Below are positions 1 through 39,536 of a stretch of 39,536 nt of DNA, piece by piece (positions within the stretch are counted from its first letter, which is position 1; the number at the start of each line of letters is the position of its first letter). Source of the DNA: Campylobacteraceae bacterium (GTDB taxonomy: Bacteria; Campylobacterota; Campylobacteria; Campylobacterales; Sulfurovaceae). The stretch spans positions 1 through 39,536 of the forward strand of contig JAMOOP010000093.1 of NCBI GenBank assembly GCA_027065385.1. The letters run 5' to 3'. The notes beneath the pieces are model-generated. The model made no database searches, was not told the origin of the DNA, and worked only from the letters and a program-made list of their open reading frames with translations. Made by a program: the position numbers and the translations under genes.

Positions 1-33
1 TTTTTATATTGGATACTTTGTAGTATAATTTCT

Positions 34-82
34 ATGATTCTTAGTTGTGTGAGCATACATTCTAAGAATCATCTTTTTCTTT
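34..82 (+). terminator. Rho-independent terminator of an upstream plus-strand gene
   Basis: An 11-bp perfect inverted repeat (ATGATTCTTAG at 34-44, CTAAGAATCAT at 62-72) encloses a 17-nt loop and is followed directly by a T-rich tract (73-82). The T-tract lies on the plus-strand side only, so it should end a transcript entering from the left of the window. The gene it serves is not visible. Confidence 0.7.
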
Positions 83-122
83 AAACTATTCTTAATCCTT
101 TATATTTTTTGTCTAAAGTGTA

Positions 123-541
123 GATATAATATCAATCCACCATATATATAGCAATTTCAGGCTGGTGGTCACTAAAAAGTTTTTAGTGAAATTCAAAAAA
201 ATATCGAAAATCCTTGATATGCATGATAAAAAATCATATTGAGCGATAATACAGCAGTAGTTGTTAGTTTTACTTATGTATTTTTATAAGTTTAGCAATA
301 ATAATTTATGAAAATAACTAAAATAGTAGAATTCATGTATTAAATAACAATTACCTTAAGCCACAATAGTTTGGCTACGACACCTTAACTGCCAATTCCT
401 ATAAAGGAAAGTTATTTTATTGGTTTAATAATAGCTAGTGAGGCGAAACCAAAGTAGATGGAAGATTATTGTATCATAGATTAAAAACCATTTTTGATAT
501 TTTTGTGGTTTCTATGATTTTCCATTGAAAAAGATACTATT
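123..541 (+). mobile_element. 419-bp non-coding repeat, copy 1 (putative IS200/IS605-derived non-autonomous element)
   Basis: This stretch is repeated in inverted orientation at 23886-24304. The two are exactly the same length and I find only three differences (222/24205, 444/23983, 462/23965). Identity stops abruptly at both ends. It encodes no protein of useful size; the longest start-to-stop I noticed is an 11-codon ORF near 308. Near the left end lie two hairpins: CCACCA...TGGTGG, then the near-perfect palindrome TCACTAAAAA/TTTTTAGTGA. The right end carries a module also found downstream of the tnpB remnant at 23339-23447. Subterminal hairpins, absence of terminal inverted repeats, and a shared right end with a tnpB element fit a PATE/MITE derived from the IS200/IS605 group. 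Exact ends are inferred from where the two copies diverge. Confidence 0.7.
427..541 (+). ncRNA. Putative omega-RNA-like structured module at the right end of repeat copy 1
   Basis: The module reads: helix A (AATAAT 427-432 with ATTATT 465-470), a core GTGAGGCGAAAC (438-449), helix B outer stem (ATCATAGA 473-480 with TCTATGAT 511-518, 8 bp perfect), an inner stem AACCA/TGGTT (486-490/506-510), then a tail from 519 ending near 536. The core, the base of helix B and the tail recur after the tnpB remnant on the other side of the window, while the inner part of helix B differs. In TnpB systems the guide RNA scaffold is encoded at the 3' end of tnpB through the element's right end, and the guide follows immediately; this segment holds that position. 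Expression and function are inference. Confidence 0.45.
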
Positions 542-780
542 CTATATTTACCACTCATTTCTAAAATGGCTCCTTTAGCACTCTTAAGAGATATATCTAA
601 AGATTTCACACTCTTTTGGAGTGTTGCCAAATTTTGCTTTTGCTACACCATTAATAAACGGTATAAATATATTAATACATCTACTAAAAAATGATATTTA
701 AAGTAAAAAGATGATAAATAATCATAAAGATATTAGTTATAAACAAATATAATTTAAAAAAATAAAAAAGGATAAAAATT
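542..780. other. Intergenic leader between repeat copy 1 and the YceI-like gene, with a possible broken ORF
   Basis: No intact gene is seen. On the minus strand an open frame runs from about 655 down through 542 and continues into the repeat, ending near 483; the part outside the repeat includes KSAKGAILEMSGKYRI. It may be the truncated end of a gene into which the element inserted, but I do not recognise the family. The last 40 bases carry the promoter and ribosome site of the next gene. Confidence 0.35.
748..772 (+). promoter_or_regulatory. -10 box and Shine-Dalgarno of the YceI-like gene
   Basis: A perfect TATAAT lies at 748-753, about 27 bases before the start codon, and AAGGA at 768-772 is the ribosome site. 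No clear -35 box is seen, which is common in Campylobacterota sigma-70 promoters. Confidence 0.45.
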
Positions 781-1443
781 ATGAGAAAAACACTTTTTTC
801 ATTAGTAGCACTATTTTCTATGGCAAATGCAGGAGGTTGTCTTTTAACCCAAGCAGATGATTTAAATATTAGTTGGAAAGCCTATAAAACATTTGCAAAA
901 TTAGGTGTTGGTGGGAAATTTACAGATGTAAAATATACTCCCAATAAAAAAGAGGGTAAAAACTTTAAAGAGCTATTTATTGGTTCAAAAGTATCTATTG
1001 ATATATCTAAAATAGATACCAAAAATGCAGGAAGAGATAAAACTTTAGTATCTATGTTTTTTGGTAAGCTTAAAGGTAAAACTATAGAAGGTGTTATTAA
1101 AAATATAGAGGCAGATAAACCTGTAAATGGTAAAAGAGTATATCATGGTATTGTTGATGTTATGTTAACCATGAATGAGAAAACAATTACAATTCCTATG
1201 AAATATAACTACAGTAAAGATGGAATATTTAAAGCAAAAGGGACTATTGACCTATTTGATTTTAAAGCAAAAGATGCACTAAGTAGCATTAATAAAAGCT
1301 GTTACGATTTACATAAAGGTAAAACTTGGAATGATGTAACTATTGAGTTTGCTACTACTGTTAAAGCATCTCTTTGTAATGTAAAAATAGAAAGTAAAAA
1401 GGGAGTAGATGAGAGCAAAAGAGATAACAATAACTCTAAATAG
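781..1443 (+). CDS. YceI-like exported protein
   Basis: A 220-residue protein with an N-terminal signal peptide (about residues 1-18, cut after ANA or nearby), followed by a domain that looks like YceI: an N-terminal segment ending in ISWKAYKTF, alternating beta strands, and a C-terminal ITIEFATTVKAS-like strand (here VTIEFATTVKAS). YceI proteins are periplasmic lipocalin-like barrels that bind isoprenoid-type lipids; the ligand here is unknown. The start codon is supported by AAGGA 8 bases upstream. The last 35 bases overlap the next gene, which begins in another frame, so the two are probably co-transcribed and translationally coupled. The lysine- and asparagine-rich C-terminal tail is probably unstructured. 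Confidence 0.75.
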   Translation: MRKTLFSLVALFSMANAGGCLLTQADDLNISWKAYKTFAKLGVGGKFTDVKYTPNKKEGKNFKELFIGSKVSIDISKIDTKNAGRDKTLVSMFFGKLKGKTIEGVIKNIEADKPVNGKRVYHGIVDVMLTMNEKTITIPMKYNYSKDGIFKAKGTIDLFDFKAKDALSSINKSCYDLHKGKTWNDVTIEFATTVKASLCNVKIESKKGVDESKRDNNNSK

Positions 1444-2410
1444 TCTAATTGAAGCACAAATACCAGTCTTTATATGGGGAAGCCCTGGGATTGGTAAATC
1501 ATCTATTGTTAAACAGATAGCTAAAGATAAAAATTTAGAGTTTGTTGATTTGCGTTTGTCTCTACTTGACCCAACAGATTTAAAAGGTATTCCATTTTTT
1601 GATAAAGATAATAATCAAGCATTATGGGCATCTCCTAATTTTTTACCAAAAAAGCCAAACTCAAAAGGTATTCTATTTTTAGATGAGATAAATACAGCAC
1701 CACCATCAGTTCAAGCATCTGCATATCAATTAATTCTTGATAGAAAAGTGGGAGATTATGAACTACCTAGTGGTTGGAGTATAGTATCAGCTGGAAATAA
1801 TGAGAGTGATAGAGGTGTAGTATATCGTATGCCACCACCACTATCTAACCGTTTTGTTCATCTAAATATGGAAGTTAGCTTCGAAGATTGGAAAATATGG
1901 GCATATAAAAATAGCATAGATAGTTCAATTATATCATTTTTACACTACGATAGCGAAAAACTTTTTGTTTTTGACCCAACTAAAAATGAAAAAAGCTTTC
2001 CAACGCCTAGGTCTTGGGAGTATGTAGATAAAATCTTATTATCTAAACTAGATAACTCTCTACTGCTAGAGACCGTATCAGGAGCTGTTGGAAATGAAAG
2101 TGCTATAGCCTTTATAGCATTTAGAAAAGTTATGAATAGACTTCCTAATATAGATAATATTTTAGAGGGAAAAGAGGTTGAAGTAGAGCATAATAGTCAA
2201 ATCTTATTTGCACTAATTGCAGGAATTATATCATCTCTTAAAAATAATAGTTCTAAAATTAAAATAGATAATACTCTAAGATTTTCTTTGAGTCTGCCTA
2301 AAGAGTTTTCTGTTATGTTAGTTAAAGATATGCAACAAAATAGTATTAATGTAGAGAGTTCATCTTTTTGGAATAGTTGGGTTGATGAGTTTGCTTATCT
2401 ATTAAGTTGA
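1409..2410 (+). CDS. MoxR-like AAA+ ATPase
   Basis: A 333-residue cytoplasmic AAA+ protein. Walker A is GSPGIGKS (residues 24-31), Walker B ILFLDE (88-93), sensor 1 is the Asn in VSAGNNESD (about 130), and an SNRF arginine-finger region follows at about 155. This is the pattern of the MoxR group, whose members usually act as chaperone-like ATPases with a von Willebrand A (VWA) or VWA-like metallopeptidase partner. No VWA gene is next to it: the following gene is a short exported protein. The start is set by GGGAG at 1401-1405, inside the end of the YceI-like gene, giving a 35-bp overlap. Substrate and partner cannot be told from this window. Confidence 0.8.
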   Translation: MRAKEITITLNSLIEAQIPVFIWGSPGIGKSSIVKQIAKDKNLEFVDLRLSLLDPTDLKGIPFFDKDNNQALWASPNFLPKKPNSKGILFLDEINTAPPSVQASAYQLILDRKVGDYELPSGWSIVSAGNNESDRGVVYRMPPPLSNRFVHLNMEVSFEDWKIWAYKNSIDSSIISFLHYDSEKLFVFDPTKNEKSFPTPRSWEYVDKILLSKLDNSLLLETVSGAVGNESAIAFIAFRKVMNRLPNIDNILEGKEVEVEHNSQILFALIAGIISSLKNNSSKIKIDNTLRFSLSLPKEFSVMLVKDMQQNSINVESSSFWNSWVDEFAYLLS

Positions 2411-2462
2411 TTTACAGTAGAATTATTATAATCTATACAAAAAAATAAAATAAGGTGAGATT

Positions 2463-2750
2463 ATGAAAAAGGTATTTATACTAATAGTATTGGTTTTAAT
2501 AACTACTATAAATGCAAAGGATACTAACTCTACAGAGCATAATAGAAGTCAAAAAGAGGATATAATTAAAAAACAAGTCCAAGAACAGATAAAAAGGGAG
2601 GAGAAATATGCAAAAGAACAGATATTTTATCAAGGAAGTGATTATAATCTATCTTCTTCTGAAGTAAATGAAAAATCTTTAGAATCCATAAAAACAATTG
2701 AACCAGATTATGACTTTAATATGGACGATGCTTATAGTGATGAGCAATAG
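2463..2750 (+). CDS. Small exported hypothetical protein
   Basis: A 95-residue protein with a typical signal peptide (residues 1-18, ending TINAK), then a charged, low-complexity region rich in Glu, Lys, Gln and Ser with no domain I recognise. A ribosome site (AAGGTGAG) lies 6 bases before the ATG. It follows the MoxR-like gene after 52 bases and may be in the same transcript. The stop codon lies inside a palindrome shared with the convergent hslU gene. Function unknown. Confidence 0.6.
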   Translation: MKKVFILIVLVLITTINAKDTNSTEHNRSQKEDIIKKQVQEQIKREEKYAKEQIFYQGSDYNLSSSEVNEKSLESIKTIEPDYDFNMDDAYSDEQ

Positions 2751-2770
2751 ATAGAGTTATACTCTATCTA
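2748..2770. terminator. Palindrome between convergent genes (possible bidirectional terminator)
   Basis: TAGATAGAGT (2748-2757) and ACTCTATCTA (2761-2770) form a perfect 10-bp stem with a 3-nt loop. The TAG stop of the upstream plus-strand gene is the first arm's start. It lies 6 bases before the end of hslU on the other strand. There is no strong T-run on either side, so termination efficiency is uncertain. Confidence 0.5.
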
Positions 2771-2775
2771 AATTA

Positions 2776-4125
2776 CTATAAAATATATCTAGTAGTATCT
2801 TCACTATCAACTAGTTTTTCTAGCTTCTCTTCTATAAGTGCTTCATCAACAATAACCTCTTGCCCCTTATACTCATCTGCATTAAAACTAATATCTTCAA
2901 CTATTTTTTCCATAATAGTATGAAGTCTTCTAGCTCCAATATCTTCTGTTTTTTCATTAGCTAAAGCTGAATAGTTTGCTATACTTCGTAAAGCCTCTTC
3001 TTGGAAAGTTAATTCAACTCCTTCAACACCTAAAAGTGCTTTATACTGCTTTATAAGAGAGTTTTTAGGCTCTGTTAAAATTCTATATAGAGACTCGGCA
3101 TCTAAGCTATCTAACTCTACTCTTAAAGGAAATCTACCTTGAAGTTCTGGAATAAGGTCGCTTGGTTTACTTAAATGAAATGCTCCTGCTGAAATAAATA
3201 GTATATGGTCAGTTTTTACCATACCAATTCTAGTCTGAACATTTGAACCCTCTACAATAGGAAGTAGGTCTCTTTGAACTCCCTCTTTACTGGGGTCCTG
3301 TCTTGAATTTGAGTTTGCAGGAACTGCAATTTTGTCTATCTCATCAATAAATACTATTCCACCCTCTTCTATCTTTTTAATAGCTAAATCTTTTAGTTTC
3401 TCTTCATCAAAAAGTTCACTACTTGCCTCTTGTGCTAAGATTTTTTTAGCCTCTTTTACTGTTACCTCTTTTTTCTTACCTTTTTTATTAAGTCCTCCAA
3501 TAACTTTAATAATAGACTCTTGCACATTTGCCATCTCTGGAGGAACATTTCCTGCACTAGTTACATCAATAGTTGGAGCTGGAAGTTCAACCTCTATTTT
3601 TAAGTGGTCTAATTCTCCTTTTTCAAACTTTTTTTGCATTTTAGCAAATGAGTTTTCATAATCTCTCTGTTTTATCTCACTTGCACCTGCTGGAAGTGGT
3701 GGGAGGAGTTTTTCTATAATTTTATTTTCGATATAAGCTTCAATCTTCTCTTGATTTAACTCATTTTGTTCTTCTCTTACTAATGAAAGTGAATGAGCTG
3801 AAAGGTCTCTTATCATAGACTCTACATCTCTACCTACAAAACCAACTTCTGTATATTTACTAGCCTCTACCTTTACAAAAGGTAATCTCATCATAGTAGA
3901 TAGTCGTCTTGCTATCTCTGTTTTTCCTACACCTGTACTTCCTATCATTAGGATATTTTTGGGCATAACATCTTTTTGTAAATCTTCACTAAGTTGCATT
4001 CGTCTATATCTATTTCTTAAAGCTACTGCTATTGTTTTTTTAGCATTTGTCTGCCCTATTACATATTTATCTAAAAACGAAACAATCTCTTTTGGTGTAA
4101 GATTTGTTGACACTGTGTTACTCAA
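2776..4125 (-). CDS. hslU: ATP-dependent protease ATPase subunit HslU (ClpY)
   Basis: 449 residues, close to the usual 440-450. HslU is the hexameric AAA+ unfoldase that feeds proteins to the HslV peptidase in the cytoplasm. The N-terminal LTPKEIVSFLDKYVIGQ motif, Walker A GSTGVGKT (62-69), Walker B IVFIDEIDK (about 255-263), the RDLLPIVEG segment, sensor-2 GARRLHT, and the C-terminal TRYIL tail that docks into HslV are all present; the I-domain lies between the two Walker motifs. The start is a TTG (4125-4123) directly after the hslV stop, preceded by GGAG, and fits homologous N-termini. The order rplI-hslV-hslU is usual for Campylobacterota, but era, which often follows, is absent here. Confidence 0.96.
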   Translation of the reverse strand: MSNTVSTNLTPKEIVSFLDKYVIGQTNAKKTIAVALRNRYRRMQLSEDLQKDVMPKNILMIGSTGVGKTEIARRLSTMMRLPFVKVEASKYTEVGFVGRDVESMIRDLSAHSLSLVREEQNELNQEKIEAYIENKIIEKLLPPLPAGASEIKQRDYENSFAKMQKKFEKGELDHLKIEVELPAPTIDVTSAGNVPPEMANVQESIIKVIGGLNKKGKKKEVTVKEAKKILAQEASSELFDEEKLKDLAIKKIEEGGIVFIDEIDKIAVPANSNSRQDPSKEGVQRDLLPIVEGSNVQTRIGMVKTDHILFISAGAFHLSKPSDLIPELQGRFPLRVELDSLDAESLYRILTEPKNSLIKQYKALLGVEGVELTFQEEALRSIANYSALANEKTEDIGARRLHTIMEKIVEDISFNADEYKGQEVIVDEALIEEKLEKLVDSEDTTRYIL

Positions 4126-4656
4126 TTAAAGCTCCAATATTTTAATATTTGTATTTGTATATATGCAAAGTTCCCCTGCGATTTTAAGACTCTCTTCTAC
4201 TAACTCTCTAGCCTCTAAAGAGGCATGTCTATCTAAAGCCCTAGCTGAAGATAGGGCATAGTTTCCACCACTACCAATAGATGCTATTTTCCCATCTTCT
4301 GGTTCAACTACATCTCCTGTTCCTGATAGTATAAAAATATGCTTTTTATTTAAAACAAGCATCATAGCTTCAAGCTGTCTTAGGTGTTTATCTTTTCTCC
4401 ACATTTTAGAAAACTCTATTACAGATTTCAGTAAATCACCCTTTTTCTCATTTAAGATAGTCTCAAACATATCAAAAAGATTAAAAGCATCTGCTGTACT
4501 TCCTGCAAAACCTGCTAATATCTCTCCATGATAGAGAGTTCTAATCTTAGTGGCATTTCCTTTTAAAATGGTATCTCCAAAAGTTACCTGCCCATCACCA
4601 CCAATAACAGCATTTTTTTCACCCTTATAGGCTAGTATTGTTGTTGCATCAAACAC
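4126..4656 (-). CDS. hslV: ATP-dependent protease peptidase subunit HslV (ClpQ)
   Basis: 176 residues, the normal length. HslV is the proteasome-beta-like threonine peptidase that forms the double hexameric core of HslUV. The catalytic Thr is exposed after removal of a short propeptide: the start [12 protein letters not shown] matches the propeptide form seen in Campylobacter and Helicobacter, with Thr5 as the likely nucleophile. GGDGQVT, GNATKIR and the Gly-rich [12 protein letters not shown]-like segment ([13 protein letters not shown]) are conserved. It abuts hslU with no gap and follows rplI by 3 bases, so the three genes form one operon. Confidence 0.96.
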
Positions 4657-4659
4657 TAA

Positions 4660-5103
4660 CTACTCTCCTACAACTTCAAGACTCATTATTGCATGAATTC
4701 CATGACCCAACTTAATATCTATTTTAAATTGACCTGTTGTCTTAATAGGTTTTTTTAGCTCAATATGTTTTTTATCAATAGTAATATTTAACTGCTCATC
4801 TATAGCCTTTGATATATCATCTTTTTTTACAGAGCCTTGAATTCCAACTGGAGCTAATTTTTTAGTAATAGTTACCTTTTTATCCTCTAATATAGCTTTC
4901 TCTTTTTTAAATCGTTCTATCTCTTCGGCTAACTCTTTAGCAATTCTAGCCTGTTCTGCCTTCCAATTCTCTACAATAGTAGGAGTTGCTAATTTTGCCA
5001 TGCCCTTAGCAATTAGAAAGTTCTGCCCATAACCATCTTTTACCTCTTTAATTTCGCCTTTTTTACCTAAACTTTTTACATCTTTTATAAGTAATACTTT
5101 CAT
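4660..5103 (-). CDS. rplI: 50S ribosomal protein L9
   Basis: 147 residues. L9 binds 23S rRNA through its N-terminal domain and bridges to a C-terminal domain by a long helix. The N-terminal signature [20 protein letters not shown] and the GYGQNFLI segment are clear, the connecting helix runs about residues 45-75, and the C-terminal domain ends in [22 protein letters not shown] precedes the ATG. It is the first gene of the rplI-hslV-hslU operon, divergent from the GGDEF-EAL gene. Confidence 0.96.
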
Positions 5104-5219
5104 TTATTAATCCTTTTAAATAAATTATTCTTTTTTTGTAATTTATAATTTTAGCAAGTTTTGTTTAGAGATGGGATATAATCATAAGAATATTTATTTA
5201 ATTTATTTTTCAACATTAA

Positions 5220-7241
5220 ATGTTATTTAAAATTAATAAATATTATTATATAATGGTTATTATGAAAAGATTACTCTATTACTCATCGAAAAAAATATTC
5301 TCACCAGATGTTAGACGAAAAATTATAAAAAAGTTATACTACTCTATGCCTAAAATAGTAGTAACTATATTAATGCTCTCTATTCTATTTTTCTATCTAT
5401 TTAAATCAGAAGTGCAGAATAATGTGATGTTACTTGCTTGGATAGTTATAATAAATATAATAAACTTTATATTTATATATGACTATCTACACTATAAGCT
5501 TTTTTATCAAAAAAGAAGTGAAGAGAAATATAAAAAGGCAAAAAAGAGATTAAAACTAAAAGAGAGAAAACTAAAACTACTACTATCACAAGCACCAATA
5601 GGTATATTTTATTATGATGAAAATTTGAGAATTCTTAACTATAATAAGATTTTCTATCAAATATTCGGTTTAGAGACCAATTTAAGAGGATTTAATTTAA
5701 ATAATTTAACAGATAAAAATGCTGTAGAGGTTATGAAAAGTGTACTTGTAGATAAAACCTCTAAAAACTATGTTGGCTCTTATGATTTTACTTTTCAAGA
5801 TAAAACTCTTTGGGCAGAACTTAGATGTTCTGCTCTTGTTGATGAGAAAGGTAATGTTATAGGAGGTGTAGGGATATTAGAAGATAAAACCACAGAGCAT
5901 GAAGCGTATAAAAAAATAAACTATATCTCACTACATGACTCATTAACCAGACTTCCAAATAGAAGACACTATAAAGATTTTATGCAAAAACTTGTAAATA
6001 GTAGTAAAAATCAGGAATATTTTTCTATACTATTTTATATGGACTTAAACCACTTTAAACAGATTAATGACACATTTGGACACTCTGTTGGAGATAAACT
6101 TCTTATTGAAGTTGCTAATAGATTTAAATCATTAGATATAAAAGATGGACATCTAAGCCGTTTAGGTGGTGATGAGTTTACTTTAGCTGTACCATTTGTA
6201 TCTAAAAGTGAAGAAGAGGTAAAAGATAAAGCAAAAAAGATTGCAACTAGAATTAAAGAGCTATTTTATAAAGTTTTTGAGATAGAGGGGTTAAATCTAT
6301 ATATGACATCTAGTATTGGTATAGTACTTATTCAACCAAAAACAGACAATATAGATACAATTATTCGTCAAGCTGACATGGCAATGTATCAGACAAAAAG
6401 AGATGGACAAGATAATATTAAGTTCTATAACCATACACTAGATTTAGAAAGACAAGAGTTAACAGCTCTACAACAAGATTTAAATCATGCTATAGATAAT
6501 GGAGAACTAGAACTATATTATCAACCAATAGTAATGATAGAAAATGATAAACTAAATGCTGTAGAGGCTCTTATTCGTTGGAAACACCCTAGTATTGGTA
6601 TGATTATGCCTGATAAGTTTATACCAATGGCTACTGAATCTGGACTTATTAATAGAGTTGGTTGGTGGGTAGCAAATGAGGTGTGTAAACAACTTGCTAT
6701 TTGGAAAGAGAGAGATTTAATAATCTTTGAGTATGTAGCTATTAATATTAATGCAAGACAACTTCATGAGATAGACTTTCCAAAACATATTGAGAAGTGT
6801 ATATTAAAATATAATATAAACCCATCTCTAATAAAACTAGAAGTAACTGAAACTACACTAATAGATAGTTTTACAAAAACACAAAAGATTATAAAAGATT
6901 TAAACAATATAGGAGTTGAGTGTAATATTGATGATTTTGGAACAGGATACTCATCTTTGTCTTATCTTAAAAAGCTCTCATTTAAAGTACTAAAAATTGA
7001 TAGAGTGTTTATTAATGAGATTTTAATTAATGATGACAATTTAGAATTAGTAAAAAGCATTATTAGAATAGGAAAACAGTTTAAATATAAAATTATAGTA
7101 GAAGGAATTGAGACACTAGAGCAGAAAAGAAAAATCCTTGAAATAAATAAAGATGTATCATATCAAGGTTTTCTATGTAGCAAGGCTATTCCTGCTAAAG
7201 AGTTTGAAGATAGGTTTTTACTCTCTGAAATAGTAGATTAA
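5220..7241 (+). CDS. Membrane PAS-GGDEF-EAL cyclic-di-GMP signalling protein
   Basis: Up to 673 residues. Two membrane helices (about 44-62 and 68-90) form a short hairpin with little outside the membrane, followed by a coiled linker (100-122), a PAS domain (about 123-230), a GGDEF domain with an intact GGDEF motif (316-320) and an EAL domain with EAL (449-451), DDFGTG (571-576) and EGIET (628-632). Both catalytic signatures are intact, so it could make or break c-di-GMP; no RxxD inhibitory site is seen before GGDEF. No good ribosome site precedes the first ATG; starts at 5253 or 5262 (MKRLLYYSS) are equally possible. It stands alone between divergent rplI and convergent rlpA. Confidence 0.9.
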   Translation: MLFKINKYYYIMVIMKRLLYYSSKKIFSPDVRRKIIKKLYYSMPKIVVTILMLSILFFYLFKSEVQNNVMLLAWIVIINIINFIFIYDYLHYKLFYQKRSEEKYKKAKKRLKLKERKLKLLLSQAPIGIFYYDENLRILNYNKIFYQIFGLETNLRGFNLNNLTDKNAVEVMKSVLVDKTSKNYVGSYDFTFQDKTLWAELRCSALVDEKGNVIGGVGILEDKTTEHEAYKKINYISLHDSLTRLPNRRHYKDFMQKLVNSSKNQEYFSILFYMDLNHFKQINDTFGHSVGDKLLIEVANRFKSLDIKDGHLSRLGGDEFTLAVPFVSKSEEEVKDKAKKIATRIKELFYKVFEIEGLNLYMTSSIGIVLIQPKTDNIDTIIRQADMAMYQTKRDGQDNIKFYNHTLDLERQELTALQQDLNHAIDNGELELYYQPIVMIENDKLNAVEALIRWKHPSIGMIMPDKFIPMATESGLINRVGWWVANEVCKQLAIWKERDLIIFEYVAININARQLHEIDFPKHIEKCILKYNINPSLIKLEVTETTLIDSFTKTQKIIKDLNNIGVECNIDDFGTGYSSLSYLKKLSFKVLKIDRVFINEILINDDNLELVKSIIRIGKQFKYKIIVEGIETLEQKRKILEINKDVSYQGFLCSKAIPAKEFEDRFLLSEIVD

Positions 7242-7255
7242 TAGATTATCTACTA
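7231..7255. terminator. Palindrome spanning two convergent stop codons
   Basis: TAGTAGAT (7231-7238) and ATCTACTA (7248-7255) form an 8-bp stem around a 9-nt loop. The stop codons of the GGDEF-EAL gene and of rlpA both lie inside it. A compact bidirectional terminator is plausible, though no T-run is present. Confidence 0.4.
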
Positions 7256-8085
7256 ACTAAGAAAGCACCATTTAAACTATATCTTGACATAAATTTTCTA
7301 GCTTCATTCTCATTAGAAAAGCCCTCTATTCGTACACGATATATTGGTCTATTCTCTTTAAACTCATTTTTTATTACTGTTTTATACTTTCTACTTAAAA
7401 GAGAGTATCTTTTAGCATATATTTTAGCTCCTTTATATCTTCTAAATGCACCAACTTGAATAGAAGTTTTTCTAAATGAGTTTGCTATTTTTGGAGTAGT
7501 ATCTATATCTTCTATATTTGATAAAAGTGTAAATGGTTGTACTTTAGTTAAACTATCTTCTTCTTTTGCAAAGGTAGCCTTACAGTTATCTCCCACACAA
7601 GCTTGTATAACTCTATCTTTCCTAAGTAAAGATAAAGGTCTTGAGGTTTGAACTCTTTCTTTTCCTAAAACCTCAATTTTTACATTACCTACACCTCGTT
7701 TAATTAAACCTATCTTTTTTGCACTTGCATAAGATAAATCTATTACTCTATCTTTAGAGTATGGACCTCTATCATTAATACGAACAATATCACTTTTATG
7801 AGTTACCATATCTGTAACTCTTACCATTGTATTAAATGGTAAAGTTCTGTGAGCTGCTGTTTTTGCATACATATTATATATTTCACCACTTGCTGTTTTT
7901 CTACCATTATATTTATTGGCATAAAAACTAGCTTTTCCATAAATTACTTTTTTTAGTAAACCACTTTGATTATTATATATATGTTGTTTAGTATTAGTTA
8001 TTTTAGCATTTTTTGTTACACAACCACTCAATACAATTATGGTAAATAGTGATAATCCAACTACTATACTTGTTTTAGTTTTCAT
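7246..8085 (-). CDS. rlpA: RlpA-family lipoprotein with SPOR domain
   Basis: 279 residues. Signal peptide with lipobox LSGC (Cys22), so an outer-membrane lipoprotein is expected. A double-psi beta-barrel RlpA domain (about 50-140) shows GKASFYANKYNGRKTASGE, the HRTLPFNTMVRV segment and INDRGPY with the conserved Asp. A C-terminal SPOR domain (about 207-279; IQVGAFRRYKGA, YRVRIEGF) should bind septal denuded peptidoglycan. RlpA proteins are lytic transglycosylases or structural relatives acting at the division septum. It lies 21 bases after the MltD-like gene on the same strand, and both act on peptidoglycan. Confidence 0.9.
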   Translation of the reverse strand: MKTKTSIVVGLSLFTIIVLSGCVTKNAKITNTKQHIYNNQSGLLKKVIYGKASFYANKYNGRKTASGEIYNMYAKTAAHRTLPFNTMVRVTDMVTHKSDIVRINDRGPYSKDRVIDLSYASAKKIGLIKRGVGNVKIEVLGKERVQTSRPLSLLRKDRVIQACVGDNCKATFAKEEDSLTKVQPFTLLSNIEDIDTTPKIANSFRKTSIQVGAFRRYKGAKIYAKRYSLLSRKYKTVIKNEFKENRPIYRVRIEGFSNENEARKFMSRYSLNGAFLVSR

Positions 8086-8106
8086 AATTTATCCCTTTAT
8101 TAGACT

Positions 8107-9024
8107 CTATCGTCTAGTGTATGCTTGTCTTTGACCTCTATATAATGTACGAAACATGTGTAGTCTTGATGTTGGAATATTCACCATAATATTACTATTT
8201 TCTGGAACAAAATCCTTTTTTAAGTGCATATTTATTTTCTTTAAAATAGAGTAATCCATTCTAAGTATTGAAGCTATATTTTGTAAAGTCTCCCCACCTC
8301 TAACTATAACAGGTGTAATTCTATCATCATCAAATTTATACTTCATTTCTCCCAAATTATCACTAGCTTTAAAAAGATAATTCTCTCCAATAAGTGCAAA
8401 AAGTAAAATCTTTTTAATATAATCTCTAGTCTCTTTTCTAATATAATTAGCATTTGGGTCTATAAGTCTCTCTAACTTCCATGTACCAGCCTTATCAACA
8501 GAACTCTGAACACACCCTGCTCCACAATTATATGCCATAGCTGTTAAGTACCATTTTCCCAAATTATTATGAATTTTATACAAGTAGTCAATAGCTGCAT
8601 TAGTCGCTTTTATGGGGTCATATCTCTCATCTATAAGATTATTTACAGTTAGATGTTCATCTAAAGCTGTAACCTTTACAAATTGCCAAAGTCCTCCTGC
8701 TGATGAAGTAGAAATTGCATGTGTTTTAAATGCCGACTCTACCATAGAGAGATAGATAAATATAGGTGATATATCTTTCTCATACATAAGCTCTCTCATA
8801 GTTGGAACAATTAACCTGCCTCTATTTATGGCTCTAATAAAAATTTTAGTATATTTTCTTTTATTTTTTCTAACAAAATCTTGAAAATCTTTATTATAAA
8901 TATAATTCTCATCAACATCTAACTCATTAAATACATAGTTATGACTTGGAAAATCTTGAACTATATTTGCATAAAGTGAGATATTTAAAAATATAGTTAT
9001 TATTAAAATTTTATAATATTTCAT
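8107..9024 (-). CDS. mltD: MltD-like lytic transglycosylase with LysM
   Basis: 305 residues with a signal peptide (1-19). The SLT catalytic domain (about 80-215) has the Glu of YLSMVESAFKTHA (Glu96), the SSAGGLWQF motif and AMAYNCGAG, all typical of family 1D enzymes that cut the MurNAc-GlcNAc bond with formation of anhydro-MurNAc. A single LysM-like peptidoglycan-binding motif follows (about 238-285, RGGETLQNIASILRMDY). Shorter than the E. coli enzyme, which has more LysM repeats. Co-directional with rlpA and probably in the same operon. Confidence 0.85.
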   Translation of the reverse strand: MKYYKILIITIFLNISLYANIVQDFPSHNYVFNELDVDENYIYNKDFQDFVRKNKRKYTKIFIRAINRGRLIVPTMRELMYEKDISPIFIYLSMVESAFKTHAISTSSAGGLWQFVKVTALDEHLTVNNLIDERYDPIKATNAAIDYLYKIHNNLGKWYLTAMAYNCGAGCVQSSVDKAGTWKLERLIDPNANYIRKETRDYIKKILLFALIGENYLFKASDNLGEMKYKFDDDRITPVIVRGGETLQNIASILRMDYSILKKINMHLKKDFVPENSNIMVNIPTSRLHMFRTLYRGQRQAYTRR

Positions 9025-9198
9025 ATCTAATCCTTTTATATTATTTAAATATTATATTGGATATAAACTTAAAATAAACCTTAATTTTAATAATTATATT
9101 TCTATCAGAAGAAAATATATAGTAAAGAGGAAATTCTATAATTTAAATTAATATAGAGTGTTTTTGATAGAAAAAGTATGTTATTTTTTATTTAAAAT

Positions 9199-9225
9199 AA
9201 AGGTATAAAAATTTAATATACCTTT
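9199..9225 (-). terminator. Inverted repeat at the end of the tatD operon
   Basis: AAAGGTATA (9199-9207) and TATACCTTT (9217-9225) form a 9-bp stem with a 9-nt loop, overlapping the TAA stop of tatD. Reading on the minus strand an ATTTTA stretch follows. It probably ends the 9224-11235 operon. Confidence 0.5.
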
Positions 9226-10000
9226 ATAAAATCTTAGTAAAAAGTTTTATGGAGTTATTATATATAATATCTTCTAAACTACTCTCTTCTATATTAGATA
9301 GTTCAGACATTTTAGACAGTACAAGTTTAGTATAGCTTGGTTCATTTCTTTTTCCTCTATATGGGTGAGGGGTAAGATATGGTGCATCTGTTTCTAATAA
9401 AAGCCTATTTTGTGGTATTTTAGGATAAACATTAACCAATTTTCGTGCATTTTTAAAAGTTAAAACTCCACCTATACCGTAATAGAAATTTTTAGAAACA
9501 AGCTTTAATAGTAACTCATCCGCATTATAACAGTGTAAAACACCACCCATCTCTCCTGAATACTCTTGAAGTATATTAAAACAGTCACTAGATGAGTCTC
9601 TAATATGAACTATTAAAGGAAGCTTAAACTTTTTTGATAACTCTATTTGGTCTATAAAAACCTCTTTTTGTAATCTTTTTTCGGCCTCTTTTTCCTCCTT
9701 TTCTTTAGGTAACCTATAGTAATCTAGTCCACACTCACCAACAGCTACACATTTATTATGAGTAATATACTCTTCTAAAAACTCTCTACTGTAAGAAAAG
9801 GCATCATAAGGGTGAACACCTACTGCAAAATATATCTCACTATACTTTTCGCTAAGTTCAACAGCTCTTTTTAAACTCTTAGGGTCAGCACCTGGTATTA
9901 TAAACTTTTTAACACCCTGCTCTTTTGCTCTTTTTAGCACCTCATCAATATCATTAATATATCTACTGTCATCTAAATGACAATGTGTATCTATTATCAT
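9224..10000 (-). CDS. tatD: TatD-family metal-dependent DNase
   Basis: 258 residues, the usual length. The metal ligands and surrounding motifs are all visible: IDTHCHLDD (HxH) at the N-terminus, AVGECGLDYYR (Glu), LIVHIRDSS (His), GVLHCYN (His) and LLETDAPYLTPHPYRGKRNEP (Asp), which together identify TatD hydrolases (TIM-barrel 3'-5' exonucleases). It follows the M23 peptidase gene by 21 bases and lies ahead of the mltD-rlpA pair. Confidence 0.93.
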   Translation of the reverse strand: MIIDTHCHLDDSRYINDIDEVLKRAKEQGVKKFIIPGADPKSLKRAVELSEKYSEIYFAVGVHPYDAFSYSREFLEEYITHNKCVAVGECGLDYYRLPKEKEEKEAEKRLQKEVFIDQIELSKKFKLPLIVHIRDSSSDCFNILQEYSGEMGGVLHCYNADELLLKLVSKNFYYGIGGVLTFKNARKLVNVYPKIPQNRLLLETDAPYLTPHPYRGKRNEPSYTKLVLSKMSELSNIEESSLEDIIYNNSIKLFTKIL

Positions 10001-10021
10001 TAATTTCCTTTTTTTAAAAAT

Positions 10022-10729
10022 TTAAGGTTTACCTTTCAAAAGTCTCTTATACGCATCTACTAAAGATGTATATATTGGTACAAAAACCTTTTGAGAATAT
10101 CCATCTATTAAAAGTGTCTCTTTTACATCAAAATGTAGATGAATTGATGTTTTTGTATTTCCCATATTATCAGAAACTAAACCTATTCTTTGTCCTCTTT
10201 TAACTCTTTGACCAATTCTTACCTTTAAAGTTTTAGAGTCTAAATGTAAATATCTATAAGTTCTTCCACTCTCTCCTCTTAAGTAAACAGAGTAGTTTCC
10301 TATATAACTAATTACACCTCTCTCTACAGCTACAGCATAATATTTTTTTGCTTCGCATGTAGCACCTCTAATATCTACACCTTGATGACCTTTACCTGAT
10401 GGACACAGTGGCATACTCCAAGAGCGTTTTTCACAATAGTTATCATGCCAAGGATATTTATAGTTCTCTTTACTACATAAACTACCTCTCTTACCATACA
10501 TTCCACCAACACCATAAACTTGTGAATTAATATAAGCTGGAGCTTTCTCTAATGGAAATCTAATATTTGGAGCGTATATATAGTTATCCCCTACTCTACC
10601 CTTTCCACTTTTTTGTGGAACTAATACTCCTGCTGGAGTATATTTAAATGCCTTTAACTCCTTAGATACTTTTTTATGACTACAAGCAGAAAAAAACAGT
10701 ACAATGGTTAAAACTAATACTACTCTCAT
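10022..10729 (-). CDS. M23-family peptidase lipoprotein
   Basis: 235 residues with a lipobox (FFSAC, Cys16). The M23/LytM metallopeptidase fold occupies about 105-215: HxxxD in GHQGVDIRG (His115, Asp119), YLHLD (His162) and HLHFD (His197, His199) give the zinc ligands and catalytic His, so it should be active on peptidoglycan peptide cross-links. An unusual Cys-rich insert (CSKENYKYPWHDNYC, CP, C; residues 85-125) precedes the catalytic core and could form disulfides in the periplasm. Its start overlaps the stop of the gene before it by 4 bases (ATGA type), so the two are translationally coupled. Confidence 0.85.
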   Translation of the reverse strand: MRVVLVLTIVLFFSACSHKKVSKELKAFKYTPAGVLVPQKSGKGRVGDNYIYAPNIRFPLEKAPAYINSQVYGVGGMYGKRGSLCSKENYKYPWHDNYCEKRSWSMPLCPSGKGHQGVDIRGATCEAKKYYAVAVERGVISYIGNYSVYLRGESGRTYRYLHLDSKTLKVRIGQRVKRGQRIGLVSDNMGNTKTSIHLHFDVKETLLIDGYSQKVFVPIYTSLVDAYKRLLKGKP

Positions 10730-11235
10730 CTTTTACCTCCTACTAGAACTAGTCTAGTATATATTTTATTTAAAAATCTACTATCTTTACACCTTAAATC
10801 ACTATTTGGTCTATCACACTCTATAGATAGAGAGTAGTTTACTCCATTTCTTTTAAAATCTATACTTATAATACCTTCTGCTCTAATAAACTTATTGGTT
10901 AATGATTTCATTTTCAATTTAAGTTTTTTATCGGAAGATACAATTTTTCTCTGATATGTTCTATCACCTGAAATCATTAATCTAGCTTTCTCTAAAAAAA
11001 TTGTAATTGCATAAAAATTTGGATTAGAAACAATTGACATATTTTTTTCATAAATATAATAGCTAGGCATATATACAGGTAGGGTTACATCTTTAATTCC
11101 ACTTTTAAGCTTTTTAGGTAAAACTTTTAATTTCTGTTGATTAATAGCTGTTTTTGACCAATCTACTTTTAACAATCCTCCATCTGAAAAAAGTAAACTA
11201 AAAGATAGAATTAATAAGGTTAATATTATACGCAT
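10726..11235 (-). CDS. Exported hypothetical protein coupled to the M23 peptidase
   Basis: 169 residues with a signal peptide (about 1-18). The rest is a beta-rich domain with one Cys pair near the C-terminus (SIECDRPNSDLRC). I recognise no family. It is first in the run with the M23 peptidase and tatD, overlapping the former by 4 bases; the coupling hints at a periplasmic role tied to the peptidase, possibly as a partner or regulator, but that is inference. Confidence 0.7.
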   Translation of the reverse strand: MRIILTLLILSFSLLFSDGGLLKVDWSKTAINQQKLKVLPKKLKSGIKDVTLPVYMPSYYIYEKNMSIVSNPNFYAITIFLEKARLMISGDRTYQRKIVSSDKKLKLKMKSLTNKFIRAEGIISIDFKRNGVNYSLSIECDRPNSDLRCKDSRFLNKIYTRLVLVGGKR

Positions 11236-11437
11236 TTTTATATCCTTTATTTAAATTATACCATAAAAAACAAAATCACAAAAACCGTTTAGTTACTATT
11301 TGTTACCAACTATTTAGTGGTATTGTGTAGGAAAGAAACAGATAAAAAATAGAGTCATTAGTAAAATAGAGTTTAATTCTCCTATTTAAAAAAAGTTGCT
11401 ACACTCATGCTATTAAACTACACATAAGGATTGATAT
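11236..11437. promoter_or_regulatory. Divergent intergenic region upstream of icd
   Basis: This 202-bp gap carries the start signals of the minus-strand periplasmic block and of icd. AAGGA at 11426-11430 is the icd ribosome site, 8 bases before its ATG. TATTAA-like sequence near 11411 could be the -10 box. No RNA gene is seen. Confidence 0.35.
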
Positions 11438-13618
11438 ATGTCATTACCAAAGATTATATGGTCAAAAATTGATGAAGCACCAGCGTTAGCAACATACTCG
11501 TTGTTACCAATAGTAAATGCTTTTACAAAGTCAGCAGGAGTTACAGTTGAGACTTCAGATATTTCACTAGCAGGTAGAGTTCTTTCAGCTATGGGTCTAG
11601 CAGAGGATAATTTAGCAGAACTTGGAAAAGTTGTTTTACAACCAGATGGAAATATTATTAAACTTCCAAATATTTCAGCATCTATTGGTCAGCTTAAAGA
11701 TTGTATTGCAGAGCTTCAAGGTCAAGGTTATGATATTCCTAACTTTCCTGAAAATCCTGCAAATGCGGAAGAAGAAGCAATTAGAGCTAAATATAATACT
11801 TGTCTAGGTTCAGCTGTTAACCCAGTTTTAAGAGAAGGAAATAGTGATAGAAGAGCTGCTAAAGCAGTTAAGAAATTTGCACAAAACCACCCACATAGAC
11901 TTAAAGCATTTAGCGAAAATTCAAAAGCTTATGTTGCACACATGGCAGGAGATGGAGATTTCTACGGAAATGAAAAATCTGTTACTATGGATAAAGGGCA
12001 AAAAGTTACTATTGCTTTAAATGGAAAAGAGTTAGCAACTATTGATGCACTTGATGGTGAAGTAATTGACGGTACATTTATGTCTGTAGCTAAACTTAAA
12101 TCATTTATTGCAAAATCAATTGAAGATGCAAAAGCAAATGGTGTTTTATGGTCAATTCACCTAAAAGCTACTATGATGAAAATCTCTGACCCAATTATGT
12201 TTGGTCACGCGTTTACAGTATTCTTCCAAGATGTATTTAATAAATATGCAGATGTATTTAGTGAATTAAATGTTAATCCAAACCTAGGTATGAGTGACTT
12301 AGAGAAAAAAATAGCAGGTCATGCTAAAGAAGCTGAGATTAAAAAAGCATTCCAAGATATTGTTGAATCTGATAATCCAGAAATTGCAATGGTTGATAGT
12401 GATAAAGGAACAACAAACTTTAATGCTTCAAACGATGTAATTATTGATGCTTCTATGCCAGTAGTTGTAAGAGAAGGTGGTAAACAGTGGAATAGAAATG
12501 GTGATGCAGTTGAGTGTGTAGCTGTTATTCCAGATAGTACTTATGGTATGTTCCACGAAGAGATGGTAGCAGATTGTGTTAAAAATGGTCAATATGATGT
12601 AACAACTATGGGTTCAATGGCAAATGTTGGTCTTATGGCTCAAAAAGCAGAAGAGTATGGTTCTCACCCAACAACATTTGAGTTAAGTGAAGCTGGAACT
12701 GTAACAGTAACAGCAGAAGATGGAACAGAGTTAATGAGCTTTGAGTGTGAAGCTGGTGATATTTGGAGAATGAGTAGAGCTAAAGATATTCCAATTAAAG
12801 ATTGGATTAGATTAGCAGTTGAAAGAGGTCAAATTGAGCAAGTTCCTGTAATCTTCTGGTTAGATAAAAATAGAGCTCATGATGCAGAAATGATTAAAAA
12901 AGTAGAAAAGTATCTTCCTGAATTTAATACTAATGGTCTTGATATTCAAATTATGGATATTACAAGTGCTACTAGATTTACAAATAAGAGAATTAGAGAA
13001 GGTAAAAATACAATTGCAGTTACTGGAAATGTATTAAGAGACCACTTAACAGATATGTACCCAATCCTAGAGCTAGGAACTAGTGCTAAGATGCTTTCTA
13101 TTGTTCCATTATTAGCAGGTGGAGGATTATATGAAACAGGTGCAGGTGGTTCAGCTCCAAAACATGTTGACCAATTCTTAAAAGAGGGTCACTTAAGATG
13201 GGATAGTTTAGGTGAATTCCTAGCACTAGCAGAGTCTTTAAGATTTATAGGTCAAAAACACTCAGATGAGAAGCTTTCAGCTCTAACAGAAGCTTTAGAT
13301 AAAGCAAATGAAGGTTACCTTGATAATAATAAAGCACCATCAAGAAAATGTTGTGAGCCTGATAATAAAGCATCTCACTTTTTCGTAGCACAATATTGGG
13401 CAGAAGCTTTAGCAAATGGAAACAATGCAGAACTAGCAGAAAAATTCGCTCCAATTGCAAAAGCTCTTAAAGAGAATGAAGATAAAATTATTGAAGAGTT
13501 ATTATCTGTAGAAGGTAAAGCTCAAGATATTGGTGGTTACTTCCACCCTAATGATGAATTAGCTGAAAAGGCTATGAGACCTTCTGAAACTTTAAATAAA
13601 ATTATAGATAATATCTAA
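11438..13618 (+). CDS. icd: Monomeric NADP-dependent isocitrate dehydrogenase
   Basis: 726 residues, matching the monomeric IDH family (about 740) and not the 400-residue dimeric type. It oxidatively decarboxylates isocitrate to 2-oxoglutarate with NADP in the TCA cycle; in autotrophic Campylobacterota the reverse reaction serves the reductive TCA cycle. The opening KIIWSKIDEAPALATYSLLPIV-like region, SDRRAAKAVKKFAQNHPH, WSIHLKATMMKISDPIMFGH, MVDSDKGTTNFNASNDVIID and the SAKMLSIVPLLAGGGLYETGAGGSAPKH stretch are characteristic. Codon use is smoother and GC slightly higher than in its neighbours, in line with high expression. A terminator follows. Confidence 0.96.
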   Translation: MSLPKIIWSKIDEAPALATYSLLPIVNAFTKSAGVTVETSDISLAGRVLSAMGLAEDNLAELGKVVLQPDGNIIKLPNISASIGQLKDCIAELQGQGYDIPNFPENPANAEEEAIRAKYNTCLGSAVNPVLREGNSDRRAAKAVKKFAQNHPHRLKAFSENSKAYVAHMAGDGDFYGNEKSVTMDKGQKVTIALNGKELATIDALDGEVIDGTFMSVAKLKSFIAKSIEDAKANGVLWSIHLKATMMKISDPIMFGHAFTVFFQDVFNKYADVFSELNVNPNLGMSDLEKKIAGHAKEAEIKKAFQDIVESDNPEIAMVDSDKGTTNFNASNDVIIDASMPVVVREGGKQWNRNGDAVECVAVIPDSTYGMFHEEMVADCVKNGQYDVTTMGSMANVGLMAQKAEEYGSHPTTFELSEAGTVTVTAEDGTELMSFECEAGDIWRMSRAKDIPIKDWIRLAVERGQIEQVPVIFWLDKNRAHDAEMIKKVEKYLPEFNTNGLDIQIMDITSATRFTNKRIREGKNTIAVTGNVLRDHLTDMYPILELGTSAKMLSIVPLLAGGGLYETGAGGSAPKHVDQFLKEGHLRWDSLGEFLALAESLRFIGQKHSDEKLSALTEALDKANEGYLDNNKAPSRKCCEPDNKASHFFVAQYWAEALANGNNAELAEKFAPIAKALKENEDKIIEELLSVEGKAQDIGGYFHPNDELAEKAMRPSETLNKIIDNI

Positions 13619-13626
13619 TCTATCAT

Positions 13627-13648
13627 ATATTCCCCTTTTGGGGGATAT
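13627..13648. terminator. Bidirectional terminator between icd and vapC
   Basis: ATATTCCCC (13627-13635) pairs with GGGGGATAT (13640-13648) around a TTTT loop, with one G-T pair. It lies just after the icd stop and just before the end of convergent vapC; it is GC-rich for this genome. Confidence 0.7.
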
Positions 13649-13651
13649 AAA

Positions 13652-14053
13652 TTAAGAACTCCAATTCTCTAAAATCAATCCATCTATTCTTTCAAACTCT
13701 TTTATATTATTTGTTACTAAAGTAGCTTCAAGGCTTAGGGCGTGAGAAGCTATTAATAAATCATTAGCCCCTATAATCCTTCCTTGTTTTTCTAGGTTGC
13801 TACGAATATCTGCATAATATTGAGCAGATATTTTTGAGTAATCATAAATTATAAAGTTATCTATAAAAGACGACACTATTTTTATTAATTTTAGGCTACC
13901 CTTTTTTGCTGCTCCATAGAGTAGTTCTGAAACTACTATGCTAGATAGTGCTACAGTATAATTTTCTTCTATCTCTTTGAGTTTTTCTCTTATCTTTTGT
14001 GGTCTATTTCTGATAATATAACTACAAATATTTGTATCTAGCATATAGAGCAT
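13652..14053 (-). CDS. vapC: VapC-type PIN-domain toxin ribonuclease
   Basis: 133 residues, the standard length. PIN-domain acidic residues are visible: Asp6 in YMLDTNICSYI, the Glu in VVSELLYGA, and the Asp in GANDLLIASHAL; the C-terminal VTNNIKEFERIDGL segment is typical of VapC (FitB-like) enzymes that cut tRNA or rRNA. It follows vapB with a 1-base overlap (ATG start sharing the A of the vapB TAA stop or equivalent), the usual antitoxin-first arrangement. The module sits downstream of tolA, where tolB and pal are found in related genomes. Confidence 0.92.
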   Translation of the reverse strand: MLYMLDTNICSYIIRNRPQKIREKLKEIEENYTVALSSIVVSELLYGAAKKGSLKLIKIVSSFIDNFIIYDYSKISAQYYADIRSNLEKQGRIIGANDLLIASHALSLEATLVTNNIKEFERIDGLILENWSS

Positions 14054-14289
14054 TAGAAAATCTCCTTATTATCTAGTGGTGGCTGAACTCTATCTATCAT
14101 AAAATCGGAAGTATCTAATTCATTTAGACTATTAAACCAAATATCCCATTTATTCTCTACTTTTGGTTTTATTATTAAGGTATCTCCAACTTTTTCTATA
14201 TAAACCTCTTTTGTATCGACTCTAAACTCCTTTGGAATTCTTATCGCTTGACTTCTACCATTTTGAAATACTTTAGCTAATTGCGTCAT
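14053..14289 (-). CDS. vapB: VapB-type antitoxin (AbrB/SpoVT fold)
   Basis: 78 residues. The N-terminal swapped-hairpin DNA-binding domain is clear (AKVFQNGRSQAIRIPKEFR, residues 5-23, then VYIEKVGDTLIIKP), followed by a C-terminal tail (about 48-78) that should wrap around and inhibit VapC. The ribosome site AAAAGGAGT lies just upstream. A perfect 11-bp palindrome sits immediately before that, the expected binding site for autoregulation. Confidence 0.92.
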   Translation of the reverse strand: MTQLAKVFQNGRSQAIRIPKEFRVDTKEVYIEKVGDTLIIKPKVENKWDIWFNSLNELDTSDFMIDRVQPPLDNKEIF

Positions 14290-14300
14290 AATTTACTCCT

Positions 14301-14330
14301 TTTGATATATATCTTTAAGTATATATCAAA
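14301..14330 (-). promoter_or_regulatory. Putative vapBC operator
   Basis: TTTGATATATA (14301-14311) and TATATATCAAA (14320-14330) form a perfect 11-bp inverted repeat with an 8-base spacer, 11 bases before the vapB start and directly upstream of its ribosome site. VapB/VapC complexes repress their own promoters by binding such palindromes. TATATA inside the arms may also be the -10 box. Confidence 0.65.
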
Positions 14331-14360
14331 TTATTATAGAGTTTGCTGAATTATCCAAAT

Positions 14361-15500
14361 CTATCTAGCCCTAAAAGTAACCTCTATAATATAAGGTGTA
14401 GATTTATTATGTCGTCCTAGTCCAATTCTATTTAATTGGTCTAAAAAGGTTCTAAGTCCATGACTTAAAGCTCCACTAGATGAACGACGGACTGTATATC
14501 TAAAGTGTCCACTACTCATAATAGTAAGTTTTATTGTTGCACTTTGCCCTTTATAATTACTTTGTGCATTCCAATTGTTTAACTGCTTTTGCACTTTTGC
14601 AATATAAGCATTTACTACACCTCTTTCTCTATTTTTATTGCTAACTCTTCCACTTTGATGTGTATTTTTAATTCTATCTGCAACTGATGAGTTATGTCTT
14701 ATTTGACTTGTCTGTTCTCTTCTAGGTCTTTTGGGCTCTGCTCTTGGTGTAGTGTGAGTTTTAATAGACGAGAATAAATTTTTAGACCTCTCTTTTGCTC
14801 TTTTTTTTCTATCTTCCTCTGCTCTAATTCTAGCTAATCTTGCTCTTTCCTTTTTTTCTTTCTCCTTTTTAATTCTAGCTAGTCTTGCTCTCTCTTTTTT
14901 CTCTTTCTCTTTTTTTATTCTCTCTAACTCTTTAGCTCTTCTAGCCTCTTTCGCTCTTTCTTGTTGCTCTTTTTTCTTTTTAGCAATATTAGCAAGTCTT
15001 TCCCTCTCTCTTTGCTCTTTTATCTTTTTCGCTCTAGCTTCTGCTATTTTTTTCTTCTCTGTCTCTTTTTTAGCTTGTGCTTCTCTTTCTTGTCTCTCTC
15101 TTTCTCTTCTAGCTTTGGCTCTAGCTATTTTTTTAGCCTCTTCTAGTTTTTTTCTCTCTTCTCTCGCTTTTGTTAATCTATCTTTTTTAGAAGGAGTAAT
15201 ATTTCTTTTAGGTGGAATTTTTGGTTTTACTATATGTTTTTTTGGAACTAGTGGAGTTATAGCATGGTGTTTTGGTTTAGAAATATGGTGTCTAGGTGTT
15301 GGTTTCTTTGGAATAGTTATTTTTGAACTTTTATTAAATACGGTTTTATCACTATTAACTAATGTAACTGTAATTCTATTTGAGTTTTTTTCAACATAGT
15401 TTTTTGCCTTTATTTTATGCACATTATAATACAGTAGTACTAAAAATAGCAGTATAAAATAGATGCCAATAGCTAATATTCCACTAGTTAATTTATTCAT
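14361..15500 (-). CDS. tolA: TolA/TonB-like energy transducer
   Basis: 379 residues. An N-terminal membrane anchor (about 5-25) is followed by a proline/histidine-rich stretch (about 64-103), a long highly charged Lys/Arg/Glu helix (about 104-240) and a C-terminal TonB/TolA-like domain (about 295-379; VQKQLNNWN, LTIMSSGHFRYTVRRSSS, TPYIIEVTFRA). Within the helix the 15-residue unit RIKKEKEKKERARLA occurs twice in a row. TolA links the TolQR motor to outer-membrane partners and keeps the envelope tight at division. Its start overlaps tolR by 4 bases. tolB and pal, which follow tolA in Campylobacter, are absent. Confidence 0.8.
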   Translation of the reverse strand: MNKLTSGILAIGIYFILLFLVLLYYNVHKIKAKNYVEKNSNRITVTLVNSDKTVFNKSSKITIPKKPTPRHHISKPKHHAITPLVPKKHIVKPKIPPKRNITPSKKDRLTKAREERKKLEEAKKIARAKARRERERQEREAQAKKETEKKKIAEARAKKIKEQRERERLANIAKKKKEQQERAKEARRAKELERIKKEKEKKERARLARIKKEKEKKERARLARIRAEEDRKKRAKERSKNLFSSIKTHTTPRAEPKRPRREQTSQIRHNSSVADRIKNTHQSGRVSNKNRERGVVNAYIAKVQKQLNNWNAQSNYKGQSATIKLTIMSSGHFRYTVRRSSSGALSHGLRTFLDQLNRIGLGRHNKSTPYIIEVTFRAR

Positions 15501-15883
15501 AGTGTTAAAAGAGATGCCTTTGTAAATCCACTCTGTTTAACAACTTTTAAAAGATAAATAACATTATCATAAACAATATCTTTATCTGCATTAATATAAA
15601 CAGCTTTACTCTTATCTATATCATTTGTTTTTAAGCGAAAAGCATCAGGAAAACTCTCTAGTGTATAGTTTTCTCCTGCATAATGAATATTTAAATCTTT
15701 ATCTATCTCAACAAGTAGAGATTTATTATTTGTAACCTTTTTAGACTTTGAACCATCTGGAAGATTTATCTCCTCTTGATACTGCATAACAGGGATTGTT
15801 ATCATAAAAATAGCCATAAGTACTAACATTACATCAATAAGAGGAGTAATATTTAAATCAGGGTTCTCGTCCCAATTATACAT
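15497..15883 (-). CDS. tolR: TolR/ExbD biopolymer transport protein
   Basis: 128 residues. Single membrane segment (about 12-32) with the proton-pathway Asp in TPLIDVMLVL (Asp17) and the short cytoplasmic N-terminus typical of ExbD/TolR; the rest is the periplasmic domain. Lies 3 bases after tolQ and overlaps tolA by 4 bases. Together with TolQ it forms the proton-driven motor in the inner membrane. TolR rather than ExbD is chosen from the TolA-like partner. Confidence 0.9.
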   Translation of the reverse strand: MYNWDENPDLNITPLIDVMLVLMAIFMITIPVMQYQEEINLPDGSKSKKVTNNKSLLVEIDKDLNIHYAGENYTLESFPDAFRLKTNDIDKSKAVYINADKDIVYDNVIYLLKVVKQSGFTKASLLTL

Positions 15884-15886
15884 AAC

Positions 15887-16459
15887 CTAAGCCTTTTGCG
15901 ATAGAATAAGGTCTGCTTGACTATCAAGTAAAACACTTAACTCATACGCTTTTCTTTTTAAAATAAGATGAAAACTATAAGCAAAAGTAGCCACTAAAAT
16001 ACCTGCAGCTGTAGCAACTAATGCTTCTGATATGGCAGGGGCAACAATAGCTATGCTTGAACCTTTTTGAGTTCCAAGATTTGAAAAAGTCTCTAAAATA
16101 GCAACAACCGTACCAAATAGACCAATAAAAGGTGAGGTTGACGCAATAATAGAAAGTCCTGTTAAACCACTTGTAGCCTTTTCTATAGCAGAGTTTTTTG
16201 CTACAGAAAATATAGCTTGATTTGGAATTAAAACTCTATTAATATAAGAAAAAAGAGAAGACCTTTCATCTACACTTTTTGTTCTACCCATATATAATTT
16301 TTTTACAGAGTGTGACTCTATATCTATAAGTTTATTTAGAGCAAAATATCTATATATAAATATCCATAGAGTAATAATTAAATATACAGAGAGAATAGAT
16401 AAAACAAAAATAGTAATAGCACTACTCTTATCAAAGTAGTTTTGAAGTATTTCAAACAT
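15887..16459 (-). CDS. tolQ: TolQ/ExbB proton channel protein
   Basis: 190 residues when started at MFEILQNYF. A longer in-frame start at 16501 exists, but its extra 14 residues are not TolQ-like and would run into the divergent gene's leader; AAGGGA lies at the expected distance from 16459. Three membrane helices (about 15-37, 105-127, 145-170) and the GLTGLSIIASTSPFIGLFGTV and ISEALVATAAGILVA motifs mark the MotA/TolQ/ExbB channel family. First gene of the tolQRA operon. Confidence 0.9.
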   Translation of the reverse strand: MFEILQNYFDKSSAITIFVLSILSVYLIITLWIFIYRYFALNKLIDIESHSVKKLYMGRTKSVDERSSLFSYINRVLIPNQAIFSVAKNSAIEKATSGLTGLSIIASTSPFIGLFGTVVAILETFSNLGTQKGSSIAIVAPAISEALVATAAGILVATFAYSFHLILKRKAYELSVLLDSQADLILSQKA

Positions 16460-16595
16460 TATAACAATATCCCTTTTTTTATATAATATGAATACTAACA
16501 TATTTGTTCTATTTAAAAGCTTACACTTAAATTTATGGGCTTATTTACTAATATTGTGTTATTATTTGTGTGAAATTTTATTATTAGTTGAGATT
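16460..16595. promoter_or_regulatory. Divergent promoter region between tolQ and mnmC
   Basis: This 136-bp AT-rich gap separates two divergent genes once both starts are placed from homology (tolQ at 16459, mnmC at 16596). Longer in-frame starts overlap here but give unconvincing N-termini on both strands. No conserved operator is recognised. Confidence 0.4.
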
Positions 16596-17726
16596 ATGAA
16601 AAAAGAAAAAATATATGATATTGTAGTAGTTGGTGCAGGAATTGCAGGTTGTTGTTCTGCTTATTTTTTAAAAAAAAAGGGTTTATCTGTTTTATTGGTA
16701 GATAGGTCAGGAGTTTCATCAACAGGAGGTTCATCAGCAGCTGGTGCATTTGTATCTCCTAAAATTGGTAAAGGCTCACAACTACAACAGCTTACAAATA
16801 AGGCTTTTGAATTTGCTAAAGATTTTTATATTAATAACTTTCCAAAATACTTTTATCAAACTGGTATTATTCGTATGCCAAAAGATAATAGTGATGCTAA
16901 AAAGTTTATAGAGTATAATAAGTTTAATAGTTCTAAAAAAGAATGGATAGATAGAGAGGAATTAGCTAAATACAACATTAAAGAAGATAATAGAAGCTTT
17001 TTATTTAAAGAGGCAGGAGTTTGTGATGCTCCTAATATGTGCAAAAATATTATAAAAGATATAGAGTATAGACAATATTTAGTAGAGAAGTTAATATATA
17101 AAGATGACTATTGGCAATTAGGAAAGATAAAAGCTAAAAAGGTAATCTTATCTACAGGATATGAAAATAGTCTATTTGATATGAGATATATGGGAGTAAA
17201 GGGAACATGGGGAAGTCGTGGAGATTATAAAAGCAGTTTAGATTTAAAAGTTAGTATGCACAAAAAAATCTCTATTTCAGCTAATATAAATGGAATAATA
17301 AAAGTTGGTGCAACACATGTAAAATCAAAAGAGCCATGTATTATTTGTAATGGAGAACCATTAAAAGAGTTAGAAACTATTGCATCAAATATGGTAAATA
17401 GTAAAGATTTTAAATTAAAAGAGACATTTTGTGGTATGCGTTCAGGCTCTAAAGACTATTTTCCTTTGGTTGGTGGTGTAATAGATGTTCCATTTATGTT
17501 AAAAAACTATCCCAAAATTCTAAAAGGTGCAAAACCTCCTATTAAAAAAATAGATAATCTATATATCTGCAATGGTTTAGGTGGAAGAGGTTTTGTTTTT
17601 GCCCCTTTAATGGCTAAAATATTAGCTAATTATATTGTAGATAATATAGAGATAGATAGTAGAGTAAATCCTAATAGATTATTTTTAAAGTGGTGTAGAA
17701 AATCTTCTGATTTAGATAGAAATTAA
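16596..17726 (+). CDS. mnmC: MnmC2-type FAD oxidoreductase (tRNA cmnm5U34 oxidase domain)
   Basis: 376 residues from MKKEKIYDIVVVGAGIAG. An N-terminal FAD-binding motif (GAGIAG) is followed by SSAAGAFVSPKI and AFEFAKDFY, then CGMRSGSKDYFPLVGG, GLGGRGFVFAPLMAKILA and VNPNRLFLKW near the C-terminus. These match the C-terminal (oxidase) half of bifunctional MnmC, which removes the carboxymethyl group of cmnm5(s2)U34 in tRNA to give nm5(s2)U. The methyltransferase half (MnmC1) is absent, so this is a stand-alone oxidase. A GTG/ATG further upstream (16488) is unlikely because it adds a hydrophobic non-homologous leader. It ends 4 bases inside the convergent cytochrome gene. Confidence 0.78.
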   Translation: MKKEKIYDIVVVGAGIAGCCSAYFLKKKGLSVLLVDRSGVSSTGGSSAAGAFVSPKIGKGSQLQQLTNKAFEFAKDFYINNFPKYFYQTGIIRMPKDNSDAKKFIEYNKFNSSKKEWIDREELAKYNIKEDNRSFLFKEAGVCDAPNMCKNIIKDIEYRQYLVEKLIYKDDYWQLGKIKAKKVILSTGYENSLFDMRYMGVKGTWGSRGDYKSSLDLKVSMHKKISISANINGIIKVGATHVKSKEPCIICNGEPLKELETIASNMVNSKDFKLKETFCGMRSGSKDYFPLVGGVIDVPFMLKNYPKILKGAKPPIKKIDNLYICNGLGGRGFVFAPLMAKILANYIVDNIEIDSRVNPNRLFLKWCRKSSDLDRN

Positions 17727-18184
17727 ACTCCATATAAATCATGACATCGATTACATATATTTATAATATTTTCTATTTGTGGTTTTACCCACTCCATTTT
17801 TTTTACCTTGACTATTTTATATAGTTTTGTAATATCTTTAGTTAAAGCTTGGGATAATATAAAATAGTTATTATCTGCATCAGGATATAGAGACTCTATT
17901 TTTTTACTATCTGCAATAAACTCTTTTAATAGAGATTGAGTATTTTTCCCAAAAAACATATTCTCTTCACCCTCTTCTACTTCACTATTTAATTTAGAAA
18001 AAAGTATATAATCAAATTCACGCATAACCTTTTTTAACTCGCTATTTTCTGAAATAACCTTTTCCTCTTCTATAATAGTAGGTAAAGTAACAACTTTAGA
18101 ATTTATAGAAATACTATTTTTATTAAGAGAAGTACAACCACTTATTAGTAGAAGCAAAGTAGTTAATAAGTAAAAAAAACGCAT
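17723..18184 (-). CDS. Cytochrome c'-like lipoprotein (single heme near the C-terminus)
   Basis: 153 residues. Signal peptide with lipobox LISGC (Cys17), so membrane-anchored on the periplasmic side. The rest is predicted helical, and the single heme-binding motif CNRCH lies 5 residues from the C-terminus (in NICNRCHDLYGV). A C-terminal CxxCH in a helical protein of this size is the arrangement of class II cytochromes (c', c556, PF01322 type). Members can bind NO or transfer electrons; the role here is unknown. It converges on mnmC with a 4-base overlap. Confidence 0.65.
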   Translation of the reverse strand: MRFFYLLTTLLLLISGCTSLNKNSISINSKVVTLPTIIEEEKVISENSELKKVMREFDYILFSKLNSEVEEGEENMFFGKNTQSLLKEFIADSKKIESLYPDADNNYFILSQALTKDITKLYKIVKVKKMEWVKPQIENIINICNRCHDLYGV

Positions 18185-18252
18185 AATTATCTCTTTTATA
18201 TTTTATTTACTCTAATGGTAACCTCTTTTATATTAAAAAAAAGGCATTAAAA

Positions 18253-18792
18253 CTATAAAAAATAGCGAATAGAAGCAAACCCCTTAGCTCCATTCTCCTT
18301 ACACTCTTCTATCTGCTCATCAGTTAAAATTCCACCTAAAGCAATAACGGGAATATTGGCTCTTGATGCTATCTCTTTTAATACACCTAAACCTTTTGGT
18401 TTTCCTTTATTGGGTGTCTCAAAGATTGGGCTAAAGGTTATCATATCAGCTCCTAACTTTTCAGCCTCTTTAACTTCTGATAAAGTGTGAGTACTAACAA
18501 CTGTAAATAGTCCAAAAAATTTAGCTTTTTCTATAATATCAAATTGGGATGAGGTTAAATGAACACCGTCAGCTTTAAGAAGACAGGCTAAATCTATATC
18601 TCCATGAGTTAAGATTTGATCAAATTTATATTTTTTAGCTTCTGTTATAAAAGCTTTTGCATTTTCTTTATAATTAGTAGTATCTTTATCACGATATACT
18701 ATCATATCTGCCATCTTGGCAAATCGTTTTAAATCACTAGAGAGATTATCAAAATTTAGAGTGGTTGGGTCAGTGATAGCGTAAGCAATCAT
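18253..18792 (-). CDS. ThiE/TenI-like thiamine phosphate synthase family protein
   Basis: 179 residues, a TIM-barrel shorter than standard ThiE (about 210). YRDKDT (about 34-39, corresponding to the LREK region of ThiE), HLTSSQ, VVSTHTLSEVKEAEKLGAD, FSPIFETPNKGKPKGLG and IPVIALGGI are family motifs and include the phosphate-binding and pyrimidine-site regions. It may make thiamine phosphate or be a TenI-type relative. Two bases separate it from the upstream membrane-protein gene, which follows atpB. Confidence 0.75.
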   Translation of the reverse strand: MIAYAITDPTTLNFDNLSSDLKRFAKMADMIVYRDKDTTNYKENAKAFITEAKKYKFDQILTHGDIDLACLLKADGVHLTSSQFDIIEKAKFFGLFTVVSTHTLSEVKEAEKLGADMITFSPIFETPNKGKPKGLGVLKEIASRANIPVIALGGILTDEQIEECKENGAKGFASIRYFL

Positions 18793-18794
18793 GA

Positions 18795-19061
18795 CTATTT
18801 TTGTAACTCCACAAGCTCTTGGAGTAGTTTTGTATGTTTTTTAAGCTCTTCAAGCTTCTCTTGTCTCATTATAAAATACTCTAAAAAAAGTATCATAACA
18901 AAAAATGGTAAAGCCCCTAACATTGCACCAAAAAGTGCATATATAAGACCCACATCTAAAAAAGAGAAAAAAAGAGTTGATGCACCAATAAGGGCAAAAG
19001 CCCAAGATGCACCTAAAAGAAAGTTAATTAACAAACTTAAAAGAGGTGAGGATAATCGCAT
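18795..19061 (-). CDS. Small membrane protein downstream of atpB
   Basis: 88 residues, two or three membrane helices (about 5-30, 32-50 and 50-65) followed by a charged cytoplasmic tail (MRQEKLEELKKHTKLLQELVELQK is mostly helical and amphipathic). No named family recognised. It lies between atpB (11 bases) and the thiE-like gene (2 bases) and is probably co-transcribed with them. Confidence 0.7.
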   Translation of the reverse strand: MRLSSPLLSLLINFLLGASWAFALIGASTLFFSFLDVGLIYALFGAMLGALPFFVMILFLEYFIMRQEKLEELKKHTKLLQELVELQK

Positions 19062-19072
19062 AATAGATGCTT

Positions 19073-19762
19073 TTATAGTGCCTCTGAGTGTTCAGCGTCC
19101 ATTAAAACAGCTCCTGCTAAATAGACATAAATCAAAATCATAAATACAAATGTTTGAAGAAGTGCTGAAAATGTTAATAGTAAATAAGCAGGTAATGGTG
19201 CTACATAAGGAACTAACATTAAAAGTACCCATAAAAATAAATCATCACCCTTAATATTACCAAATAACCTGAAAGAGAGTGAGATAATTCTTGAAATATG
19301 AGATACTATCTCAATTGGAAACATTAGTGGTGCAAGTAGTTTTACAGGACCCATAAAATGAGCAAAGTAGTGAACTACACCATTTGTTCTAATACCCTCA
19401 TAGTTATAGTAAACAAATACTACTATTGCTAAAGGTAAAGTCACATTAATATTTGAAGTTGGAGACTCAAACCCAGGGATAATACCAATAACATTTGATA
19501 AAAATACAAAAATACCGACAGTTGCAACTAAAGGTAGATATTTTCTAGCCAACTCTTCACCTATAGTATCTTTTCCCATAGAAATTACACCACCAAGGTA
19601 CGCTTCCATAACATTTTGAGTACCTGTTGGTACAGCTCCTAGAGTTGTAGTGGCATATTTAGCCAACAGTACAGCTAAACCAGCCACTAATATTAAGTGG
19701 GCAATAACCATTCCTGCACCGTGTCCTGTTAATACACCCAAAAAAGTAAATACACCTTCCAT
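19073..19762 (-). CDS. atpB: F0F1 ATP synthase subunit a
   Basis: 229 residues with five or six membrane helices. The conserved Arg of the proton half-channels lies in [15 protein letters not shown], and the [11 protein letters not shown] and [21 protein letters not shown] segments are typical of subunit a. AGGATGG precedes the start. As in other Campylobacterota, atpB stands apart from the main atp operon. A TATAAT -10 candidate lies at 19802-19797 (minus strand). Confidence 0.95.
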
Positions 19763-19796
19763 GTGTCCATCCTATTGTTATAAATAATTTTGAGGG

Positions 19797-19802
19797 ATTA
19801 TA
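19797..19802 (-). promoter_or_regulatory. Candidate -10 box of the atpB transcript
   Basis: TATAAT on the minus strand, 35 bases before the atpB ATG, in the 138-bp gap after lptB. No clear -35 box. Confidence 0.4.
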
Positions 19803-19900
19803 TCTTACAACCCCTTAGCCTTTCGTTATAGAAATTATAAATATAGATTAAGCCAAAAAGAGTCTTAATTAAATATTTAATTGAGTATTTTTGTTACATT

Positions 19901-20629
19901 TTAAAAATGAAAATTCTCACCTAAATAGTATTTTCTAACGCTACTATTATTCATAATCTCCTCACTTGTACCACTTGCCAACATCTCACCATTTCGCATA
20001 ACAAAAGCTTTATCACATATACCTAAGGTCTCTCTTACATTATGGTCTGTAATTAAAACCCCCATGTTAAGCTCTATAAGCTGTTTAATAATATGTTGTA
20101 TATCTTCAACTGATATTGGGTCAACACCTGCAAATGGTTCATCTAGTAACAAAAATTTAGGTCTTGCTACCAATGCCCTAGCAATTTCTACCCTTCTTCG
20201 CTCTCCACCACTAAGTTGAATACCATATCTTTTACGAATTGGCTCTATATTAAATAGAGTTAGTAAATCTTCAATTCTTTCAGCTATTAAATCTTTACTA
20301 AGTTTCATAGCTTTACCTGCCATAAGTAGGTTCTCTTCAACTGTTAAATCTTTAAATATACTAGACTCTTGAGGAAGATAGCCAATCCCTAATTTAGCTC
20401 TTGCACTTAGTGGAAGTTGTGTAATATCTTCACCATCTAAATAAACTTTACCACTTGTAACATCTGTAATTCCACAAATCATATAAAATGATGTACTCTT
20501 TCCTGCACCATTAGGGCCTAAAAGCCCTACAATCTCACCAGATGTAACTTTTAGTGATACACTATGAATAATTTTAGTTTTTTTAATAGTTTTTGATAGC
20601 TCTTTAGCCTCTAATATATGCTTTTCCAT
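19901..20629 (-). CDS. lptB: LPS export ABC transporter ATP-binding protein LptB
   Basis: 242 residues. Walker A GLLGPNGAGKST (about 35-46), signature LSGGERRRVEIARAL, Walker B FLLLDEPFAGVDP and the switch His in LITDHNVRETL are all intact. The sequence follows LptB more closely than other ABC ATPases (YLPQESSIFKDLTVEENL). It powers LPS extraction from the inner membrane with LptFG. It overlaps tsaE by one base. rpoN, which follows lptB in Campylobacter, is not here. Confidence 0.95.
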   Translation of the reverse strand: MEKHILEAKELSKTIKKTKIIHSVSLKVTSGEIVGLLGPNGAGKSTSFYMICGITDVTSGKVYLDGEDITQLPLSARAKLGIGYLPQESSIFKDLTVEENLLMAGKAMKLSKDLIAERIEDLLTLFNIEPIRKRYGIQLSGGERRRVEIARALVARPKFLLLDEPFAGVDPISVEDIQHIIKQLIELNMGVLITDHNVRETLGICDKAFVMRNGEMLASGTSEEIMNNSSVRKYYLGENFHF

Positions 20630-21042
20630 TAACCACTTTCTATAGTATATTTTCTTATATCTTTATAAGGCATAATTGTAACAGTAAAAATATTATAACC
20701 TGCACTTAGTAGCAACTCTTTTAAACTACTATCTCCCCACTCTATTAAGTGCCAACCACTTTTTTCAAACTCTTCAAAAAGTCCTAACTTCATAAACTCA
20801 CTATTCTCTATGCGATATAAATCATAATGAAAAAATTCCTCTCCATAACATTGTTGAAGTGAAAATGTAGGAGAAGTTACCTCATCTGCTAGACCTTTTG
20901 ATTTAGCTATAGCTTTTGTTAGAGTTGTTTTTCCTGAAGCTAGGTCTCCTGTTAGAAAGATTATGGCATTTTTTGGGAGAGTTTGGTTTAGATAGGTAGT
21001 TATTTTTGTTAGTTGGGTTTTTGGGGCTGTTATTGTTTTCAT
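20629..21042 (-). CDS. tsaE: tRNA threonylcarbamoyladenosine biosynthesis ATPase TsaE
   Basis: 137 residues. Walker A GDLASGKTT (about 32-40), TSPTFSLQQCYG, HYDLYRIE and HLIEWGD motifs are typical of TsaE (YjeE), the ATPase that works with TsaB and TsaD to make t6A37 of tRNA. It is followed with a one-base overlap by lptB and preceded by trpD after 9 bases. Confidence 0.93.
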   Translation of the reverse strand: MKTITAPKTQLTKITTYLNQTLPKNAIIFLTGDLASGKTTLTKAIAKSKGLADEVTSPTFSLQQCYGEEFFHYDLYRIENSEFMKLGLFEEFEKSGWHLIEWGDSSLKELLLSAGYNIFTVTIMPYKDIRKYTIESG

Positions 21043-21051
21043 GATTTTGCT

Positions 21052-22023
21052 TTATATCTTATTTGACAAATTAACAATAAACTCCAAATGCTCCAAAGCC
21101 CTACCACTCTCAATTCCACTTCTAGCTATCTCAAAAGCCTCTTGCATATCTCTAGCATCTCCATTGGCAAATATGGCATACCCTGCATTTAGTAAAACTA
21201 TATCTCTTTGTGCATTGGTGGCATGGTTTGAGAATATATCTCTAGTTATTATGGCATTCTCTTTTGCACTTCCTCCCAAAATTGCCTCTTTTGGAACTTT
21301 TTTAAATCCAAACCCCTCTGGATTAATTACACCTTTTGATATATGCCCACTCTCAATATAAGCAAAATCTGTATTTGAACTTAGTGATATTTCGTCCATT
21401 CCATCTTGGCTACTTACTACAAATGCTCTCTTTGTATCTAGTTCAACTAAAGCTTTTGCCATTTTTTCTATATAGTCTTGACTAAATACTCCTAAAAGAT
21501 ATTTTCTAGCCCCTGCTGGATTTGTAAGTGGGCCTAAGATATTAAATATGGTTCTATGTTCAATAGATTTTCTAATAGGCATAATATGCTTCATAGCAGG
21601 ATGGTGATTTATGGCAAATATAAAACAAAAACCACTCTCTTCTAACATTTTAACCTGCTCGGTTGGGTTTAGATTTAGATTAATTCCTAACTCTTCTAAT
21701 AAATCAGCAGAGCCTGATTTACTTGTAATACTTCTGTTTCCATGTTTTGCTACAACTAAACCTAAAGATGCTAAAAGAAGTGATACAGTAGTTGAGATAT
21801 TAAAACTTCCACTCATATCTCCCCCTGTTCCTACTATATCTATAGCTTTTTCTTGTAACTCTTTTGAGATAGGGAGTTTAATTGAGTGTTCTCTCATAAC
21901 TGATGAGGCTATTGCTATATCTTTGCTACTCTCACCTTTTTTATATAGCTCTATTAAAAACTCTCTTGCACTATCAAAACTCAACTCATTATTAAATAGT
22001 TTTTCAATATTTTCTCTTATCAT
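21052..22023 (-). CDS. trpD: Anthranilate phosphoribosyltransferase
   Basis: 323 residues. The PRPP-binding GTGGD (in VDIVGTGGDMSGSFNIST-like context), KHGNRSITSKSGSADLLEELG, the HPAMKHIMPIRK and NILGPLTNPA segments are all conserved, so it should transfer phosphoribose to anthranilate in tryptophan synthesis. Its ATG overlaps the end of the S4-domain gene by 4 bases. The other trp genes are not in the window. Confidence 0.95.
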   Translation of the reverse strand: MIRENIEKLFNNELSFDSAREFLIELYKKGESSKDIAIASSVMREHSIKLPISKELQEKAIDIVGTGGDMSGSFNISTTVSLLLASLGLVVAKHGNRSITSKSGSADLLEELGINLNLNPTEQVKMLEESGFCFIFAINHHPAMKHIMPIRKSIEHRTIFNILGPLTNPAGARKYLLGVFSQDYIEKMAKALVELDTKRAFVVSSQDGMDEISLSSNTDFAYIESGHISKGVINPEGFGFKKVPKEAILGGSAKENAIITRDIFSNHATNAQRDIVLLNAGYAIFANGDARDMQEAFEIARSGIESGRALEHLEFIVNLSNKI

Positions 22024-22268
22024 AATATCTCTTTTACATACTCATCTTTTTTTGTTTTTGGAATGGTTTTAGTTTTTGGAATATCTAAAACTTTATAATT
22101 TTTAGCACCCTTTAGGTACTCTATAGTTACCCTATCACCAATAGCCACATTTTTACTAGCTTTTGCCTTTAGTCCATTAATAAAAACTACTCCACTTTTA
22201 ACCATATCTGATGCTACTGTTCTTCTTTTTATAACATTAACAGATGCCAACCACTTATCTATACGCAT
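22020..22268 (-). CDS. S4-domain RNA-binding protein (Hsp15/RqcP-like)
   Basis: 82 residues. An S4 RNA-binding domain spans about 1-50 (MRIDKWLASVNVIKRRTVAS, VFINGLKAKAS, IGDRVTI), with a basic tail. Small stand-alone S4 proteins include HslR/Hsp15 and RqcP, which bind 50S subunits carrying stalled peptidyl-tRNA. AGGAGAG precedes the ATG. It overlaps trpD by 4 bases. Confidence 0.8.
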   Translation of the reverse strand: MRIDKWLASVNVIKRRTVASDMVKSGVVFINGLKAKASKNVAIGDRVTIEYLKGAKNYKVLDIPKTKTIPKTKKDEYVKEIL

Positions 22269-22278
22269 ATTCTCTCCT

Positions 22279-22437
22279 CTACATTGGAATAAATGATAAA
22301 ATTACCATTAAAATAAAAACAAAAACTATCCAATATATATATTTTTTCTTTCCACTCTTTAATGCCTTATAAAATAGAACAAAGAGTGCAATTATTAAAA
22401 ATATAAAACTACCAAACCAAATCTGAAATATATTCAC
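22279..22437 (-). CDS. 52-residue membrane protein with GTG start
   Basis: A short gene easily missed. It begins at a GTG that overlaps the TGA stop of the upstream small gene (GTGA, 4 bases), encodes two hydrophobic helices (FGSFIFLIIALFVLFY and YIYWIVFVFILMVILSFI) joined by a short basic loop (KALKSGKKK), and ends 10 bases before the S4 gene, whose ribosome site follows the stop. The positive-inside loop suggests that the loop faces the cytoplasm. No homolog is recognised. Coupling of start and stop and filling of an otherwise empty operon gap support it being real. Confidence 0.6.
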   Translation of the reverse strand: MNIFQIWFGSFIFLIIALFVLFYKALKSGKKKYIYWIVFVFILMVILSFIPM

Positions 22438-22643
22438 CTCTTAAGCTCCTCTTTTGCCAACTTATCTACCATTTTAATGCTCTCAAGAGCATTTTCTAAA
22501 ATCTTTTTAGTTGATGTTATCGGTTTTACTCGTAAATTAGTCTGCTTTTTATCTAATGCTTCATTCATTAAAATCTCCATAACTTCACTCTCTAACTCTT
22601 TATATATCTCTTGAAGTTTCTCTTCTATAAAAGCTACATTCAC
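22434..22643 (-). CDS. Small helical protein, GTG start, coupled to mog
   Basis: 69 residues, all-helical and charged (Glu/Lys-rich, amphipathic), with no named family. The start is a GTG that shares its first base with the TAG stop of mog (TAGTG), and its own TGA overlaps the next gene's GTG. Such tight coupling suggests co-translation with mog. Function unknown. Confidence 0.65.
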   Translation of the reverse strand: MNVAFIEEKLQEIYKELESEVMEILMNEALDKKQTNLRVKPITSTKKILENALESIKMVDKLAKEELKR

Positions 22644-23170
22644 TATTTACCCTTTGGTCTAAAGATTTTAATAACATCTTCATTAGCCTTCATATAAGCT
22701 CCACCAATCAAATCAATACAGTATGGCACAGCAGGAAAAACTGCATCTAAACACTCTTTTATAGATTTTGGTTTACCTGGTAGATTTATAATTAACGCTT
22801 CATTACAAATTCCTGCTGTCTGTCTTGATAGAATTGCAGTTGGTACATACTGTAAGCTAACAGCTCTCATCTGCTCTCCAAAGCCTGGTAAAAGTTTTGA
22901 GCAGACATTTTCAGTAGCTTCTGTTGTTACATCTCTTGGAGATGGTCCCGTTCCACCTGTTGTAACGATTAAATCACACTTGTGAGATAGCTCTAAAAGA
23001 GTACTCTCTATAGTTGGTTGTTCATCTGGAATACATCTATACTCATACTCACACTCATTTAAAAGATACTCATTAATCGTCTCCATAATAACTTTTCCTG
23101 AAATATCTTCATATATTCCTCTACTTGCTCTGTCACTCGTAGTAACCACTCCTATTTTAATTTTGTCCAT
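22643..23170 (-). CDS. mog: Molybdopterin adenylyltransferase (Mog/MogA family)
   Basis: 175 residues. MoCF-domain motifs are present: VTTSDRASRGIYEDISG, LIVTTGGTGPSPRDVTTEAT (with the GGTG site) and LPGKPKSIKECLDAVFPAVPYCI. It adenylates molybdopterin before metal insertion. Molybdoenzymes such as periplasmic nitrate reductase would be clients, which fits the denitrification genes nearby. First gene of the 19901-23170 run. Confidence 0.9.
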   Translation of the reverse strand: MDKIKIGVVTTSDRASRGIYEDISGKVIMETINEYLLNECEYEYRCIPDEQPTIESTLLELSHKCDLIVTTGGTGPSPRDVTTEATENVCSKLLPGFGEQMRAVSLQYVPTAILSRQTAGICNEALIINLPGKPKSIKECLDAVFPAVPYCIDLIGGAYMKANEDVIKIFRPKGK

Positions 23171-23338
23171 ATCTAATCCTAAAAATTTTTAGGAGATTAT
23201 AGCAAAAATAACAAGAAAGATGTATTTAAGCTTTTTGTTAAAGAAATATTATAATAGAATTTAAACCCATTATCAATAAGTTCAAAATTTAATTTTTAAT
23301 ATGCCCTACATTTCCTACTCTAAAATATCCCATCATAA
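23171..23338. other. Intergenic stretch left of the mobile scrapyard
   Basis: Upstream region of mog. The minus strand can be read as a short MGYFRVGNVGHIKN peptide next to the element end, but this is too short to assign. No gene or RNA seen. Confidence 0.3.
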
Positions 23339-23447
23339 TATCTTTTTCAATGGAAAATCATAGAAAACAGGATTTTTAACCCTATTTATGATTTTTCCAT
23401 ATCCCAAGTTTCACCTCACCTAAAAATCCTAACTATTTTTTAGAAAA
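23339..23447 (-). ncRNA. Right end of a degenerate IS200/IS605 element with omega-RNA-like module (copy 3)
   Basis: It follows the tnpB stop on the minus strand. It shares with the right end of the 419-bp repeats the core GTGAGGTGAAAC (23419-23408), the helix-B base (AATCATA 23393-23387 with TATGATT 23362-23356) and the tail to 23339; 28 contiguous bases (23339-23366) are identical to copy 2. The inner hairpin differs and is only about 3 bp. A second pairing, GATTTTT (minus strand, 23428-23422) with AAAAATC (23396-23390), stands where helix A does in copy 1, though it overlaps helix B. This is where a TnpB guide-RNA scaffold is expected. The assignment is inferred. Confidence 0.5.
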
Positions 23448-23783
23448 TTACCATTTAGATAATTTGACATATAGGAATTTAGCGTTTATATCTGCATTTT
23501 GTTTTTTTCCACAAAATCCACATATAAAAACTTCTTGTGATTTACGATTTTTCTTATCAATATAGTCACACTTACTACAAGTTTGTGGGGTATAAGCTGG
23601 ATTTACTTCTGTTATCTCTATATTATATCTCTCTTTAAGTGATTTAAACTTCTCCTCTATTGCTCTTTTTCCAAAATTGGATAGCATTCTATTTAACTTT
23701 TTTGAGAGTTTTGGAGAGGTAAAATTTAGTCTCTCAACTATAATCTCTTTTGGTTTATTATTTTTAACTATGTTATTAATACT
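23448..23783 (-). pseudogene. tnpB: tnpB C-terminal remnant (IS200/IS605 RNA-guided nuclease)
   Basis: About 112 residues corresponding to the last quarter of a TnpB (full length about 370-420). Visible: IVKNNKPKEIIVERLNF (the strand with the second RuvC acid position, Glu), EVNPAYTPQTCSKCDY with the first CxxC of the zinc ribbon, FICGFCGKKQNADINA with the second CxxC and the last RuvC Asp. The N-terminal two-thirds, including the first RuvC Asp, are gone; an in-frame stop lies just upstream and the sequence changes to an efflux-pump fragment. The first usable ATG would be at 23687. No TnpA transposase is nearby. Not expected to be active. Confidence 0.85.
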
Positions 23784-23886
23784 CTACCAACCTATTCTCA
23801 TTTAGTGTAATCTGATAGTTTCTCTCAAATCCCCCAATAGTAGCCACCTCACTTACCCCATCTATAGCCAAAAGAGCATACTTATA
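23776..23886 (-). pseudogene. Shard of an HME-RND efflux pump gene (CusA/CzcA-like)
   Basis: A 36-codon stretch reads KYALLAIDGVSEVATIGG followed by FERNYQITLNENRLVEY and a stop. It matches the porter-domain GVAEVASVGG...YQV segment of heavy-metal RND pumps (CusA/CzcA; about 1,030 residues). It begins at the boundary of repeat copy 2 and ends where the tnpB remnant starts, with no pump sequence visible on either side. It is a left-over of a pump gene broken by insertions and deletions. Confidence 0.7.
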
Positions 23887-24304
23887 ATAGTATCTTTTTC
23901 AATGGAAAATCATAGAAACCACAAAAATATCAAAAATGGTTTTTAATCTATGATACAATAATCTCCCATCTACTTTGGTTTCACCTCACTAGCTATTATT
24001 AAACCAATAAAATAACTTTCCTTTATAGGAATTGGCAGTTAAGGTGTCGTAGCCAAACTATTGTGGCTTAAGGTAATTGTTATTTAATACATGAATTCTA
24101 CTATTTTAGTTATTTTCATAAATTATTATTGCTAAACTTATAAAAATACATAAGTAAAACTAACAACTACTGCTGTATTATCGCTCAATATGATTTTTTA
24201 TCATACATATCAAGGATTTTCGATATTTTTTTGAATTTCACTAAAAACTTTTTAGTGACCACCAGCCTGAAATTGCTATATATATGGTGGATTGATATTA
24301 TATC
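23886..24304 (-). mobile_element. 419-bp non-coding repeat, copy 2 (inverted relative to copy 1)
   Basis: Reverse complement of 123-541 with three substitutions and no indels. The omega-RNA-like module occupies 23886-24000 on the minus strand (core 23989-23978). Its right end faces the CusA-like shard, and its left end (hairpins at 24242-24290) faces the phosphatase gene. None of the three changes falls in helix A or helix B; the core change makes copy 2 agree with the tnpB-linked module. Near identity of the copies means recent spread or gene conversion. Confidence 0.7.
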
Positions 24305-24616
24305 ACAATTAAAAACACAAGTCAATATTTTGAAATTTTTTTATTATGTAAATATTACTATTTAATAGTATATTTTTCTATAATATCAAATACATATTAA
24401 TGATACTACTTTTTTTCTTAAATGTTTTAATTTGTTATCTCTGTTTCTATTTCAAAAAGTGGGGAAATTTTTGGGTGTTGAAATTTGGATTTTTCGACAT
24501 CCTAATTTGAGACTATCAAAAAAATACCTAAAAATGTTTTTTCGTATCATTTTTATTTTGTTCCCTATGGGATTTGAAACTGAGTTTATTTATAGTAATA
24601 TATGTAAAGATAGATT
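24305..24616. other. Gene-free AT-rich stretch
   Basis: No credible gene. A 75-codon frame on the plus strand from 24432 has no ribosome site, an odd composition and overlaps the phosphatase end. No tRNA, repeat or hairpin of note. Confidence 0.4.
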
Positions 24617-25174
24617 TTACTCTTTCACTTTTTCTAATTTAATTACCTCGTTCACATAATTATTAAAACTTCTATCCATAGCAATAACTTTAGGACGAAT
24701 AGATGGTAGATGACCGTATATAAAACTAAGTTCTTCTCTAGCTTTATCTACACTTTTACCTTTTATGGCATAGATATATAGTGCAGAGGCTAAAGAGGTT
24801 CTATCTGCTCCACCTTCACAATGTATTAATATAGGTTCTTTGGCATCTTTTAATATCTTTACTAATTTTGATGTTTTATTAAAATCTAAATATTTTCTTG
24901 AACTCATTTGATATGTAATAAGGGTTACATTATGCTCTTTTGTAATTCTTTTTTCATCTTTGTACCAAGATTTGTTTTTCTGTTTTCCTCTTAAATTTAA
25001 TACTGTTTTAATATTATACTTCTCTAAATAATAAGGCATATTAAAACTAAAGAGTTGGGCTGAACGGTAGGCGTTATTGTCTAATTTATGAAAATTTCCA
25101 TATATTAATCCATATCCAATATAGATAATTAGCAGTAGTAGAACTATTTTTATAATTTTTTTTAAATATTTCAC
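24617..25174 (-). CDS. Membrane-anchored tyrosine/dual-specificity phosphatase
   Basis: 185 residues. An N-terminal membrane helix (about 5-24) is followed by a Cys-dependent phosphatase domain with the P-loop HCEGGADRTS (Cys119, Arg125) and the upstream TVLNLRG strand typical of DSP/SiwC-like bacterial enzymes. The catalytic domain probably lies in the periplasm if the helix is an uncleaved signal anchor. Substrate unknown; placement next to surface glycan genes on the opposite strand is only suggestive. Confidence 0.8.
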   Translation of the reverse strand: MKYLKKIIKIVLLLLIIYIGYGLIYGNFHKLDNNAYRSAQLFSFNMPYYLEKYNIKTVLNLRGKQKNKSWYKDEKRITKEHNVTLITYQMSSRKYLDFNKTSKLVKILKDAKEPILIHCEGGADRTSLASALYIYAIKGKSVDKAREELSFIYGHLPSIRPKVIAMDRSFNNYVNEVIKLEKVKE

Positions 25175-25239
25175 AATTTCTTCTCTTAATTTTTTGTATT
25201 ATAATTAAATTATATTTAATTTATGGTATTGTTATATTT

Positions 25240-26277
25240 ATGAAAACAATTTTATTTTGCACAGAACCAAACTCTTTTAATATATTAAAACCTTTAGCTG
25301 ATGAGTTAGAAAACCAAAAAGATGAATATATATGGTATGTAACTCCTAAACTTTTTGATGAATTTCCATATAAACATCAAATGCACACAAATAGTATTAA
25401 TTATTTAGATGATTTTAAAAGTGATGTAATATTTACTCCAACAGATAAAGTTCCATATTGGCTTTATGGTCTAAAAGTTCATATTTTTGACTCTTTACTA
25501 GAAGATGAAAAAAAATATATGGAGATGATTAACTATTTTGACCTATATCTAACTCCTGGCCCTAAATTTACAGATATATTTGAAAGTTTGGCAGAGGAGT
25601 ATAAAAGCTTTAGCGTAATAGAGACAGGTTGGTCTAAACTTGATACACTTTTTAATATAGCCAATGATGATAATATCTCATGGGAGAGAGATAATCTTTT
25701 AGAAAAATATGGCGTAAAATATATTATTCTCTATGCACCAAGTTCAGATATGGAGCTAACTTCTGTTATGAAGTTAAAAGATATTATTATTAAACTAAGT
25801 TCCAGAAAAGATGTTCTTTTTATGATAAAATTTGATGAAAATATGAGTAAAGAGATAGTAGATGAGTATAAAGAGATAGATACACCGAATATACTAATAT
25901 TAGATGATAATAATATTAGTAAAAATATGCATATAGCAGATGTTTTAATTAGTGATACAAACTCTTTAGTTTATGAGTTTATACTTTTAGATAAACCTGT
26001 ATTAACAGTTGATACAAAATTAAAAGATATAACTTGGTCAAATCAAGGTGCTAGTGGAATTTATTTGAATGTTATTAGAACTTTAGAGAGAAGTGTAGCA
26101 ACTAGAAATAGAAGAGACCAAACTAAAAAGAACTATCACCCTTATAATGATGGAAAATCTGCTAAACGAATGGTAGATGCTGTTAAAGAGTATATTAAAA
26201 AACATGAAATTCCAAATGAAAGAAAGCTATCTTTTTTTAAAAAATGGAAAATAAAGAGAGAGTTTAAAAGAGATTAG
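25240..26277 (+). CDS. CDP-glycerol glycerophosphotransferase-like protein
   Basis: 345 residues, GT-B-like. The region ILFCTEPNSFNILKPLADEL starts a Rossmann domain, VIETGWSKLD and the C-terminal ADVLISDTNSLVYEFILLDKPVL with YHPYNDGKSAKRMVDAV match the TagB/TagF/Glyphos_transf group, which move glycerol- or ribitol-phosphate onto wall or capsule polymers. In Gram-negative bacteria relatives decorate capsule or LPS. First of a four-gene plus-strand set; 42 bases precede the epimerase. Confidence 0.75.
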   Translation: MKTILFCTEPNSFNILKPLADELENQKDEYIWYVTPKLFDEFPYKHQMHTNSINYLDDFKSDVIFTPTDKVPYWLYGLKVHIFDSLLEDEKKYMEMINYFDLYLTPGPKFTDIFESLAEEYKSFSVIETGWSKLDTLFNIANDDNISWERDNLLEKYGVKYIILYAPSSDMELTSVMKLKDIIIKLSSRKDVLFMIKFDENMSKEIVDEYKEIDTPNILILDDNNISKNMHIADVLISDTNSLVYEFILLDKPVLTVDTKLKDITWSNQGASGIYLNVIRTLERSVATRNRRDQTKKNYHPYNDGKSAKRMVDAVKEYIKKHEIPNERKLSFFKKWKIKREFKRD

Positions 26278-26319
26278 TTATAATTTTATTTAACAAAAAA
26301 TAATAAGTTTAGGAATTTT

Positions 26320-27387
26320 ATGAAAATATTAATAACAGGAACAGCAGGTTTTATAGGTTCAGCACTAGCTGAAAAATTGATTGCAAGAGGTGATAAGGTA
26401 GTAGGGCTTGACTCAATTAATGACTACTATGATATAAATGTAAAATATGGACGACTTCAAAGAAGTGGAATTATAGAGAGTTTAGAAGATGGAGAGAGTA
26501 TAAAATATAACTCTCTTTTAACCTCATCTAAAAATCCTAATCTAAAATTTATAAAGCTAAATCTTGAAGATAAAGAGAATTTAATGAAACTCTTTAAAGA
26601 AGAAAAATTTGATGCTGTATGTAATTTAGCTGCACAAGCAGGAGTTAGATATAGTTTAATTAATCCTGATGCTTATATTCAAAGTAATATAGTTGGATTT
26701 ATAAATATTTTAGAGGCTTGTCGCCATAATGGAGTTAATAATCTCTCTTACGCTTCAAGCTCATCTGTATATGGACTAAATGAAAAGTTACCATTTTCAA
26801 CCGAAGATAGTGTTGACCACCCAATATCTCTATACGCTGCGAGTAAAAAGTCTAATGAACTTATGGCTCATACATACTCTCACCTTTATGGAATATCAAC
26901 TACAGGACTTAGATTTTTTACAGTATATGGACCTTGGGGAAGACCTGATATGGCTCTATTTCTATTTGTTAAAGCAGGGCTTGAAGGTAAGGCTATAGAT
27001 GTATTTAATAATGGAGAGATGCTTAGAGATTTTACCTATATTGATGATATAGTTGAGGGTGTAATAAGAGTTATAGATAATCCTGCTAAAAAAGATAATA
27101 GTTGGAGTGGAAAAGATGGAAAAGTCTCAACCTCATCAGCACCATATAAGATATATAATATAGGCAATAATAACCCTGTAAAACTTATGGACTTTATAGA
27201 GGCTATTGAGAAGAGACTAGGTAAAAAAATAGAGAAAAATATGATGCCAATTCAAGCAGGAGATGTACCTGCAACTTACGCAGATGTTACCGATTTGGTT
27301 GAGGATTTAGACTATAAACCAGCAACTCCTATTCAAGAGGGTGTTGATAAGTTTATAGATTGGTATTTAGAGTTTTTTGAAAAATGA
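26320..27387 (+). CDS. NAD-dependent epimerase, probably UDP-glucuronate 4-epimerase
   Basis: 355 residues, an extended SDR. NAD motif GTAGFIGSALAE (7-18), catalytic S-Y-K set ASSSSVYG and YAASKKS, GLRFFTVYGPWGRPDMA and YNIGNNNPVKLMDFI. The AQAGVRYS and GPWGRPDMA signatures are those of UDP-glucuronate/galacturonate epimerases (CapI/LpsL type), giving UDP-galacturonate for capsule or LPS. Its stop overlaps the next start (ATGA). Confidence 0.85.
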   Translation: MKILITGTAGFIGSALAEKLIARGDKVVGLDSINDYYDINVKYGRLQRSGIIESLEDGESIKYNSLLTSSKNPNLKFIKLNLEDKENLMKLFKEEKFDAVCNLAAQAGVRYSLINPDAYIQSNIVGFINILEACRHNGVNNLSYASSSSVYGLNEKLPFSTEDSVDHPISLYAASKKSNELMAHTYSHLYGISTTGLRFFTVYGPWGRPDMALFLFVKAGLEGKAIDVFNNGEMLRDFTYIDDIVEGVIRVIDNPAKKDNSWSGKDGKVSTSSAPYKIYNIGNNNPVKLMDFIEAIEKRLGKKIEKNMMPIQAGDVPATYADVTDLVEDLDYKPATPIQEGVDKFIDWYLEFFEK

Positions 27388-28295
27388 TAGATTATCTATA
27401 TCTTTTTTTATATAAACTCTTTTCTCTTTTAGCAAAAATATTACCGAAAAAAGCAATGGATTTTTTACTAAAAGGTTTAGCTAAATTTGCTTATAGAGTA
27501 GATAAAAAACATAACCATATTATTAATGCAAATTTAAAATTAGCTTTTAAAGAGACTCTAACCCAAATAGATAGAGATAAGATAGGAGTTAGAGTATTTT
27601 ATAATCTTTTACAAACCATTATTGGATTTATAAAAAGAGATGGAAAAAGCAAAGAGGAGATATTAAAAGATATAGAGTTTAAAAATAGTCACATTTTACA
27701 AAATGCTATAGATAATAATAAAAAGATAATCTTTATAACAGGACACTATAGTAATTGGGAACTTTTACCACTATCCGTCTCTGCTAAATTTGGCATAAAT
27801 ATAGTAGGGGTTGGCAGAAAATTGGACTCTGAATTAATGGATAGAGTTCTAATTAAAAATAGAGAAAAGTTTGGTATAGAGATGGTTTATAGAAAAGGTG
27901 GTTTAAAAGGTATAATAAAAGCACTTAAAAATGGTAAAGCTATAGGACTACTATTAGACCAACACTTAGGAGCAAAACAAGGTGGAGTTGAAATTAATTT
28001 TTTTAACTATAAAGCACTCCACTCTCCATCGGCTTCTATTTTAGCTAGAAACTTTCAAGCCACTCTTATACCTGTTTTTATATCTACCAATAACTATAAA
28101 AAATATACTATTACATTTTATAATCCACTACCTCTTATTAAAACAGAAGATAAAGAGAGGGATATAATAGATATGACTCAAGCCCAAGCTAAAATTACAG
28201 AAGATGTTATAAAAGAAAAGCCTGATGAGTGGTTTTGGGTACATAAGAGATGGAAAGGGTTTTATCCTGAAATTTATAAGAGAGAGAGTAAATGA
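27384..28295 (+). CDS. LpxL/HtrB-like lipid acyltransferase
   Basis: 303 residues with one N-terminal membrane segment. The HxxxxE-type catalytic motif GHYSNWE (about 118-124) and LLDQHLG place it with the late lipid A acyltransferases. These add the secondary acyl chain to Kdo2-lipid IVA at the inner membrane. Overlaps both neighbours by 4 bases, so translation is coupled to the epimerase and the capsule gene. Confidence 0.85.
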   Translation: MIDYLYLFLYKLFSLLAKILPKKAMDFLLKGLAKFAYRVDKKHNHIINANLKLAFKETLTQIDRDKIGVRVFYNLLQTIIGFIKRDGKSKEEILKDIEFKNSHILQNAIDNNKKIIFITGHYSNWELLPLSVSAKFGINIVGVGRKLDSELMDRVLIKNREKFGIEMVYRKGGLKGIIKALKNGKAIGLLLDQHLGAKQGGVEINFFNYKALHSPSASILARNFQATLIPVFISTNNYKKYTITFYNPLPLIKTEDKERDIIDMTQAQAKITEDVIKEKPDEWFWVHKRWKGFYPEIYKRESK

Positions 28296-29392
28296 GACTC
28301 CTTTTCTACTCTCTAACCAAAAATCAATATAGATATTTTAAAAAACTATCTAAAAATCTAAAGTTTGAAAGTAGAGTTATATTTTTCCCATCTTTAAATA
28401 TCTCTTTAGATGGATTAAAACTTTTAAAAAAAATAGATACAAAATCTATTTTAGATATAAAATTAAAAGAGATAGATATTAAATATAGTAGCTTTTTATA
28501 TAAACTTCTATATAAACTCTTACTAAAGTTTCAGATACCTTGGGTTATTATGAGTATATATAAAGAGCTAAAAGAGTATAAGCCTAACTATCTGGTATTG
28601 TGGAATGGAAAGAAGTTTCATCAAGTCCTAGCTTTAGAGGTTGCAAAAATATTAGATATAAAGTCTATATTTTTTGAAAATGGGGTACTTCCAAACACCA
28701 CCACAATGGATTTTAAAGGGGTAAATGCCTCTAATTCACTCTCTAAAGATATAGAGTTTTATAGAAATTTAGAGTATAAAGATATGAAGCTACCTAAAAT
28801 TTTAGAGGTTAGAGTATCTAAAAGGGAGAAAAAAGAGTTTAATAGCAAACTTCCTAAAAGATATATATTTATTCCATTTCAAGTCTCTTACGATACACAG
28901 ATAATCCAACACTCACCTTGGATAAAAGATATGTTTGAGCTTTTTAATATAGTAGAGTATCTATCTAAAAGATTAGATATAGTATTTATAATCAAAGAAC
29001 ACCCATCAGATAGAGTAAGTAATTATAACTCTTTATATAAAAAAGCCACTAAAAATATCCGTTTTAGTTCGGAAAATACTCAAACTTTAATAGAAAATTC
29101 ATTAGCAATAGTTACTATAAACTCTAGTGTAGCTATGGAATCACTTCTTTTTAAAAAAAGAGTAATAGTTTTAGGCGAAGCATTTTTTGCTATTAATGAG
29201 ATAGTTAAGATAGCATCTTCAAAAAAAGAGATTTTAAAGATTTTAAAAGATATAGATAGTTGGGTTATTAATAGGAGTTTAATAGATAATTTTTTATACT
29301 ATCTATACTACGATTATCTAATTCCAACTAATTGGAGAAAGGCTAATAGCAAACACTATAAAGCTATAGAAGATAAAATCAGTAGTAATTAA
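28292..29392 (+). CDS. Capsule/LPS polysaccharide transferase-like protein (Capsule_synth type)
   Basis: 366 residues. FENGVLPNTTTMDFKGVN, YIFIPFQVSYDTQI, IIKEHPSDR and TINSSVAMESLLFKKRVIVLG follow the pattern of the KpsC/KpsS and Capsule_synth families (Kdo-linker transferases, GT-B-like fold). It starts 4 bases inside the acyltransferase gene and closes the surface-glycan set. Acceptor unknown. Confidence 0.7.
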   Translation: MRLLFYSLTKNQYRYFKKLSKNLKFESRVIFFPSLNISLDGLKLLKKIDTKSILDIKLKEIDIKYSSFLYKLLYKLLLKFQIPWVIMSIYKELKEYKPNYLVLWNGKKFHQVLALEVAKILDIKSIFFENGVLPNTTTMDFKGVNASNSLSKDIEFYRNLEYKDMKLPKILEVRVSKREKKEFNSKLPKRYIFIPFQVSYDTQIIQHSPWIKDMFELFNIVEYLSKRLDIVFIIKEHPSDRVSNYNSLYKKATKNIRFSSENTQTLIENSLAIVTINSSVAMESLLFKKRVIVLGEAFFAINEIVKIASSKKEILKILKDIDSWVINRSLIDNFLYYLYYDYLIPTNWRKANSKHYKAIEDKISSN

Positions 29393-29405
29393 AAAAGGAA
29401 AAAAT

Positions 29406-29903
29406 ATGGCAAAAGAACACTATTTTGATATAACAGCAAAACTTGATATGATGGAGATGAAAAACGCTATTGTAATGGCTCAAAAAGAGGTAGCAAATAG
29501 ATTTGACTTTAAAGGGTTAGTAGCAGAGATTGATTTAAATGAAAAAGCTAAAACTCTATCTCTTAGTAGCTCTAGTGAACAGAAAATTGATGCCCTAAAA
29601 GATATAGTTATATCTAAACTTATTAAAAGAGGAATTTCTGGAAAATCATTAGAAGAGGTTAAAACAGAGGGTATTTCAGGAGGCAATAGTAAAATTATAT
29701 ATAGAATAGTGGACACTATTGATAAAGCAGAGGCTAAAGAGATAGTAAAAGCTATAAAGAGTATGAAGATAAAAGTTACCCCATCTATTCAAGGTGATGA
29801 GGTTCGTGTAAGTGGTAAAAAGATAGATGATTTACAAGCTGTAATGAAAAAAGTTAAATCTTTAGATTTAAAAGCTCCTCTAGTTTTTGGAAACTTTAAA
29901 TAG
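29406..29903 (+). CDS. yajQ: YajQ-family nucleotide-binding protein
   Basis: 165 residues, typical. Starts AKEHYFDITAKLDMMEMKNA, then VANRFDFKG and VRVSGKKIDDLQAVM and the C-terminal PLVFGNFK. YajQ proteins bind nucleotides, in some species c-di-GMP; the window also encodes a GGDEF-EAL protein, but no link is shown. AAAAAAGG precedes the start. It overlaps recQ by 8 bases at the 3' ends. Confidence 0.95.
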   Translation: MAKEHYFDITAKLDMMEMKNAIVMAQKEVANRFDFKGLVAEIDLNEKAKTLSLSSSSEQKIDALKDIVISKLIKRGISGKSLEEVKTEGISGGNSKIIYRIVDTIDKAEAKEIVKAIKSMKIKVTPSIQGDEVRVSGKKIDDLQAVMKKVKSLDLKAPLVFGNFK

Positions 29904-31695
29904 CTACTCTTAACTCTTTTATAAGCTCTATAAAGAGCTTACCATATCTCTCAAACTTAATCTCACCTACACCATGAATTTGTAACATCTCCAATTTATC
30001 TATTGGCATAATAATAGACATCTCTTTTAGAGTCTTATCTGAAAATACTACATAAGGTGGAACTCTATTTTCTGATGCTATCTCTTTTCTAAGCTCTCTT
30101 AATCTATCAAACACCTCAACCTCATAATCTTCAAAATAATCAACCTTTTTCTTTTTCTCTTTAACTACTCTTTTTACTACTAATCTCTCTTCATTAATAG
30201 ATACTCTCTCTTCTCCTTTTAAAATTTTAATTCCTATATTGGTTAAATAATATACTCTATACTCACCTATCTCTATAGCACCTAACTCTAAAAGTTTATC
30301 TGCAATAACTAACCATTGAGCTTTAGAGTAATCTTTACCTAGACCATAAACAGATAAACCATCATGTCCATTATTTAAAATTCTCTGCTCTCTACTCCCT
30401 CTTAAAACATCAACTACATAGATAATTCCAAAAGATTGTTTAGTTCTATATATAGCAGATAAGAGTTTTTGAGCTTCAATAGTTATATCTATAGAGTTTT
30501 TATTAGGATTTAAGCAGTTATCACACCTATTTTTACAAGGCTCTATAGAGTCACTAAAATATCTAGCTATCTGTTGATGCCTACACACTTCCGAGTCTGC
30601 AAATCTTGATATAGTGTTTATCTTCTCATAAGCATTTCTCTTATATGGAGTATCTGGCAACTCATCTATAAAAGATTTTTGTTGAATTATATCAACTGCT
30701 GAAAATAGAAGTAGAGTTTTAGCATCTAATCCATCTCTTCCTGCTCTTCCTATCTCTTGATAGTAGTTTTCTAAGGTTTTTGGCATATTAAGATGTACTA
30801 CAAATCTGATATTACTCTTATCTATTCCCATTCCAAAAGCTATAGTAGCCACTACTATATCTATCTCATCTGTTATAAATTGATTATATACTCTTTTTTT
30901 AACCTTAGTCTCTAATCCTGCATGAAATGCCTCAGCTTTATACCCTTTTTGTTTTAAAAATTTAGCAATAGACTCTGTCTGTTTTCTTGAAAAGGCGTAA
31001 ACAATTCCTGCTTGATTAGTATGCTCTTCTAAAAAGTTTGTAAGCTGTCTCTTTCCATCTCCTTGTCTATGCTCTGCTGTTATAGTTAAGTTTTTACGAA
31101 AAAGAGAACCTGTTACTATTTTAGGATTTTTAAGTCTTAAATTAGAGATAATATCATCTCTTACAAGAGTAGTAGCAGTAGCTGTAAAAGCTGATATTGT
31201 AGTATCTGGAAAAGAGATTTTAAGTTGAGATAACATTCTATAGTGTTCTCTAAACTCATGTCCCCACTCACTAACACAGTGAGCCTCATCTATAACAAAA
31301 AAGTTAATATTTAAATCCATTATAAAATTTAAAAACCCCTCCATCATAAGCCTCTCTGGTGCTACATAGAGTAGTTTTATTCTATTTTGATATAAATCTC
31401 TAGCAATCTCTTTTGTCTCCTCCTTAGTTTGCATAGAACTAATCATTGCAGAAGCAATACCATTAGCTCTAAGTGCCACAACTTGGTCGTGCATAAGAGC
31501 TAAAAGTGGAGATACAACTATAGTAACACCCTCCATAAGTAGAGATGGAAGTTGATAACATAAAGATTTACCACCTCCTGTTGGAAGTATCATAAGTACA
31601 TCTTGATGATTTAAAATAGAGTCAATAACCTCTTCTTGTTGCTCTCTAAACTCTTTATGTCCAAAATAGTGTTCTAATATATGCTGTTTATTCAT
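29896..31695 (-). CDS. recQ: ATP-dependent DNA helicase RecQ
   Basis: 599 residues, standard. Walker A PTGGGKS (38-44), DEAH (136-139) followed by CVSEWGHEFR, motif VI QEIGRAGRDG, the zinc site CRHQQ...CKNRCDNC, a winged-helix region (about 410-480) and a C-terminal HRDC domain (about 525-595) are all present. It unwinds recombination and replication intermediates in 3'-5' direction. Convergent with yajQ (8-base overlap) and divergent from the nor cluster. Confidence 0.95.
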   Translation of the reverse strand: MNKQHILEHYFGHKEFREQQEEVIDSILNHQDVLMILPTGGGKSLCYQLPSLLMEGVTIVVSPLLALMHDQVVALRANGIASAMISSMQTKEETKEIARDLYQNRIKLLYVAPERLMMEGFLNFIMDLNINFFVIDEAHCVSEWGHEFREHYRMLSQLKISFPDTTISAFTATATTLVRDDIISNLRLKNPKIVTGSLFRKNLTITAEHRQGDGKRQLTNFLEEHTNQAGIVYAFSRKQTESIAKFLKQKGYKAEAFHAGLETKVKKRVYNQFITDEIDIVVATIAFGMGIDKSNIRFVVHLNMPKTLENYYQEIGRAGRDGLDAKTLLLFSAVDIIQQKSFIDELPDTPYKRNAYEKINTISRFADSEVCRHQQIARYFSDSIEPCKNRCDNCLNPNKNSIDITIEAQKLLSAIYRTKQSFGIIYVVDVLRGSREQRILNNGHDGLSVYGLGKDYSKAQWLVIADKLLELGAIEIGEYRVYYLTNIGIKILKGEERVSINEERLVVKRVVKEKKKKVDYFEDYEVEVFDRLRELRKEIASENRVPPYVVFSDKTLKEMSIIMPIDKLEMLQIHGVGEIKFERYGKLFIELIKELRVAI

Positions 31696-31836
31696 TATCT
31701 TTTTTAAATTAGATTATAACATAGTTATTGAATTAGAATTTTTTTGTTTAATCTTTTTATTTTAATAGTATTTTTCTCTATTAATTAGATAATATATAAT
31801 TATAATTTCTTATTTCAAAAACTTTTTTTGATAAAG

Positions 31837-31850
31837 TTGACTAATATCAA
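31837..31850. promoter_or_regulatory. FNR/CRP-family palindrome upstream of the nor-nir cluster
   Basis: TTGACTAATATCAA matches the TTGAT-N4-ATCAA consensus of FNR-type regulators with one mismatch. It lies in the 227-bp divergent region between recQ and the first nor gene, 73 bases before that gene's start. A TTGACA -35-like hexamer at 31869-31874 and TAAAAT at 31894-31899 follow; a start site near 31905 would put the palindrome's centre at about -61, a usual activator position. Control by an NO- or oxygen-sensing CRP/FNR protein (NssR-, DNR-type) is inferred. Confidence 0.55.
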
Positions 31851-31922
31851 TAATTTTTTCTAAGCAAATTGACATAATACAATATGCTTTTAGTAAAATA
31901 GATATTCAAAAGGATTTCATTT

Positions 31923-32270
31923 ATGGAAATATTAGTTACACGACCAGAGATTGCACTTGATATGTTTCTACCAATCTTTGTTGTTTCAACACTTGTTTTA
32001 GTTTTTGGAGTAGGTTATGCTGCCATTATTACTCTATCTAAGATGGGTTACTTTTCGAAAAAATGGATGAGTCTTGGGTATCTGTTTTGGGCATTACAAA
32101 CTTACTGTTTATATGAACTCTCTATCTTAATTCAGAGTGAACTTTTTACAACTAAAGCATTGATGGTTACAATGATAGCTTATCTATTTATTCCCCATCT
32201 ATACTTTAGATTAATAGAAGATTCTGAAAGACGATATGAAGAGAACCATAAAACAAACCAAAAACAATAA
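31923..32270 (+). CDS. Small membrane protein at the head of the nor cluster
   Basis: 115 residues with three likely membrane helices (about 14-40, 50-67, 78-97) and a charged C-terminal tail. No family recognised. It precedes norC by 11 bases and must share its transcript. A role in Nor assembly or electron delivery is possible but unproven. The nearby AAAAGGA is the ribosome site. Confidence 0.7.
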   Translation: MEILVTRPEIALDMFLPIFVVSTLVLVFGVGYAAIITLSKMGYFSKKWMSLGYLFWALQTYCLYELSILIQSELFTTKALMVTMIAYLFIPHLYFRLIEDSERRYEENHKTNQKQ

Positions 32271-32281
32271 TAGGAGGAGAC

Positions 32282-32953
32282 ATGGCAAACGAAAATCTAT
32301 CCGTATGGACAAGTATTCCATTTTGGCGTAGGTCAGCTGCATGGGTAACAGGATTTGCTACTATTTTACTCATTTGGCTAACCTTTGATACATTGGGACA
32401 AATCGGTATGGGTACAGACAATGATTTAAAAAATGGGGTAACTAAAAGAGTACCCGCGGCAACAGTAATCAATTATCATATTGATTATAAAATGAGTGCA
32501 AAAAGAGGACATGAAGTTCCAGTAATTGGTAAAAAAGAACCATTTTTTGGAAAAGAGTGGAGTGATAAGGAAGCAAAAGAGCTTCTTCATTTAGGAAAAC
32601 TTACATCACAAGCTAAAAACTGTATGAATTGTCATACTCTACTTGGTAATGGTGCGTATTATGCTCCTGATTTGACAAAAGCTTGGTTAGACCCAGCATG
32701 GCAAAAAGGTGGTCCACTTCAAGGTATGACTGGGAAAAATACAACAGAAGAGGCGATGGCTGAATTCTTACAGCACCCATCACAATATCCAACTCATGCT
32801 AGAATGATGCCTAATCTTAATATTACAGAAAAAGAGGCTAAAGGGTTAGTAGCATTTCTTAAACACATGAGTAGTATTGATACAAATGGTTTCCCAAGAA
32901 ACTTCTCTAAAACAGCAGAACAATTCAAAGCAGGAGGCACTAATGCTCACTAG
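32282..32953 (+). CDS. norC: Nitric oxide reductase cytochrome c subunit NorC
   Basis: 223 residues. One N-terminal membrane anchor (about 17-40) then a periplasmic c-type domain with heme motif CMNCH (in KNCMNCHTLLGNGAYYAP) and the likely axial Met in ARMMPNLNI. The GAYYAPDLTKAW segment is typical of NorC. It takes electrons from a periplasmic donor and passes them to NorB. AGGAGG precedes the start, and its 3' end overlaps norB by 11 bases. Confidence 0.93.
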   Translation: MANENLSVWTSIPFWRRSAAWVTGFATILLIWLTFDTLGQIGMGTDNDLKNGVTKRVPAATVINYHIDYKMSAKRGHEVPVIGKKEPFFGKEWSDKEAKELLHLGKLTSQAKNCMNCHTLLGNGAYYAPDLTKAWLDPAWQKGGPLQGMTGKNTTEEAMAEFLQHPSQYPTHARMMPNLNITEKEAKGLVAFLKHMSSIDTNGFPRNFSKTAEQFKAGGTNAH

Positions 32954-34382
32954 TATTAAAACACATAGTTTAACAAATAAGGGTCAAGAGCTTGGAATGA
33001 TGTATTTTAGAGTAGCTATTATACTCTTTGGTGCTCAACTACTTATGGGACTTATTGCTGCTATTCAATTTTTAGCACCTGGTTTTTTATTTGAAATTTT
33101 TGATTTCTCAGTAGCTAGAATGGTACATATCAATGCACTAGTTGTATGGATGCTTTATGCTATGATTGGTTCAACTTATTTAATGCTTACAGATGAAACA
33201 GGCATAGAAGTTGTAGGTATTGGTCTTGGTAAACTAGCATTTTGGGTATTAACAGCAGCTGTTACTGTAGTTGTACTTGTTTATATCTTTATTCAAATTG
33301 GTTCTGGTACAGAGGCTACAATTTGGTTTATTAATGAAGGTCGTGAATATCTTGAAGCTCCAAGATGGGCTGATATTGGTATTGTTGTTGTTGTTCTTAT
33401 CTTCTATTGGAATGTATTTGCTACATATATGAAGGGTGAGAGAACAGGAATTATGACTGTTATGATTGCTAACCTTATGGCATTAGCTGGTTTATATTTA
33501 GCTGGTATGTTCTTTACAGATAATATCTCAATGGACCAATTTTGGTGGTGGTGGGTCATACACCTTTGGGTTGAAGCTACTTGGGAAGTATTTGTAGGAA
33601 CTCTAGCAGCTTATGCGTTAATTAAATTAATTGGTGCTAAACGAGAAATTGTTGAGATGTGGTTATGGATTGAAGTTCTTATGCTATTTGGTTCAGGAAT
33701 TTTAGGTCTAGGTCACCACTACTTCTGGATTGGTACACCTGAATATTGGTGGGAAATTGGTGCATTATTCTCTGCATTAGAGCCTGTTCCACTAATTGCT
33801 ATGTTTGTTCATGTACTTTATGATTGGGGTAAAGAGCAAGGTGTAGCAGAAGGTAAAGGTGAAGGTAAAAGTGTTATTGCTAATGGTCCAGCTATGGCTT
33901 GGATTGTAACTAATGCGTTTGGTAACTTCTTGGGTGCTGGTATTTGGGGCTTCTTCCATACACTACCACAAGTAAATATCTATACTCATGGTACACAATT
34001 TACAGCAGCTCATGGTCACTTATCATTCTTTGGAGCTTATGCTACTATTCTTATTGGTATGATATATTATGGTATTCAAAGAGCTTATAGTGTAGAGAGA
34101 ATGAAAGCTACATTTAAATCTAAAATGGCTATCTTCTTAATTACATTTGGTGTACTTGGAATGGCAATAGCTCTTACAATTGCAGGTTATGAGCAAGTTC
34201 TTGTAGAAAGAGCTGAACTTGGAGCTGATTGGAGTGCATTCTTTGCAGCACAAAATTTACCTTGGTATGTTCAAGCTCAACTATGGAGAGCTATTATGGG
34301 TGTTGTTACATTTGTAGGATTTGTATATTTAGTAATAGATATGTTAACTATTGGTAAAAACGCTCAGGAGGCAGAGGCATAA
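32943..34382 (+). CDS. norB: Nitric oxide reductase subunit NorB (cNOR)
   Basis: 479 residues from the ATG at 32943, which has AGGAGG just upstream inside norC; the longer frame from 32877 overlaps norC further and lacks such a site. A 12-helix heme-copper-oxidase relative. Heme b and b3 and FeB ligands are where they are in characterised cNOR: His62, His207 with Glu211 in HLWVEATWE, His258-His259, Glu280 in ALEPVPL, His357 and His359 in AAHGHL. So the NO-reducing centre looks complete. It reduces 2 NO to N2O without proton pumping. Confidence 0.95.
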   Translation: MLTSIKTHSLTNKGQELGMMYFRVAIILFGAQLLMGLIAAIQFLAPGFLFEIFDFSVARMVHINALVVWMLYAMIGSTYLMLTDETGIEVVGIGLGKLAFWVLTAAVTVVVLVYIFIQIGSGTEATIWFINEGREYLEAPRWADIGIVVVVLIFYWNVFATYMKGERTGIMTVMIANLMALAGLYLAGMFFTDNISMDQFWWWWVIHLWVEATWEVFVGTLAAYALIKLIGAKREIVEMWLWIEVLMLFGSGILGLGHHYFWIGTPEYWWEIGALFSALEPVPLIAMFVHVLYDWGKEQGVAEGKGEGKSVIANGPAMAWIVTNAFGNFLGAGIWGFFHTLPQVNIYTHGTQFTAAHGHLSFFGAYATILIGMIYYGIQRAYSVERMKATFKSKMAIFLITFGVLGMAIALTIAGYEQVLVERAELGADWSAFFAAQNLPWYVQAQLWRAIMGVVTFVGFVYLVIDMLTIGKNAQEAEA

Positions 34383-34419
34383 TATATGTCTCTACTTAAT
34401 CTAATTAAAAGGAGACTAA

Positions 34420-34569
34420 ATGATTGAACCATTAACTGATGTTGTACCTAGTTTTTTTGCAATGCTTAATCAAGGTCCATTAACATTAACAATATTTTTA
34501 CATACAGTAATTATATTACCTATGTTTTGGATTTATAAACAAGAGAAAGCAAAATTACAAGGAAAATAA
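34420..34569 (+). CDS. 49-residue membrane protein between norB and nirS
   Basis: A short gene with a strong ribosome site (AAGGAG, 34410-34414) and an ATG 37 bases after norB. One hydrophobic helix spans about residues 20-39 (LTLTIFLHTVIILPMFWIY), followed by a basic tail (KQEKAKLQGK). A single-helix protein of this type could be a Nor accessory subunit, as small helices are in other heme-copper enzymes; this is inference. It is followed by three inverted repeats before nirS. Confidence 0.7.
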   Translation: MIEPLTDVVPSFFAMLNQGPLTLTIFLHTVIILPMFWIYKQEKAKLQGK

Positions 34570-34583
34570 GATTAAAATAGGGG

Positions 34584-34601
34584 TGGGGCAAAATAGCCCC
34601 A
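34584..34601 (+). terminator. GC-rich hairpin at the end of the nor part
   Basis: TGGGGC (34584-34589) and GCCCCA (34596-34601) pair around a 6-nt loop. It is GC-rich in a very AT-rich gene gap and lies 15 bases after the small gene's stop, but no U-tract follows, so it may be a partial terminator or a 3' stabiliser. Confidence 0.45.
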
Positions 34602-34610
34602 AAATTTGTG

Positions 34611-34677
34611 TGTCTAGGAAATAGACAAAGAATTTTATTAGAATAAACTTTAAAAGAAATAATTTTTAAAGTTTATT
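34611..34677 (+). promoter_or_regulatory. Two further inverted repeats in the nirS leader
   Basis: TGTCTA (34611-34616) with TAGACA (34622-34627), 5-base spacer, followed by a 14-bp perfect stem AATAAACTTTAAAA (34642-34655) with TTTTAAAGTTTATT (34664-34677), 8-nt loop. The large stem ends 12 bases before the AAAGGAG ribosome site of nirS. It might be a terminator, a processing site or a translation control element. The first repeat could instead bind a dimeric regulator. Confidence 0.5.
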
Positions 34678-34698
34678 TTACAATTAAAGGAGAAAAAT

Positions 34699-36414
34699 AT
34701 GAACAGACTTTTAAGTATAGCGGCAGCTACAGCATTAACAGCTTCATTTGCCCTTGCAGGTACATCTAGTATGGATTTTGCAAAAAAATATGAAAAAGAG
34801 TGTCAAGGTTGTCACGGTCCTATTCACCAAGGTGGTGTTGGTTCTGACCTTAGACCAAAAGCTCTTAAAAAGAAAAATAGAGAAATGTTAGCTGAAACTA
34901 TTATGGACGGTAGAGAAAATACAGCAATGCCTGCATGGAACTCAACTTTCTCTAAAGATGATGCAGCAGGTATGGTTGATTGGCTAATGGACTGGAAAAA
35001 TACAGTTGAGCTTACACTTGACTTTGATGAAGTTCATAAAACATGGACAAAATTAGCTGATAGAGAAGCTTTAGCTAAAAAGTATCCAAAAGCTGTTGAT
35101 GTTAAAGATGTAAGAGATATTACATTTGCTACAGAAAGAGACGCATCTTTAGTTGATTTTATTGATTCTACTACAGGTAAAGTTCTTAGCCGACATAAAG
35201 CTGGATTTGCGGTACATGTTACAGTTACAAATAAAAAGAACCCAAGATATGCTTACTCTATTTCTCGTTCTGGAAGACTTACAATGTTTGATATAGCAGC
35301 ACCTGGTCAACCAGCATTAGCTTCTGTTCAAGTAGGTCAAGAGTCAAGAGGATTAGCAGTTTCTCCAGATGGTAAATATATTTTAGCAGGTAACTATAAT
35401 CCAGGTGGAGCAGTTTTATGTGATGCTATGACACTAGAGCCTCTAAAAGTTTATGATACATCTCGTGTAATTGACCCAGATGGTCAAATTGGACCTAGCC
35501 GTGTAGCTGGTATTGCAGATACTCCTTATGGACCATATTTTGCTATGGCTTTGAAAGATGCAGGTCATACTTATATTATTGATTACTCTAAACCAAACTT
35601 CCCAATTGTTGGAGATATTCCAAATATTGGTAAAATTTTACATGACTGTTTCTTAAATGAGAACGAAGGTAAAGATTTTGGTAGATACTTTATGATTGCT
35701 TCTCAAGGAAGTGACTTAATGGGTATTGTTGACTTTAAAACTAAGAAATTAGCTGCAAAAGTTCATACTGGTAAAAAATCTAAACCACACCCAGGTCAAG
35801 GTTCTTCTTGGTTTAACAAAAAAATGGGTAAACAGCTAAATGCTACAAACTCTATGAACTTTGGTTCAGTTGTAATTTGGGAGTCTCCAAGTTGGAAAAT
35901 TGTTAAAAAAGTTAAAACTGCTGGTGGTGGTCTATTTGTAGGTACTGCTGAACATACACCTTGGATTTGGTCTGACTGTGTTCTTGGAAAACCTGATAAG
36001 TATAATGAAGTTCACCTAATTAATAAAGAAACATTAGAAACTGATAGAATTATTAAAGTTGGTAAGAAAAAAGGTCAACTTATTGATGCTAAAACTAAAA
36101 AAGTTCTTCAAACTTGGGATGCAACTCAACATGCAAAAGTTCCTGTAAATGAGGTGGAGTCTAAAATCTCTAAAGAGAAATTAATGCCAATGCCTACTAA
36201 ACTAGGTGCTGTAGTTAAAAAACCTGTTCAACCAAGACTTCTTCACGCTGAACCTGCAAACCATGGTAAATGGACTATGATTTCAGAGTGGACAACTGGT
36301 AGAATTGGTATCTATGAGTCAAAAACTGGTAAGTTTATTAAGTATATTGAAAACTTAACAACTCCTACATTTACATACTCTGTTGAACATAGACAACATG
36401 TTCCAGGTGCGTAA
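34699..36414 (+). CDS. nirS: Cytochrome cd1 nitrite reductase
   Basis: 571 residues. Signal peptide (1-20, ending FALAG), c-heme domain with CQGCH (35-39) and MPAW, then the 8-bladed d1 domain from about 110. The d1-iron His lies in AGFAVHVTV (His173) and the two nitrite-binding His appear in KPHPGQG (His364) and TAEHTPWIW (His419). So it reduces nitrite to NO in the periplasm, feeding NorCB. No nirE/F/J or other d1-heme genes are in the window. A good AAAGGAG precedes the start. Confidence 0.96.
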   Translation: MNRLLSIAAATALTASFALAGTSSMDFAKKYEKECQGCHGPIHQGGVGSDLRPKALKKKNREMLAETIMDGRENTAMPAWNSTFSKDDAAGMVDWLMDWKNTVELTLDFDEVHKTWTKLADREALAKKYPKAVDVKDVRDITFATERDASLVDFIDSTTGKVLSRHKAGFAVHVTVTNKKNPRYAYSISRSGRLTMFDIAAPGQPALASVQVGQESRGLAVSPDGKYILAGNYNPGGAVLCDAMTLEPLKVYDTSRVIDPDGQIGPSRVAGIADTPYGPYFAMALKDAGHTYIIDYSKPNFPIVGDIPNIGKILHDCFLNENEGKDFGRYFMIASQGSDLMGIVDFKTKKLAAKVHTGKKSKPHPGQGSSWFNKKMGKQLNATNSMNFGSVVIWESPSWKIVKKVKTAGGGLFVGTAEHTPWIWSDCVLGKPDKYNEVHLINKETLETDRIIKVGKKKGQLIDAKTKKVLQTWDATQHAKVPVNEVESKISKEKLMPMPTKLGAVVKKPVQPRLLHAEPANHGKWTMISEWTTGRIGIYESKTGKFIKYIENLTTPTFTYSVEHRQHVPGA

Positions 36415-36426
36415 ATAACATCTTTT

Positions 36427-36448
36427 TGTGGGTAAATTTTTACCCACA
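36427..36448 (+). terminator. Hairpin after nirS
   Basis: TGTGGGTAAA (36427-36436) and TTTACCCACA (36439-36448) form a 10-bp perfect stem 12 bases after the nirS stop. Likely terminator or transcript-end stabiliser; the following T-tract is weak. Confidence 0.6.
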
Positions 36449-36467
36449 TCTACTTATAATATTTAGT

Positions 36468-36516
36468 GAAACCTACTCTATTTTGATGAATTGCCTCCTC
36501 TTATGGGGTAGGTTTC
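36468..36516 (+). promoter_or_regulatory. Second inverted repeat before the pentaheme gene
   Basis: GAAACCTAC (36468-36476) and GTAGGTTTC (36508-36516), a perfect 9-bp pair separated by 31 bases, lies just before the gene's ribosome site (TAGGAG). A dimeric-regulator site or leader hairpin are both possible. Confidence 0.4.
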
Positions 36517-36539
36517 CCTAATTATTATAGGAGCTTTTC

Positions 36540-37658
36540 ATGAAATTTTTTCTCTCTTTACTACTGTTACTATCCTCTCTTATTTATGCCAAGGATAAAT
36601 ATTTAGATAATCACTCTTGTAATGAGTGTCATGAAAAAATATATGAAGAGTATCAATCTTCAGCACATAGTAAAGGTTATTTTAATGATGAGCTTCATAG
36701 AAAAATAGCCAATAAAGTTAGTACAAAAAAGTATGAATGTGCAATATGTCATACACCTATGGCAGATAATTTAAAAGATTTAGTAGAGGGAAAAGCAAGA
36801 CCAGATAAAAATAATAAAACACATACTGATGCAGTTAGCTGTTTTTTCTGTCATACAATAGCTTATGTAAAAAAATCCCATAAATATAATATAAATATAA
36901 AAGCAAGACAGGCAGAGAATTATAAACCAACACTGTATGGAAGACTTATAAAACCTGATGATAGTGATAAACACTCATCTAGTAAAAATCCTATATATGG
37001 CAAAAAAGTCTGTATGGGTTGTCACTCTCATAAACTAAATGATAATAATGTAACTATATTTCAAGCTATGAGTGATAATCAAGATAGTAATAGATGTATT
37101 GAGTGTCACATGCCTGAAATTGCAGGTGGAGCTGAAAAGATGGATAAACGCTCAAGAGGACAACATGCAAGTCATAAGTTTTTAGGTATTCATGATAAAG
37201 AGTTTAGAACAACAGGAATGGATATAAATATATCTACTTTAAAAGATAGTATAACTATAAAATTAACAAATAAAATGGCTCACCCACTTATTATCCAACC
37301 ATCTCGTGTTAAATATTTAGAGGTTAAAGTTATTAGAGATAATAAAGAGATATGGAGAAACTATAAAAATGACCCAAAAGAGGATAAAGAGGTATTTTTT
37401 GAGTATAGATTTTATAATAAAAATGGAAAAAGAGTAATTATTCCTGCCAATTCATATAGTACAGATAGTACAAATTTAAATGCACATAAAAGTAAAACTA
37501 TTACATATAAAAATATAAAACTTAAAAAAGGTGATATAATAAAAGCTACTATGTTTGTAAGGTTTGCAAAAAGAGATTGTCAATCTGTAATAGATTTAGA
37601 AGATAATAAGTTTAAAAAAGCCTTTATTTTAAAAGAGAGTGTTAAGATTTTTAAATAA
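36540..37658 (+). CDS. Pentaheme c-type cytochrome (c554-like)
   Basis: 372 residues with a signal peptide (1-17). Five CxxCH motifs: CNECH (27-31), CAICH (67-71), CFFCH (101-105), CMGCH (158-162), CIECH (186-190), all in the first half. The C-terminal half (about 215-372) is heme-free and beta-rich (TIKLTNKMAHPLIIQPSR-like). This layout recalls cytochrome c554 and related multiheme electron carriers. Placed directly after nirS it may donate electrons to NirS or NorC, but it could act with other reductases. TAGGAG precedes the ATG. Confidence 0.75.
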   Translation: MKFFLSLLLLLSSLIYAKDKYLDNHSCNECHEKIYEEYQSSAHSKGYFNDELHRKIANKVSTKKYECAICHTPMADNLKDLVEGKARPDKNNKTHTDAVSCFFCHTIAYVKKSHKYNINIKARQAENYKPTLYGRLIKPDDSDKHSSSKNPIYGKKVCMGCHSHKLNDNNVTIFQAMSDNQDSNRCIECHMPEIAGGAEKMDKRSRGQHASHKFLGIHDKEFRTTGMDINISTLKDSITIKLTNKMAHPLIIQPSRVKYLEVKVIRDNKEIWRNYKNDPKEDKEVFFEYRFYNKNGKRVIIPANSYSTDSTNLNAHKSKTITYKNIKLKKGDIIKATMFVRFAKRDCQSVIDLEDNKFKKAFILKESVKIFK

Positions 37659-37741
37659 ACTCTTATAATTTGTTTAAACTTTAATTATCATACTATATAA
37701 TATCATCTAATATTTTTATTTACAATAGATAAAGGATAATT

Positions 37742-38497
37742 ATGAGAATATTTGTATTATTAATGATATGGTTAATAGCAATTGTTTTACTCTCTTACAC
37801 CTGTTTCATTACTAAATTTAATGATGTAAACGAAACAAATAAGAAAAAGAGTATTGAGACTATTATAGAACAGGATATTAATAATACAGATAACTCTACT
37901 ATTAATATCATAGAACCTGTTAAAGAGATAGAAGAGAATTTAACACAAGAGATTAAAGAAGAAGAGGCTAATATAACAGAAATTCCAACCTCTATACCAG
38001 AAGATATTCCAATATTAGAGACTAATGAGAGTAATAAAACTATTATAAAAGAAGTAGAAGAAGATAATAGTAGTTTAGAAGAGAATATTACTATAAAAGA
38101 AGAGATAACAATAGATAAAATTCTACTATGTCAAGATATGTTTAACTCTATTTTATCTAAAGAGAAGATATATTTTGATAAAAATAGATTTAATATTAAA
38201 AATAGTAGTAAATCTACACTAGATAAGCTAATAGAGGTCTCTAAAGAGTGTCCTAATGGTAAGATAGTTATTGCAGGATATACAGACTCTAGGGGAAGTG
38301 CAAAGACCAATCGTAGAATAAGTTTAAAACGAGCTAATGCAGTTAAAGACTATTTTATTAAAGGTGGAGTTAGTAGTGAGAGATTAGTATCAGTAGGTTA
38401 TGGTGAGATAAAACCAATTGCTACTAATAGCACAGCTAAAGGCAGAGAACAAAATAGAAGAATTGAAATTCATATAGAAGGGGTTAACGGTGAGTAA
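37742..38497 (+). CDS. OmpA-domain envelope protein with N-terminal membrane helix
   Basis: 251 residues. An uncleaved-looking N-terminal helix (about 3-20), a long acidic, Thr/Asn/Glu-rich linker (30-130), and a C-terminal OmpA/MotB peptidoglycan-binding domain (about 140-248; YFDKNRFNI, VIAGYTDSRGSAKTN, RRISLKRANAVKDYF, GYGEIKP, NRRIEIH). No lipobox, so it is not a standard Pal. It overlaps the next gene by 8 bases. Confidence 0.85.
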   Translation: MRIFVLLMIWLIAIVLLSYTCFITKFNDVNETNKKKSIETIIEQDINNTDNSTINIIEPVKEIEENLTQEIKEEEANITEIPTSIPEDIPILETNESNKTIIKEVEEDNSSLEENITIKEEITIDKILLCQDMFNSILSKEKIYFDKNRFNIKNSSKSTLDKLIEVSKECPNGKIVIAGYTDSRGSAKTNRRISLKRANAVKDYFIKGGVSSERLVSVGYGEIKPIATNSTAKGREQNRRIEIHIEGVNGE

Positions 38498-39137
38498 TGT
38501 ATTAGAAGAGATTTTTATATATCTATTTATTGCAGGATTAATAGGTTTAGTTATTGGTTGGTTTATTGGAAAATTAACATATAAAGAGAAACTCCATAGT
38601 CTAAAAAATGAGTTAAAACTAAAGATAAATAAAAACAATGATACTTGGGAAAGTAAAATTGAAAAACTATCTGAAGAGCATACTATTAAACTAAATGAAG
38701 AGAAAAATAGTATGGAGATGGAGATGAAAAAGCTAGAAGATAAGATTAAAGAGCTTGTTAATGATATTACTCTTAAAAATATGGAGATAGATAACATTAA
38801 AAAGAGACTTCTAGTAGCCAAAGATGAGACAAAAAGGGTAGAGAAGAGGTTAAAAGATGAGTATCAAGAGGAGATAAAAAAACATAAAAGTAGAGTATCT
38901 AGTCTTTTAAATAGAATTGATTTAAGATACAATAAAGATGTAAACGATTTAATAGAGAGTCTAGTAACACTAGAGGGAAATGCGATAAAAGAGGAAGCAG
39001 AGCTTAGATATAAACTAAAAGATACCCAACAGAGATTAGAGAATAAAATAAAAAATCTAAATAAAGAGATAGAGGAGTTAAAGAGTAGAGTTTTTAATCT
39101 TATTAATGCAAAAAAGATAAATATTAATATAGGTTAA
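38490..39137 (+). CDS. Membrane-anchored coiled-coil protein
   Basis: 215 residues from a GTG start (38490) that lies inside the OmpA-domain gene, 8-base overlap. An N-terminal membrane helix (about 8-28) precedes about 180 residues of almost pure Glu/Lys-rich coiled coil. No named family. Coupled translation with the OmpA-domain protein suggests a joint envelope-spanning or scaffold role; partner unknown. Confidence 0.7.
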   Translation: MSNVLEEIFIYLFIAGLIGLVIGWFIGKLTYKEKLHSLKNELKLKINKNNDTWESKIEKLSEEHTIKLNEEKNSMEMEMKKLEDKIKELVNDITLKNMEIDNIKKRLLVAKDETKRVEKRLKDEYQEEIKKHKSRVSSLLNRIDLRYNKDVNDLIESLVTLEGNAIKEEAELRYKLKDTQQRLENKIKNLNKEIEELKSRVFNLINAKKININIG

Positions 39138-39316
39138 TCTTCTATCACCAATAATAACCCATTTAATATGAGGATTAAGATAATATCTCTAACTTTCTCA
39201 AAGATGTAACCACCTTTAGAGCTTTTAAATATTTTAGATACAATTCAAAAGCTACCTAAAACACTTTGCCTTTAATAGTGAAAGTTTAATAGGATTGATT
39301 TAAAAAAGGAAAAAAG
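39138..39316 (+). promoter_or_regulatory. Upstream region of the Rpn-like gene
   Basis: A 179-bp gap with no gene seen. AAAAAAGGA before 39317 is the ribosome site. Confidence 0.4.
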
Positions 39317-39536
39317 ATGAAAAGAAAGTTAGTAAGCTTTGATTGGGCAATGAAAAAAATTTTGCGACAAAAAGCAAATTTTGGAATTTTAGAAGGCTTT
39401 TTAACAGAACTTTTAAAATTTGATGTAAAAATAGAAGAGATTTTAGAGAGTGAAGCAAATCAAGAGACAGAAGATGATAAGTTTAATAGGGTTGATTTAT
39501 TGGCTAAAAATGAGAGTGGGGAACTTATATTAGTTG
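39317..39536 (+). CDS. Rpn-family recombination-promoting nuclease/putative transposase, 5' part only
   Basis: The gene runs off the window; 73 codons are visible. The opening KLVSFDWAMKKILRQKANF, the GILEGFLTELLK segment and the acidic DDKFNRVDLLAKNESGE stretch are typical of PD-(D/E)XK transposase-like proteins (PDDEXK_2, Rpn family), which are common in multiple copies in Campylobacterota. The DLLA Asp is the first catalytic residue; the ExK partner would follow just past the edge. Related proteins are DNA nucleases that promote recA-independent recombination. Confidence 0.85.
   Translation, partial: MKRKLVSFDWAMKKILRQKANFGILEGFLTELLKFDVKIEEILESEANQETEDDKFNRVDLLAKNESGELILV

Follow-up and report, generated by a model that had tools for sequence, protein, structure and literature searches.

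TnpB is usually regarded as acting on behalf of the element in which it is encoded, and stand-alone HEARO RNAs, the guide RNAs of IscB, are guide units that lack their nuclease gene. Ends-only elements are reportedly touched on in a 2023 Nature paper concerned with TnpB and selfish spread. In the IS607 family, TnpB is RNA-guided, and a fixed base of the flank belongs to the guide-RNA scaffold (PMC10711439). The insertion core of the family is described as GG (PMC10711439, PMC4227781), which is taken here as typical rather than defining. In ISFba1, a pseudoknot joins the apical loop of a 5' flanking motif to scaffold bases near the guide (PMC11061315). Derivatives that lack tnpB are already known in related IS families. 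One PATE-like IS605 ends-only element of Halanaerobium is a short derivative that retains bases of the left end along with the final 58 nt of tnpB and the right end (PMC7290912), and variants of the BcISt1 IStrons in the Bacillus cereus group have IS607-type ends without full ORFs (PMC4227781).

The closest known relatives of the element described here are these IS607 guide RNAs and ends-only derivatives. Like the guide RNAs of ISXfa1 and ISFba1, its predicted RNA has an IS607 transposase in the parent element, a would-be guide in the flank after the right end, and several stem-loops (PMC10711439, PMC11061315), together with a fixed flank base in the scaffold and a candidate pseudoknot next to the guide. 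However, the ISXfa1 RNA (about 150 nt) and the ISFba1 scaffold (187 nt) lie beside tnpB, whereas the element has a predicted stand-alone RNA of about 405 nt with a putative promoter of its own. Moreover, the tnpB-linked version of this RNA overlaps the tnpB frame, unlike that of ISFba1 as described in PMC11061315. The PATE-like derivative belongs to IS200/IS605, is reported as one copy, and is given no guide-RNA reading in the part of its description at hand; the element belongs to IS607, occurs in many copies in several species, and shows covariation. The BcISt1 IStrons carry a group I intron (PMC4227781), but none was found in the element. HEARO likewise provides a guide RNA without a nuclease gene, but its nuclease is IscB and its RNA family is different. 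Rfam 15 scans of the window and the related loci gave no match to RAGATH-18 (the family of the ISFba1 reRNA), to a group I intron, or to any known RNA family for the element. Among the matches listed in a literature search by titles and abstract openings, with most subscription papers outside its reach, no IS607 element consisting of a guide RNA only was found.

The window is the whole stretch of DNA analysed: 39,536 nt, contig JAMOOP010000093.1 of assembly GCA_027065385.1 (Campylobacteraceae bacterium, Sulfurovaceae; genome G000). The initial annotation had described two 419-bp copies, and a sequence beyond a tnpB remnant, as carrying one guide-RNA-like module. That observation stands as a whole, with corrections to the boundaries, the substitutions, and the end of the tail. 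Copies 1 and 2 have the core, outer hairpin, and tail in common; as arms (123-544 and 23883-24304, 422 nt), they are 99% complementary. The tnpB-linked tail (23335-23369) matches at 94% over 35 nt, and core and tail recur across the whole source genome. The 419-bp unit itself was too narrow. Eight other left ends in G000 extend about 100 bp to the left of window base 123, to GTATCATTAATATGTATTTGA in seven cases and to a near variant in contig C83, and the element is therefore 520 bp long. Copy 2 is complete (23887-24406, minus strand), with its left end GTATC at 24406 and its right end GATACTAT at 23887. Copy 1 (123-540, plus strand) is cut short at 123 by the end of a different IS (1-122, plus strand); it has lost about 102 bp on the left and retains the -10 box and the RNA part. 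Sequence identical to this IS end is also present close to one terminus of contigs C9 and C122, and the IS is a repeated one with a hairpin, ATGATTCTTAG/CTAAGAATCAT. The tail of copy 1 ends at 540 rather than at 541.

Five complete copies from two genomes have the same ends: copy 2 and the copy on contig C24 (520 bp each), the copy on contig C155 (519 bp), and two copies in genome G003 (519 bp each). At the tips, GTATC on the left is complementary to GATAC on the right. At least 27 places in G000 match the copy 1 region at E <= 0.1 (40 of 156 first-look candidates scored); genome searches score part of the first-look candidates, so all match counts given here are lower bounds. The element has moved to many sites, as its differing flanks, the TAT at both ends, and an unoccupied site in maf orthologues show, and it shares its left end, right end, and a homologous multi-helix scaffold with an IS607 element that carries tnpA and tnpB.

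That larger relative is found in genome G012 (locus L096), where an IS607 tnpA and a tnpB frame lie between these same two ends. The TnpA matches NF033518 IS607 (E 8.5e-39; 133 bits, cut-off 110). The tnpB frame, of 446 aa and broken near its end, matches guided_TnpB at E 2.3e-21 and 76.5 bits, below the cut-off of 100. The left end of the tnpB-free element, GTATCATTAATATGTATTT (19 nt), is identical in a shortened IS607 on G000 contig C23 and similar in G012; the right end common to the element and the G012 IS607 spans 28-35 nt. In G000, the parent clade is represented by pieces: C23 combines the left end with a shortened tnpA and, at the edge of the contig, codons 1-73 of tnpB; C98, at a contig end, has tnpB from codon 350 through to the right end; and C61 has tnpB codons 326-401. 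The initial annotation had envisaged that these units could act in trans with a TnpB elsewhere. A tnpB with the same right end does exist, in the pieces on C98 and C61 and in the tnpA-tnpB IS607 of G012, but no intact tnpB of the parent clade is among the assembled contigs of the draft G000. The missing middle may reflect collapsed repeats. In a PDB sequence search, the TnpB part on C98 falls near Cas12f and TnpB chains, and the G012 frame does so more weakly.

Within the window, the tnpB remnant (23448-23783, minus strand) encodes the C-terminal RuvC and zinc-ribbon regions followed by an early join to the frame end, the N-terminal part being absent. It matches NF040570 guided_TnpB at E 1.4e-21 and 77 bits, below the cut-off of 100, and is 94% identical to residues 15-119 of the C98 TnpB. 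Its right end (23335-23452, minus strand) is degenerate, reading GATATTAT. Contig C67 carries an internal-deletion derivative with decayed ends, in which the tnpA N-terminus is fused to the 3' part of tnpB. This fusion (locus L119, 1480-2090), which runs straight from the tnpA N-terminus onto the guide-RNA part at the tnpB 3' end, is a second miniaturisation. G000 as a whole has 17 TnpB zinc-ribbon matches (16 above cut-off) and 3 Y1 transposase matches, several at contig starts. The tnpB-linked element on C98 (locus L017, 1-1225) lies beside or inside another TnpB gene, a 182-aa frame. The C98 tnpB frame extends about 85 aa past the zinc ribbon, across much of the folded RNA (L017, 3-605; L096, 3010-3305), so that protein code and RNA structure seem to be superimposed there.

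Right ends in G000 are of two families: those of tnpB-free copies, and several preceded by the 3' end of tnpB. A covariance model, R1, was built from ten tnpB-free copies only, taken from 15 tnpB-free right ends (C20, C66, C90, C34, and the one in genome G027 were left out as short or carrying an indel). R1 recovers the tnpB-linked 3' ends. In G000, it has at least 14 matches at E <= 0.01 (78 of 8738 first-look candidates scored), sorted by us as nine tnpB-free and five tnpB-linked. These five, with one locus in G012 and one in G003, are the tnpB-linked matches at that threshold; all seven, from three genomes, span the full model (1-184). In a lower-stringency search, seven tnpB-linked loci match R1 along its full length at E 5e-8 to 1.9e-6, and weaker or partial matches are added: L069 (E 4e-4), L057 (E 0.47), L066, L061, L056, and, partial only, L021 (E 0.22) and the tnpB remnant of the window (E 0.06, 19 bits). 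An nhmmer sequence profile agrees, with E 1.7e-16 to 3.6e-5 in a small set. The scaffold is homologous between the families from position 357 or earlier, and helix H5 at 210 is also common to both. Homology of the element RNA to the RNA between the tnpB 3' end and the right end is thus well supported.

Among 34 genomes of the genus, R1 finds matches in 5, and a DNA search finds them in 5 of 60 genomes at E <= 1e-5, G000 included in both. The exact right-end pattern occurs at no fewer than 16 loci in genome_contigs (GTDB), every one of them titled as a Sulfurovum or Campylobacteraceae MAG. It has 0 exact matches in viral_contigs, and spread by phage was rejected on that count. The tnpB-free element itself is present in four genomes (G000, G003, G006, and G027), three of which also have tnpB-linked right ends. 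In G006, an 86% complete draft, the element is present with no TnpB match at E <= 1e-10.

What the element carries between its ends is a predicted RNA (137-540, plus strand, in copy 1; 23887-24290, minus strand, in copy 2, matched by R1). Its start is inferred, helix 1 beginning 7 nt past the -10 box. The consensus fold was computed from all seven copies that hold the whole RNA, from three genomes (G000, G003, and G006). It contains 114 pairs, 14 of which are changed on both sides with pairing kept. Of 797 cells, 98.9% are paired, against 35-55% once partners are slid by 1-3 columns. Shuffled alignments yield 10.2 double-changed pairs (3 of 500 reach 14) and 14.0 double-changed cells, against 33 observed (0 of 500 reach this number). 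Further pair types number 34, below the shuffled 36.9. The rows form two groups, G000 on one side and G003 with G006 on the other; independent events are therefore fewer than cells, and most double changes amount to one event each. The 184-nt scaffold alone has 5 double-changed pairs, no excess over shuffles (143 of 500 reach it), and 21 double-changed cells against 9.3 in shuffles (0 of 500). The plus strand folds at -82.1 kcal/mol and the minus strand at -54.1, with double-changed pairs in 14 of 114 and 9 of 99, respectively. The 115 nt first singled out show a modest gain in folding over shuffles (z -1.96), and the 413-nt RNA shows a larger one (z -3.51).

The tnpB-linked 3' ends were folded separately from 7 of 15 right ends; L021, L056, L057, L061, L062, L066, L069, and the window remnant were set aside as cut by contig ends, diverged, or degenerate. 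The helix bases H5, H6, H9, H10, and H13-H14 are the same as in the tnpB-free family, and the inserts differ. In this set, 8 of 93 pairs are double-changed and the covariation term is nearly nil (-0.11). A MAFFT alignment across both families misaligned the core and was unused for counts; helices were instead paired by motif in 13 sequences, including 6 of the 7 tnpB-linked right ends (C67 out), with strands picked by written motifs, a procedure that favours fitting sequences. Between families, H9 pair 3 changes between C-G and U-A, and H10 pair 9 between U-A and C-G. Only 1 of 117 cells of H10 is broken, in the truncated copy 1. Covariation thus is seen in the wider alignment both within and between families, and the conserved RNA fold is well supported.

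The helix comparison also places the landmarks of the initial annotation. Its core, GTGAGGYG, is the 3' strand (437-445, plus strand) of the conserved helix H10, whose 5' strand, CACCTTAaCT, lies at 381-390 (plus strand). Its hairpin (457-526, plus strand) is H13-H15: the outer H13 and H14 are common to the tnpB-linked family, and the inner H15 differs yet pairs in both families, as had been claimed. The three substitutions between the copies were said to avoid helices A and B, two terms left undefined. One of the three is indeed unpaired, but the other two lie in pairs: in copy 1, the C at 444 disrupts an A-U pair within the core helix, and in copy 2 the G at column 337 gives a G-U pair. Covariation in the wider alignment and the existence of tnpB genes with the same right end support the description of the module as a guide-RNA-like unit without tnpB.

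Two further segments of the RNA, the loop ATAGT (366-370, plus strand) and the terminal ACTAT (536-540, plus strand), complement each other and are unchanged in 13 of 13 sequences and in 10 of 10 of the 184-nt set. They form a candidate pseudoknot; it is unproved, since the pair never varies and hence shows no covariation. The TAT of the terminal ACTAT is also the shared insertion core.

That core emerges from the insertion sites. The 13 left ends recognised by a mismatch-tolerant search start GTAT, and the right ends mostly read GATACTAT; the exceptions are the window remnant noted above, C67 (GATCCTAT), and two G003 copies (GGTACTAT). The C155 copy sits in a gene that we take to be maf. At this site, the one compared with orthologues, eight of nine fetched sequences align, and where C155 sits they have no element and read (A/G)TATAT (G in two, A in six). 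At C24, the reading frame is open across the joined site. Taken together, the TAT at both ends, the maf orthologues, and the C24 frame identify TAT, not GG, as the shared core. Since the first base of the left end, G, could belong to the element itself, GTAT as a motif is conjectural. The joined maf frame was considered as a clean empty site and rejected: the orthologues show that maf with the C155 copy (locus L004) has a separate internal deletion in G000, of roughly 100 codons relative to its relatives. The insertion site still aligns.

The five complete copies have no ATG-started ORF of 30 aa. When TTG starts are allowed, C24 has a 46-aa frame beginning at the -35 box, which is absent from the second G003 copy. 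The box belongs to a promoter-like site at element base 82 in all five complete copies. In copy 2 (24297-24325, minus strand) it reads TTGACT, 17 nt, TATAAT, a sigma-70-like match at 11 of 12 consensus bases; the G003 copies have TTAACT/TATAAT and TTGACT/TACAAT in the same place (10 of 12 each). Copy 1 retains the -10 box TATAAT (125-130, plus strand) and has lost the -35 box. An 11 of 12 match is reached by 16 of 300 shuffles, and promoter-like sites as a class show no excess (5 found on locus L003, 5.5 expected). The case for the promoter is one of position: the expected start is the first base of helix 1. This putative promoter, read from sequence, points at an RNA of about 405 nt that would run to the right end.

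Directly beyond the right end, the flank differs between copies, as expected if a guide follows the tail. The initial annotation had proposed just this, with the guide starting at 542; variable flank does follow the tail, but a guide would begin at 541, directly behind the TAT core. Copy 1 would have its guide at 541-560 (plus strand), in flank that varies between copies, and copy 2 at 23867-23886 (minus strand). Guide searches covered these two window copies only. The proposed comparison of the sequences after the tail with other sites was negative: neither has a second match with two or fewer mismatches in G000. The copy 1 guide was rejected as targeting elsewhere, since eight of its nine hits have three mismatches and the ninth is its own site (a reversed control gives four). 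The copy 2 guide was likewise rejected as targeting cusA elsewhere; its flank matches nothing else at E <= 0.1, and for the 20-mer one additional site turned up, at three mismatches. The guides of the window copies therefore point only at their own flanks, which fits a role in retention rather than targeting elsewhere.

The copy 2 guide lies inside a fragment between that copy and the tnpB remnant (23784-23886, minus strand), which resembles a CusA/RND-type pump and has no other match in G000 at E <= 0.1. The left flank of copy 2 is not cusA-like, so a rearrangement probably took place at this fragment of about 100 bp. One G003 copy (locus L054) adjoins a gene whose product resembles, by eye, the phosphatase-like protein beside copy 2 (24617-25174), perhaps by chance or through a shared site.

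These features suggest a general model. IS607 TnpA would move the element in trans through the common ends. The element's own promoter would yield an RNA of about 405 nt that extends past the right end into flanking DNA, and the guide of each copy would thereby match its own target site. TnpB from the larger relative could bind the scaffold in trans. Once the element has left a site, or has met an allele that lacks it, the empty site, where GTAT precedes the guide match, would be cut, and repair from an element-bearing copy would keep the element in place. At the occupied site CTAT stands in that position, a difference that could shield the site. That the element is a non-autonomous IS607-family transposon, with a guide RNA as its only cargo and using TnpA and TnpB in trans, is in our judgment probable. 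We are more tentative about the complete scheme, and would not quite put it at even chances: a guide-RNA-only transposon that parasitises the IS607 recombinase to move and the nuclease to stay, its TAT core doubling in the pseudoknot and GTAT/CTAT serving in self-discrimination.

Several other readings have to be weighed against this model. The element could be a passive deletion derivative that keeps the right end for the transposase alone, its fold being a relic of the parent guide RNA without present use. A transposase needs only short ends, and internal-deletion derivatives arose here more than once, the C67 fusion among them. However, pairing is preserved over some 400 nt distant from the tips between genomes with 79-83% DNA identity, the length is a constant 519-520 bp, and the place of the promoter is fixed; we consider this reading unlikely, while taking it seriously. 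Alternatively, the RNA could be a decoy or regulator: by occupying TnpB it would make the nuclease less active at the sites of the parent, or it would regulate the parent by pairing, with no guided cleavage. Free scaffold would compete for TnpB, and the inner hairpin is unlike that of the parent; but the scaffold ends exactly at the right end and abuts copy-variable flank, as a working guide needs, which makes a decoy distinctly improbable.

Two further proposals change the nature of the fold. Hairpins acting at the DNA level in transposition would account for the complementary tips, but IS607 transposes by way of a circle of double-stranded DNA (PMC10711439), and G-U cells outnumber A-C cells by 79 to 3 on the plus strand, although that is the strand on which the structure was chosen. 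We give this proposal very little credence. Less still attaches to a self-splicing, IStron-like ribozyme that hides the insertion. The Bacillus cereus group variants without full ORFs offer it a precedent, but Rfam scans gave no intron match, with window positions 1-700 searched to E <= 5 and six loci to E <= 1, and the fold is common to tnpB 3' ends. Production of the RNA and its guiding of TnpB in trans, a step put forward here from comparative data, is the most likely reading and is unproved.

If the model is correct, a multi-copy, promoter-bearing, tnpB-free guide RNA has been kept across species, and TnpB would be a nuclease that can be shared or exploited in trans. Guide-only elements then could both spread and persist. 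The two families also provide a natural experiment: the RNA overlaps protein code in the tnpB-linked copies only, so the constraints of the RNA itself can be read in the tnpB-free copies.
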